Assembly (NCBI GenBank): GCA_027603945.1
Contig: JADIIU010000030.1
Coordinates: 1-64,000 of the forward strand
Length of the DNA: 64,000 bases
Direction: 5' to 3'
Origin: Terramyces sp. JEL0728
Taxonomy: Eukaryota > Chytridiomycota > Chytridiomycetes > Rhizophydiales > Terramycetaceae
Positions 1 through 64,000 of the stretch are shown piece by piece; the stretch's first letter is position 1, and each line of letters opens with the position of its first letter. Position numbers and translations under genes: made by a program. Under the pieces are notes generated by a model that saw only the letters and a program-made list of their open reading frames with translations, did no database searches and had not been told where the DNA came from.

Positions 1-1163
1 ACTCTATGGTTTATCTTCAAAGTGACGGCACTTGTATCGATGACTTTATTTGTTCAAAAAATGGGGCTTTGAATGTATATCAGTACCAGTCTGGATGTAC
101 AGGCACGTCAGAAACCTTTGTATTGAGCGCAATAGAACAGGATTTTAGCTCATATACAATTGGAAATTTCAGTGCTCTATTGGAAACCGTTCAGGGAAAC
201 TCAGATATACAGTGCTGGCTTTACAAATGTACCTCAATTTAATGACTCAAGAACAATCACTGCGCTGGTAGTATATATTTTGGCAGTTATCTTCTCTCAT
301 TACTTCAATCAAGTTCAGTTGGATGAATAGAGGATACGATAAGGTTACCCTTGTTCTGCTAATCATGTGGCAGCTGTTCTTGTTTTGTTGGACTGCAATG
401 AAATTGATTGAATGGGTAAATTTTTTGGGATATGGAGACAAAATGGAGCTGAATGCAGTAGCTACTCTCTCAATGGATTTGCTTTCTTTGACAAATGTAT
501 GGGTGTCAAGCAGGATGCTTTATAAGGAAACCCGAATTTCGATATTTGCTAGAATTGGCATTGCAATTGGTATTTTAGCCCTGTATTTATTGATATCTTT
601 TGCTCAGATTTGGAACTACCTTTTGTTTGCGCTTTGTGGTATTTTGATCAACACTGGTATTTTTAATTGGCTGTGGATTGCATTTTTAGTGCTCTGGCAC
701 TGGTTCATTGCATTAAAAATAGCACTGAAAATCACTAGTTCTAAAAGAGGATGGGCAAAACTGAAATATTTGCATGTTAAAGACCGATCCTTCATCCCTA
801 CTTTTGCTGTTATTGCTACTACATTTTTGTTTGGTAAACATCAACGAATTCTCTGCAATTTTACATGACGATATTTCAGTGCTGAACATGGATGCATATG
901 GCTCTTTTGTTTTCGTTTTATTAATGTATATTTCAAAGTCAATCTATCAGTCAGTCCGAGGCAACCTTGCAAGTAAAGCAGACAAGAGGCTTTTCAAGAA
1001 AAGTGACGATCCTACAAATAAAAACTCGATTTATTCAATCCATTTTGATTGTCGCCAAGTTTTGCGGCTCCTGATTCACTTGAACCACTTGAGGATCAGT
1101 AGTCTTCTGTCTAGTATTAGACTTTTGTCTGGTATTAGATTTCTCTCGTGTATGGTGATCTGA
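1..1163 (+). CDS. Partial multi-pass membrane protein, function unknown
   Basis: The 5' end lies outside the window. The first part reads as an extracellular stretch with Cys and possible N-glycosylation sites, followed by about six hydrophobic segments and a basic Lys/Ser/Asp tail, which resembles a receptor-like membrane protein. The reading frame is continuous only if introns are removed at about 212-251 (40 nt), 268-286 (19 nt) and 834-879 (46 nt). All three have GT...AG ends, but the branch motif is weak, so a frameshifted pseudogene cannot be excluded. The last frame stays open to 1163 and overlaps the 3' end of the opposite-strand GPCR gene by up to 129 nt. The true stop is unclear. 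I do not recognise the family. Confidence 0.5.
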
Positions 1164-2102
1164 AGGGTTGGATGAAGTTTGCACAGTTTCGCCCAATATT
1201 GAAGCCAGGAAATACTGTTTCAGCACCTTTTTGAATCTAGGTTCTGTATGCATGTACGCAATTGGGTTTGCCACTCCGTTCATCAAGATCAGCCATATAT
1301 TAAAGTTGTCATACATCACCGGTGCTTTTCCGTGGATAGCTGTTTTTACTATATGAAATCCTACTGGGTATGCATAGCAAATTAAATATATAACGAAAAC
1401 TACCAGTCCTCGCTTTGCAATATAGAGCTGTAAGGTTCTGTACCTGCCTGTTGATGCTTGATCCTTGTCTTCGTCATTTTCCTTTTCAACTTTGAAACAT
1501 TTCCACAGTTGCCGGTACAGGTATAGAGTGACCAATGTTGGGACAGTGTAACAAGATAGAGTCGCTGCGAGCACTATTACAAACCCGACTGTTTCTGACT
1601 CTAAATTGAGGCAGCAGTAGCCTCTATTTCTCCTTACCACATAGGGTTCATTAATAAAGTATCCCAAGGAGGAAATGAACGCCGAGAACAACACAATTAT
1701 TAGCAGTGCAGTAAGAGTCTGTTCCCTCGTAAGCGCTTGAGATTTTTTAACTAGAATCCTGTATGGTGAAATTGCAATTGAAAACACACAAAATAGAGAG
1801 CAAATGGATAAAAAGTTGATTAGCCATCCCAAAATTTGACAGGTTGCAATGTCGTAGAGGAAATATAAATTCACAGACGCATAAGAAAATTCAATAATCG
1901 CTAGTATAGCGGTCAGTAGATCAAATATAATCTGTCCCAGCGTAAAGTAGTTATCGAATTTTGTGAGTGTGCTTGATTTGCTGATTATCCATAGTATCCC
2001 CAAGTTTAATATTGCAGCAGAAAACGCGATTAGAATCGATACCAGATTTCCAATCAATTGTGTTGATGATAGTGGAACGGAAGGATCCATTGATTCAGAC
2101 AT
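1035..2102 (-). CDS. Rhodopsin-like (class A-type) seven-transmembrane receptor
   Basis: A single-exon 355-aa protein with seven hydrophobic segments between about residues 15 and 300, then a hydrophilic tail with a repeated KSNTRQ-type motif. TM7 carries NPIAY, matching the NPxxY signature of class A GPCRs, followed by an amphipathic stretch like helix 8. At the end of TM3 the usual DRY is replaced by PYR (in AISPYRIL). Such receptors sit in the plasma membrane and signal through G proteins. Rhodopsin-like GPCRs have been reported in early-diverging fungi but are rare in yeasts and moulds. The ligand is unknown. The gene has no micro-introns, unlike most genes here. Confidence 0.75.
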   Translation of the reverse strand: MSESMDPSVPLSSTQLIGNLVSILIAFSAAILNLGILWIISKSSTLTKFDNYFTLGQIIFDLLTAILAIIEFSYASVNLYFLYDIATCQILGWLINFLSICSLFCVFSIAISPYRILVKKSQALTREQTLTALLIIVLFSAFISSLGYFINEPYVVRRNRGYCCLNLESETVGFVIVLAATLSCYTVPTLVTLYLYRQLWKCFKVEKENDEDKDQASTGRYRTLQLYIAKRGLVVFVIYLICYAYPVGFHIVKTAIHGKAPVMYDNFNIWLILMNGVANPIAYMHTEPRFKKVLKQYFLASILGETVQTSSNPSDHHTREKSNTRQKSNTRQKTTDPQVVQVNQEPQNLATIKMD

Positions 2103-2419
2103 TTTAAATTTTAGAAAGGTTCTGTGACGTAGGTCTTATTGTGTTGGTTGGCGAGATTTCAATGGACGTGTTTGACGTTTGGTGAAGAGAAACAGGCTTT
2201 TGAAACCAATAATTCCACACATGGTAATTCTAGTGTTGATCTGAAAAGTAATTTCCGAACACCAGGATGCCAGTATCGCTGGAGGATTATTATTTTATCG
2301 CATTAATCCATTGTGCATCATCAGCATTGATTGTCAGCTGAATGCATGGAATTCTGCAGTTTGCTTTGATATTCATGCTGGGGAGCGAGTATAAATTCGC
2401 ATGAAAACTCAATCAATCA
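2103..2419. promoter_or_regulatory. Divergent intergenic region with TATA-like box
   Basis: The region lies between the GPCR (minus) and the universal stress protein (plus). A TATA-like TATAAATT at about 2390-2397 sits some 23-30 nt before the ATG at 2420, so the 5' UTR of the stress gene would be very short. I see no RNA gene, repeat or other element here. Confidence 0.5.
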
Positions 2420-2947
2420 ATGAAACAAATCGTAAGCGTCCAATACCTGAAAGGAAATGACTTTAATCGCACGATCGTCTTACCTTTGGACGATTGTGAA
2501 TCCAGTCAATACGCGGTTGAATGGTGTAAAAAGAACATGTTTACAAAGTCAGACAAGATTGTTCTTGTCAATTGCAAATCAATTACCGAGCTTGCAAAAG
2601 CAGCTTTGCCTAGTATCAGCCTTGGAGGAAACAAGGACCAAGAATCAATTCATGAAAATGATCAGCAAAAGATGATGGAATGCTACGCCAGTGAGCTCAT
2701 GGACTACAGTGTGGAATACTACATTGGTGTCGGTGATGTCAAAAAAGACCTGACTGAATTTGTAGATTCCTTGCATGGCAATTTTGTTGTTATTGGTCAA
2801 GAAGGAGAAGGGATTGGCAAGACATTGATGGGCACTGTTAGTACGTACCTTTCCAAGCACTGCAAAGCTCCGGTATTGATTGTAAAGTGGGATGAGCAAA
2901 AGGAAGGCTACAAGGATGCCAGCGAACCTACTCCAAAGGAAGAATAA
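2420..2947 (+). CDS. Universal stress protein (UspA domain)
   Basis: 175 aa, single exon, with an N-terminal beta strand (RTIVLPLDDCESS) typical of the Usp fold. Near residues 128-158 is the glycine-rich nucleotide-binding pattern G-x2-G-x9-G-(S/T) in GEGIGKTLMGTVSTYLSKH, followed by the terminal strand APVLIVKW. Family members bind ATP or act in stress responses, usually as dimers in the cytosol. The acidic tail is not conserved. The start at 2420 is the first in-frame ATG after a close TATA-like box. Fungi and plants have many such single-domain proteins, so the specific role is unknown. Confidence 0.85.
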   Translation: MKQIVSVQYLKGNDFNRTIVLPLDDCESSQYAVEWCKKNMFTKSDKIVLVNCKSITELAKAALPSISLGGNKDQESIHENDQQKMMECYASELMDYSVEYYIGVGDVKKDLTEFVDSLHGNFVVIGQEGEGIGKTLMGTVSTYLSKHCKAPVLIVKWDEQKEGYKDASEPTPKEE

Positions 2948-3131
2948 ATCCAATTGTTGCACATTTTCGATAGCAATACTGGCACCTAACATGAAATGAG
3001 GGCTAAGAGCAACTTTGTGCGGTGTAGATTGTTTAAAGCTGACTGAGCACCATACATGATAAAACGCGCTTGATTTGAAAGCCAGACTATAATTTAAAAG
3101 GTTTATTTTAAAGTTAATATATACTGAATAT

Positions 3132-3959
3132 TTAAACTCCGCCTTTGGCACCACCACATTCTGGCTTGGAGAAATTGGCAGCACCGCAAGAAGCAGGAGA
3201 AACAGATTTCTTTACAAATTTGACTGATCCAGAAGAGAAATCTGGAGCAGTTCCATCACGACAAGTTTGGACTCCTTTCAGTGCGTCTGGGGCACGGCAA
3301 AGCAGACCGTCAGAGCAACCAGTGCAGCAGAGTTCGTCCTTGTCGGATTTAGAAGTGGTGTTTTGGGTTCCTTTGCATCTGTTGTCAAACAATGCGAACT
3401 GTGGGCCCCCTTGAGGAGTAGTTGAAGTTTTTGAATCATGGCATTGCGGAGATACAGCAAACGAAGACCCAGCTGGACATTGGGAGGAGCTTTGAGCGTT
3501 GCCAGTGTTCAAGTTGTTGTTTGCGGCTGGGGTAGCTTGGCAGTCAATGGTTTTGGTGACAGTGACAGTCTGAACTCCTTGGTTGTTTTGGTTGTTTTTG
3601 TTTCCTTGGTTGTCGTTGGATTGAGCGCTTCCACCAGTGATTTGGCCGGTTTGCCCTTTGAACTTTGGAGAAACAACAAAGAACGTTCCTTTTCCAGTGT
3701 TTCTTGCTTCAAAGTCAATTGTTAGTCCGTTTGAACAGAACTCAGCATCAGATTGGAAAGCTTGAGGGTTGCGGCACTTCAAGTTGTTTTGCCCGCAGCA
3801 AGAGGAATCACAGTCGCTATCGACTTTGCACGGACCAGTGGTGAATTGCTTGCCAGATTGTTGTTTAAAGAAATCATTAGTTACAGAGTTTGGTGGTTGT
3901 TGGGCAGATACAGAGAGAGCTTGGAAGGCGACTAGAGCAATTGCAGTGAATTTAAACAT
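3132..3959 (-). CDS. Secreted cysteine-rich protein with two repeated Cys modules
   Basis: I chose the ATG at 3959 (MFKFTAIAL...), which opens a clear signal peptide ending near ...VSAQ; an in-frame ATG three codons upstream is also possible. The mature protein of about 255 aa has a first module near residues 42-85 with CKVDSDCDSSCC followed by a C...C...C pattern ending in DF. A Gln/Asn/Thr-rich linker follows, then a second similar module near residues 188-242 (RCKG...ELCCTGC...C...TAPDF). This looks like an internal duplication. Small secreted Cys-rich proteins of this kind are found in fungi, some associated with hosts. I cannot assign a function. A TATA-like box lies at about 3987-3993 on the minus strand. 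Confidence 0.75.
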   Translation of the reverse strand: MFKFTAIALVAFQALSVSAQQPPNSVTNDFFKQQSGKQFTTGPCKVDSDCDSSCCGQNNLKCRNPQAFQSDAEFCSNGLTIDFEARNTGKGTFFVVSPKFKGQTGQITGGSAQSNDNQGNKNNQNNQGVQTVTVTKTIDCQATPAANNNLNTGNAQSSSQCPAGSSFAVSPQCHDSKTSTTPQGGPQFALFDNRCKGTQNTTSKSDKDELCCTGCSDGLLCRAPDALKGVQTCRDGTAPDFSSGSVKFVKKSVSPASCGAANFSKPECGGAKGGV

Positions 3960-4040
3960 TTTAATCATCGTCTCAAACTGCCGTGGATTTATACTTTTCG
4001 CTAAAACAGTTCCGGACTTGGGCTTGTGGTGGGCTTTCAA

Positions 4041-4583
4041 ATCATTGAAATTCTGAAACCATCAAAATACAGGAAAGCGACATTGCATATTTATAAAGAA
4101 AGAACAAAGTTAGATTCTGGCACACTATTTCTATTGTTACTTGGGGTTTCCAGCAGATTTTGGAAACAAGGGAAAAAAGATTTTGAAAAGCTGGATGGCT
4201 CATCGAAAAGATCCCTAATCAGAATGAGAACGGACCATGTAAACTATTCACTGATCTTACTCATCCCGCATGGCTCAACTATGATGTATATCTCATCGAG
4301 TTAGTACCAATCTAATCTGTGTCAGCGATATTATTAGCAGCCCAATTGGATACCACCGTATTTGGCATTTCGAATTTCGGTGGAATGCTGCTCGTTTCTA
4401 TTATGCTTGTCAGTTACCTGCCATTACCCGTTGGCCATAAATAACAGGTAAAAGCAGAGATTATCTGTATATCAAAATTTAATTGTGATTCATGAAACCT
4501 ATGCCAACAGAAAAACGTAAACAAATGCCCATCCATGACACTTTCTTGTTTACTGAATCAAAACCAAACTTTATAATACAAAA
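4041..4583. other. Gene-poor stretch
   Basis: About 540 nt between the secreted protein and the next plus-strand gene. One open frame at 4026-4304 has no start context, no domain and no micro-intron signals; I regard it as chance. No tRNA box B, repeat or CRISPR was seen. Confidence 0.5.
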
Positions 4584-6677
4584 ATGCCCAGTCAACCTGA
4601 AACACCTCCTGGAGAATCAGTTGCAAAAAAGTCCAAAGTGGATGGCTCAGTTGATCAAGAACAATCGTCATCTGCGAGCGCCAAAAATACACCATCGGAT
4701 CAAAAATCCACAGTCGCACCAAGAGATTCCTCTGTACTTGATTACTAACCTAGAAAATATCAGCTAGCAAGTCCAATGAAAATTTGATGCAAGAATTACA
4801 ACGAACCCCAAAGGAAATCAGAATAAATTCACCTAGGCAATCTATTGATTCTCTCTCTTTAAAGCCTGCCCCGATTCTGGCAGTTAGCACTATCGGACGC
4901 GTATCCAGCATTGATCCAAAGGGAAAAGGACCGGCCGAAGTGCAAGAAACCAGACAAAGTGTTGCTACTGCCTATGGTTCCAATTCAGAATCGAGTGCAA
5001 GCCTGAAAGGAACCGCTCTCAATAGCCGCTCTAGTTCATTCAAAGAAGCACTGTCCCGTCAATCAAATTCATCGGAAAACGTAAACGACTCTGATGAAGT
5101 GCTAAATATTAGAATCAGCTCTTCCAATTTAACAGGGCTGGCTGATAGACTGAAACAAAATAGTGCAACGATCAATGTGTTTGATTCCAAGAGCCCTGAA
5201 ATCCTCAACGTGTTTACTGCAAATGATTCAAGCAGTCCAAATACCAACGGCAAGCCTATGGCAATTCGTACATTGGCTGATGTTCCGCTGTCTTTGTATT
5301 CTCAAGACACTGCGCAGCAGGATACTATTGGAGAAAGTTCGCTAAAAGTTCCCCAAGTACATTATTTTAACAATAGGAGAATAAAAGAGGCTCCATATTA
5401 GTTAGGTCAGACAAAGGGGACGGACGTAGAAAATCGGTTGCATTTACTGAACCACAGCCATCTGAATCCAGTAGTGCAGGTGTTTTAAAGTCGCCTATCA
5501 CTCCATCGCAAATCTCAACCGCGTCACCAACAGATTCATCAAAATCAAGCAGTTCTTTTGGCAGGTCCGAAACCAGCAAATCTGAAAAATCTTTTAAATC
5601 AGACTCGAGTGATTACTCGAAAATATCAAGTTCGGTAAATACAAAAGTGGACGAAGATGAAATTTTGGGAACAAAATACGACAAGGACGACGACCAGGTG
5701 CTTGGAAAAAGGTATAGCAGAAACCCGGATGCAGATCACAACAAGAACCTTAAAAAGAAGCGAGAAAAATCAGAAATACACAAGCGCAAACATCAATCTT
5801 ACCTTCCACCTGGGTTCCAGTACCAGAGACCTAAACGGCCAAAAGACGACCAAACAAAAAAGTCAAGGATTATTGAAACAGAGGATGGCGATTTGGCTTC
5901 AATTGATAAAGACCTGATTGAGAAACGCATTCAAAAACGGCAGTCAAAGAAACTCGTAATCGCGCCTGAACCACCAGTTAAAACCACAGTTATTCCACCA
6001 ACTTTGGTCAAAGAAACAAATTACAAGACACAGGGTGTTTTAAAGGGAGTATTCTTGGCTGTATCGTTACTGTACCTTGTGATTCTCTTGGTCAACCAAA
6101 ATATTAATTGTCTAAATACTCTATTGTTTTGGCACTGGTTCGGCATGTGCTCGTACTTTACAGTAACTTTAACTAACCCTAGTTGTCGTTCTTTACCACA
6201 TACAAAAATGTAGTCCAAGCACAACAGTCATTCTACGATGTAGACTACAACGTCACAGATACATTGATGCTGTCAAGCGCAACCTTTGCCCTATTACAAG
6301 TAGCTATTTACTGGGGATACTACTTTTTTATACAAAAGGATGTATTTATAGGTATTGGATTCAACTTGCCCTTACTTGTGATGTTTACAGATCTAAGTGT
6401 TAGTGATGTGCAGATTACAAAAATCACTTCGATTTTCCCTCCAATTTTCTTGATTTGTTATGAATTTGGGCTTTGGCTGACTAGAAGCGTTTTGGGATGG
6501 GACTGGCCAATGCCTATTTATGGACAGTACTTTTCAATGGACTCTAATCCTGCAATGATTGTCGCGTTTGTGATCGTATCCTGTCTGTTTGTTATAGCTG
6601 GTGTCAATATTGTGTATTTCTTTATTATCTTTAGAAATTACATAAATAATAGAGCCAGAAAAACTAATCCAGTGTAA
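4584..6677 (+). CDS. Membrane protein with long disordered N-terminus, possibly AIG1/FAR-17a-like
   Basis: Three 20-nt introns (4734-4753, 5357-5376, 6163-6182) join four exons into a 677-aa protein; each carries a CTAAC/TTAAC motif before its 3' AG. Residues 1 to about 460 are Ser/Lys-rich and probably disordered, with basic stretches. The last 210 or so residues hold about six hydrophobic segments with motifs such as LFWHWFGMCSYFT and GWDWPMPIYG. The spacing reminds me of the FAR-17a/AIG1 family of ER membrane hydrolases, but I cannot verify the catalytic residues, so this is a weak assignment. The start ATG follows an A-rich leader. Confidence 0.6.
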
Positions 6678-6712
6678 TAAATATGATCGTGACATTTTAT
6701 TGAAAGGACACA

Positions 6713-7987
6713 TTAAATTCCGCCAAGCCCAGTTCGCTTGCTACGTACAACAACCTGAATAGGCTCGACAATGCCATCTTCTTTTAATCCTCCTCCCTGC
6801 CACCCCATCATCTGCATCATCATATGTCCAACATTGCCACTGTCAATAGGTTTGATATGCTGGCCAACCACATCGCCGACCTTTATGCGATCGCTCTTAT
6901 CCACATTCTTTTCCTTTTTCTTTACTTTTTCCTTTTTCTTTTGCCTGATTTTAATTGGTCTGAGTTCGTAGTGTATATTATCAGGGATGAATGAAGATGA
7001 TTTCCGGAATATTTGAAGCATCTTTTTATCTTGTTTTCCAATTACCTTTACAGTTGTATTGAACTGCTTTGCGATCCCTTGAACAGTGTGCCGTAATTCT
7101 TTAGGCATTGGATCAGTAATGAAGCAATCATGGCCACTCCTGACAAATTGTTTAATTCTGTCCTGCTGTGATTTAATATAGCTGTGGAGTTTGGTTTGAT
7201 CATTTCCTTGAACCAAGTTGTCCATCATTGATTTCGCTTCTTTCTGGTTTTTCTTTGTGTGCTTTCGTTCGTCTTGTTGCTGTTTTTTTCTTTGTTTTTT
7301 CAATTGTGATTTTGAATAATTCTGTGCAGGCTTGCTGGCATACTCACCATTCAATCTCTCTTCAAATGGGTCGTGCTTTTTAATATTGAAGCGTTCATGG
7401 AATTCATCTTCATCATACTCCCATGGTGCTGTTACAGGAACATCCAGCGAGTCTTCTGAATACACGTCTGAATCATCTGAATCATCTGAATCCAATTGTT
7501 CTTCATGAATTTCAGATTCGTCAGAGTTGGATTCATAAAAATCATTAAAATCAACAATTTTCATGTTTTGTAAATATTCCAAATCAAATTCAGCGTTCTG
7601 AATATAGTCATCTTCGATTTCGCTCCGTTTAATTTTATTCTGCTTCTTTTTTGCTTTGGAATTTAATGGAATGAAATCCCCATTACTTTTTTGTCTGCGA
7701 TTGTGTTTCCTTTCGCCCACAGTGTCGATGATAAACTTCATATCCTCTTCCATTACCAAGTCGCCTTGCGTATCAATAGTAAATATCTCTGGTTGGGTAT
7801 CGATTGTAAACAATTCAGAGTCTGTTTTATCTCGCAGTGACTCATCCTGTGGACTGGAATTTAAATTAGGATTTTTCCTTCCCTTTCGATTCTTTCTGCT
7901 TGATTTGGAATTGGCGGTAACTGGGTTTTCGTCGGTATAAACAAATTCGTTGTTTATCACTTTGAAGCCTATAAAATCATTTTTCAT
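6713..7987 (-). CDS. SQS1: R3H and G-patch domain protein, SQS1-like
   Basis: A single-exon protein of 424 aa. The N-terminus has FIGFKVINN followed by a long acidic, Lys-rich region. Residues about 280-340 (RIKQFVRSGHDCFITDPMP...) fit an R3H single-strand nucleic-acid-binding domain. The C-terminus (VGHMMMQMMGWQGGGLKEDG...GLGGI) is a G-patch. In yeast, Sqs1/Pfa1 uses its G-patch to stimulate the DEAH helicase Prp43 in ribosome biogenesis and spliceosome disassembly. The domain order matches that family. Given the extraordinary intron content here, a Prp43 cofactor is a relevant neighbour but not evidence of a special role. Confidence 0.82.
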   Translation of the reverse strand: MKNDFIGFKVINNEFVYTDENPVTANSKSSRKNRKGRKNPNLNSSPQDESLRDKTDSELFTIDTQPEIFTIDTQGDLVMEEDMKFIIDTVGERKHNRRQKSNGDFIPLNSKAKKKQNKIKRSEIEDDYIQNAEFDLEYLQNMKIVDFNDFYESNSDESEIHEEQLDSDDSDDSDVYSEDSLDVPVTAPWEYDEDEFHERFNIKKHDPFEERLNGEYASKPAQNYSKSQLKKQRKKQQQDERKHTKKNQKEAKSMMDNLVQGNDQTKLHSYIKSQQDRIKQFVRSGHDCFITDPMPKELRHTVQGIAKQFNTTVKVIGKQDKKMLQIFRKSSSFIPDNIHYELRPIKIRQKKKEKVKKKEKNVDKSDRIKVGDVVGQHIKPIDSGNVGHMMMQMMGWQGGGLKEDGIVEPIQVVVRSKRTGLGGI

Positions 7988-8108
7988 GTTTTTTGAAACG
8001 TTTTCAACTTGTTTTTGGCGTGAAAATACTCTGAACCCATTCGAAATTACGACTCTGCTGCCTTGGAATTCTGCTGCATCAGCTTACCATTGCTCGCTGG
8101 GTATCGGA

Positions 8109-8165
8109 AGGCATATTTCCCACTGAAATCCCACTAAATCCCACTAAATCCCACTGAAATCCACT
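8109..8165. repeat. Short tandem repeat of a roughly 10-nt unit (aaatcccact)
   Basis: Four to five degenerate copies of AAATCCCACT run in a row upstream of the glutamine synthetase-like gene. The function is unknown; it could be a simple slippage repeat. Confidence 0.6.
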
Positions 8166-8242
8166 GCGGTATCGCTAATAGAGAGAGTATGAGATTCCCT
8201 AGTATTTTGTGGTAAATACTCGACATTTAGCCACATAGGTCA

Positions 8243-9647
8243 ATGCACCGCATTCAAGATCCAACTTTCCAAATGCTAGAGTCCACCGACACCAAAGTCC
8301 TCGTTTCTGGATGCGATATAGACGGAATCCCTCGCGGCAAAGTCCTGAATATCGACAAATTCAAACACTGCGAGTCTGGTTTCGGTACTTGCTCTTAACT
8401 CAGGTTTCTGCAATGTAATCTTTGGATGGGATATGCATGATCAAAACTATGACCCAAAAACACCAATTCAGCAATCAAACCAAGGATACAGTGACATTCT
8501 GGCTAAAATCGACATGTCTACTTTTCGCAGATGTCCAATTACAAACACTCCCCACTTCTTGGTAGATTTTTACAATCCACTGACAAATAAACCATTGCCG
8601 TACTGCCCGAGATCACTGTTAAAATCAACTATTCAAAAACAACCCGCAATGAAAGCATTCTGTGGTGTAGAATTTGAATTCTTTAATTTTAAAGAGACCA
8701 GCGATTCGTTAGCAGCAAAAAAAGGAATGGGATTACAACCATTGACATCTGGAATGTTTGGATATTCGTTAGCGAGACCAACTGTCCACCAACAGTTCTT
8801 TGACGATATTTATGAAAAATCTAGGGAATTTAATATTCCGCTTGAATGCTTCCATACTGAAACAGGTTTCTTTTGTTAATATAGGTCCTGGAGTTTATGA
8901 AGCCGCTATTGCGTATACGGACGTACTCGAACTATCAGATCGCGCGCATTTGTTCAAGATGCTGGCTAAAAAAATTGGAACTCTGCACGGCGTCACTCCT
9001 TGCTTTATGGCTAAACCATACGGTAACCAGCCCGGTTGCTCTGGCCATTTACACTTTAGTTTACAGGACAACAGTGGAAATAATTTGTTTTCAGATCCAA
9101 ACGACCCACAAAAGATTTCAAACACCTGTCGACATTTTATTGCTGGCGTCTTGCAAGGTTTAGAATCAATCATGGCGATACTTGCACCTACAATCAACAG
9201 GTTGGTTATGCTAACTCTAGCTACAAAAGATTGAATATTGCATATTGGGCACCGGTCACTGTATCCTATGGGTTTGAAGACCGTATTTCAGCAATTAGAA
9301 TCATTACGCCGCCAATCTGTTCGTCATCTGCAACAAGAATTGAGATCAGAGTGCCTGGTGCAGATGTAAACTGCTACCTGGCCACTGCTGCTCTTCTTGC
9401 TTGTGGGTACTATGGAATTGAAAACAAACTAGAGCTGCCGCCATTAAAGAATGCCAAAGAGTGCAAGCTATTGCCACAGACACTCGCTCTTGCAGTTGAA
9501 AAGATGGGCGATAAAGATAGTTTTGCAAGAAAAGTGCTTTCAAATGATTTCATTGACCATTACGTTGCTACTCGTCGACATGAAATTAGGCTTTGGCAAT
9601 TGGCTGTTACCGACTGGGAACTGTCAAGATACATGGAGACTGTCTAG
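8243..9647 (+). CDS. Glutamine synthetase-like enzyme (GS-I/lengsin/FluG type)
   Basis: Exons 8243-8384, 8404-8865, 8885-9200 and 9221-9647 are separated by introns of 19, 19 and 20 nt and give 448 aa. The splices are strongly supported. Joining exon 2 to 3 gives ECFHTETGPGVYEAAI, and joining 3 to 4 gives the near-invariant APTINSYKRLN. Other conserved elements are GVEFEFF (metal-binding Glu region), SGHLHFSL (His that positions ATP/glutamate) and SSATRIEIRVPGADVN. The family ligates ammonia or amines to glutamate, but eukaryotic GS-I-like members often have other roles such as lengsin or FluG. The position in metabolism is therefore uncertain. Confidence 0.9.
8866..8884 (+). other. Representative 19-nt spliceosomal micro-intron
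   Basis: GTTTCTTTTGTTAATATAG in the glutamine synthetase-like gene: GT 5' site, TTAAT branch-like motif ending five bases before the terminal AG. Its removal restores HTETGPGVYE. It is typical of the roughly 140 introns inferred in this window. Confidence 0.92.
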
Positions 9648-9727
9648 TCAATAAATCTGGTTTAAATTTTGTCTGCTATTAGATGGCTGCTCCATCCTAG
9701 ACAGCACAGGTACAGACGAGAGCTACT

Positions 9728-11018
9728 TTATTTTCTCTTTTTAGAAACAGAATTAGAAACAGTGTAAGCATAAAGAAAACCATAAACCAAAACCGGCCCA
9801 ATAATGCCACAAAAATACATTGATTTCCAGACAAGCAATCCATAGTCTAATCTCTTCAATTGGAACGCAACTACCAAGAAATTCAAACAGAAAATAGAGA
9901 GAAACCATCCAAGGACATCGTAGACCTTTTGATGGCTTTTAAACATTGGTTTTAGAATTTTTCTGCATAATCTACTTGCTTGTTGCGCAGGCACAGCACC
10001 AATAAAACACAAGTAGTACTAAATTAATAATAATTACTCCGGGGTAGAATCCATGCCATATTGCCGAGGTAAATAGCGTAAGTTCAAGTTTAAAAAATGG
10101 CACTCGGTTGTAAATGTACCTACGCAGCCAGTTGGCTGTAAATATATTCCAGTTATCCATCATCATTTTAATATTTTCACCAAACTCGACATTGTGCACA
10201 ACAACGTTTGCACATTTGTCTTTATCCAAGCCGACTATTAGCGACTGGACAAGAGATATTTTCCATGCGCAATAGTATTTACTCCTAACGATAATTCCAC
10301 TGATTTGGACATACAAGACTTTATAGAGAAATGGCAGTTGCAGGAACCAATCCTGGTAAAAATCCTTGAAATGTAACGGCAACGACTGCAAGTAAGCTAA
10401 TACGACTACAAGACCCAAGTTCTTGTAGATTTCGCTTGTTGGTAATCGAACAGTTTGTTTTTTCAAGAAATCTTGATAAGATTTGAATTCAACTGCCGGC
10501 CCAACAACAAAATGAATGTAAAACATCATGAAAGACATGTACTCTAACAAATCTGGAAATTCTTTGATTTGGTACTCTGTTTGATATTCATCCAAGTCTA
10601 GGTCAGCGAATATTTGCCTTTTCTAGTGGAATCGTAAACGCTGAATGCAAACGAACTTTGCTTTATAAACAGGACCATTAGTATCGCCGAATCATCGATG
10701 CCCTTTCCTAGTACTTGAGTCTGTGTTAACACCAACTACCATATAGTGCGTGTAAACTACAGAACTTGCTCCGACCACCAAACACATGTATGGAGTACTC
10801 TTCCGAGATCCGCTGTATCGAGTCAAAAAATAAACCAAAAGTGAAGGCACTACAACCCTGACAAATGAATAAAATGAAAATAATCCAATGGTCATTAATG
10901 TCGAAGTTATGATTGAAAACACTTGTCTTTGTTTTGGGTTGAGAAGAGTGTAGACATACGATAGCGGGAAATTAAGAATCAGCGTCACCAGGTATCGGTT
11001 TTCGTAAATTACCTCCAT
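9728..11018 (-). CDS. MBOAT lysophospholipid acyltransferase (ALE1/LPCAT type)
   Basis: 410 aa after removal of three introns: 10721-10739 (19 nt), 10598-10617 (20 nt, with a GC 5' splice site) and 10019-10037 (19 nt). Multi-pass membrane protein. MBOAT hallmarks are NWNIFTANWLRRYIY, containing the conserved Asn, and SAIWHGFYPGYY, containing the catalytic His; the latter is completed only by splicing. FAFSVYDS...LDEYQ and FPDLLEYMSF match the upstream part of the family. Members reacylate lysophospholipids (Lands cycle) in the ER. The GC-AG intron is required to keep the frame between VYDSTRK and DLDEYQ. Confidence 0.88.
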
Positions 11019-11183
11019 CCTTGATTTGAATTTACTTTTTTCAAAAAATATTGTGCTAGCAATTGATAATCACAAAATAGAGAGTAGGGTTTCAGTTATG
11101 CAAGTGGGCACTTTATCTCTTCCACAACGCGAATTAAAAGCAACTGGAAATTCCGACACAAGAGTCAAATGGCTAGTGATTTA

Positions 11184-14100
11184 TTATTGTTTTTGTTGAT
11201 GTTTTTGAGCAGCTGCAACAATCGTATTCAAAGTTGCCCGTTGTGCTGTGCTGAGACGGCCGTCCAAGACACTACCTTGTCCGGTTTGCTGCAAGTGATT
11301 CATTGTGAGAGCAAATCTAACGTACACGTCAATAGAATCTAATGGTGTAATGAAATAAATATCTTCTTGCATGAATTCTTCTACATCCCACTCTTCGTCA
11401 TCACTAAAGTCTTCGTTCGGTTGTGCTTCTGCTGCATCGTTTGCCAAAGATTCTAATGTATCTTGTTCTTGGTCATCAAATTCCCCTTGTTCTTCAAAGT
11501 CATCATTTTCATAGTCTTCGTATTCTTCATGTTCGCCTTCCATTGATTCACGATCTACATTAGTTAAAATTACATTCTAGTGCGCCTTGATATGTTTGGA
11601 ATATCTTTAGAATGCCATCAAATAAATGCGTCCACATGTTTGAAAGCGATCCCAGCTGGTTTTGCGGTAATTCCAATAGCGTACAAAGGGCAAGGATCGA
11701 AAGTTTCTTGTCATGCACTCTATGGAAATGGTCAATATTCTTGAACCAGATCTCGCAAAATGCGCTAGTCCAGTTAATGTGTTCTAACAGACCAAGAGCC
11801 ATTGTTGGGTTATAGTAAAATGCATTCAATACTACTTCAATGCAATGAACTCTTAATGCGACAGTCTTTACTTTCTTTTTTAGTAGATTGTAAGCTTGCT
11901 CGACAAACTGAGGCACAAACTAATATTAACAATGTGTACTGAATCAATTAGCCCTCTAAGATTGTGCAGCATAGTTTCCATCAGCTGGATTGCTCTAATT
12001 TTATCTGCTTCTCTTCCTAGATTGTCGTTCATGATTGTCATGATCATTTCAAACAACTGATTTTGTAATGTTGGGTTTGAAGCAATAACATCTTTACCAT
12101 ATGAAATATAGTTATCAAGAGATGGTGACATTTCTTCAAGGTATTCCAGTGCGTCTTGTTTGAATGTGTTGACAATGTAAGGGAACAAACTCCACATTAC
12201 TGGCGACACTTGTTTGGAACAGAACAAGGAAGTTTCAATGATTTCAAATAATTCTTCATATAGATCTAGAATTGAATTTTCAAGGATAAATTTGAGCGCT
12301 GGTTCAATAACGATTTCAATTTCTAGAATGATTGCTGGAGAAGAATCAACCGCAAGAATAAGAGATGCAATGGTCTTCAATACACCCATGGCAGCCATCG
12401 TTTTATCTTCTGCATCTTCAATATCGAAATCATCAGAGGAGAAATTGCCTTCAGACATGATCCGCATAAAAGTATCTTTTAATTGTGAGGATAGTTGGGT
12501 AGCATATGGCTTCAATTCTTCAGAGAATTCAAACACCAGTAATTCCATAGAGTGTGTAAGAGTATCCAGGTCAATTTCATTCGTGGTGTTTAGTAATCCC
12601 TGCATCACTTGAACTACGTGGGGCTTCATTGCATTCACTACTTGAGGATATTTCAGGAATGGTCCAAGTGCCAAAGATGAGCTTACTCTGACTGGAAGTT
12701 GGGCGTCGTTCATGCAATTCAAGATATTTGTAAATGCAAATTGGAGGTTGTTTTCATCCTTGTAAGTAATACCAGAGAATTGGTGGATAACATCACACGC
12801 CTTTGCTCTAAGGAACGCATGTGGAGAAGTCAGATCTGGGAACACGTGGGATACCAAGAATTGCTCCATTTGCTCCTTGATGGGAGATTTCTACATTAGT
12901 TTCTGCTTACATCTGATATTGCCATATCAGCCAATTGTGCCATTATGTTCAACGCACCATACTTTTGATTCGGATTGAACTGCTGGCTGAGCGAACTCAA
13001 GATATTGTTGACCATAGTGACAATTGGAATAAAGGTTTGGCTAAACCTTGACTTTACCAATGAAACCAGCAGCTCTTCGGCAGCAGTTACTGGGGATCTG
13101 AAATCATCAATTGGGGGATCTACTTTTTTATGCTATTGTTAGTCTGTTTGCTTTGGAGTAAATGTCCTGAGATTACTTACAATATATTCAACTGGATCTT
13201 CATCCCACAATTCTTGATCTTGTTCAGTAAAGCACAATAATGGGAAAATGAATTTAACCAGCAATTCCAGCTTTTCAAGGATCATTGGCCAGATAGGTTT
13301 CAATCCGATACAGTGTCCAATAAATGAAAGCTGCAACTGGATGGTTCTTGGCGACGAGAAGGAAGTCAATTCGAATTGTTGAAAGTAGACTGTAAGGATT
13401 TTTGGCACGAAATGCTCAACAAACATCTTGGAAAATTGCGTGTATTTCTTGTCTCCCTTTCTTCGTCCGTATTTGCCTATATTAGTAATGCTTACCCATC
13501 AATGTATTCAGGCAACCGAAAGCCCATTTCTTTAATTTCCAGAAAACGTGTTTCTCGTCAGTTTCGTTGGATTTTTTTTGGACGACATTCATAAACAAGG
13601 TACACCAAGGTACCAGTGAATCCATTGATTGTAGGATGGGTGATAAATCCATTCTGATGGAGCAGTTGTAAGTCTTGATTATAGTCTTGAGCATCAATAG
13701 CGATTCCTCATTGTCGATTTGTTCCAACTTTTGTCCGATTGTCAATAAAATTGGAAATAGCGATTGGATGATTGCGTATAAATTTGCTCTCTTTCCCGCT
13801 TGTGTCCACTGCAGTGTTTTTACCTATTGATTAGCAAATATATACCAACTCCAGCAAGACTGCCAGCCCGGTGTAAAGCAAATTTGTATTTTGGCTTTGC
13901 AACAACTGCACAATCGCTTGGTTCAACTCTGGCCACGAATTTTGAGAATTTTCGCTGCTGATAATCAGATGAATTGAATTCAACAGCAGCTGCTTCTTGG
14001 TCCCGGTAGTTTGGGCAATCGCTTGAATAATGTGCTGCTTGACCCACAGTTTTTCTTCATTAGTGATTTGGTTCTGGCTTGAAGTCCAGCCATTTCTTAC

Positions 14101-14348
14101 TCTATTTTTGAAATAAATCGCAGCTACGTTAATTTACTCGGAACCTATATTAAAATGGAATACCTGACTGGGAAACATTTGCATCTTGATTATTGAGGAT
14201 CTGTAATAAGCAGGACAAGAATCCTGGCGTTGTTTCAATATAAAATTAGACTAGTTGATACTTGTTTAAGATGCGCTTCAGCCTGTTGTCTGATATTTGC
14301 GTCCGCCTGAATGGTTGCCGACAGCGTATTGAATACCTCTTGTTCCAT
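11184..14348 (-). CDS. Importin-beta family nuclear transport receptor (importin-7/8, Sxm1/Nmd5-like)
   Basis: 985 aa of HEAT repeats. I chose the ATG at 14348 because it gives [13 protein letters not shown] followed by QQAEAHLKQ, the typical importin N-terminus. [37 protein letters not shown] and [12 protein letters not shown] fit importin-7/8. The C-terminus is very acidic, as in this subfamily. Introns are at 14243-14261 (lacks AG, see findings), 14124-14163 (two abutting units), 13824-13845, 13477-13495, 13133-13180 (48 nt), 12891-12910, 11920-11939 and 11555-11573. It imports ribosomal proteins and other cargo. It is divergent from the proteasome alpha1 gene, 113 nt away. Confidence 0.88.
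13133..13180 (-). other. 48-nt intron in the importin gene
   Basis: It starts GTAAGTAATCTCAGG and ends CTAACAATAG, joining DPVEYI to [11 protein letters not shown]. It is one of the few introns over 30 nt that does not divide into GT...AG units of about 20 nt. Confidence 0.75.
14124..14163 (-). repeat. Array of two abutting micro-introns in the importin gene
   Basis: Read on the minus strand, a complete 19-nt unit GTATTCCATTTTAATATAG (14145-14163) is followed directly by a 21-nt unit that starts GTTCCGAG and ends TTAACGTAG (14124-14144). Both must be removed to join ...VSQS to AAIYFKN. The junction is AG|GT with no exon between. Confidence 0.75.
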
Positions 14349-14461
14349 TCTCTGAAAAAAAAAGTTTTTGCTTCTTTGTCACTCGCCATCACTCGCCACA
14401 ATATTGTCTCCAGCCACGACGAATCCAATCTTTTGCACCCTGGCAAAAAAGTTTCCAAAGA

Positions 14462-15338
14462 ATGGCGGGAAGAGGAGCAGGATACGACAGGTAAGTCAAT
14501 AGTAACAAGACACATTACAGTATTTTCACCAGAAGGTAGATTGTATCAAGTTGAATATGCCTTCAAGGCAATCACAAACGCAGGTATAACCTCAGTCGGT
14601 GTTCGTGGAAAAGATTGTGCAGTAGTAATTACCCAGCGTAAAGTCCCTGATAAATTATTGGATCCAAGCACCATTACAAATATCTACCCACTTACTTCAA
14701 AGATTGGATGTGTCATGACTGGGTTGGTACCCGACGGAAGATCTCAGGTAATTATCTTTTGATCCTAGGTATAAGGCATTAATCATAGGTATAAGGCATT
14801 AATCATAGGTATAAGGCATTAATCATAGGTTCAAAGAGCGCAAGGCGAAGCCGCAGAATGGCGGTACAAATACGGATATGATATTCCAACAGATATGCTT
14901 GCGAAAAGAGTCGCAAATATCAACCAAGTCTACACGCAACAAGCTGCAATGAGACCTGCTGGTGTATCAATGATCTTGATAGGATACGACGACGAATACG
15001 GCCCGCAATTATTCAAATGTGATCCTGCAGGGTAAACATTGGATTAACAAGATATTATATGGGCTACAAAGCAACAACAGCTGGAGCAAAACATCAGGAA
15101 GCGTTGAATCACTTGGAAAAGAAACTAAAAAAAGAGCCAGAGTTGAATCAAGAAGATACAATCGAAGTAATTTTTGCTAATGTAGTTGGCCATAATGACC
15201 CTTTCGAACGTTTTATCAATGGATTTCAAACCAAAGGATTTGGAGATTGGCATTGTCACCAAGGATGAAAGATTCAAAAAGATGACTGAGAATGAAATTG
15301 AAGCTCACTTGACAAGAATTATCGAACGAAGTGATTAA
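14462..15338 (+). CDS. PSMA6: 20S proteasome subunit alpha1 (PSMA6/Scl1)
   Basis: Exons 14462-14490, 14510-14747, 14829-15031, 15052-15166 and 15186-15338 total 738 nt, giving 245 aa; the human protein is 246 aa. The start [15 protein letters not shown] and the motifs [50 protein letters not shown] and [12 protein letters not shown] identify alpha1. It forms part of the alpha ring gating the 20S core. Introns are 19, 81, 20 and 19 nt; the 81-nt one is an array of four micro-introns. The first coding exon is only 29 nt. The gene shares a short divergent promoter region with the importin gene. Confidence 0.96.
14748..14828 (+). repeat. Four-unit tandem micro-intron array (three identical 20-mers) in PSMA6
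   Basis: The segment between SRSQ and VQRAQGEA splits exactly into 14748-14768 (21 nt, GTAATTATC...GATCCTAG) and three identical copies of GTATAAGGCATTAATCATAG at 14769-14788, 14789-14808 and 14809-14828. Every unit has its own GT, a TTAAT branch-like motif (in the three copies) and AG. All junctions are AG|GT. The total of 81 nt must be removed, since the first unit contains an in-frame stop. Confidence 0.9.
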
Positions 15339-15403
15339 TAAAGCCTGTTTTTCATGAATAAAGTGTTGAAAAGCAAAGGACAGTATAGAATTGAAAAAGC
15401 AAT

Positions 15404-16788
15404 TTATTCTTGGCACTTCATTTGCAATTCGCGAATAAGCTCGTGGCAATCGTCAAGCATTTCAAAGAGAATTGCTTGGCCCTCAGGTATCCTTCCTTCA
15501 TCGTCATGAAACTTGCCATCCACCTGCAATTTGTTTATAGATTGGATTTTGACTTGGTATGGAATAAGTTCGTCGTAGGTAAGGTTAACATTCCATCTTT
15601 TAAGTTGCAGTAAGCATTTTTGAAGTGTTACCAGCTGGTTGAAAATGTACATTAACGATTCATCTACTGGTTCGCAAGCTGTTTGAAGCTTGTAAATGGA
15701 TCTGTAACACTAGATTAACGAATAGTACTTTGTGGAGCAAGTAGTGTAAGACTGCCTGGCCAGGCGGAACAGCATCACCAACCATAAACTTACCATCCAC
15801 ACGCATATTGTCAATTTGGCCAAGCTTGACCTGATATGGGATCAAATCATCTCCTCGTAAAGTCCTGGGATTAGCAGTAGTTACCATCGTGAATACATGG
15901 TGAAATGCTCCAACTTGCCCTTGATTTTAATCAACTCTTCATAAACACGACGAAGAGGGTTATCGCTGCCAACAGGGTCTCTTGACGCTAATAACTCATG
16001 CTATGTTAATCGATATTACTATATCGTCAAAGCAAGCTTCTAGCAAGTTGATTACACTGGCCTGACCTGGCACAACGTTGCCATCTTTGGTCATAAATTT
16101 ACCGTCAATTCGTACAGAATCAATTTCTCGGACTTCATCCTGTAATATTTGAACTTCAACCAAAGAAAAGGCGTGTGGATTCTTTCTTGCTACCAATTGA
16201 TCCAGTTCCCGTTTGATTTCAATTAAACGGTTGTGTATTGGGATCAGAGCTTCAGAAATGCTTGCCAATTCAGTCTGTAAATCTTTTAGCGCCGTTTCTG
16301 ATTAATATTTTCTTACCACAGCACTGTAGTTTTGTAGATAGCATGGATAATCCTTGCTTGTAACATTCTTGATCAGAGCAAGTCAAGAGCGGCAAGTGCT
16401 TTTTTTGAGTATTGATTTCGTTAGAGTATTTGATCAATGCGTGGCTGTTAAACAATCCAGAAACTTTAAGATCGTCCAACTTGTGATGGATTTTCGTCAA
16501 TGAAACGTATGCCGTGAATGTGTTTGGCGACATGTGGTCCTGCTTTGACCATATTTTAAAGAATAATGGCATGATATCATCTATCAGCTTATCCGACTGC
16601 GTTGAAATATGGTATCCTTGGGATACTTGCTGCTCGATTTCCGTAGATGAACGAAGTGAGAATAATTCCTTTACAAGAGTCATCAGATCACTCCAGAGTT
16701 GTGCAAGGTTGGCATCCTCAGTTTGTGCGTGGGTGAGAATGCCTTCCAGGCTAGTTTGAATGTGTTGTTCTGCTGCTGGTGTTTCCAT
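15404..16788 (-). CDS. UPF0662/DUF2408 family protein
   Basis: 435 aa after removing introns at 16298-16316, 16001-16019, 15865-15884 and 15710-15728 (19, 19, 20, 19 nt). The module LIPYQVK...VDGKF...P.GQA...LL is repeated three times: RIDGKFMTKDG, RVDGKFMVGD and VDGKFHDDEGRIPEGQAIL. This is the signature of the fungal DUF2408 family, of unknown biochemical function and probably cytosolic. It lies tail to tail with PSMA6, with 65 nt between the stop codons. Confidence 0.85.
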
Positions 16789-16895
16789 TTGCAATCAAAA
16801 ATTTTCGGTCAAACGAAATATTTATTATCAGTTGAGACTGCTTTGGTCAGCCAGAGATCAATTCAGATTCGCATTCATAATTAAGGATTGATTTA

Positions 16896-18062
16896 TTAAA
16901 CTTGAACCATGTTGCGCAACTCTTCCCCTTCGTCGCTAAATGTTTCTTGGGACTCAAGCGGATGCAAAAGTCCTTTTCCAAAGTAAGTCATATTCTGCCA
17001 AGCAACAGCCATGGTAGCAATAACTAGCAGCATCGTAATAGCGACTATAGTTAGTATAAAGTACTAAAGAATGTCAGCGAATTCTTGCTGGAATCAAATC
17101 TTGGCTCTTTGTCTACCCAAATATTCCATAATTTAGAAATTAGATATCCAAAGCCAGTCAACAGACCAGCCAGTGTCAAATATACCAAGTATTTGTTTTC
17201 CTTGCGAACCTGAATAAGAAATAATTACAGAGTAGTAAGACAGGAACAGCAACAAGAAGGTGGCAGGGAAGGCAATAACCACGTGTGTGACTATGGTTGA
17301 GACAGAGCTTTGATAGGATAATACCAGAGCAACAAATTGAATAGAGAATCCCAGAAAAAAGTAAACATCAACTAAATTAACAAAAATTACTCTTGATCAA
17401 CAATACATAAATGTGATAGAGATAGGTGACGTTCCTGACCACAAGGTCGCATCCCAGCTCCTTGTAAATTGTCCATCCAAAGACATAGTATAATTTCCAA
17501 GTCAAATATCCAGATCCCAATAGGCTGATCAAGAAAAGTACAATTAAAATGACTTCTGGTGCGGCGGTAGGATGCGCATTAATCCCTGGAAGTATACTAG
17601 CGACTGAATTTGCCCACGATTGAGCTTGAACTGACTGCATAATTGAATATACAAAAAGAGCAAAATTGAAGGCGAATGTAGTGACCAGCTGGATTAGAGA
17701 AGTCTCCTTCAACTACTGTGAACCAATAATTACTGCATCTGCGGTTAGTAGCAACTGGAAAAGCTGGGCTACAATGAACAAGCCGTGATAGACTGTCAAA
17801 GCAGCTCCGTTCTTGTATACATTAGGGATTTGATCTGTATCTCTGTAAGCGTATAAATTAGAGTCCAGGAATTGTCTATATTGGATTGCAATAAAGAGTT
17901 CAAAAGCAGAAATAATAATTGCTTGGAGGAAGGACAGCTGCAGCAAGTATCTGGACCACTTGTTATCCGGGATCTATGTCAAATGTTGGCTACCCATCCT
18001 TTAGGCTTTGGTTTTTCATATCTTTCAACTGAGGTTCGTCGTAGTGGTCCATCTCCGTCCAT
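16896..18062 (-). CDS. UPF0658 Golgi membrane protein family, copy A
   Basis: 355 aa with seven or so hydrophobic segments after removing five introns of 20, 21, 19, 19 and 20 nt. It starts MDGDGPLRR. The core pattern YHGLFIVAQLFQL...SLIQLVTT...TWKLYYVFGW.IYKELG.D, then YLYHIYVLLIKIDVYFFLGF.IQF, matches the fungal UPF0658 family, placed in the Golgi in fission yeast; the function is unknown. The neighbouring gene is a paralogue in the same orientation with introns at the same positions. Confidence 0.8.
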
Positions 18063-18264
18063 TTTTGCTCTGAAAAAATTGGAGGTTTTTGTTTTCAAAT
18101 GGCTGTGATGAATGAGTCTCTCATTTGGTGGTTGCGAATTATTTTGCCGGCGGTAGACTTGATCAGTCCTGCTATTGGCTACTGCAAAGCCGCCTGCGAA
18201 TCACAGCTGGTTTCCGCACGATAAGACCGCTGCCATCACAAAATAATGGTAAATAGATTTATTA

Positions 18265-19547
18265 CTATATAGCATACTCCTCAAGCGTGTCCTTGGAAGA
18301 GTCCCTGTTGATATACCCATGGCCGAATTGAAGCATGTTGAAAACAGCAACGACCATCGTGGCGATACTCAGCAGAACCATAATAACAACTATAATTAAA
18401 CAACCAATTACTGAAAAATGTCATTGAGTTCTTTGATGAATCAAAGCGAATATCTTTTTCGAAATAGATTGCATAGATCTTTGATAACACATAGCCAATG
18501 GCAACCAGGAATCCTACCAGTGTAGCATACACCATGTACTTGTTTTCTTTACGGACCTATGGTTACAACGAATTACTGCGTAGTAAGCCAGCGTAAGAAT
18601 TAAAAAGGCACCAGTGACAGATACCGCGACATTGAGAGCTATCGCAGAATTACTGTCAACGCCATTATTCGTGCCATAGGCTAATACCAATGTAACAAAT
18701 TGGACAATGAATCCAAGCCAGAAATAAACGTCAATTTTCAGCAATAGAATGTATATATGATACAGATACAGCACATCTAAATTAGGAATAAATTACTTTT
18801 AACTCTAACGTCAGCTCCTAACTCTTTGTATGTTGTCCAGCCAAACACATAGTACAGTTTCCAGGTAAGGAATACCCATCCAATACAGAATAGCAGCAGC
18901 ACAACAATCAGGGCAATTGAAGCACCTCCGTACGGATACGCACCGTCGATTTCATTGAGTAATGACGCATTGAGTTTGTGAACAAAATCTGGAAAAGCCT
19001 TTGTGATGTTGTAGGAATCACTTGCCCAAGTAGAAGCTTGGCGGGTTTGAATAATTCCGTATCCGAATGTCGCCCAGTTGAAGATGGTGGTAGTGACTAA
19101 TTGGATCAATGATAATTGGAAAAGCTAATATAAAATTCAAATTACGGCGTCGGCAATTAGTATAAGTTGAAACAGCTGTGCACCGATAAGCAACCCATGA
19201 TAAACGGTAATTGCGGCTCCATTCATATAATCCTTGTGTACAGTATAGTTAAATTGCTGGTCCCTTGGGTACAGAGTGATGTTGTCTGGAGTCGCAGTGG
19301 TTGCAGGGATGGTTGAATAATTGCCAAACAAATTATCCAGGAATCCTCTGTATCCAACCATAATATACAATTCTATTGCTGAAACTACTACGAATTGGAC
19401 AAAGGAAACCAGCAGAGCTAATTTAGCCCAGCGGTTTTGAGGAATCTGAAATTAATTAACTGCTACCCATGCTTGCTTTTGCTGATTCGCATTTGAGCTC
19501 CTGTTCCTTTCCAGAGTAACTCGTTCTAGCGGGCCATCTCCGTCCAT
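18265..19547 (-). CDS. UPF0658 Golgi membrane protein family, copy B
   Basis: 392 aa after removing introns of 21, 21, 20, 20 and 22 nt. It shares with copy A the start MDGDGPL, the motifs YHGLLIGAQLFQL, SLIQLVTTTIF, TWKLYYVFGWTTYKELGAD and HIYILLLKIDVYFWLGF, and the terminal FFIVIMVLLSIATM. The first luminal loop is longer and carries N-x-S/T sites. The pair arose by tandem duplication. Intron positions match between the copies while intron sequences do not. Confidence 0.8.
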
Positions 19548-19880
19548 TTGTTTTTGTTTAATTTTTCGTCCTGGTGCTTGTTTTTGTTTGCAGCGCCACC
19601 TGATGTGGTTGAGCCCATTCATTCGTTACATGAAACTGTACAGTTGATTGAGAGAGGAGTTCGAAAGGAAACTTGTATACAAAATCCTGTGGCTCAATTC
19701 CATAGATATATTATAGAGAATCCAGAGATAGAAACAAACATTAATAGACTGCAAAAAGTTTCTTGCTTGATTTGCAGTAATTTCTTGCGATGCAGTCCAG
19801 AGCTTCATCTGTTCCGATTACAGCTGGCACACTTTTATGAGGACTTTAATCTCTTTTACGGAAGGTTCCTCATTGACTGA
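19530..19880 (+). other. Open frame of uncertain status between UPF0658-B and the Seb1-like gene
   Basis: About 95 codons open from 19530 to a stop at 19878-19880, with a plausible protein-like composition (VVEPIHSLHETVQLIERG...). There is no in-frame ATG and I recognise no domain. A polypyrimidine-AG (TTTGTTTGCAG at about 19580) could be a 3' splice site, but I found no upstream exon. It could be a truncated gene, a 3' UTR, or chance. Confidence 0.25.
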
Positions 19881-19916
19881 GTGTCTAATTCAAAAAACAT
19901 ATGGTGCAATTGTTTA

Positions 19917-22016
19917 TTAGTTTCTCCTTTTACGCGGTACATCCTGGTAATCATTATTCTGTCTCTTGAATTGCTTTTCTAATCTCGGAGGCAAAGGCAG
20001 TCCTTCCCTAGGAGCGCTTGCATTCCCTCTTGCACTCAGCACATTTTCCATAGGGACATTGGGTTCTTCGCAGACAGTTCCTCCAACAATAGGACCTAAA
20101 ATTACATGTTTTTACCTCCTCCTCTTGGCGATGCAGATATATAAGCTTGATCATTGATTGGTATCTTTGAAATTGGGAATACTGTGTAGCCTTCAGTGTA
20201 ATTAAAATGTTCTCTGGGTCCGTAGCCACAACCCCATCCTATTTTCAAATTATGTCCATCTACATGGTACGATTGTAGCTGTGATCTGATCATTTCTGCT
20301 TCTTTTCTTGTTGCTATTTTTACAAATGCGTTCTTTTTGTTTTGATTTACCTACTATTAGTAAAACGCACTCTTATGGTCTCGACTCTGCCGACCCTTTC
20401 AAGGATCTGCTGTAGCTGGTTTTGATTAACTGATGTTGGCACTTCTGAGATATATAGAGTTCTACTCCAATCTAATTTAGTAATAATTACATTTAATAGA
20501 ATCTTGAGGTACAGAAGGATCAGGATGGCTTGGAATACACTCTGGCCCAGGTCCCATTTGCAGCGAATCTTGTTTTTTAGGTTTCATTTCAACAGAATTC
20601 GTCCTACTCTGACTTTTTGGTCTGTCGTTATTTGGATATTGTTGATATTGATTTTGGTTGCCTGGATAAGTAGGTGATTGGTTATACGGTGGTGATTGAG
20701 TCTGAACTTGAGCAAGCAGTGGATTAGGGGATTGCATGTTTGGTGGAAATTGGTTAAATCCAAATGGCTGTTGAAATTGGGCTTGAGCTTGCGCTTGCAT
20801 AAATTGCTGGTATTGATTGAAATCCTGTGGAGGCATTTGATTAAAATTCTGTGCCATGTAAGGTTGAGCGGGTGGCTCTTGCCTTTCATTATATCTTTGA
20901 TTTCTGTCGTTGAATTGTCTTGGATCTTGGTTTTGTCTTGGATCTTGATTTCTGTCATTGAATTGTCTTGGGTCTTGATTTCTGTCATTGAATTGTCTTG
21001 GGTCCTGGTTTCTGTCATTGAATTGTCTTGGGTCCTGGTTTCTGTCGTTATATTGTCTTGGATCTTGTCTGTCGCTATATTCTTTAGTGTCTTGTCTATG
21101 CCTTGGGTCCCTGTCATATCGATCTTGTCTAGAATCTTGCCTATCGTTGTACCTGTCTCTTGGATCGGAATTCCTGGGATCATTCCTATCGCTATATCTA
21201 TCGCTGTTTCGAGAATCCTGTCTTTCATATCTGTCTTTAGGATCTCTCTCTCTAGGATCACGGCTATCTCTTGAATCTTGTCGATCTCTGGGATCTCTTT
21301 GTTCTTTTCTCGGATCAATTAATTTTGGTGGTTCTTTCCCACCCAACATCCCTATTAAATTTGATAATCCAATAGTATCGTTTGGCATGTTACCCAATCC
21401 TAATGAATTTGGTTTAATAGAAGATAATAAACCACTCAAACCCGACAGTCCGCTTAAACTGCCTCCCAATCCAACTTCTTCAGATTTACCAAACAATCCG
21501 ATCCCCAAGGTACTCAAAGGGGATCCTGCTAATGGGTTCTGAGTTATTTGTGGCGATTCTACTACTTTTTCTTTCTCTACTGGCTTTGGACTAGATTAAC
21601 TGCAATTACTTGAAACACTCTAGAATCTTCTTCAAATCAATATTAGCGAGTAATTCATTCTGCATCCACAAATTCAACACTCGTTTCATTTTTTCCTTGT
21701 TATGAAATTATTACTTTGTCATTATCGGGACACTGCGAGAGGATATTAAACCAATCTAATAACCGAGGCCCTATTATTTTAGGATACTCTGTCTTTTTGC
21801 TTTTGAAAATAGAGTCAATGAGATACACTACTCCTAATTTAACCGGCGGAGGACAAGCACGAATGAATTTTTCAATCAAGTTGGAAATTTCCAATGGAGG
21901 CTGAATTAAGTTATGATTACGTTTTTGTGTGCGATTTTTGTTAGATTGGTTATTTTAGAAACAGAGACTGGAATCTTGTCTCCTAGCGAATTTATTTCCC
22001 TTTCGAAATCTTCCAT
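19917..22016 (-). CDS. Seb1/Nrd1-like transcription termination factor (CID + RRM)
   Basis: 660 aa from six introns of 19-20 nt. The N-terminal CTD-interacting domain (PPLEISNLIEKFIRACPPP...LGVVYLIDSI) binds RNA polymerase II CTD. A long low-complexity Arg/Asp/Gln region follows, then an RRM (WSRTLYISEVP...RVGRVETIR...NAFVKIATR). The extension GWGCGYGPREHFNY...FPISKIP is specific to the Nrd1/Seb1 group, as is GGGPIVGGTVCEEPN. These proteins bind nascent RNA and promote termination and 3' processing. The RRM is complete only after splicing out GTGCGTTTTACTAATAGTAG and its neighbours. Confidence 0.88.
20899..21065 (-). repeat. 30-nt coding tandem repeat (10-aa unit, QDPRQFNDRN)
   Basis: Within the Seb1-like gene, a roughly 30-bp unit recurs about five times with near identity, encoding QDPRQFNDRN. 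More divergent DPR/DRY repeats continue to about 21,300. Expansion by slippage in a disordered linker is the simplest explanation. Confidence 0.85.
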
Positions 22017-22235
22017 GGATTATTTTTTTTAAAAAGAGAATGTAAAAAAAATTGGAGCATGGTTGGTCGAGATATTCAAGAGAAAGAATAGATCGTCAAT
22101 GTAGTGAGATCGTGCTTTCCCACTGCGCGGCGAGATTCGATGGTTTTTATTTTACCAGATTAACCGCTCCGTCGTTGCGGCCTTCTACCTGTAATATCAT
22201 TTCAAACCAGTCTGACTTTTTTTCTGTCTAAAAAA

Positions 22236-22796
22236 ATGGACCAGGAATTGAAATTATTCCAGCGACTAATGTATAAAAACAAGAACCAATTCAGGCATTT
22301 TATCCAATACAAAAAACTAGAGCTAATCAGCCGGATATACAAAAAATACCAAGCAAATCCCAGCGACCAGCTGCTGCTACTGGGGATAAAATCCCTTTTG
22401 AAAGCGTATTGCTGGCTAAGATTGCTATGTAGGCAGACTTATTTTATGCCCTTCACACTCTCCATGATGGCGATAACGAGCAGGCTAATGCACTATTCAA
22501 AGGAATTAATTAACATTGACAATATTGATGTGAATGATATTGACCTCGTAAGAAATATTAATCTGTCTATTGGCGGCTCTGAAATGGCAGACATGTTGCC
22601 TGTTGATGTGGATATTTTGCCCGTCAAGGATATTGACATTATCCCCGATCGCATTCAAGAAATAGTACCTGGTGTACCGCCGGAAAATGCAAATGATAAA
22701 CCAATACTAGGGAAATCAAAGAAAAAGAAAGTAGATCCAGCGCTAGATTTCTTTGGAAAAAAGTCGGAAATTGATGATATTTTTGGCGATTTCTAA
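22236..22796 (+). CDS. RNase MRP subunit RMP1-like protein
   Basis: 186 aa, intronless. The N-terminal helical domain contains YKNKNQFRHFIQYKKLELISRI, close to the RNKNQHR... signature of the RMP1 domain, followed by two helices near residues 45-90. The C-terminus has a Lys-rich stretch and the acidic end KKSEIDDIFGDF. RMP1 is a protein component of RNase MRP in rRNA processing. The match rests on one motif and overall layout, so confidence is moderate. Confidence 0.6.
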   Translation: MDQELKLFQRLMYKNKNQFRHFIQYKKLELISRIYKKYQANPSDQLLLLGIKSLLKAYCWLRLLCRQTYFMPFTLSMMAITSRLMHYSKELINIDNIDVNDIDLVRNINLSIGGSEMADMLPVDVDILPVKDIDIIPDRIQEIVPGVPPENANDKPILGKSKKKKVDPALDFFGKKSEIDDIFGDF

Positions 22797-22984
22797 TAAA
22801 TTAGACTCTGCTTTAGTCGTCTGCTGTCTTCAACTCTATCCTCGGATACGTGTGTCCATGGTTATGACAGACTCTGCACTACTGACTTGCCTCTGTCCAA
22901 ACCAAATAAGAAAATCTTTGCTGGTCGTAGCGGCCATAAGGTAGACTACTGCAGCCTAGTAACTAGTCTGCGAATTCATTCAGT

Positions 22985-23086
22985 ATGAGCAAACCATCTT
23001 GTAAAATGGATTGCGGCAAGGTTTTGGCATCCAGTAAGTCCCGCCTCACTAAAAAAGTCACGCAGCAAAAAGTTTGCAAAAAATGA
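22985..23086 (+). other. Possible upstream ORF overlapping the GCDH start
   Basis: ATG at 22985 opens 33 codons of a Lys/Cys-rich peptide whose TGA overlaps the next gene's ATG in an ATGA arrangement (23083-23086). It might regulate translation as a uORF, or be chance in a 5' leader. Confidence 0.3.
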
Positions 23087-24356
23087 AGCGATTCTTCAGC
23101 ACAGCAAAATCAACAAAATTCGTCAAATTCAATTGGACTGATCCATTAGATTTGGAATCCCGTTTGACTGAAGAAGAAATTTCCATCAGAGATGCTGCTC
23201 ATCAATACTGCCAGTCCAAACTAGTGCCTAGAGTGATTGAAGCAAACAGAAAAGAAAGTAATCTGCAATTAATATAGTCTTCCACAAGGAAATTATGCAA
23301 GAATTGGGCGAATTGGGTATGTTGGGAGCGACTATTGATGGGTATGGATGTCCGGGTAATTATTATTAATCCAGGTGTCTCTTCAGTTGCCTATGGTTTG
23401 ATTGCCCGTGAAGTAGAGCGAGTTGATTCCGGCTACAGAAGTGCGATGAGCGTACAATCATCCTTGGTTATGCATCCTATTCATGCTTATGGTACCGAAG
23501 ATCAAAGGCAAAAATACCTGCCTGGCTTGGCTAAAGGTGAATTGATTGGTGCTTTCGGTCTCACTGAACCTAACCATGGTTCCGATCCTGCTGGGATGGA
23601 AACTAGAGCGGTGAAGGATGGAGATTTTTATATTCTTAATGGAAGCAAAACTTGGATTTCTAACTCTCCTGTTGCAGATGTATTTGTTGTATGGGGAAAA
23701 ACCGAAGATGGACAAATTAGAGGTTTTGTTTTGGAAAGAGGAATGGAAGGTCTAGAAACACCTGCCATTCACGGTAAATTCTCCCTTAGAGCCTCATGCA
23801 CTGGTATGATTATGATGCAAGATGTAAGAGTACACAAGGACCAACTGCTGCCAAACGTTTCTGGGTTAAAAGGGCCTTTTGGATGTTTGAACAATGCTAG
23901 ATACGGTATTGCATGGGGAAGTATGGGTGCAGCGGAAGCCTGCGTTGCTCAAGCAAGAGAATATGTATTAAACAGAAAGCAATTCGGTGTTCCATTGGCC
24001 CGATTCCAATTGATTCAAAAGAAATTGGCAGATGCAGTCACTGAAGTAATATTGAGCTCATATAGATTTCTTTAGGTTTGCATGCTGCATTACAAGTTGG
24101 TCGCTTGAAGGATGAAGGCAGAGTTGCTCCTGAGATGATTTCAATTATCAAGAGAAACAACTGTGGTAAAGCACTTGCTATTGCTCGCGAATGTAGGGAT
24201 ATGTTGGGAGGAAATGGCATTTCTGATGAGTACCGTGTCATCACTCACTCGATGAATTTGGAAGCAGTAAATACTTATGAAGGCACTCACGATGTTCACG
24301 CTTTGATTATTGGAAGGGGCATAACCGGAATCTCTGCATTTGACACCAAGAATTAA
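23083..24356 (+). CDS. GCDH: Glutaryl-CoA dehydrogenase (mitochondrial)
   Basis: 404 aa from four exons; introns at 23258-23277 (20), 23356-23374 (19) and 24046-24065 (20). The N-terminus [10 protein letters not shown] is a plausible mitochondrial presequence. The acyl-CoA dehydrogenase fold shows [17 protein letters not shown] (FAD/substrate region), [22 protein letters not shown] and [12 protein letters not shown]. The C-terminal [15 protein letters not shown] contains the catalytic Glu and distinguishes GCDH from other family members. It converts glutaryl-CoA to crotonyl-CoA in lysine and tryptophan breakdown, passing electrons to ETF. Confidence 0.93.
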
Positions 24357-24387
24357 GGAATCACACAAATAAATTTATTTACTTGAA

Positions 24388-26855
24388 TTAGCCAGAGCAA
24401 CTCATGCAAGCGTCTCTGTTATCTATGGAGCAAGTCATTGCGGCTAGATTTTCTTCAGTCATCTGCAATTCTTCCTCGTCCTCTTTCTTTAATGCAGCCT
24501 TATCTACAGTGAACTTGATGGCATCTGCAGCTGGTCTGGAACGCAAATAGTACATGCCAGTCTTTAATCCTTTCTTCCATCCGTAAAAGTGCATTGAAGT
24601 CAATTTACCATAGTTTGGATCGGCCAAATGGATATTTAAAGATTGAGATTGATCTATCATTAGCTGGGATATTACCAATAAATGCACCTCTGTCAGCGGC
24701 CATATCGATGATAACCTTTTGGGAAATTTCCCAAACAGTCTTGTAGATTGCCTTCAATTCACTTGGGACTCCGCTAATGTTTTGGATAGACCCATTTTCA
24801 GCAATGATTCTGTTCTTCATAGATTCATTCCACAAGCCGAGTTCAGTAAGATCCTTCAAAAGATGTGGGTTGACAATTTGGAATTCCCCAGCCAAAACTC
24901 TTCTGGTGTAGATGTTGGAAGTATAGGGTTCAAAGCATTCATTGTTACCCAAGATTTGAGAAGTGGAGGCGGTTGGCATAGGGGCAACAAGCAAAGAGTT
25001 GGCAACTCCGTGTTTTGCAATTTGCTCTCTAAGAGCAGGCCAGTCCCACTTGTTGGAAACTTCTACACCCCACAAATCAGGTTGGATCAGCCCTTTGGAC
25101 ATTGGAGAACCTTCATATGTAGAGTAAGGTCCGTTTACTTTGGCGATTTCGCAAGATGAATCCAAAGCACCATAGTAAATTGCCTCAAAAATATCCTTGT
25201 TCAATTGCTGGGCTTCAGGAGAATCAAATGGCATGCGCATCTTGATAAAAGTATCGGCCAGCCCTTGCACGCCTAACCCAACAGGTCTATGCCTCATGTT
25301 TGAATTTCGGGCTTCAGGGATTGGATAGTAGTTGACATCAATGATCTTGTTAAGGTTCTTGGTGACCACTTTCGTGACCTACTATTAAATGTAAAGTACT
25401 TCAACCAGTTTGTTGAAATCAAAGGATGGCTTTCCGTTGTCATCGGTCTTGACATAGGTTGGAAGGGCTAATGATGCAAGATTGCACACTGCAACTTCAT
25501 CTGGAGAAGTGTATTCGACAATTTCAGTGCACAAGTTACTGCATTTGATAGTGCCCAGATTTTGTTGATTGGATTTTTTGTTGCAAGCATCTTTGTAGAG
25601 CATATAAGGAGTGCCAGTTTCAGTCTGAGATTCCAAGATTGCATACCACAGTTTTTGTGCCTTTACAACTTTTCTTGCCAACCCTTTGGCTTCATATTCG
25701 CTGTAAAGTTGTTCAAACTTTTCGCCGTAGCAATCGTCAAGTCCTGGGGCTTCAGCAGGGCAGAAGAGGCTCCAGTCTCCGTTTTCTTCTACTCGCTTCA
25801 TGAACAAGTCTGGAATCCAGAGGGCATAGAACAGGTCACGAGCACGGTTTTCTTCCTTTCCGGTATTCTTTTTCAAATCCAAGAAAGCAAAGATGTCGGC
25901 GTGCCATGGCTCCAAGTAAATTGCGAATGCACCAGGCCTCTTGTTTCCGCCTTGATCAACGTATCTTGCGGTATTATTGAATACACGCAGCATAGGGACG
26001 AGCCCATTGGAAACACCATTAGTACCAGCAATGTATGATCCAGAAGCCCTGATCTTGTGGATGTTTAACCCTATACCTCCGGCAGACTTGGAGATCAAGG
26101 CACAGCGAGACAAAGTATCATAGATGCCATCAATAGAATCTTCCGTCATAGTCAATAAAAAGCATGACGATAATTGAGGGCGAGGAGTACCGGCATTGAA
26201 CAGCGTAGGCGAAGCATGAGTAAAGTACTTTTCAGACAGCAGGTGGTAAGTTTCAATAGCAGACTCGATATCTTCACCGTGGATACCTACAGCAACTCTC
26301 ATCAACATATGTTGCGGTCTTTCAGCGACTTTGCCAGTGATCTTTAAGAGATAAGATCTTTCCAAAGTCTTGAAGCCAAAGTAATTATAGTTGAAATCTC
26401 TATCGTAAATAATGGTAGAGTTCAATAGTTCCGCGTTTTCTCGAACAACCTTGAGAGTAGCATCAGAAATCATTGGGGCATGTCTGCCAGATTTTGGATG
26501 GTGATAGGCATAAAGATCCTCCATCACTTTGCTGAATTGCTTTTCAGTCTCTTTGTGCAAGTTGGAAATGGCAATTCTGGCAGCAAGGATTGCATAGTCT
26601 GGATGTTTTGTCTAAATTAACAACCCATTACAGTCAAGTAGGCAGCAGTCTCGGCAGCCAAGTTATCCAATTCAACTGTGGTAACACCTTGATAAACACC
26701 TTGGACGACCTTCTGGGCAATGAGCGCTGGATCTACGAACCTATTGTCCAACCCGTAGGATAATTTGTTGATTCTTGAGGTGATTTTGTCAAAGGCGACT
26801 CTTTCTTTTCTTCCATCTATATTAACATGGAGTAACCTCTCTTGTAAACAAACAT
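24388..26855 (-). CDS. RNR1: Ribonucleoside-diphosphate reductase large subunit (class Ia)
   Basis: 794 aa from five exons; introns at 26817-26836 (20), 26612-26631 (20), 25379-25399 (21) and 24654-24675 (22). The first exon is only 19 nt; splicing gives [18 protein letters not shown], the canonical ATP-cone start. Key elements are [19 protein letters not shown] (active-site Cys), [19 protein letters not shown] (active-site Cys/Glu), [21 protein letters not shown] and the C-terminal redox pair in CMSCSG. It reduces NDPs to dNDPs together with the small subunit. Presence of this enzyme argues against a microsporidian-like loss of nucleotide synthesis. Confidence 0.97.
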
Positions 26856-27208
26856 TTTTAGATTAGAAACAGATTGGTAAACAATTTGTCCAGGATTTGG
26901 TTTAAATGTCCGACTTGTGCTGTGCGCACTTGGGAAAGAGAAATTTTTTTGCCTTGAGTTATGAGTCACAGATAGCGGATATTTGAGAGATATTTCGCAA
27001 GCCCGCACTAACCTCATATTGATGTTTGGGTGAATAGGATCTATTTCCTCCTTGCAAAATCAAGATCCCACCATTTGCGATACCAAGAGGCTCTCCGGTT
27101 ACCTCTGTGCGAGAAATGTATTGCTACTAAATAATAAGAGCTAATTTGAAGCTGCTGAATAGCTTATTTGCCAAGGTGGCGGCAGTTGCATTTTAAATCT
27201 TTCAAAAA
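26856..27208. promoter_or_regulatory. Divergent intergenic region between RNR1 and BRF1
   Basis: 353 nt separating two head-to-head genes. I see no RNA gene, repeat or recognisable operator in it. It presumably holds both promoters. Confidence 0.4.
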
Positions 27209-28667
27209 ATGAAATGTCCAACTTGTGATGCCACAGAGACAGAATATGACAATACCATGGGTCACTTGGTTTGCATTCAATGTGGGCATGTGCTGGAACA
27301 AGACGCAATGGTGACAGAAGTAGGATTTTCGGAAACCAGTAAAGGAGCAGCAATTGCAGACGGTTTTAATGTAAAGGCAGGACAAGGTGACTGGAATTAA
27401 CATCCAGCAAGAGCAAAATCAAAGAATCCGTTCAATGGAAATCCAGGAATAAGGAATAATCAGGAATCCTCAGAAGTCACTAGGGAAAAAGGACACGCAG
27501 CCATTGAAAGAGCTGGAAATATGCAGGGAATCAATATGGGTCCCAACCTGATTGACAAGGCAAAGAGAGTATTTGACGTTGCGTACATTTATATTAACTC
27601 AGCTTGACTGCGAGGTATACAAAGGGAAGAAAGTCAAATTGCGTGGTAGCTGCCTGTTGCTACATCACCTGTAGAATGGAAAAAACCTCCCATATGATGA
27701 TTGACTTTGCGGATGCATTTTCCACCAATGTGTATCAGATTGGAACTGTGTTTTTACAATTGCGAAATATATTTTTGGGAGATAGGTACTTTATGATTTA
27801 TTAGGGGGAATGCCAGTATGCCCCTCGTAGATCCGTCTCTTTATATGGCCAGGTTTACAGATAAATTGGATTTTGGAGTGGACACAAAGAAAGTGTGCAA
27901 TGATTCCAACAGAGTTGCTCAGCGCATGAGTAGAGATTGGATGACAACCGGTAGACGGCCATCGGGCATCTGTGCTGCCGGTACTTTTATATCTGACCTA
28001 GCATTATTCATTGCAGCGAGAATGAATGGATACATTAGAACGCCAAGAGAAATTGTCCTGGTTGTCAAGATCTGTGAAGGCACGCTAAGAAAAAGACTGA
28101 AAGAATTTCAACAGACAGATTCTGGGAAGTTATCAAAGACAAATTTCGAATCTATCATGTTGGAACAGTCTGCAGACCCGCCATCGTATAGAAACCAGAA
28201 AAGAAAACCTGAAAAGCCAGAAGGTACAGTTTTTTAACACTAGAAGTGGAAAATGAAGATTTGGAAGATGTAGATGAGCTGCTACAAGAAACCACTCAAT
28301 ACATTGAAAGTTCAAACTTTTCCAACCTGAATTTCCAGCCAATGGAAGAAAGCTTGTCCGATTTGGATGATGATCCTGAGGTAGAAAACGCTCTTGCAAT
28401 GTCCGACGACGAAATGGAATTCAAAAAAGAGTTGTGGACTGCTGAAAATCAAGAGTGGATTGTAAAGAAAGAACAAGAAGGACCAAAGCCGCGCAAACCG
28501 GAACAAAGAAAAGTATTTGCAGTTAATGATAGCGAGTGAAAAAGGATCTTGAATCACTGAAGGGCAAGACCGCGCTAGAGTCTGCCCGCAAGCTGGTTGA
28601 TTCCAAACCTCAAATGTCAAAAAAGATTAATTACAAAGTGTTGAATGATTTAGTAATCCATGATTGA
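27209..28667 (+). CDS. BRF1: TFIIIB subunit BRF1 (TFIIB-related factor)
   Basis: 445 aa from seven exons; introns at 27387-27407, 27583-27602, 27786-27804, 27981-28001, 28224-28243 and 28513-28532 (21, 20, 19, 21, 20, 20 nt). The zinc ribbon (CPTCDAT...CIQCGHVLE) is followed by two cyclin folds (KGRKSNCVVAACCYITCR, DWMTTGRRPSGICAALF) and a Brf1-type C-terminus with an acidic segment and KKINYKVLNDL. It recruits RNA polymerase III with TBP and BDP1. The fourth intron is 21 nt without a stop and could pass unnoticed as coding. It ends 19 bp from the convergent SH3BGRL-like gene. Confidence 0.93.
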
Positions 28668-28686
28668 TATTAGCTTAATGAATAGT

Positions 28687-29018
28687 CTATAAACCCAACC
28701 ACTGTAATGCCTCTCCGTTTTCGTTGGCGTCATCTTAATTAATCGCAATATACCAAATTCTTCACGGAATCCTTTGAATTTTCCATCTACAAAGATCTGA
28801 GGCAGAATTTTCTTTCCTGATGCTTGCTGCATGAAATTCTTTGCGTCTTCGCTATTGTTAGAGAGAAATACTTTGCGGCAACATCCAATATTTCGTATTC
28901 CACTTTGAGCGCAGACAAAAGATCTAATGAATCCAAAAATACCTTCAATTCTCGTTTGGTCCCGTCGCACTTTTAATGATCCTGGAACAGAAGAGTAATA
29001 CAATTGAACGCGAGCCAT
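28687..29018 (-). CDS. SH3BGRL-like thioredoxin-fold protein
   Basis: Only 90 aa in four exons; introns of 19, 20 and 20 nt. The joined sequence runs VQLYYSSVPGSLK, RIEDLLSALKVEYEILDVAANEDAK, KKILPQIFVDGKFKGFREEFDDANENGEALQWLGL. This matches the SH3BGR family: glutaredoxin-like fold, no redox CxxC, with the cis-Pro strand LPQIF. The biochemical role is unclear. Without splicing the gene is unreadable after 20 or so codons. Confidence 0.85.
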
Positions 29019-29058
29019 TTCAGATTTACTTTCAAAAAAGTGGAAATTTCTATATAAT

Positions 29059-29788
29059 TTATTTTTTCAACAATGAACTCAGTTTCTTTGGTTTGATTAT
29101 TTTGGTCTGCATTGGTTTGAATGCAAGTTTGATTGGCTTATCGCCATCCCTGGTTAGTCCCGTGGGCGACTAAGTTAGAATCGGCATACCTGAGTTGGTT
29201 CTTCTGGTTTCTTTGCAGCCGCCAACTGCTCCTGAATCAAAATGCGCTCACGCTCTTCATCCGTCTTTTCTACAATTGCTTGTGTCAAGTACAGATACCT
29301 TTCTTTTGTGCAGATTTCTGTTTGTCCAGCGCACCAGTTCGATCAATATGCTGAATCATCCAACCCCCGTCAGTCTCTTCAACTCTTGCAAACCCTTCTT
29401 TCCCTAGATATTTTACATATGCGGTGAATGATGTCCAACGAGTGGAATTCAAATGTACATGGAATGGGTCTGAAATGAAATCTTCATAAATTCCTTTTGC
29501 TGGATGTCTTCCGTTCTTGTACCTTGATCCAAGCATTTGCATAAAGCTATTATGAAAGTCTACTGAGTGTTTCTCCAAAAATAATTCCTTGTTTTCCGCA
29601 AATAATACCATTTGTCGCTGGTGACTTTCTGAGCTACAGTGACTATTAAATCCATGTTCATCGAATATTAGCGACTTGATACCTCTACACTGTTTCTCGC
29701 ACATTTGGCAGAACCAGGCAAGTCTTTGCATCCCTTTCAGCTTCCATTTTTTCCTCAGAGATTTGTGGTCGAGATTGGTCTTTCCCAT
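29059..29788 (-). CDS. KIN17: DNA/RNA-binding protein KIN17
   Basis: About 222 aa. It begins MGKTNLDHKSLRKKWKLKG. A zinc finger (WFCQMCEKQC...HGFNSHCSSESHQRQM) and the winged-helix-like Kin17 domain (GIYEDFISDPFHVHLNSTRWTSFTAYVKYLG...GWMIQHID) identify it. The C-terminus KPIKLAFK resembles the family's end. Two canonical 20-nt introns lie downstream. A 21-nt segment at 29662-29682 interrupts the zinc finger between QCR and DEHGF; it looks like an intron but ends CG instead of AG (see findings). KIN17 acts in replication and in pre-mRNA splicing complexes. Confidence 0.9.
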
Positions 29789-30011
29789 TTGGGGGGTTTC
29801 AAAGTAAAAAATTGCAGATATTTACAATCGCTGTGAACATAATAGACTGTCTTTAAATTTACCTATTGTCAAAATATACAGTGTCTCATTTCCTATTAAA
29901 TGTTCTCAAGATGGATGATGACGACTAGCTCACAGCATCTTGTATACAGTGCTGCCCTGTGCAATGTTCAACTTTGACAGCTGTCATACGTCATTTTTCA
30001 GTTGCCAAATC

Positions 30012-33000
30012 ATGACTATCGTAAACAAATTACCAGTTGTAACATTCGATAGTACTTCATCGACCTGGCAAAGCCATTCTTTGCCAGATAATCAAATCAG
30101 ATTGACTATCAATTTTGACTACAACTTGTTGGACAATTCCAAGGACGAATACACACAGAATCGAAACATGCGTGTACAAGATAACCCAAAAAAATATTAC
30201 ATTACATATTTATTAGGTGGTCAGATTGAGGGGAAGACTGACATGCTCACTCCAGGTGAAGCTATCTGGACTATCACCCATGATATTAATGTAACACCGG
30301 TAACAAGCAGCTAACTTTAGGATTTACTGATGAATTTATATCAGAAACCTTCTGAATATATTATTTGGGAGGTATCGCCAATTGCCAAGGAAATCAAAAG
30401 AAGAGCTATAATTAAGGAAGCTCCACAAGAGCCAAATAGTGCAAAACATGCAAAAGTGGTGAAAGCAAGTTCCAGCAAAACAACTACCAATACTCAACCA
30501 AAGAAGAATTTGAAAATGTCGCTTGCCAACACTGGTGTAACAAATAAACATCAACTACATCTGAAAAAGAAGCCACTAGGCAAAACAATACAGAAAGGAA
30601 CTGCAAATGCTTTGGGAAACACAAAATCACCAAAAACTGACGCCAATATCGATTTTCTCGAAGCATACTTGCAAGGAGGCTCCCTGCGACGTACCAGTTC
30701 GTTTGACGAAAAGAAATTCACAGCAGAACCAGCAAATGCAAAAAGACGGCCAGGATCTGCTTCACCAGTACTGTCTAGGAGATCTTCGGCAATATCTAGT
30801 GCTGGAAGAGTGTCTCCCCATCCGCATCATTACAACCATCCAGAAAAACACGTTGACCCCACACTAATCAAAGCAGGATTGATCCGTTCCCGTTCCTCAT
30901 CATTCTCAAATTTGATGGAAGCTGCTAGACCAAAAACCCCGCCAAGTCCCCACCATCATTTGCATCCACTAAAAGTTCTTCAGTCCACCAAAGTAGTTAA
31001 GAAGCCTACCGAACCAGTTTCGAATAAAAAGGAATCTGCTAAATCTGCAACAAAAAAAGAATCAACTAAAACAAAATCAGTTAAAGAAAATTTATCAATT
31101 ATTGCTGAAAACGAAACAAGAATTACATGGGGGAGTGCACAACCGTCCGCAAAACCACAATCAAACTGGGAAAAGATATTCCAAAATTCCGAATACAGAA
31201 AAAACAACGATTTTCCAGTTGAAAAAGTGAACGAAAATGCCCTTATTGAAAAGAAGAAAGGAGAAAATATACATGCACAAATTGAAAAAGTAAAATTGGA
31301 TTTTGGGGTGTTATTTTTTGATGAGATGCAAATGAGCAAAAGGTAATTACTATTTTATCGTTGCAGCAGTTCCAATAAGTTTGATTTTCTACCTTATTTA
31401 ACTTTTAATTTGATTTTGGACTGTCCCTTACTTTCTGCTGAGCAATCTAAAATGTAAGTGGGAGGATTAAATTAGTTTGAACCCAATGGCTGTAACGATA
31501 GAATCAGCAAATTCAATGCCAAACTTTCCTGTTTCGTTCGAGACACTTGATGAATGCTGCCTATCAGTGTAAATTAACATTCTCAATTTAGGTACACCAA
31601 GTTCAAGTTTGGGCCAGACAATTTCTTCCATCTAGCAATAAATGAAAACTTACACGAGAAAAAGGTAGAGTTCAACTCGAAACATATTATCTTGCTTGGT
31701 CTCCTGCCCCCAGAACACTTATCGGATTTCATTAGGAACGACCAATTTGTGGTTGAGGTAATTGCCAATTAAGTGTAGGTTCATGATCGAGATTTTCAAA
31801 ATGTTAAGGATTCCGAAGGTGAACTGGAAAGTAGTCTACACTAATATTAGAATTTTTAGAATCTGGAAGGATTCAAAGTGATCTTAACCCGAAATCCCCA
31901 TATGGAGTCTGCAAGTTTGGTTATAATTCGTTAATGGTAGATATTTCCCAATTGCTCGAAGGAGCGCAAGAATTGGAATTAACTGCCTCCATCTTGCCAT
32001 CTCCAAAAAATGTTGATTCTAGGACTATACAACAAGGAAATTGGTTGGGAGCATCTGCGGAGTTGTCTATCAAATGCGAAGTTAAGCATTCATTGGCATC
32101 ACTAAACGATCATAAAAGTGTTCAATTCGAATACGCTATCATTGTTTTACCGTAAGCTCTAAATTAATTATAGATCCTTTGATATCGAATCTGCTGAAAA
32201 GGTAATCCAGCTTCACACTGAATTAAACGCGAAACAGCTTGGTATTGATGTATCAACTTTGGAGGAAACCAATTTGCGTTTGAAATTGCATTCTTTGTCA
32301 ACCGAGCAATTGCAATCCATTGACCTGCAATTAACTAATCAATTTTTCGACGAACAGAATAGAATATTTCTGTTTGAAGGCCAAGTTGACGGACATCTCA
32401 AATGTATTTTGAAGGAAGTCCAGAGGTAATTTATTTTAAAGCGAGTTGGAACAATCCACATATTCGGATACTCGAAACATCCTTAAAAACGAGCACTAGA
32501 AATAACTATCCCCTCACCGCTGAAATGAAGAATATTCGAATTAAGCCATTAATATCTCATATTCTAAATCAAAAAAATACTTACTTGCTCAGAGATATCG
32601 AACAGGATGCGTTTAATTGTTTGGATATCCTGAATCAAGTAATTATATTTTAAAGAGTTATGTACATACAATGGCACTTCTGCACCAATACCAGCGAGAA
32701 ATATGATTCTATCTCTAGTGTCTTCCAACTATGCTACCTCCGAAACTATTCGAGATTCCCTCATGTGTGTACAAACTGTGCCGCAAGATGCAGTATCAGA
32801 TAGCCAGCAACTAACTGAACAAAAAAAATTGCGGTATTTACAAGCAGATAATTATGCATGCGAACAAAACTTGATGAGACGCTCATTACAATTCCACAAT
32901 ACTAAGCAAATGAAAATATTAAACCAGAGAAAATTGCGGGAACCAAATTACGTGAAGTTGAATGCTATGAAAAACTATACGTATACAACATCTTTTACGA

Positions 33001-33233
33001 GCTCCTTCGACACAACTGTTTTCAACTATTCCTGCCAGAAGAGGTCCTCTGTCGGACAACAAATAGAAAAACTAAGAAAGGACCTAAAGAAAGACGATTC
33101 TTGTTATTACACGTATGGCAGAACCTTTTTGTCCCAAATGATTAACCAGTCAGACTTTCCTGAGGAGTTAAAGGAGGAAGATAAAAAGTCGAAATCGAAA
33201 TGGATTACAAAAAACGGTTTCTATCCAGGGTAA
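30012..33233 (+). CDS. CFAP92: Cilia- and flagella-associated protein 92 (CFAP92/KIAA1257)
   Basis: 1009 aa after removal of nine introns (19-24 nt). The N-terminal domain (YYITYLLGGQIEGKTD...WTITHDINVTPDLL...EYIIWEV) fits DUF4550. A basic Ser-rich linker follows. The central part ILNPMAVTIESANSMPN, SVYTKFKFG, HIILLGLLPPEHLSDFI, VVEVHDRD and SPYGVCKFGYNSL is the typical CFAP92 core. The C-terminus ends KWITKNGFYPG. It is an axonemal protein known from ciliated eukaryotes, so it supports a flagellated life stage. It lies tail to tail with ZMYND10, another ciliary gene. Confidence 0.82.
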
Positions 33234-33320
33234 TATCTAGCTCACACTAGCCCTTTTAAACTATCCGCTAACCGTTGATAGGATAATAAATAATATAGTG
33301 GTAGTATAAAGTTGATTGTT

Positions 33321-34826
33321 TTATTTAATTTTAGACTGGCCAACCAACTCACAGATTGGTTTGTGCTTTTTCCAAGCGGTAACTTGACATTTTCGGCTGT
33401 TTTAGCTGACTAATTACCTGCAATACCACTCATTTTTACATAATGAGCATCTTTGTGTGGCTACTTCTCCACATAAACTGCAAATTGGATCTTCATCGAT
33501 TAAACAGTCTATTTTTTCCAAGTCGTATATTTTACTCATTCTGGTAATAATAAACGATTTTTGCTCTTCGGTCATATTCAACAATATTTTACTTTGTTGC
33601 TGAATAGTGTCGTTTAGGTTGATATTATGTAAAATTGAGTTTTCAATTTCTGAAATCTAGGGTAAGTTTGCTTCTCACAGGTTCAATTCCTACTGATGTA
33701 CTAATATTATCAGGTGTATCGAGGATTAACAGCTCTTCCAAATATCTTTGCAAGTCGACCAAAGGCGGAAGTTGATCAACCACTTCTTCAGATATAAACG
33801 ATTTCAGTCTTAGAATAATTTCCTTGTTGCGTTTCGATATTGGATATGTTTTCCTACACACAGGTTCAAGGAGTAGATTCATGATTGCAAGCCATATCTA
33901 GAGTGATTTGCTATGTACCTGGCCTTCTGCTTTGGAAATTAACGTTAATTCCTCTTCATTTATTCTTTTCCAGCTGCCATTTTCAAAGCGCTCGAGAAAC
34001 TTGTCACATCTAATCCAAGGGGAATTTTCGGTGATATGGACGAGGACGCAAACCATATGTATCTAATTAACAATGTTCTTATCTTTTGTGGTCAAGGTAT
34101 GCTTCAGAGCCGTAATCGAAAAATCATTAATTTGGTCCGAAATTGTCCGAAATATCCCTAAACAGTTCATTGACATTTCAAAGTCCATTTCTGCAATTGA
34201 AGAGTTGAATTGCTACAATTAAAAGTTTGTACATCGAGATCTGATTTGTTTAACATTTTGGTCAAGTCCATATCTTTCTTTTCGTGTTTCCTCAAGTTAG
34301 CAATTGACTAACCAAGTGACAAGAACGCTTAATTTTTCAGACACCAAGTTCAATAAGTCAACAACAGCGTCACCCGCCGTTTTTACTGCATGAGGGTGAA
34401 AAAATAGCACTTGAATCAGGTTCAGAACAGTAGCTTCATGAAATAGCTCGTATCAATATCCTATTACCAGAAAATAAGCAGTCAAACTATTGGATTTCAC
34501 CAGCGGTCGCTCCAGTGACGGGTAAACCTTCTTTTTCCACACAGTGATTAACAGCAGATCGTGAATTATAGTGTCGATCTGATGTTACTGATGATTAACC
34601 TTGTCATATGTAATGAACAGCTCTGCAATATATTCCTCGTTTTGATCAATCAAATTCTTATGTGCCTTGGTTAAGTATCGACAACTTGAAAATTTAACCT
34701 TTCCATTTTCTCGTGCTGTTGAAGCCATTTAAGAGATCCTACGTCCTGCAAACGAAACTTTTGAAGTGTTTCAACCATGTTTTCTGCTTCGAAACCATGT
34801 AAAAAATCGCCTGCTGTTGCTGACAT
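33321..34826 (-). CDS. ZMYND10: ZMYND10, dynein arm pre-assembly factor
   Basis: 438 aa (human 440) from ten exons. Helical N-terminal region with WLQQHEKMERLNFQA, LITVWKKKVYP, LFHEATVLNLIQVLFFH and ENSPW; FISEEVVDQLPPL in the middle; C-terminal MYND zinc finger CSLCGEVATQRCSLCKNEWYC...CQVTAWKKHKPIC. It works with chaperones to assemble axonemal dynein arms in the cytoplasm. Introns are 20-22 nt; one at 34063-34083 must start with GA rather than GT to keep the frame. The MYND finger is completed only after removal of a 21-nt intron inside WYC|S. Confidence 0.93.
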
Positions 34827-34898
34827 CGCGTAAATTATTTTTCGTGTTGAACGCAAGACTATAAGATTTGAAGAGGATATGGTTAGATTATATATTAA

Positions 34899-37399
34899 TC
34901 AATACTTTTCAGCCATTACTAATAATACGAGCGAAGTCCATCCGGTAAACGGACGAGATCGTTTTCCTTTTCCGTCCAAGCAAGAATACTAAATTAAAGA
35001 TAGAATACTTGTTCCCAAACATATCCAGTTTCCAAATATTGGTTATAGACGTTTTTGATAAGATTGGAGCGCAATTCATTGTAAATCTTTGTTGCTTTTT
35101 GCTGGAAAGGTCCTGGGACATGAATATAGTTTTGATACAGTGACTGTAGCACTAAATAGTTGATGTTTACCCAAATTGGCCCTCTCCAGTAGTTTTCTTG
35201 TTTAGCCAAGCATTACCTCCTTGTCCAAATAATTCATCAGATTTGGAGAGCGAGCAAAGACCAAAATCAGACCAAAGCTCTTTGTCGCTGTAAATCACGT
35301 CTAGTGTTTTACCCAGCTTGTCAGAACCAGGAGGGATTAACCCCAACGCTAGGGGTAATACGGACACATATCCTGTGTGCTGGACATGATGGAATTCCCC
35401 TATATTAATAAAAATCACCGTTACTATGGAAGCTTACGTCAAAAAATTTCCCGCTGGATTTATCCCAATGCAGTTCATTCAGTACTTTTTGCATTTTAGC
35501 CTCTTCTTTGGCAAATTTTCCAACATCGCCTGCCAATTCAAGTTCATTTGCAATTTCCTTTAAGGTTTTTGCAAACCAAATCATCCAAGACAAGAGATCT
35601 AGATGTAAATCGCCAGCATGGGGGACGGCGGAACGAGGGTAGTCATCCAAACCTGCATTAATATTGCATACCACTCGTTAATAAATGAGAATCTTTTCTC
35701 CCTCTCCACTTGAAGCCAATATCAATTTCAGTGCTGTAATCCCTAAATTAGCGAAATGTACCATTCGCTGAATTCTCCAACTTGAGTGTTTTTGAACCAT
35801 TCATACTGAGACTTGAATTTAGGATAAACGTAGTGCAAAAATTGTTGTCCATCTGTCTTTGCATTTTGAGATCCATCAGCATCTACGATGAATTTCTAAA
35901 TACTAATCGTGAACGGCTGCTTTATGATTTCAAGTATTTTTCGAAGACCTCCAACCATGGTAGGAGGATTTGCATAGTAGGTATATTGCGTTTGGAATTC
36001 TTTTGGGACTTTACTTCTCGCTTCATCCCCCAATATTTGTTCTCTGGCCACCCATCCATTTTCGTCTATCAAATTTGCCCAATGATTCATAATATCCATG
36101 CTGCATAAAAAACAAAGTACCTGATTTCAACGTTGAATTCAGCAATAAGCAACTGATCAAACCCAGAATCCCACAAAAACCCGCGTGGGAAAAATGGTCT
36201 GCTAGGAACACCGGTAAATAGATGATATGGCTCAGTAAATTCCGGTGTAAAAGATTCAGGAGCCTCCTCTTCACTGTCTCCACCGAAATAATCTGAATTT
36301 TCGGCATCTTCTTCAACCTCAGGGCTTTTGTCAACGATACCAGTGCCATAGAAATAACCTAATCCACCCAACATGTTCCCCAACAACATTTGTCCAAAAA
36401 CCACTTGCGATTCGTCAAAGCCTTTTCCGGACAGTTGGAAAACCTTCTCAAACTGCTTGGCATAATTGTCCTCATACAGTGCGAGTAAATTGGAAAGCGA
36501 TTCTCCAAAATACATTTCTCCATTATTATCTTGAGTTGCTACCGCATATTCCACAACTAAATAAACATCGAGGTACCAAATGGTGCTGAAAGCATATGCT
36601 GAACAACAACCAAATTAGGGTTTGCTGCTGCTGGGTCGTCCATCTTGAATAATTCAGAGGGAGGAAGATTCATGTTATTCAATCTTTGAGCGGCTCCAAT
36701 TATATTTGAAAGGACTAGATCTTTGACTTGCCAAATCTTTTCCCCTTCAACATTGTAATTTGCGATATTAATATTCTGGTTTAATACAAATTACATCAAA
36801 CGAAACATGGCTATTTCCCTTATCGCTTACAAGGAACCTGAAGTTTTTCAAGTAGGACGAGTCGCCTTCAATTCTGGCCTCCCCATCATTGTTAGCAACA
36901 ACCTTCAGCTCTCCATCTTTCCCGTCCAGACCCAAATAGTATAATAACGAAATATCCGATGCTAATTGAGAAATGACTTACATTTGGAAATGTCCAGAGG
37001 CTCCCCAGTGACTCGTACCGCCCAGTCCACACCTATGTTAATTATCATCTACCAGAAGCACTTGCAATTTTGACAAATTCAGTTTTGATTGCAACGTTGA
37101 ACCTGGTATCCTTGATAATTTGAGATCCATAGTTTAGCCCATCGTGCTTGTTCCATGCATATCCTGCGAGAGTATCATCCTGTTCACATGTATGTCGAAT
37201 ATCTCTATTAATAAATAGTACTCTCCCAAGCTCGTTCACCAATCTCGTTCACTCCAAACCAAAGCAATCCATTTAATAATGTTTCTGGGTTCCTGGTTCT
37301 CGTTCCAAAATACAGATTTGGTCTATTAACCCAGTACATGGATTCGTTGTAGCCGCATTGGATGAATGAAAACAAGCAAGCAAGATGCAAAATTGCCAT
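34899..37399 (-). CDS. MOGS: Mannosyl-oligosaccharide glucosidase I (GH63)
   Basis: 754 aa from 13 exons with twelve introns of 19-21 nt. The short hydrophobic N-terminus from 37399 (MAILHLACLFSF) is a signal peptide or anchor. GH63 features are RNPETLLNGLLWF, ...HDGLNYG, FFPRGFLWDSGFDQLLI, WRGRKDSHLLTSGLDDYPRS, YWRGPIWVNINYL and YVWEQ...RPFTGWTSLV, most of them assembled across splice junctions. It removes the terminal glucose of N-glycan precursors in the ER. One 21-nt intron contains an in-frame TAG (about 35,888-35,908 region), so the gene looks broken if unspliced. Confidence 0.93.
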
Positions 37400-37567
37400 T
37401 CTTTTTCAAAGTAAAAAACTGGACAATACAGGCGAGACAGCGCCAAGGCAAAAGTGAATGGAGACAGAACTACCCGTCTGCTTCTCATGGCCAATAGAAT
37501 GAATTACTTTATATTTTATTACGTCATAGGGTTGGAGGTTTTTGCCTTACGCGTTTAGTTTACTTTC

Positions 37568-39505
37568 ATGTCGAAATCAACTTCAAGCGGCAAAAATGAT
37601 ATACTGGAAAGCTCAGAAATGATTAATACACCGACATCTCCCACTTCGCCAGCACCTCCGCCTCAGCCAAGGCCAAGTCTTGTTGGCAGTTTAAAAAAAA
37701 TAGTAAAGAAGAAGAAGGAAAAAGACATTACCAAGGACGATGAACCTACAGAAAATTTCGCTGAAATGGCTCCCAAGAAAGTGTTCTCTTCGAATGCAAT
37801 GTCGCTATCGACAAGCGGCAGTAAAAACAGTCGCAAACCTGGAGCCGCAATAATCATGGAAACTTTCAATTCGAAACTCAAAGAATTGTATCGCGTCTAT
37901 ATTTCGATTATTGGGAACTTGGTGCTGCTTGCGGTAATATTGCTTTTGCGAAACGGAATCAATATTCCATTGCCAACGACCCTTTCCCTAAGTGTAACGT
38001 GCGTGTTGGTAGAAGTATTGATTATCACTGCGAATCAGCTAACCCTGAATGCGTTGAATGATGCTGCTGCGGCATATTTTGGGTACATCATTTGTCAAAA
38101 GAAAGGTTTAAGTTTGGCAGTGTGCGGATTTGTCCAGTGTTCAACTTTTCAAAAACTATCATTCGCAAACAATTTGTCTTTAAACTCCTCGTGTCACAGG
38201 ATACTGTCCCAAATACCTGTTCTATGGGGAATTCTCAGTATTATGATCTGTATGTCACCGTTTGTAGCGACCGCGATTCTGCACGAAACTGTTCCTACCG
38301 ACCTTGGACAAATTCCTTGTGTCGCTTATCAAGAATATGGGCTACCCGGTGATAGAGGTTGGCCAAATTGGGAGGTCAGCAGCGGAATGGGGGAATTCTT
38401 ATTCGGCTCGTCTTTGGGGTACCTACGGTCAGAACAAGATGTTCCTACTACCCAAGTAATTATCCCCCCACAAATTCTCTATGATTTAGATGCTGGCGGT
38501 GTTGTCATAGGAAATGGGTTTGTTATGGACGTTTCGAGCCACTGCCAATGTGCATTTTCTCTAAGTGATTCGTCATTAATGGCCCTAAATGTTTCGCAGA
38601 GCGATGCGCCAACTTTAAGAAGCCAGTTTATGTCGATTTACCCACAGCCTGGTATGGCGTCCCTTTTTTCAACAAGCAGTTCCAAAATCACCATTCTGTC
38701 TGCATTTTCAGGTGCTGACTACTGTGCCGGAAATAACAAGACCGATCCATCAGTTCCAGTTTGTTTTACTACGGTTTCAAATTACTACAATGCCGAAATT
38801 TTAGCAGAATTCATGTCAGCAAACACTTATGCCTCTCTCACTCCAAAATCTTCCCTGCTGTCTAAATTGCTAGCTAAAGGCGATATCCAAAATTGGCTCT
38901 ACCCAGCCTTCATTAATATATTTGAAGGCAATCCATCTGCGCTAAGGTTTCCTCCCAGTATCCCAGGAGCAATAAATCCAGTATTGTGGTGGATGTCTCC
39001 AAATTTGCAATCAATTGACCCAGTGTTTATGGATACTGGAATCGAAACACTTTTTGCAATTCTAATCACAAATGGAGTTCAAAGGACTTATCCAATTTCA
39101 GGTACATCCTGCCCCGGATATGTTGTTATCGACGAGAATACAAAAGTTTGGCTGGCAGATTACGGTATGACCCTATCCTATGTCATCATTTTTTCTCAAC
39201 TTGGACTCTCATTGCTAAGTTTGGGTGGGTTTTTGCCATGGCTGTTCAGCAAAGAACCGATTGGACCTGGTGTTCGATTTGTAAAGAGCCCCACCTATTT
39301 CACGGTCTTGGTAGCCAGTAGCAACAGCATTGCCAGAAGCACTTGCTTTGGAAATGCCCCCGAACATGTTATTTGGCAAGGCACAGATATTGTATTGCGA
39401 CTTGGAGAGCAGGCGGCAACTAGAGCAGATCCAGAGCTGGGCCATATTGTAATCGATCGGCCGCGAATGGTGAGCTACCTACAACATGGAAAATGGTATT
39501 ATTGA
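37568..39505 (+). CDS. Large multi-pass membrane protein of unknown family, paralogue 1
   Basis: 645 aa, intronless. A disordered Ser/Pro/Lys-rich N-terminus (1 to about 100) is followed by TM segments near 110-160 and 215-245, an approximately 280-residue Cys-containing extracellular domain, then a TM near 545 and a short cytosolic tail. It shares with the next two genes the motifs LSLNSxC, SSxGxxRxE/D, GIETL...GVQRTY...GTSC and a C-terminal pattern with D-P-E-x-G-x-I...P+. I do not recognise the family. It is divergent from MOGS, 168 nt away. An ACGCGT hexamer lies at 37549-37554, just before the ATG. Confidence 0.8.
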   Translation: MSKSTSSGKNDILESSEMINTPTSPTSPAPPPQPRPSLVGSLKKIVKKKKEKDITKDDEPTENFAEMAPKKVFSSNAMSLSTSGSKNSRKPGAAIIMETFNSKLKELYRVYISIIGNLVLLAVILLLRNGINIPLPTTLSLSVTCVLVEVLIITANQLTLNALNDAAAAYFGYIICQKKGLSLAVCGFVQCSTFQKLSFANNLSLNSSCHRILSQIPVLWGILSIMICMSPFVATAILHETVPTDLGQIPCVAYQEYGLPGDRGWPNWEVSSGMGEFLFGSSLGYLRSEQDVPTTQVIIPPQILYDLDAGGVVIGNGFVMDVSSHCQCAFSLSDSSLMALNVSQSDAPTLRSQFMSIYPQPGMASLFSTSSSKITILSAFSGADYCAGNNKTDPSVPVCFTTVSNYYNAEILAEFMSANTYASLTPKSSLLSKLLAKGDIQNWLYPAFINIFEGNPSALRFPPSIPGAINPVLWWMSPNLQSIDPVFMDTGIETLFAILITNGVQRTYPISGTSCPGYVVIDENTKVWLADYGMTLSYVIIFSQLGLSLLSLGGFLPWLFSKEPIGPGVRFVKSPTYFTVLVASSNSIARSTCFGNAPEHVIWQGTDIVLRLGEQAATRADPELGHIVIDRPRMVSYLQHGKWYY

Positions 39506-39533
39506 TTGCATAAAGAGTATGAACTAGATGGAT

Positions 39534-41511
39534 TTATTGATAGTTTCGTCCATTTTGAAAGGGTCTTATAAGTTTTGGTTTGCCTAAAGTAATTGTTCCC
39601 ATTTCAGGGTCGTCCACCGTCCCCAGATCCTCTCCCATCCTTAACTTTTTATCAGATGCCTGCCATATTTTATAATTTTCGGCATTACATAGATCATCCA
39701 CGTCTTCAATAGCCGCGCTAGAATTTATCATTGCTACAAAGTATTGTTTTTCTGTGAATAGCCGCAACGCTGGGTATACTGGATCAGAGCGCCGTAGCCA
39801 CAACCCCAAAACATAGAATTGCAGGACTCCAAGCGTAATTAGTACAACAGACATGACATATCCAATTATCATGGATGTGCTTGAAAGATACATTGTAGTT
39901 TGTAGTGAACTCAGCAAGGTTGTTGGACACTTTTCTCCTTTTGGCCGGAAAGTCCTTTGGATGCCTACTCTGATTAAATAAGATACCAAAACTTCCATTC
40001 CATAACTAATCCGACTTAATGATATTTGCTGTAGATCGGTAGTTGCCCATTTGAGCAATGGGTTGATTTTTCCTGAACCTTGTTTTGGTAACAAACTGCT
40101 AGAAAGATAGCCCTCCATCAGTGACCCCAAGGCGTACTGAATATTAGATATGTTTCCCGGAGCTATATATGAGTTGATTGTAGCAGTTATTGGTGCGATA
40201 GACGCGCTGGTCCCATCAGTGATGATTTCAACATCAATTATGGAAATATTGTAATTTGAAATTTCAGTGCTGCACAGTGGAACGATTGCCACACCGTTAG
40301 AACAAATGTTGAATCCTGAAAGGACTGTTGAAACTTGCACATTTGCTCCCACAGTTGATATAAAGTTTATCATTCCCTGAGAAGGAAACATTGTCTGTAA
40401 TAAAGTTGTCATACTGGAATAAATAGACGAATTCAAATTGGTGAACATGTTAAACGTAGGGAAATCTCCTGTTGAAACGCAAATGCAACTCGTGCTAATA
40501 TTCATTGAATGGCCCTCGCCAATAATTATTTGATGGTCCTGTGCGGCATCAATCAATGAAGGAATCATGATAAAAGTAGACGAATTTCCCAGAGTCCCAG
40601 CTGCCATATCTGCTCGCATAGACCCTATAGAAGATGAAAAACTGCTCTGAGCGACACCCATAGCATATGCGACTGTTGGAAAGTCTCTGTTTATAAGAGA
40701 GGGGTTGGGATCGTACACCAGGCAATTCACGAAGCTACCCTGGGACCGCATGCTGTCCGTATAAATACCAATGTTTACCAGTAATGCCATCACATTCATT
40801 AAATCCAGAAACATGTACAATCTTGTTACATGTTGCAAAGCTGCTCGACACGGACTATTCAGTGATAATGATCGAACCATTTCCATTTTCTTCAGCGTAT
40901 GTTGTCGCAAATAAATACACGGAGCAACGCTATAGCCATTAGGAGATGTCAATTGCATTGCAAAGTACAGCGAGAGGGACAGTGTTACACTTTGATGGGC
41001 AAAGTAAATCCCGGCGATCTTGCCGAAAAATACCAATACATTAATGATTAGCTGGGCCAGATTTGGGTCTGTAGGAAAGAGTAACCCCGCATTCAAATAC
41101 CTATACAAAATAATCAATAGAGCTTGCCATCCAATCGACCAAAAAATGATGAAACATTTGCGCAGCTTCTGATTAACCGGCTCATGCAATTCCTTTAGAA
41201 ATCTGTTGATGTTGAACACACTGCTTGCTGTTGACTTGTTGTCTTTTCGAGGATACTCTTGATCTTCTCCATTTCTCCATATAATTTCGGGATTATCTCT
41301 TGCATTACTGCCTTCCTCGCTATTTTTTCCATTGGAATATAAATTCTCTTTACCCTCAGGTATATCCAGAAGATTGGAAAACGAAATCTTTTTCACAAGT
41401 CTGGAACTGTCGTTGGGATGTTCTCCTTCGATTAAGCTTAGTCTTCTGGTGTGCAGCACTGTATTTAGCCCAACTGTTACCCCTCTCGGAATGATCCAAA
41501 TATTCGTTCAT
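39534..41511 (-). CDS. Large multi-pass membrane protein of unknown family, paralogue 2
   Basis: 651 aa. The true start is probably ATG 41511: exon 1 (MNEYLDHSERV) is joined through a 22-nt intron (41459-41480) to the long exon. Layout as in paralogue 1: disordered N-terminus, two to three TM segments, a large extracellular domain with LSLNSPC, SSFSSSIGSMRAD and GMEVLVSYLIRVGIQRTF...GEKC, one TM, and a tail ending in KPKLIRPFQNGRNY. ACGCGT lies at 41515-41520, four bases before the ATG. Convergent with paralogue 1. Confidence 0.8.
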
Positions 41512-41562
41512 GAGACGCGTCTATAAAAAGAAATAATATTCGTAATTAATTCAACATCATAT

Positions 41563-44072
41563 TTATTGAAACATTCTTCCATTTCTTAGAAAATGGACCA
41601 ACTTTGGCTTAGCAATGACTATACGACCAATCATATCCTCGTAGGTCGCCAAATCTTCCCCAATCCTATAAGTTTTATCCAAATCCTGCCATATGATATA
41701 ATCTTTGGAATTGCACATATCATCCGCGTTTTCCATTAACGACGCAGAATTAACCATAGTTGTAAAATATAGTTTGTCATATGTGAGCCTTATGCCATTT
41801 TCTACGGGCCAAGGACACCTAATGCTAGGAATAAACAAGTAAATTGCATAGATGCTGATTAAAAACAAGAGGGTGCAGGAAATTAGCCCCAATATCAAAC
41901 CTAGCTGTGTAATTTGGAGAAAAGCTTCATTGTGAATCACGGAATTTCTAATGCAGGAGGTCCCTATTCCTGAAAATGTTCTTTGAATGCCAGACCGCAA
42001 GACAATACTATACAATACTTCCATTCCAGATCCTAATAATACAACAGATGGGGTCATGAGGTCTTGAGTCGTCCTTTACGTTAAAAACGTTTACCATTTA
42101 AGTAGAGGATTCGTCAATCCATTGCTTTGCTGTGGCAGTAAATTTATAGACCGGGTTCCACCCAAAACGCTTTCAAAAGCGTACGATGCCCAAGTGGTGT
42201 TGGCTGGACCCAACAAATATCTCGTAGTCACATACTTTGCAGCAACTAGTATCAACAGCAAATTACCAGAACTTGGAGTGCCGTCTGTCATCATCTGCAC
42301 TTGAACCACCGCAAAATTAAAGTTATTCACAGTTGTGCTGCAAACAGGAGCAACATTTAAATACTGATTTCCTCCACAAACATTATCAAAGCCGGTTAGA
42401 GCACTTTTGATATTAATTGTCGTTGAATTTAGCTGGGTGATTTTTGATATTAACCCTTTTAGCGGGTTGGTGTTCGAATAGCTTGTTTGAAAGTAAGTAA
42501 AATCACTTTGGTTGATGCCCAAGTAATTCATGTCCTCTGGATCATTAATATTAATACAGTAGCAATCGCTGAATATCTGTAAAGTATATCCTTGTCCGAC
42601 AATTGATTGCCCATCTGCAGCGGCATCCAACAATTGGGGTCCCATAATAAAAGTAGAATACGTGCTATCTGAGCTACCTAGTTGCATTTCTTCTGCTCTC
42701 ATTACTCCCAAGGCTTGGCCAAATATATGACTCGCTACTCCAGTGGCATAATCGAAATTTGGAAATGTTCTGTCTTCAGGATATCCATACTGGGTGTAAA
42801 CTAAACAATTGCCATAACCATCATCCGTATAAAGTACTTCTGCACTAATTGAGACAGATACAATCGGGGTAACGATGGTTAAAAGCTCCAGCACCAACCA
42901 AAACCATCTTAAGCGAATCAATGTTTGTCTGCAAGCGCTATTTTGTGAAAGCTCTTTTGCAAATTTATGCTTGTGAGATATCTTGGCTTGAGTGTATCCG
43001 CAAACAGCCAGACTATACCCGGTTCTACATTAGCCAGATTATACTTTCTCGTGAGGCAATAACCAAAATAGGCAGAAATAGCTTCATTCAAACTGCTTGC
43101 TACCAGGTAGTTCGCTGCCAAGAGTGCAACTTCAATAATAACACTAAACGCTGACTGGGTTACTACTTGTTCAATAGGTATCCTTAGTCCAATTGACAGC
43201 CAAACGAATACGTACGCCAAACCAACACAATATACTACCGAAAGCAATGTCAATTTTAGTCTCCACACTTTTTTGCCAAAAGATTCGTTAATTTCCCTTG
43301 CAGTTGGGTATTTAGAGTTCAAGGAGCTGCCTAAATTCAACTATAAGGTACCATTACTCGATTCGCTCTTCTTATCGTCAAATCTTTGATCAGTAACTTT
43401 TGCCCCGCTATCATTCAACATCTCTACACTTCTTTTAATATGTGGATCGAAAACAGAATGTGGTTTTGGAGACGTATCGTAGTCCGAGTTGGATGCTGGA
43501 CCAAGGAAAAATGGATTTATAGCAGAAAGGTACGACTTCCGTGGCAGAGGGCTGATATCGCCTTGATGGATCTTGCCGTCACTGGTTTCTTGCTTTCCAA
43601 TTGATGTGGTATTCGCAGACGGCACTTGTAAACTGTCGGCTGTTTTCTTGTGCGGAACTACTAGAATTGGATAACTGCCTTCTGCATTTACATCTGCACT
43701 TTTAGGTTCCTTCTCTTCTTCTTGAATTGGGAATGGGATTACCAAAGAAGGAAGTCTTGAACTTGATTCTCTGCCTTTCCTCTCTGGAGTATTGATGACA
43801 ATTTGAGGTAAAGATTCAGATGCAGACACCACTGAAGTTCTTTTCTCATCAATTGATTGATTACTATCCTCCATGAAATTCACTTTACTTCTTCGTCGCT
43901 TAGGTGGCTCGATTTCTACTGAAACTTCTTGATTGATAGAATTGGTGGACTGCGTTATTCCCGGTGCTTCTCCTTCCTGGGCTTCATCTGCTAGCAAAAC
44001 TCCGCTGTGTGATTTAAATGACTGAGAATGGCTCTTTTTCAAAATGGAGTGCGGATTATTATCTTGGGACAT
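41563..44072 (-). CDS. Large multi-pass membrane protein of unknown family, paralogue 3
   Basis: 815 aa from four exons. The N-terminal 245 or so residues are disordered and Ser-rich. Introns are a 21-nt one joining SSNG to SSLNSKYP, a 20-nt one with a GC 5' site at 42982-43001 joining IVWLF to ISHKHKFAKELSQNSAC (inferred from the paralogues), and a 21-nt one between LLKW and TTQDLM. The family motifs QNSACR, GMEVLYSIVLRSGIQRTF and GTSC are present. ACGCGT at 44077-44082 is five bases upstream of the ATG. The gene is divergent from the TRAIP-like gene. Confidence 0.75.
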
Positions 44073-44182
44073 GCTTACGCGTAATTAATCAAAAAATAAT
44101 ATGTAATGAATATTGATGATACAGCGATAACCACTTGTATTATTTCAATATGTGATTTGTGGACGGATGGAATATTTTCCAA

Positions 44183-45453
44183 ATGTCCGAGGAAGAGCCA
44201 ATCTGCTCAATCTGCCTAGAGTCTGTGAGAATCAAACTATCTCTGAATAATGTTGGATAAGCTAATATAGGTGACTACTGCTAACACAGGTACCTTGATA
44301 TTGATCCAGGTTTGTATTACAACCACCTGTGAGCATTATTTTCACACGCAATGGTAAGGTCCACAATAATGCAGCTTGAACAAGAATATGCAGCACAGCA
44401 AAAAGTGTCCAAATTGCAGATCGAATTTAGGAAAGATTATTCAGCTGCCGGATGAGTTTTTCACGGAATTAACAGTAAAAGAAATACAGATACCAGCAAC
44501 CAAGGAGATCCAAGATGGTTTGGGATCCGAAGCCGTAATGCGATTACACAGGTAATATTTATATTGATCTCTGGTTATTGTGCATTTATTTAGGTATACC
44601 TCGCTAACAAAGGTATTTTTTAGCTCATAAAGGGATTTGATTGAAAGACAGAAGCAAGTAGAGGAGCTGGAGTTAGAACTAGAGGATGCCAGGTGTCAAA
44701 TTGAGGATATTCAAGACTCAGCGAATGATTTAAATGAAATTGAAGTGGATGAGTTGCAGGCACAGTTATTTACCATGAATAGGAAGCTGGACAATGAAGA
44801 ACAAAAGAATATATTCCTCCACTCCAATTGCCAGCGTATTTTTTTGCTGATCCAGGATTGGAACACACAATAGAATCCTTGCTGGTAGAAAGGGATAAAC
44901 TACTAATAGAAAGCAACAAAAGCAAGGATACAAGTCAGGAAAACGCTCTGTTGAAAGCCCAGCTAAAGCAAGCGTCAAATAATTTGAAGCTGACAGAAAA
45001 CAAACTGAAAGCCTTTTGCGGGATGAATTCAATTACTTTGGAGACAAACAATGTCGACTATGACCACCTATCGCAGGAAGAACTGAAGCAGCTGATAATT
45101 TTTAAATGCCAAAAACTTTTAAAAGAAACAAACGAAAAGGAGATGTTTAAAGAAAAGTTCTTGAAGCTAAAGCAAAGCATGGAATCTTTAAAAAAAGAGC
45201 ATGATACGAAAATACACAAAATAAAGACGTTGCAGGAAATTCCTTCTGTAACGTCTGTGCAAAACGCTTGCACTGACCCAGTGGCAATCAAGAGTGATAA
45301 GGAAATTAATTTTTCGATCTGTGCTCCAGGATCTGTAAAAGAACAATAATCTAGAAAAATACAAAGAGGAAATTCGAGAAATTTGTAGAAAAGAAAGAGT
45401 TAAAGAAAGCTGTGAAAACTGCAGTACCAACGAAAGCTTGGTTCAACCGATAA
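44183..45453 (+). CDS. RING-finger coiled-coil protein, TRAIP-like E3 ligase
   Basis: 356 aa. The RING runs CSICLESV...TTCEHYFHTQC...HSKKCPNCRSNLGK, assembled only after splicing; its second His-x2-Cys is split by a 21-nt intron (44354-44374). It is followed by long coiled coils (ERQKQVEELELELEDARC..., LLKAQLKQASNNLKL...) and a basic C-terminus ending AWFNR, reached through a 20-nt intron at 45335-45354. N-terminal RING plus coiled coil is the layout of TRAIP, a ubiquitin ligase acting at stalled replisomes; other RING-coiled-coil proteins are possible. Two of its five introns are multi-unit arrays. Confidence 0.75.
44252..44309 (+). repeat. Three-unit micro-intron array in the RING gene
   Basis: Three complete but unrelated units lie head to tail: GTTGGATAAGCTAATATAG (44252-44270), GTGACTACTGCTAACACAG (44271-44289) and GTACCTTGATATTGATCCAG (44290-44309). 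They separate codons for LSLNN and VCITTTC of the RING domain. All junctions are AG|GT; two of the units carry CTAAT/CTAAC. Confidence 0.85.
44552..44632 (+). repeat. Four-unit micro-intron array in the RING gene
   Basis: Units 44552-44573 (22 nt, ends CTG), 44574-44593 (GTTATTGTGCATTTATTTAG), 44594-44612 (GTATACCTCGCTAACAAAG) and 44613-44632 (GTATTTTTTAGCTCATAAAG) lie between MRLHR and DLIERQ. The first unit ends in TG rather than AG, so the first boundary is less certain. Confidence 0.75.
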
Positions 45454-45611
45454 ATTATTAAAAATGTAGTCTTATTTTCCCTTATTTTTCATTTACCGCA
45501 AATTTGGTGGTCAAGAATATAAATTCTAATGGCAATGGGGGGCTGTTTGCCACAGTTTTGAAACGGAATGTCAAATGGGCTGTTTGTTTACTTTAACCTA
45601 GTGTGTTTATT

Positions 45612-48600
45612 ATGCGAAGCGAAAGCAAATTGAATAGGAGCATAGAGGACGGAGTCGATCATCCGGAAAACCCAATTATCGATTCGCTCGACAAGTCAGC
45701 TCCAGAAGTTGTTATGGCGACAATTGCAAAGCAAAATTTCATTTTAAACTTGTTCCAGAGCAAAAATGTTACTCCCTATTCGGATATCAGACAGATTTAC
45801 AGCCTACAAAGAAAGAATGAAAGGTGGGTTGTTGCTGATTTAGAAACGAACTTTCAAACGCTGTATTTACCGCTCGGTTGAGAGTGTATATTGTCGAAAC
45901 ATTATCTAAATTGAAAAAAATACGAGAAATTGTGATTAAAAACAGATGGATGTTGGTAAGCAACTTTTTATTGTAGTCAATCACGGCATTGGTGGTGGAT
46001 TTTGTTTTCACGATATTTTACATGTCGGAAATTGAGGACAATGCCGAGAGGCCGTGCAATTCAGCAGATATAGAGCCATGCGGAACTACTGGATTGCCTT
46101 TTTGGATGCTTATGCGTAGACCGCCGGCGACTTTTCACGTAATGGTCGGGCTTTCGGTTATTCAATTACTGGTTTTGGTATTGAACTGTGCCTTTATAGT
46201 GGATAGCGCTAAGGTTTACCTCACATCTCCATTGACGCTGTTGGACTTGGCTATCATTGTACCGTTCATTGCTTTATCTCGATATCCTGGATCAAGATTT
46301 ATCTGTAACTGCATCTGACGTTAGATATACCATACTTTTTAAGAATATTTTTACTAGTTCCAAATCTCAAGTCGGTATTAAGATTAAGGAAACAGTGGTC
46401 TCCTGTAAATTTCAGTGATTACAAGGAGAAATTGATTATTTTACTGGCATACATTTGGGTATTGCTTTATTTTGGGGTTTGCTTTGGATTAACTTAGGTA
46501 TTCAAATTCTAACATAGGCGTGTTCATTCAATTATTTTGAAACTAAATTGCCCGAGAGTATAAATTTACAAAACCAGCTGACTAGTAAGACTGGACAAAA
46601 TGGAAGTCAATTACTTGGGGTTGTAGAAACGTTTTACTTTATGGTTATTACCATGTCCACTGTTGGTTATGGCGATATTGTTCCAAAGACAATTCCTGGG
46701 CAACTTGTAGTCATACTTCTCATTTTTGCTGGTATCACTCTTTTGCCCGGCCTCGCTTCTGATTTGACCGAAACTATCAAGATACAGTCGTCTGGTGTTG
46801 GGCATTACACCAGAGGAAAGAGTCCGTTTTTAGTTATTTGTGGGAATTTGGTGGAAACAAATAGAATTGTTGAAATGATAAAAGAAGTGCTAAGAAAGGT
46901 AATATTTACTCATAGCTAGGATCCCAAAAAGACTATGAAAATTGTGCTTTTGTCTAGGTCGCCGGTTTCCGAAGAATTAAAGTACCATTTGAACCACTAC
47001 TCCTTGAAGCAAAGAGTCACCTTCCTTCAGGGTAGCGGGCTGGAAAACTCTGATTTTGAAAGAGTGCAGCTACACCATGCCCAAGCATCCTATATTTTAG
47101 CAAGTAAATTGGATTTTATCCTAGGCACTACTGCTGAAAACCACAGAATTGAAGACGAACACAACACTCTTCGTGCGTGGGCATTTGATAAGTTTGCACC
47201 TGATACGCCTATCTACCTTGAAACAATACTGCCGCAAACGGCATACTTACAAGAGGATTTGGCAAGCGGAAGTAACTCATATTAATGTAGTTGTGTGCAT
47301 TGACGAATTTAAGCAGATTTTCTTGGCGTACAATTGCATTTATCGCGGGATTGGGACTTTAATGATAAATTTACTGCGAGGCACAAAGAATTATACTCAC
47401 TTTGGTATTCCGTGGCAAGTGCAGTATGCAGATGTAAGGAGAGTTAATTGTAGGGGGCTCAAAATGAAATATTCAAGATCCAACTAAACCCACTGTTTAT
47501 TGGACGATCATTTTCGACGGTTTCGCTATACCTCTACAGACAATTCCAGGTAATTACATTCGGTATTCATTATTACATCCCACAGAATGAAATTCACCAC
47601 GTCGCCCTAAACCCTGGTACAAGATACAACTTGAAAAAAGGAGATTGTCTCTATGTTATTGCAAACTCCCGAGCAATGCTGCAAGAAATTGCTGATTTAA
47701 CTGAAGATCAATTTGACCGAACAAGGGATACTGTCAGCCTAAGTCTCCGTTCATACAACCATAAAACACATTTATCAAGAGACACATTGAATGTAAAGGA
47801 CGAATACAATTCACGGTATGTTGTTGGATACCCGCCGCAAACTCACAACTCGAAAGTGCCGCTATGCTGGCTGCTCCCATCACTTGTTCAGGAGCTGCAG
47901 GAAGTCTTACTGCAAAATGCTGAAAACTTGAAATCGCACATATTGGTTTGTACTAATGATTACCATATATTCAGATTTATCGCTACTCTGAGATCTTCCC
48001 AAATCAGAAGTGAAGATCTTAAACCAATCCTTGTCATGTGCCCCAAAATTCCGACAGCGCAAGAGTTCCAAAGGTTCCACTGTTTCCCACAGGTTTACTT
48101 TATCCGCGGGGAAGCGCACAAAGCTCTTCATCTTAGGAGAGCGGGATTATTCCATGCTTACAGAGTGGTATTGACCAATTTATCCAACCATGTACACCAA
48201 CGAGATGTAGCTGCGCAAGATGGGGTCGATGGATTAGCCGATAGCTCTACAATCATGGTTTCAAATTTGATTTACAAAATGTGTGAAAACGAAGGAATTC
48301 GAACACCTGCTGTTGTAGAATTGCGCAAGCGGTCAAATATTAAATTCCTGAGCCCGGGAAGCGTCCATTTTGCTCCCAAGCAGAGGAGAAGGATCATGGG
48401 TAAAGCTGATGATAACGGACCAAACGATGACATTCATTACTCTCCAATGTTTGTCACTGGAAGTGCTGTTTCACCGATTATGCTGGAATCAATTTTATCC
48501 TCTACATACCACCAACCATCAATTTTGAACGTTTTTAATGTTCTTTGCGGAGTGAGATACAAAGTATTTCTTGTTTAACGTTAGGTTGATAGTGAAATTG

Positions 48601-48857
48601 ATAGCATGCTGGAATTTGAGCTGGCAACATTAAGATCTATTAAAGTACCAAGAGAATTTGTAGATGGCACTTTTGGAAGATTGTACTACAACTTGTGCGA
48701 AACTCTCGGAGTGATTCCTATTGGTCTTCTTAGGGATGTCGACCCTGATTTGGGAAATGTCATGCCATTTGTATTTACGAATCCTCCTTGGAGTTTGCTC
48801 CTCAAAAACACCGACAGCATCTATGTAATTGCCACCCCAAGCGCATTCGCGAATTAG
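45612..48857 (+). CDS. Slo-type (BK-like) potassium channel
   Basis: 1020 aa from nine exons. TM segments S1-S6, with LLDLAIIVPFI (S3) and YFLRIFLLVPNLKSVLRLRK (S4 with spaced Arg). The pore is VVETFYFMVITMSTVGYGDIVP with the K+ selectivity filter TVGYGD. Two RCK domains follow (FLVICGNLVETNRI...KIVLLSRSP..., then LKSHILVCTNDYHIFRF...). Length and order match the Slo family of Ca2+- or Na+-gated large-conductance channels; I did not find a clear calcium bowl. Introns are 19-21 nt except one of 41 nt (46477-46517), which is two abutting units just before the pore. Confidence 0.9.
46477..46517 (+). repeat. Two-unit micro-intron array in the K+ channel gene
   Basis: A 21-nt unit (46477-46497, GTTTGCTTTG...TTAACTTAG) is followed directly by GTATTCAAATTCTAACATAG (46498-46517). 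Removing both joins VLLYFG to ACSFNYFETK. Removing only one leaves a frameshift or stop. Confidence 0.85.
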
Positions 48858-48902
48858 CGTTGTATTTATTTTGAATATACCTTGTTTTGTTTACTTTTTC
48901 GC

Positions 48903-50957
48903 ATGGCTTTCACGCGTAAACCAGTTTCAAGTGATCCTGCAAAGCCAGTATACATTATCTGTAAGCGAATTATATTGATATTGTCGTACGTTGATATTCA
49001 TTTTAGGTCTTGGGATCCTTCAAGTGTAAACAATGGTGCTGAACGAACACAGTTGCGCGAAGATGGCCAGTCGATTGGAGAAACTATAACCATGCTTCTT
49101 ACAAAAGTCCAAATGGAAGGCCAGGGAAAGTTGTCCGTGCTGAAAAGACTACACCTCGCACCAGAACAAATTCGTCACGACGTTGACATGATTTTATACA
49201 CCAACAGTCCGGATAAGATAAAGTCTTGCGTCAAATCAATCAACCAAGTACTTAAAGATATCGAGGCTTTAACCCTATCCAGAGAAGGGGTCGAAATTGG
49301 GGGGAAATCAACGTCAAGCGCAAAGGTATCAAACATCCGTTCCAAATTAGATGAAACTCAGCAAAGTGCTAAAATCACGGGAGGGCTGGTTGGACAACGA
49401 GCTTGCACTTTTAAAAATACCGCGACAGAGTCAAGGTTCCATAAATACCCTTCAGATTCCACTAGATCGAGACACGATTCTTATAGCAGTGCAAACACAC
49501 AATCTGGTGGACTGGTCCAGTACGCCGTATCGAGCGTAAATCTAGATTCACCAAATCTGAATTTGTCTGAAGATTTCGGTAAATTAACGCTGGAATTTGA
49601 AAAAGTGTTGGAAAATACCTCAAAACATGAAAGCCCGCTTTTAAAACCTGTTGCAGATACAACAAAGTCAAAAATCAAAGTAATTCCAGTCCCGTCCGTT
49701 CCTCAAAGTGCAGAGCCAGTGACTGTCCTATCTAAATCCATACTCAGAAATAACTCAGAGTCGTCCCATGATTCAACTGGCACAGTTAAAACTTTGGAAG
49801 TTTTTCTAAAATATCAGCAGACGACGGCAAAGGCAAAATGGACTGTTAGCGATGGTGCAGCGGGGCTGAAAGACCTTTTTACTTCCAAATTCCCTGAAAT
49901 GCCTCCAGGATTTGAAGTTCAAATACTAGATCCAAACTACAACAAGTTTTACAAACTGAATGATGTCAATGATGTCTGTAATGGGAGCGTTCTCACAGTT
50001 CAACGTAGCAGATCAACTGATGAGCCCAGTGAATTTCACATTCTTGGCAAAAAGCTAGACCGCCTTTCTAATTTGGTACAATCACACCTGATTGTTGGTG
50101 GAAACATCTCCAACTCAGAAATGAAGCTTGAAAAGAAGAATTCTGAACTAAAACTGTACCTGAACCAAATTTCTGGTTTAAAAGCCGAATTAGAATCATT
50201 GAAATCATTCGCAAGGAATTTGATGAATGACACAAACCACAGTATAACTTCCCAGCTCGCCTTCATAAAAAGTAAACTCAAAAAACAGCAAAATTCTGCA
50301 ATTAACGAACAGACCAAGAAATGCAATCAGTTATTGGCTGATTTTAAAGAATTCAGCTTCTTTTTGGAAACCACCAGAGTAGATTTGACGAGAAAGGTAC
50401 GTCCTGGTGAATTATGCAAAAAGAAGATTGAAACTGAGATGGAATTACTTTTGTTTAGGCAGAGCACTCTACACAGCCAACTTGCAGATTTAAAGGCACT
50501 TTATAAAAAGCAATGGGAAGTATCATTACAATCTGTGCTTTCTGAGCAACAATCTGTATCCGATATGTTTGATAAATTGAACGATATTGATGAAATTGCG
50601 GAAACAAATGTTGATCTTGCCAACAACTTATTGCCAGTATTACGACACCAAATTCATGAAAGAGATGTCAGAGTAAAAAGGCCGAATATTACTGTGTGGA
50701 GTGCAGACCAAGTCAAGAGCTATGGGATGGAATTGATAGTGGCAGAATTGAGCGAGAAGGACTACGATATTGACAGATCTCACATTATCGCAATTGTGGA
50801 CAAACAAAGAAAACTAAAAGTCCTTCCTGAAAATGAATTCCAAAGTTCAATAACAAATGCAAAACTGAAAAATGTAGGAGGAATTGAAAAAATAGAACTG
50901 GAATTGGAACAAAAGAAAATCAACTTTTTGAAAGGAATTTTAAAGTCCCACACATAA
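48903..50957 (+). CDS. BUD6: Bud6/AIP3-type actin-interacting protein
   Basis: 684 aa read as one exon. The N-terminal region (SIGETITMLLTKVQ...LKRLHLAPEQIRHDV) and the central domain FLKYQQTTAKAKW...LKDLFTSKFPEMPPGFEVQILDP...YKLNDVNDVCNGSVLTV match the AIP3/Bud6 domain, followed by coiled coils to the end. Bud6 binds actin and formins and organises polarised growth. A segment near 48961-49006 begins GTAAG and ends TTTTAG and may hide in-frame micro-introns; removing its last 21 nt keeps the frame. An ACGCGT lies 10 nt downstream of the ATG. Confidence 0.82.
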   Translation: MAFTRKPVSSDPAKPVYIICKRIILILSYVDIHFRSWDPSSVNNGAERTQLREDGQSIGETITMLLTKVQMEGQGKLSVLKRLHLAPEQIRHDVDMILYTNSPDKIKSCVKSINQVLKDIEALTLSREGVEIGGKSTSSAKVSNIRSKLDETQQSAKITGGLVGQRACTFKNTATESRFHKYPSDSTRSRHDSYSSANTQSGGLVQYAVSSVNLDSPNLNLSEDFGKLTLEFEKVLENTSKHESPLLKPVADTTKSKIKVIPVPSVPQSAEPVTVLSKSILRNNSESSHDSTGTVKTLEVFLKYQQTTAKAKWTVSDGAAGLKDLFTSKFPEMPPGFEVQILDPNYNKFYKLNDVNDVCNGSVLTVQRSRSTDEPSEFHILGKKLDRLSNLVQSHLIVGGNISNSEMKLEKKNSELKLYLNQISGLKAELESLKSFARNLMNDTNHSITSQLAFIKSKLKKQQNSAINEQTKKCNQLLADFKEFSFFLETTRVDLTRKVRPGELCKKKIETEMELLLFRQSTLHSQLADLKALYKKQWEVSLQSVLSEQQSVSDMFDKLNDIDEIAETNVDLANNLLPVLRHQIHERDVRVKRPNITVWSADQVKSYGMELIVAELSEKDYDIDRSHIIAIVDKQRKLKVLPENEFQSSITNAKLKNVGGIEKIELELEQKKINFLKGILKSHT

Positions 50958-50987
50958 AATAAAGAAAATTTACTGAAACACTGGAAA

Positions 50988-53900
50988 TTAATCCGTCCTT
51001 GGGGTATCAATCGTCCTTTGGCGTGATGGTCTAAAGAGGAACCTCAAATCTTCCCTAGTTAGTCTTGGGAGTTTGAATTCGCCATGTCCCAAAGCTCCGT
51101 CCGCCAATGCTCGTTTTTGATCTTGTAAAACAAGAATTCTGTCTTCTACAGAGTCATCAACAGCCAATCGATATACTTTAACTTCCTTTGTCTGGCCTAT
51201 TCTATGAACCCGATCAATCGCTTGATCTTCAACGCTGGGATTCCACCATAAATCCAACAAAATCACTCTAGATGCCGCTGTCAAATTCAATCCGACACCA
51301 CCACACTTCAATGACACAAAGGCAATAGTGATAGACTTGTCAGTCATGAAATTATGAATAGCCTTTTCACGCTCCTCACTAGACATTGTTCCGTCATACC
51401 TAACATATTTAAATCCATTTGCGTTGAGCGCTCTTTGGGCAATGTCCATGAAAGACGTCCATTGTGAAAAAACTACAGTTTTAATTGGCGAATCTCCATT
51501 TGATCTGGCAGCGCGACTTTCAATTCTAATTTTTTGTAAAATATCAATCATCTTGTCTACTTTTGAAGAGGTAATCCAGCTATGAAAGTCCCGATCAGGA
51601 TGTAGTTGTTCAAGTACATCCTCTAATGCCTCTTCGGCGTCAGATATAGGCCGGTTGACGGTGTTCCTAGGTGTTCTTGAAGGAGCAAACGCTTCAATTG
51701 GTATCAGCTCTGTCGACCTTTTTTAGTTACAAGTACTTGATGGCCATATGGCACGATGGGCAAGGCTTGGAATACTCTTCTTCATCGCTAAACTGCACTG
51801 TTTGCAGATAACTCTGGATACAGTCGTTACAAAATGTATGTCCACAATAGGCAACTCTTGGTGTTGTCATTACATCTGAGCACAGCAAGCAAGACTGATA
51901 GATGAGCTCGCCAGTTCGTGCAGACTCCATTATTGACTCAAAAACAGTATTTGAAAGTTTCCTTTTTGCTTCTGCCAGTGCTGGAGATTCATTTGCTGCG
52001 ATAAAATCCAGAAGGCTGGAGCCACCATCTATTTCCCTTAGATTTCCGCGGGAATACTGCATAAAATTTAAAGCAAAGTTTCCAAATTGAGCATCTTCGA
52101 ATACCTCTTTGATTAAATGCGGGTGACTGGCAGCTTGTCTCAGCCGGAGTAATAACACTAATATCGACGAATAATTGAACATTCCTCGCGCTGCCCCCAT
52201 TATATGGTCAAATTCGCTGTTCGCCTTATTGGAAATGATGTCGTAGAATTGTCTTTCAGCGGGACCAAGGGTAATTTTTTCCTGCAATTAGAAACGACTT
52301 ACAATTTCCACGAGTCTGTCGACCAGCCTAATGATAGGAGCACCAGTAGCACCCTTTGTATCTTTTGTTCGTCGCAAGAGACAGCTCCTCAAAATTGCTT
52401 GAAGCTGATGAATAGCAACCTTGGACTTTTGCATATCCTCTTTTTTGATGTTTGTTGTGATTTTCATGTAAAAATTATGATAATTATCCCAGATTGGCAC
52501 TCTCAAGAATCGCAGTTGTGAATATATGTCGTCGACGCTGTTTTGCAGCGGTGTTCCAGTGAGGGAAAATCTATATTTTGCGTCCAGGTCTTGTGCAGCA
52601 TTGGATATTCCAGACTTTCTGTTTTTTATAATATGCGCTTCGTCCAGAATGACCCTTTGGAATCCTGCGGTGAATAGAACACCTGGCCGTTTTCCTGGCA
52701 CAATAGTTCCATCTGCCAGTTCATTTCGTTGAACAGGAGCATCAAGATGAAGCACACTATATGTTGTAACAACCACATCAAATTTGCGCAAATCTTTCTT
52801 GTCTTTTATCCTATCTGAGCCGTGGTGAACCTGAACCCGTAATTTCGTTCTGCTCTTTTCCAAAATCTCACGCTTCCATTGATGGATTAAAGCAAGAGGC
52901 GCAACTATTAAAGTACCCGCATTTTCAGAGTTTGGATGCAGCCGGTTTTGATGAAGAAGAGCAAGCGTCTGAATGGTTTTCCCTACAATCAACTAATTGC
53001 TACCCAAGCCCATATCATCAGCCAGAATCCCCCCTCTTATTTTCTCATTCTTTTCCATGTGCATCATCCAAGCCAATCCATGGATTTGGTGCTCCATCAA
53101 CGTAATGCTTAATGCCCTTGGGGTTCCGTTACCGCCATGCTGTTGTATTAGTTCGGCCTTAATTTCTTTAAGAGACCTATTCACAACGGCGTCAGTTGGG
53201 ATATTGTCCATTATTGCCTTCGTTACATCTGCAGCCACATTGCTGTTTAATAGTGAATTTTCAGAATAATTCGTGATCCTATTCATCCATTCAACTTCAG
53301 AGTCTGATTCTTCATCGCCACCAGCGGATTCTTCCACGTCTTCTACTTCCTCAGCTGAATCTTCCAGTTCCAATTCTATCTGAGGTACTTTTGACAGTCG
53401 CTTCAGCCTTAAATGTGCCAACTGTTTTTCCGTCAGATCAACTACTTCGCAATCATCCTCATCGTCAATCCAGCTATTTTTTGGTGTTTGTTTTTTTGGT
53501 ATACTTGAGGGAACCAGTCTTGAGATGGACTCTAAAACTTTAAGTTTCTTTTCCAGCGATGGTTTCACCGGAGTCTGCTCTAGCTTTGTTATATCCTGGT
53601 CCATTTTGAGCAGAAATGCTTCTTGATCCAAATGCTCGATTTTACGCTTTTTAGTTTCCTGCGAATTAGTGGTGGATTGAGTTTGATCAACCTCTGGTTC
53701 CGAATCCAACTCAATAATTTCAGTAGTGTCCAATTTGGTTTCCTCCAAATTTATTACTTTCGCACCAGACACAGTTTCCAGTTTGGATTCTTGTTTTGAT
53801 TCAGAGATTGCTTCTTGAATATCCTCAACGCTGATACTGCAGCCGGGGTTAATTGCAGAATTGACCACTTTAGCCAAAGCATTTTCATCCTGAAGCTCTG

Positions 53901-54138
53901 GTTTTATCTCTGGGATCTCTGCCGTATTCTCCTTGCAGTTATTGCACACAAACGTCCTTTTGGTAGGTAAGCTTTTGAATTGTTTCTTTAAACAGCTGAT
54001 ATGATAATTTGAAGCGCATTTGGTGCAGCGATAGTCCGTTTGATTGACCTTGTCCTTTGAGCAAATGCACATTGGGAAAAAAGTTGAAATTCGGAATTTG
54101 GCAAGCAATAAAGGGCGAATAAAGCTGCCGGGATTCAT
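50988..54138 (-). CDS. SNF2-family translocase with embedded RING (RAD16/ULS1-like)
   Basis: 1029 aa from four exons; introns of 21, 21 and 19 nt. A Cys-rich PHD-like finger (CICSKDK...CTKCASNYHISC...CNNC) is at the N-terminus, then an acidic region. The SNF2 ATPase has GGILADDMGLGKTIQ (split by an intron), ILDEAH, TGTPLQNSVDDIYS. The RING is CLLCSDVMTTPRVAYCGHTFC...CPSCH, inserted before the helicase C domain (VVFSQWTSFMD, RYDGTMS, DRVHRIGQTKEV). This order is that of RAD5/RAD16/ULS1 proteins, which couple DNA translocation and ubiquitin transfer in repair. No HIRAN domain was seen, so RAD16 or ULS1 fits better than RAD5. Confidence 0.9.
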
Positions 54139-54197
54139 ATGATAGCATCAGAAATTTTAAGCGAGTATCTGCAATTGTGTGATCATTGTTTGTGAAA

Positions 54198-57100
54198 ATG
54201 TCAAAATCACAAGATACGCTGCCGATTCTCCCAACTTTTAGTTCAAAAGGAAAGAATATCGAAGGACTGACAATGGTAGAGAGAGTCGCAACCGCAAAGC
54301 AAAAAGCTAAGAGTATTGCAGCAGAGACATCTCCAACATTCAGGTGCCCATCAAAAAAGCTGCGTCCAATACAGACTGACGAGGAAAAAAAGGATCTTAC
54401 TGACGGCAACAAACCAATAAAGAATGACCAGGATACCCAAATTACACGGCAGAAAACAGCGCGGACGCCGGGGATCACTACTCTGAATGAATTCATGACA
54501 ATGAAAAAGGAAATAGTAGAAAAGAAACTATTGGGATCTTCGGACGGTAACTTGGAAAATAGGATTGAGGAAAAAGATGGTATTGCATCATTAATGAGAA
54601 AATGAGCTGTCAAGAAAAACCACCTTGCGAAAAAAATCACTTACAGAGCAAAAGCTCTATCACAGACCATTCACAGTTAAAGGAAAGCTAGAGGACAGAT
54701 GTAAAATATCATCAGATTTACAACAAGGCGGCAGGGTTCGCTCAAAATCGGACGTAACTGGAAATGACAAAACCAGTACAAAAAATTAACAGTAGAAGTA
54801 TTACCGATAGAATCAAGGAAAAAGTCGACTATACTGAGCGTTTTGCTAAAGGATAAGGAGCCGCTAGAAAGTTCCGCAGGTAATATGAAATTCATTGAGA
54901 AAATATAAGGGATCAACCGCAAACAAAGCACAGAGCAAAATCATCCATTGGCTTGGAATCAAATAGTAACTTTGAACTGATATAGTTAATCAACATACCC
55001 CTAGAAAACATAGTAAATTTACTTCTCTTGAATTTCACGACAATGGCGAAAAGAGTATAAATGAGACACAGCAGATCCCATCTCGTTCCAAATCTACCCT
55101 TGGGTCTCATGTGAATTGTAGATATTTCTAAGATAGTACATCAGCCTACCCCTCGTAATTACAGTAAGGTTGCAAGTATTGAAATACACGAGCCACCAAA
55201 CAGCAAGCAGGAAGCAAAAAGCGTTCATTCTGGTAATTTGGTGCCTATTCCAGTCAAGAAAAGTAAAGAAAATATTGCCAAAGGCATCGGGGCACCTCCA
55301 AACCAGGATGAAAAGGAAATCAGTCCTACTGCAGCTTCTAGTAGTGAAAATTGCGATAAATCAAAAGAAAAAAAGAGTAACATTTACACTAATCCAGAAT
55401 TTGATAGATGTCTCAGTATGAAAACGGTGCAGATCAATGTACCAGCCAAGCCTGATTCTACAGCCCAAACTGATTATGCAACCAATACCAGTGAGGCAGG
55501 AAAAAGACAAGTTGGAAGCAGTACTCTGAGCATGAAAGCTTCGTTTGCTGAAAATCGTTCCGTAGTAATACTAATGGATAGCGATTCGGCTGGTAGTTTG
55601 ACTTTGACTGTAGAACAAGGCTCAAATGCAGCGCACAAGATTGAATTGGACGATAAACAAGAAAATCTACTCAAAGCACCAAAGTTGAACAGAATGTTTT
55701 CTCAAAATTTGCAATCATTGCTGAATGCGAATAAAATGGAAAGCAAGCTCGCACTCACAACTGCAAACGAGCTGCACAAATCAGTAGCAGACTTTAGAAA
55801 ATTGGTGAAGAATCCTACAAAAGATATTGTAAAGCAAATGGAAATTGAAATGGATGCTATTAGTAAGGAACAATGTGATAATCCTTTAATCTAGTGGCAT
55901 GGTCTGCAGATACTGCACAGTCACAGGACCATAAATCTTCCATGGTGCTCAAGAAAAAAGAAATATCCAAAACAATTAGAAGAAATTGGATATTCATATA
56001 TCGGACTGTGCAGCTGGCCCAAAAAATTTTGAAATCCTACAAGCAAAAGAATTATCTTAAAGTAACAGAGGTTCCGGTGAAAGATGCGCGGACTCTGAGC
56101 TATCTCCTAAAAGTTCAAATAGTTGAGCCAAACCCAGCTTATATCGCACAGGCGTGTTAATTCTAATTTAGGTTGAAGGATTGCTGAAAGATGAATCTTT
56201 CAAACGACACAAAAATGATGTGACAGCGCTTGAAAAAATATTGAGTTATAGGATGGAAGATTTCCGCAAATATCCATTAAATGAACGAATGTTCTTTTGC
56301 CAATCTATGAGAGTAGAAAAATACAAGAGAGTACCAGTTAATTAATAGTCAGGATACCCTTCTAATGATGGAAGACCATGTTGCAACGTGCTTCTACTTT
56401 CTATTAAGCGGACAGGTGGAAATCTTTAAACTGGAAGGCGAATTCAAATACAGGGTAAACAATACTAAGATAGTTGAATCTCAAAAACCCAGGATCGGTA
56501 ATCGGAGAGCTGAGAGTAAACTTACCAGGCAGCAAAAGGACTGCATGTGCCGCGACAACTACAGAAACAATTTTACTTTGCATATCGAAAGAGGAATACA
56601 TGGAAGTAAGGTTTCGTTAACCACAGGTTGTTAATAGAGGAGAAAACAATGTATTGAGGGAAAATATGCTTCTTTCGCTGAGATACATGCAATTGTTTGA
56701 TAAGAATGAAGATGTCTTGGAAAAGATCTCGAGTTTCTTCAAAATATACACAATCGGAAAGAATACAATAATACAGGAAGAAGGAAAGCAAACCCTGGAT
56801 TTATCTTGGATAATAGAAGGAAATTGTAAAGTGAACAGAGCAGTTTCGTTTATCAACAAAGTAGCAAATGGCAAGCAAATACTGTCACCATCTGCCCCTG
56901 ATCAGGCAAAAAAGGACAACATCACAACTTTGGAATTATGCACTCAGGTATTATCCGTAGGCGAATGGTTCCCATCGCTGCCTTTAATTTCAGAGAACCC
57001 AGCAGAATTGAAATATTTGGGACCAACTGCGCTAAAAAAAGATGATTACGTTGATCTGTACTCAAAAATGAGATCAGTGGATGATAGGCTGTATTCCAAG

Positions 57101-57307
57101 TACAGTGTGGTGGCAGACTCTACCGTAATAATAGCTTCCATGCCATACAGCGACTTTTTGCAACTTGTACCCCGCGAAATCATATTTGAAATGGTGGTGA
57201 ACCCAACCGTGACAATCTATCCAATAGAAGAAGTTCAGGACCAATATTTACAACAGCAGATGTGGAGCAATCACAAGAAAACCATTGTAAATGAGATTGT
57301 CAAATAA
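54198..57307 (+). CDS. Cyclic nucleotide-binding domain protein, copy 1
   Basis: 968 aa from eleven exons. A long Lys/Ser-rich N-terminus to about residue 490 is followed by helical RRNWIFIYRTVQLAQKILK, then ERMFFCQSMRVEKY...LLSGQVEIFK and IGELRVNLPGSKRTACAATT, a CNBD phosphate-binding cassette with Glu and Arg kept. A second CNBD-like barrel follows (DVLEKISSFFKIYTIGKN...SWIIEGNCKVN). No channel, kinase or GEF domain is seen. It resembles CNBD2-type proteins, some of which are linked to sperm flagella; that link is inference. One intron has a GC 5' site (56152-56171). Confidence 0.8.
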
Positions 57308-57376
57308 ATTTAAAAAGTGCTATTGTTTACCTTGGTTATTGTGGGAATTTACCGCTGATCATAGCTGTCAATATAT

Positions 57377-59214
57377 ATGCAAACATTAAAACCAAAAGCC
57401 CAATCTGCGAGCAATAGAGATGTGCCAACAATAAAAGGAATTTCAAAGGAAGGCGATTTAGAGCCAACAACCCCAAAATCCAGAGTTGCCTCGAACCTGC
57501 CAAATCTAATTGATAAAACAGAAACATCATCTCCCACTGGTACACCAAAAACGAGCAAATCCAAAGCTCAGAAATCAGTTCAGTCGTTTTTAGAATTCAA
57601 AAGCACCAAAGAAGCTGCAGGTGAAGGTGGTTTGCTTAAAATAGAAGGGAATAACGATCAACCAGCATCTGCCCGGTCTCAAAAGAAAAATGGATCAAGC
57701 AAGTCGTCAGAAGCTACAGATAACACAAGCCCCAATGAAACACGGAAACTGAGGTCCAACAAAGCTGGAATGCGAACAAGTACTTAAGAGATAACATCAG
57801 AAAAGGTGAACATCACAGAAAAGCTGGAAACTCAATTGGAGTCTGTAAAAAAGAAAGACCTCAATGAACAGCCCGATGTTGTAGCTGCTAAGAAAAAGAA
57901 AACAATCAGTATGGAAAACTCCATTAGAAAAAGATGGATCATTGTGTATCGACTTCAGCAATTGGCACTAAAGCTATCCAAAGCATATCGGTCAATCACC
58001 ACTGCAAATTATTCCCAATTGACACAGTTACCAATTAAGGACGCTGGAACATTGTCATATATGCTTAAAATTCAAATAGTTGAACCCAGCGAAGCATATA
58101 TAGCGCAAATTGAATCTTTTTTGAAAGAACCTGCTTTCAGAAGAAGCCGCGAAACAGTCGCCAGCTTAGAAAAAGTACTTTCGTTCAGAATGCCTGATTT
58201 TGCAAAGTTTTCAAAGAACGAGAGAATGTTTTTCTGCCAGGCAATGAAGCTGGAGAAATACACGAAAGGTGCGATATTGATGAAGGAAAACAACCTGGCC
58301 ACCAACTTTTGCTTTTTACTATCCGGCCAAATCGAGTTTTTCAAGTTTGACAATGGTTTCAAGGTTAGAGTAAGTGTCTCAATAATATAGGTAAACCTAA
58401 AAAATCCGGGTAATTTAATCGGAGATAGAGGATTGCAGTCCAAGACCGTCAAGCGAAGTGTTTGCGCAGCAACAACTACTGACTCGAAGCTGCTCATGAT
58501 TACCAAGGATGACTACCACGAGGTAATTTATATTAAACAAAGTTTATAAATAATGGAGAGAGGGAGTTGGTGAAAAATAAGCTCGAAACGGCATTATCCT
58601 CAGTCCGGATCTTTTCAAACCATTCAGCTGTCCTTGAAAAGATTTCTGGTCTTTTCCAGATTTACAACTACCCCAAAGGTGAGCTAATTCACCATGAGGG
58701 AGCTCAGACATTTGAGTTATCGTGGGTAATCGATGGCACCTGCCAAATTGTACGGAGCGTCCCTTTCCATTCAAAGTCTGCGAATGGAAAGCAAATATTA
58801 TCTATCCCTAATGAAAAAGAGTCAGTTACAGAGCTGGAGCTTGTTACACAAACATTAAAGACAGGAGATTGGTTTCCAGATATACCGTTATTGCCTGATC
58901 AGTTGCCAAACGTCAAGTTTTTGGGTCCAGAAAAATTAAATAAGGATTCCTATATTCAGTTATATACCAAAATGCCTCCAAATGACGAAATTACGTATTA
59001 CAAATATAGCGTGAAGGCTGATTCGCCAGTTACTATTGCGACGATTCAGTTGAATGATTTTTGTGAAATTATTCCAAAAGATTTACTGTTTAAACTGATA
59101 TTTACGGAAACAATAACCATGTACCCGACTAAAGAATTACAAACTCAATATTTACAGCAACAAACCTGGGACAATCACAAGCAGAATATAGTAAGCCAAG
59201 TCTTGCATAAATAA
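57377..59214 (+). CDS. Cyclic nucleotide-binding domain protein, copy 2
   Basis: 591 aa from four exons (introns 21, 21, 20 nt). A direct paralogue of the upstream gene: shared RKRWIIVYRLQQLALKLSK, SEAYIAQIE, ERMFFCQAMKLEKY, LLSGQIEFFK, VNLKNPGNLIGD and YLQQQTWDNHK at the end. The N-terminus is shorter. In the phosphate cassette the Glu is Asp (LIGDRGLQ), so nucleotide binding may be altered. Two introns present in copy 1 are absent here. The stop codon is separated by one base from the stop of the convergent RPGRIP1L gene. Confidence 0.8.
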
Positions 59215-59215
59215 T

Positions 59216-62200
59216 TTATTTCTTGATCCACTTAATAAAATTATGTAGCCCTTGAACATCTACTACGATTTTTCCAAATTCGAGACCTGTATTGGATTCT
59301 ATGGGGAGGAAATAGCGCATGCTATTTTCTCCAATTTCACTGTACTTTAAATTGGCGTGGCCTAAATCAATGCATTCGCGATCTAAATCGGTTTCTGGCA
59401 GCTCATCAACAATAGACAGCAACATATCCAGAGAATAATTCAGAATATTTTCTCCAAATTGCGATTTTTCAATTATTTCTTGGAATTTGTAACCTACAGT
59501 TAACGCAATAATACTTTTCTTGTAATTAACTGGTATCTGCGCCTGTTTAATTAGCTGGATTGATTGCGACTCCATTTCTTCTCCAGGAAGACCTAAAAAC
59601 TCTAGCCCTACAAATATTTGGGTGGTTTTACTCAGAAATTCCAGTACTTCAGGACGATCGAAATAGAACTGTAAATGAGAAAGCTATTGTTATACGGAAT
59701 TTACATTGAATTGAAGTATCTCTGACGTTGTTTGTGTTTTTTCTTCGTCTTCTGTTTTAGCTGCCGATACAACGGAACTAGCGTCACTTTCATTGCCAAC
59801 TTCATCTTTGGCGCTAGGCGCAATGCTTTGATCGGCTACTGTTAGAGCTTTATGTTGCTCTTCAAGCACTGTTTCTTGGATTTCATTATTTTCCAATTTT
59901 TCAGAATTCGTTGGAGGCGATTTTGGAACAGGATCCGGAGTAGCCTTTTCTTTATCCAGAACCTTCGTTAGTAAGATATACTGTTTTAATTTGGAAGGAG
60001 TATGGACTTTCCCAGTTCATCCTGACTGAAACACAACCACACTTTAGTCCATAGTGATTTTCAACATCAAATTCCCCGTCGATATTCCCTGCAAGCAGCT
60101 CCAAAACCGGTAATTTAGCAGTGCCGTAATGGTGCTCTTGTTGGTTTGCATCTGCAAATACAATTGTAACCTATTTAGCTAATTATTACTTTGCTCGTCC
60201 GTAAGAACCGCTCCAAATCTGAATTCATAGCAACTGGAAGATAGGTTTTAAAATTAAATCGCGGTTCCAGCGTTCCCTCAATTTCTGGTAGAAGAACATT
60301 CCTATTAGTAGGCGGGAAATGTATTACCCCAGTGATTCTTGGAGACTCTTTATCAGATATAAACTTTGCGTCAAGTACTTCCACGCATAATACATTTGGG
60401 CTGGCTCTTGAGGTATTCAGACAATATTAATTCAAAACTACTTTTCAACAAACTCAGGATACTGTAAATTCAGAGAGATTGTGTTTTCATTGTATTCCGT
60501 ATACGGCGGCAAAGTCATATTTACATTAATTGTGTATTCAAGTTTGCCCAATGGTTTTCCCTTTAATTAAGTAAATATACCTTTTCGACACTAAATATTT
60601 CAGTTGAAAACCGTTCAGAGGTAAGTTGTCCAGAAATAAAGTTGGGGAATGAAGGAGTGCATTTTCCCAAAACAAAAAAATCAATTCCATCTGTTTGACA
60701 CACGGTTAGAGTGATTTTCTGTGTTTGGAAGTAGTACAAGAACATTTCATCAACCTCCAAAGAATACCTCGTTAATTTTGATTACTTTAGTGAATTGTCA
60801 AAGAATGGCGATTTACCTCTTGCAATTCGGGTCACAGCTGTTTCAAAATCATAGAAATCCACCAACACGATTGTTGTTAATCCTTCAAAAGTGCACATAT
60901 CAGAGTTTTTGTTCATAGCTGCCAATATGGAAGTATTATAGATTGCACCATGTAAAACAATTTCAATCTCGCTTCCACCTAGTTTAAGTAACAGAAACAC
61001 CTGCATCTGGATCCAGTGCTGTGTTTGCTACAGTCTCCACTGGCACTGAATGTTTCAGCTTACTTTCCAAATATTCAACCTTGTGCTTTTCGGCAGCAAG
61101 CAACTCTGATAGCTGGCCAAGTCTTATTTCGTACTCATCAGTTAGTATTGAAATTTTCTTTTTGATTTCGCTCAATTCGCTGTTGAGGTCGTTGTTGATC
61201 TTCTTTTGCATTTTCAAAAGGTTATTCGCCCCCTCTAATTCCAAGACGCATGCAGCGTATTCCTGTCTCAGTTCGTTGATTGCTTCATTGTCTTTTTCAA
61301 AACTGTGCAAGTTCGATAGGAATTCAAAAGTAAGACCAGTCTCTTTCTTTAGCCGCAAGAGAGCAAATGCCTCTTCCATATCCGCTTGAGAAGGTTGTTT
61401 ATCTAACGATCTTGTTAGTTGATTTAATCGTAATTTGAGATTGTCTATTTCGCTCTGTTTTTCATACATTCCCGCTTCGATCTTTTGTTTTTGTAATGAG
61501 TCTTTGTTGGATTGGGCTACATAAGATAACCTTACCTAATAAATCAGCATTCGAATGTTGCAATTTTAGCTTTTCTTGATATAATGCATCGTATTTCCTT
61601 CTCTCTTCATCGAGTATACGCTTCAGGTTGTTTATCTCCTCTTGAAATTCCCCATCCCTCTCAGTTGCAAATCTATTCTTCATTATCACATCCAATTCAG
61701 CTTCGAGCAAGCTCTTTTCTTTTCGCAGATCTTGGATTATCACTTGAAACTTTGTGAAATACAAATTACTTCAGATTGAGCTTCCAGCTTTGATTTTTCA
61801 TCATTTAGCAGTTTTTCCAACTCTAGGGATTTTTGTCTTTCAGAATTCAAATCTTTACCCAATTCTTCAGCAGTGGCCGTTACTTCCTTGAAAGATTTAG
61901 ATATATTGCGGAATTGCTCATCAAGAGTATCATTTTTCGCTCTTTGGTCAATCAGCAGCTTTCTTGTCTCATTGAGCTCCTGCTGTAAGGAAATCCTGTC
62001 AATATCCGCGGCTTTCTTGATTCTATATTACGAAACACGTACTCATTGACTGTTTCCTGCAAATTTTGCATATCCTGCTCTCCTTTCTTCAAATCAGTAT
62101 CCAAACTGGTAATCTTTATTCGATATTTGTTTGTTAAATCCTCCCTACGTTACCATAACTTACAGTTCCTGGATGGTTTCCTTTTGGACTTCAACTTCAT

Positions 62201-62700
62201 TGTGGTAGCTATTTAACGCCAAAGTACCTCTCAACTTCAGCGATTGATTTTTTTGCCTGCTATTAATTAAAGTTACAATCAACGGCTTGCCTTGGATCAC
62301 GCCAAGTTTTCGTCCCTAGATTAAAAATGCCTACAGTTTCGACTCTAGGCGGTATGTGTGAGTACGCCGTTCTCTTTCTGGTTTCTGACTCGTGTAAAGT
62401 TTTGTAATAATTCAGCTTTGTTTTCAGACTTGAAGAATTGGTGCTTAGCGCTTGTATCTGCTCTTTCAAAGAATTTATGTAATCGACATCTGGTTTGTCT
62501 TTGATATCTCCACTAAATATTAAAATACCTTTCGGGGTTCCCTTGTTTATCTGCAGGTTGAGTTTGTTCAGTTTTACTAGTAGCCTATGTCAATCCGACA
62601 GGTACTTTTTAGTGCTATCGTCATTGGATTTGAGCTTCTTTTTCAACGCAAGATTTTCATCTCTTAAACTGAAGATTTGATCCTCCCGTTCATCCAGCAT
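59216..62700 (-). CDS. RPGRIP1L: RPGRIP1L-like ciliary transition-zone protein
   Basis: About 1065 aa from some 15 exons. Extended coiled coil (MLDEREDQIFSLRDENL... through ESKLKHSVP), then a first C2 domain (GGSEIEIVLHGAI...TTIVLVDFYDFETAVTRI...DEMFLYYFQTQKITL), a second C2-like domain (SPNVLCVEVLDAK...VTIVFADANQQEHHYGTAKLPVLELL) and a C-terminal RPGR-interaction-like domain (HLQFYFDRPEVLEFL, VGLEFLGLPGEE). This order is that of RPGRIP1/RPGRIP1L, which sit at the ciliary gate. Introns are mostly 18-24 nt; the 18-nt one is at 60769-60786. Boundaries at about 62,270 and 60,407-60,441 are ambiguous. Confidence 0.85.
60769..60786 (-). other. Shortest intron seen (18 nt) in RPGRIP1L
   Basis: On the minus strand GTAATCAAAATTAACGAG, with TTAAC before the final AG. 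Its removal joins DNSLK to YSLEVDEMFLYYF of the first C2 domain. Confidence 0.75.
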
Positions 62701-62753
62701 TTTAGATGGACGCGTTTGTTGACGAAAAAACACAAAAAGAAACAAAAATATGT

Positions 62754-64000
62754 TTAGTATTGATCAGTATCAGTCTCAACAATATCTTGGTCAACAACAA
62801 GGGTAACTTTGGCTTTAAGAGTTCCCGGGATGTCATCATAAACAACGAATCTTGCTGGAGAGCCGGTATTGATAGTACCAACCAGCCCTTCCAGCTTGAA
62901 CGCTTTCGCAACATTCCAAGTGAGTAAAGACGCCGCATGTTTAGCTTTTTCAAAGTCACTCAATTCGTGATAGTTTGGCAGGTCAGCTACAATCCACCCT
63001 GCTTCCCAAATCAATCCCCTGATAAAATTATCTTCAGGACCGCTAATTGCAACATTTACACCTGCAGCCAGCAATTGAGAGTATGCTGTTGGCGAGCTGC
63101 CAGTAACCAAACATTCCTGTTTGTACCACGAGGAAGGTGTGCATCTTGTTGGGGACAGCACTACAGAAACATTCTTTTTAAATAATTCGCCAGCTAACAC
63201 ATGCGCTTCAGCACCTCCTATAATAACATTGACTGGCAAATTATGTAATAGCGCATAGATTTGGGCTGCTCCATCAACATCGACAGCAACAACACCAGTC
63301 TTGCTCTTTCCAATATTACGGCCAATAGTTGTAATTTGCCCTGCCAAGCTTGATGAAATAGAATTGCTTGGCGGACTAACATCAACTTGGAAATGCTCAG
63401 CGACGTTTCTCTTGATAAATGATGCATCCGATATTTCTATTTTAATAATCAATTACTTTCAGATCCAACACGGAAAGCAGTACTGATGCCCTTAATCATT
63501 GTTGATGACTTGAAAATTGAAATTGCTGTAGTTACTCCAGCTTTAAACGCGGCATCAAGAGCTTTAGAGAATTTTCGTCCAACGTATATCCCATCGGCAG
63601 ATGGTAATAAATCATCAGTGCTGATTTTGCCAGATGAAGTTCCAGGCTCGCTTGCAATCTCTTCAATTCCTAATCTAACACTAGCAGCAACTAATCCAGG
63701 AATAACCCAGCCATTGTTTAAATCAACTTTTTCGCCCTTGACCGCACACTTTGGCCCGATACAAGTAACAGCACCATCCTCAACAACGATTAAACTGTCC
63801 TTTTCCCAAGTAGCTTTTGGTCCGTGAACTAATCCGGCAATGTTGTGATAGGTAATTGTAGAAGTAGCTGCTGGCTTTTCCAGTTTGGAGTGGACATTTT
63901 CCTTTTGGAACGCAGTAGAATCATATTCTTGCGCAATAGATTTACCATAGTCCGCATGCTTAAACGTGGTGTATCCGTCAGTAAAGACACGAAGCGGATG
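62754..64000 (-). CDS. Amidohydrolase family protein, 5' end outside window
   Basis: The visible part runs about 408 codons from the right edge to the stop at 62754, interrupted by one 20-nt intron GTAATTGATTATTAAAATAG near 63438-63457. SLIVVEDGAVTCIGP and NNGWVIPGLVAA form the beta-sandwich and start of the barrel of amidohydrolases. The usual metal-binding HxH after the PGL motif is not seen (VAASVRLG in its place), and the C-terminal half has SPTAYSQLLAAGVNVAISG and LTWNVAKAFKLEGLVGTINTGSPARFVVYD. This matches imidazolonepropionase-like fungal proteins, possibly without metal-dependent activity. Substrate unknown. Confidence 0.78.

Follow-up and report, generated by a model that had tools for sequence, protein, structure and literature searches.

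Results

The window, by which we mean the whole stretch of 64,000 nucleotides analysed here, carries on its plus strand a gene for a proteasome alpha subunit of the PSMA6 type, whose five exons are separated by three single introns and by an 81-nt interruption between exons 2 and 3 (Table 1). The spliced exons encode a protein of 245 amino acids with the Pfam domains PF00227 and PF10584. This protein matched the PDB PSMA6 chains with 353 bits and aligned without gaps at the 81-nt array and at the three single introns (19, 20 and 19 nt), the gapless junction being seen in the two PSMA6 chains with alignments shown. Two of the three single introns had low model scores. The closest database protein was P0001 (Proteasome subunit alpha type-6, Terramyces sp. 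JEL0728, a soil chytrid whose family, the Terramycetaceae, is placed in the Rhizophydiales), which agrees with the present splice model at the array junction and which, as itself a prediction, is no proof of splicing. P0001 is without ten residues adjoining the 19-nt intron at 14491-14509; these residues are present, one substitution apart, in the aligned PSMA6 chains. To judge from the DNA, the annotation of P0001 probably used a 49-nt intron (14491-14539) instead of the 19-nt one. Introns of this kind may escape standard annotation, as the loss of ten conserved residues at this place suggests.

Table 1. Positions of the PSMA6 gene, its array and the other features considered. Positions without a contig name are those of the window.
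Feature	Position	Strand	Remarks
PSMA6 exon 1	14462..14490	+	splice model and alignment to PSMA6 chains
Single intron, 19 nt	14491..14509	+	residues 3' of the intron absent from annotated P0001
PSMA6 exon 2	14510..14747	+	ends ...AGATCTCAG, phase 0
Array unit 1, 21 nt	14748..14768	+	GTAATTATCTTTTGATCCTAG; branch TTGAT; unrelated to units 2-4
Array unit 2, 20 nt	14769..14788	+	GTATAAGGCATTAATCATAG; branch TTAAT
Array unit 3, 20 nt	14789..14808	+	identical to unit 2, GTATAAGGCATTAATCATAG
Array unit 4, 20 nt	14809..14828	+	identical to unit 2, GTATAAGGCATTAATCATAG
PSMA6 exon 3	14829..15031	+	splice model and alignment to PSMA6 chains
Single intron, 20 nt	15032..15051	+	splice model and alignment
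PSMA6 exon 4	15052..15166	+	splice model and alignment
Single intron, 19 nt	15167..15185	+	splice model and alignment
PSMA6 exon 5 with stop codon	15186..15338	+	
KCNT-like K-channel pair, unit 1, 21 nt	46477..46497	+	weak donor, 8th percentile of single introns
KCNT-like K-channel pair, unit 2, 20 nt	46498..46517	+	not a copy of unit 1
48-nt intron, importin-7-like gene	13133-13180	-	
Predicted 81-nt intron	44552-44632	+	splits into 22+20+19+20 nt; first piece ends CTG, not AG
Sampled array	C30:96760-96799		
Sampled array (L010)	C2		
SPX gene, 5 units (19, 20, 20, 20, 20 nt)	C67		at codon 56; gapless against two SPX structures
USP7-like gene, 4 units (21, 20, 20, 20 nt)	C29		inside a Trp codon of the MATH domain, gapless there
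CBS-domain gene, 4 units (22, 22, 19, 20 nt)	C28		Pfam CBS match spans the array
TFB1/p62-like gene, 4 units (20, 21, 20, 19 nt)	C1		gapless but weak
Array of 7 units (L035:506-645)	C128:22705-22844		5 identical 20-mers, GTAAAACAAGACTAACTCAG; gene model and protein continuity uncertain
Formin gene (L044, L040, L045)	C106:23950-27250		FH3, FH1 and FH2
Polyproline gene (L046)	C17:67350-67950		
U2 snRNA gene (L048)	C70:14443-14635		

The original prediction had described the 81 nt as 21 + 20 + 20 + 20 nt, with the last three units identical and with a donor, a branch motif and an acceptor in every unit. Both the letters and the coordinates proved right when positions 14748-14828 of the window were re-read, and the three 20-mers are identical. 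GT and AG bound all four units (4/4), which are complete from donor through branch to acceptor; the branch motif assigned by the model (TTGAT or TTAAT) is yURAY-like in each, and its A is the seventh nucleotide counted back from the end of the intron. As had been proposed, the units are joined without an exon between them: at all three junctions acceptor and donor are juxtaposed as an exact AG|GT. The repeated tract consists of 3 × 20 nt with AG|GT at each border, next to the 21 nt of unit 1. Tandem Repeats Finder reported it with a period of 20 and a score of 131, the second highest among the 18 rows for the window. With as many as 3 mismatches allowed, the 20-mer GTATAAGGCATTAATCATAG had 3 matches in the window, compared with 0.01 expected in shuffles; in the 15.0-Mb assembly it occurs exactly three times, always in the PSMA6 array, and at five other places, all with 3 mismatches. 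The shuffle expectation and the genome-wide match counts rule out a chance repeat.

As 81 is divisible by 3, we also considered a coding repeat. This was ruled out: all 15 non-empty combinations of retained units run into a stop after 90 or 93 codons (codon 91 or 94), and PSMA6 of family length therefore requires removal of the entire 81 nt. The claim that all four units are removed is supported by this result and by the spliced protein, which aligns to PSMA6 without a gap where exons 2 and 3 meet. Judged from the DNA and the conserved protein, the 81 nt are almost certainly an array of intron units, all of which are removed.

The intron population of the genome was characterised with a semi-Markov gene finder that we wrote for this analysis, trained on long open reading frames and iterated. 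It was run on 324 kb (the window, the continuation of contig C30 as far as 124 kb, and 10 kb from the start of each of contigs C1-C20), a sample that is not random and in which contig starts are over-represented. Genes of fewer than 60 codons and overlapping genes on opposite strands are left out by the finder; loci L001-L003, copies of the window locus, were left out of the script counts, and loci L035-L047, picked for pattern matches, do not contribute to the introns counted. The finder predicted 198 genes and 407 introns, 403 of which measure 19-23 nt (111 of 19 nt, 203 of 20, 67 of 21, 20 of 22 and 2 of 23). The four longer ones have 48, 81, 143 and 145 nt, and the latter two look like misjoined exons. 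On a smaller first set, made up of the window, the initial 10 kb of each of C1-C20 and another five short loci, 360 introns were predicted with GT..AG ends, as against 39-104, of scattered lengths, for six decoy dinucleotide pairs on identical sequences. The consensus in this genome is a donor GTA followed mostly by A, T, T, a branch yTAAY and then mostly YAG, and the branch A is most commonly the sixth or seventh nucleotide counted back from the end. Four predicted introns of a ribonucleotide reductase gene (20, 20, 21 and 22 nt) lie in gapless stretches of its alignment with the large subunit of this enzyme, 3hnc (1390 bits). Extrapolated from the non-random 324-kb sample, the genome would contain about 19,000 introns.

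A U2 snRNA gene was found above the cut-off, with 140 bits; it carries GTAGTA, which we take to be the branch-recognition sequence. The search for a U1 snRNA gene gave no match in the assembly and none in 14 control genomes either. Two long introns of the window are listed in Table 1. The one of 48 nt, rare in its length for this genome, falls where the alignment with importin 7 (6n88) runs without gaps, and the predicted 81-nt intron at 44552-44632 is possibly a partly decayed array, to judge by its pieces.

Zero-exon arrays are found at other loci as well. The 324-kb sample holds four arrays with six zero-length junctions, namely PSMA6, the KCNT-like gene and the arrays on C30 and C2; among its 283 internal exons, six are of length zero and two of 1-13 nt. 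Genome-wide, four patterns of the form branch, AG|GTA, branch, AG gave 19+21+18+24 = 82 matches, compared with 2+1+3+1 = 7 for the reversed patterns used as controls. Merging by hand reduced the 82 matches to 73 places, in which at least six look-alike pairs are counted separately (C4, C18, C26, C44 and C86 twice each; C30 and C33). The members of these pairs have nearly the same sequence, like duplicated segments, and the C26 pair (L041, L042), the sole pair read in both copies, keeps two intron pairs in each. Two further patterns, in which the spacer could take any length from 0 to 30 nt, had 90 matches (12 when reversed), all rows being kept in the tally: the spacer was zero in 21, was a GT..AG unit of 19-23 nt in 5 and measured 1-30 nt in 64, including 8 of 3 nt. 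With a recall of 0.36 for the four patterns, which recover 36% of random intron pairs, (82-7)/0.36 gives a rough figure of 200 zero-exon junctions in the genome. Fifteen pattern places lay in sequence that was read; the first unit was 18-24 nt long with a score of at least 1.5 in 12 and not in the other 3, the fifteen including loci fetched for looking like multi-unit arrays. Selection for the inner sites cannot be demonstrated with these tandem patterns, which by design pick out intact junctions.

Six arrays have homology or domain support (PSMA6, SPX, MATH, CBS, p62-like and K channel). Their 23 units of 19-22 nt tile them completely, five of the six having been found by patterns or a finder that favour intact units. 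Alignments with solved structures are free of gaps at the arrays of SPX, MATH, the K channel and, weakly supported, the p62-like gene. The p62-like gene had a PDB E value of 0.52, and its Pfam score of 25.7 bits fell below the cut-off of 27.1; in the K-channel protein gaps occur on either side of the junction, at a distance of some residues. By model score, the eight distinct array units of the 324-kb sample (median 4.35) resembled the 393 single introns (4.80; p = 0.60), and one of the eight, in the K-channel pair, was weak. The PSMA6 array is thus not unique: predicted zero-exon arrays, composed mostly of unrelated units in the loci read, recur in this genome.

Identical units, as in the arrays of PSMA6 and C128, point to recent tandem duplication, and for units 2-4 of PSMA6 we regard this origin as very probable from their sequence. 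Two recent tandem duplications of 20 bp, presumably by a slippage-like process and with a copy number that would be neutral, very probably produced units 2-4 beside the unrelated unit 1. To the original prediction the array looked like recent duplication of an intron as a unit within itself; recent duplication is supported for units 2-4, but unit 1, of 21 nt, is no copy of the others. The array is accordingly one unrelated intron next to a triplicated one.

In the heterogeneous arrays the mean edit distance was 7.7 for 21 adjacent pairs and 8.0 for 643 pairs between arrays (p = 0.40), pairs of identical units being left out of the comparison. As non-identical neighbours resemble each other no more than units drawn from separate arrays do, they stem either from old duplications or from independent gains; shared ancestry of the unrelated units, considered as a candidate, found no backing, with no residual similarity by edit distance. 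The unrelated units may instead be ready-made introns that were inserted repeatedly at AG|GT, by an introner-like process or a reverse-splicing gain, with only the identical units duplicated. In favour of such insertion, adjacent units are no closer to each other than to those of other arrays, the edge of an intron with its AG|GT is similar to a proto-splice site, and intron pairs at distances 4 and 5 exceed those in all six simulated sets. However, no clear excess of near-identical introns was seen among 401 distinct introns (1, 33 and 220 pairs at distances 1, 2 and 3; 1-5, 14-49 and 160-253 in the six simulated sets), and old duplications would look alike after divergence. We consider repeated insertion an alternative for the unrelated units that is less likely than not. 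A true introner or intron family was rejected, with no close copies of GTATAAGGCATTAATCATAG and no clear excess of near-identical introns in the 324-kb sample.

Introns separated by very short exons were predicted in a formin gene with FH3 (112.3 bits), FH1 and FH2 (317.9 bits), which has 43 predicted introns in 3.3 kb. In its FH1 part, exons of 3 nt (ACC, each adding a single proline codon) follow one another in runs, alternating with introns of 20-23 nt. Between neighbouring introns across a 3- or 6-nt exon the edit distance was 2 in two pairs and 6-9 in the other 22; distances of 4 or less occurred in 2/24 of these pairs and in 12/861 other pairs. As general proof of duplication the formin neighbours were thus discarded, being weakly supportive. 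Another polyproline gene, on C17, likewise has exons of 3 and 6 nt between introns of 20-22 nt.

How the 81 nt would be removed was considered separately. Since the array units look normal in length, signals and score, each donor would be expected to pair with the acceptor about 20 nt downstream. Every such excision would recreate an AG|GT, and the mRNA obtained in the end would not differ, so the units could be removed in any order. In the gene model, four units scored -3.8 and a single 81-nt intron -5.8 natural-log units, with zero-length exons free of cost; an earlier round of training, which set no bounds to the lengths it learned, apparently called the array one 81-nt intron, as that round listed two 81-nt introns and the PSMA6 array was absent from its chains. 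The score advantage of four units is modest and depends on the modelling of length. Taking length, signals and score together, we think that removal proceeds mainly unit by unit, and hold this to be reasonably likely.

Each of the AG|GT junctions could be used both as an acceptor and as a donor, and human polyubiquitin uses repeated AGGT sites stochastically (PMC10809524). Excision of single units might therefore be mixed at random with excision of several at once, as at such dual-specific sites, always with the same mRNA as the result. The narrow distribution of intron lengths suggests instead that pairing over about 20 nt dominates, and we regard a stochastic mixture as rather unlikely. Removal in one step from the first donor to the last acceptor, or in two larger pieces, with the inner sites as mere bystanders of a minisatellite, is less likely again. 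It would fit the scores of the donors (2.77 for the outer one, -0.61 for the inner ones), the imperfect division of the predicted 81-nt intron at 44552-44632 into units and the apparent preference of the earlier training round; moreover, the homology-supported 48-nt intron in the same window indicates that longer introns can be spliced here, which makes one-step removal possible. Against it, only 4/407 predicted introns exceed 23 nt, two of them with the look of misjoined exons, and units of 19-22 nt tile all six supported arrays completely, even if 5/6 were found by methods favouring intact units. That the copy number is an artefact of assembly, as three identical 20-mers in PSMA6 might raise, is highly improbable, because the other arrays read, save that on C128, have differing units for which no collapse or expansion is expected, and because tracts of 60-81 nt are shorter than common read lengths.

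The DNA itself shows the unit structure, the identity of the last three units and the recurrence of arrays, as well as that the conserved protein contains nothing of the 81 nt. For the locus as a whole we put the probability at roughly 0.7 that the 81 nt are four consecutive U2-type micro-introns with zero-length exons between them, probably removed unit by unit and with units 2-4 duplicated.

Discussion

Ultra-short introns are described, in the portions of the literature cited here, for chlorarachniophyte nucleomorphs (18-21 nt), mikrocytids (16-17 nt) and heterotrich ciliates (15-16 nt) (PMC10245619, PMC4035089, PMC9505925). The introns of the present genome share with these the narrow range of lengths at the lower end of known introns. 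They differ in that the host is a fungus, and back-to-back arrays are not mentioned in those portions. Among the open-access matches listed, represented by titles and the beginnings of abstracts, there was no report of fungal introns of about 20 nt, nor one of arrays of whole introns without an exon between them, which does not prove that none exists.

Several known systems resemble the PSMA6 array in part, as far as the excerpts of their descriptions go. Fungal stwintrons, or spliceosomal twin introns, contain more than one U2 intron in an intervening sequence, excised consecutively (PMC7138796, PMC12403724), and the PSMA6 intervening sequence likewise holds more than one. In stwintrons, however, the internal intron splits the donor, branch or acceptor of the external one, whereas the PSMA6 units abut at AG|GT. 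The units here, unlike those of stwintrons, are of about 20 nt and stand up to five in a row with protein support, or seven in the uncertain gene on C128. We rejected the stwintron for PSMA6, as there is no split element and complete signals flank all three AG|GT junctions. The ratchet points of Drosophila juxtapose an acceptor and a donor like zero-nucleotide exons; most of them are located within long introns, and they depend on a cryptic RS-exon (PMC8605326). The juxtaposed AG|GT is common to them and to the three junctions in PSMA6, but the whole PSMA6 array fits into 81 nt and involves no long intron. At the dual-specific sites of UBC the repeat unit contains AGGT and the excised length is a multiple of the unit (PMC10809524, likewise in part). 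An AGGT in the repeat and a tract that is a multiple of the unit are features of PSMA6 too; the unit is coding in UBC and exactly one intron in PSMA6. Introners, finally, are a route of intron multiplication (PMC9860276) and copy to other sites, while GTATAAGGCATTAATCATAG has no other genomic match under 3 mismatches; the text searched mentions neither chytrid, Rhizophydiales or Terramyces nor tandem or nested. As far as we have found, the zero-exon intron array would be an undescribed arrangement of spliceosomal introns.

We tentatively propose, as an explanation that may well need revision, that introns in this genome have shrunk to the size of a slippage unit, so that a whole intron, alone or with one codon, could multiply like a minisatellite repeat, while the spliceosome would peel off units of about 20 nt one by one. 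The outcome would be zero-exon trains, as in PSMA6, on C128 and, diverged, at many other places, together with runs of single-codon exons as in the FH1 part of the formin gene. The number of units could drift freely, since full removal yields one and the same mRNA whatever that number is.

If this is true, it could be tested in one culturable organism whether the spliceosome removes consecutive introns without an exon between them, that is, whether true zero-nucleotide exons exist, and whether introns, once short enough, multiply by small tandem duplication. A fungus would also be added to the short list of lineages whose introns measure about 20 nt or less.
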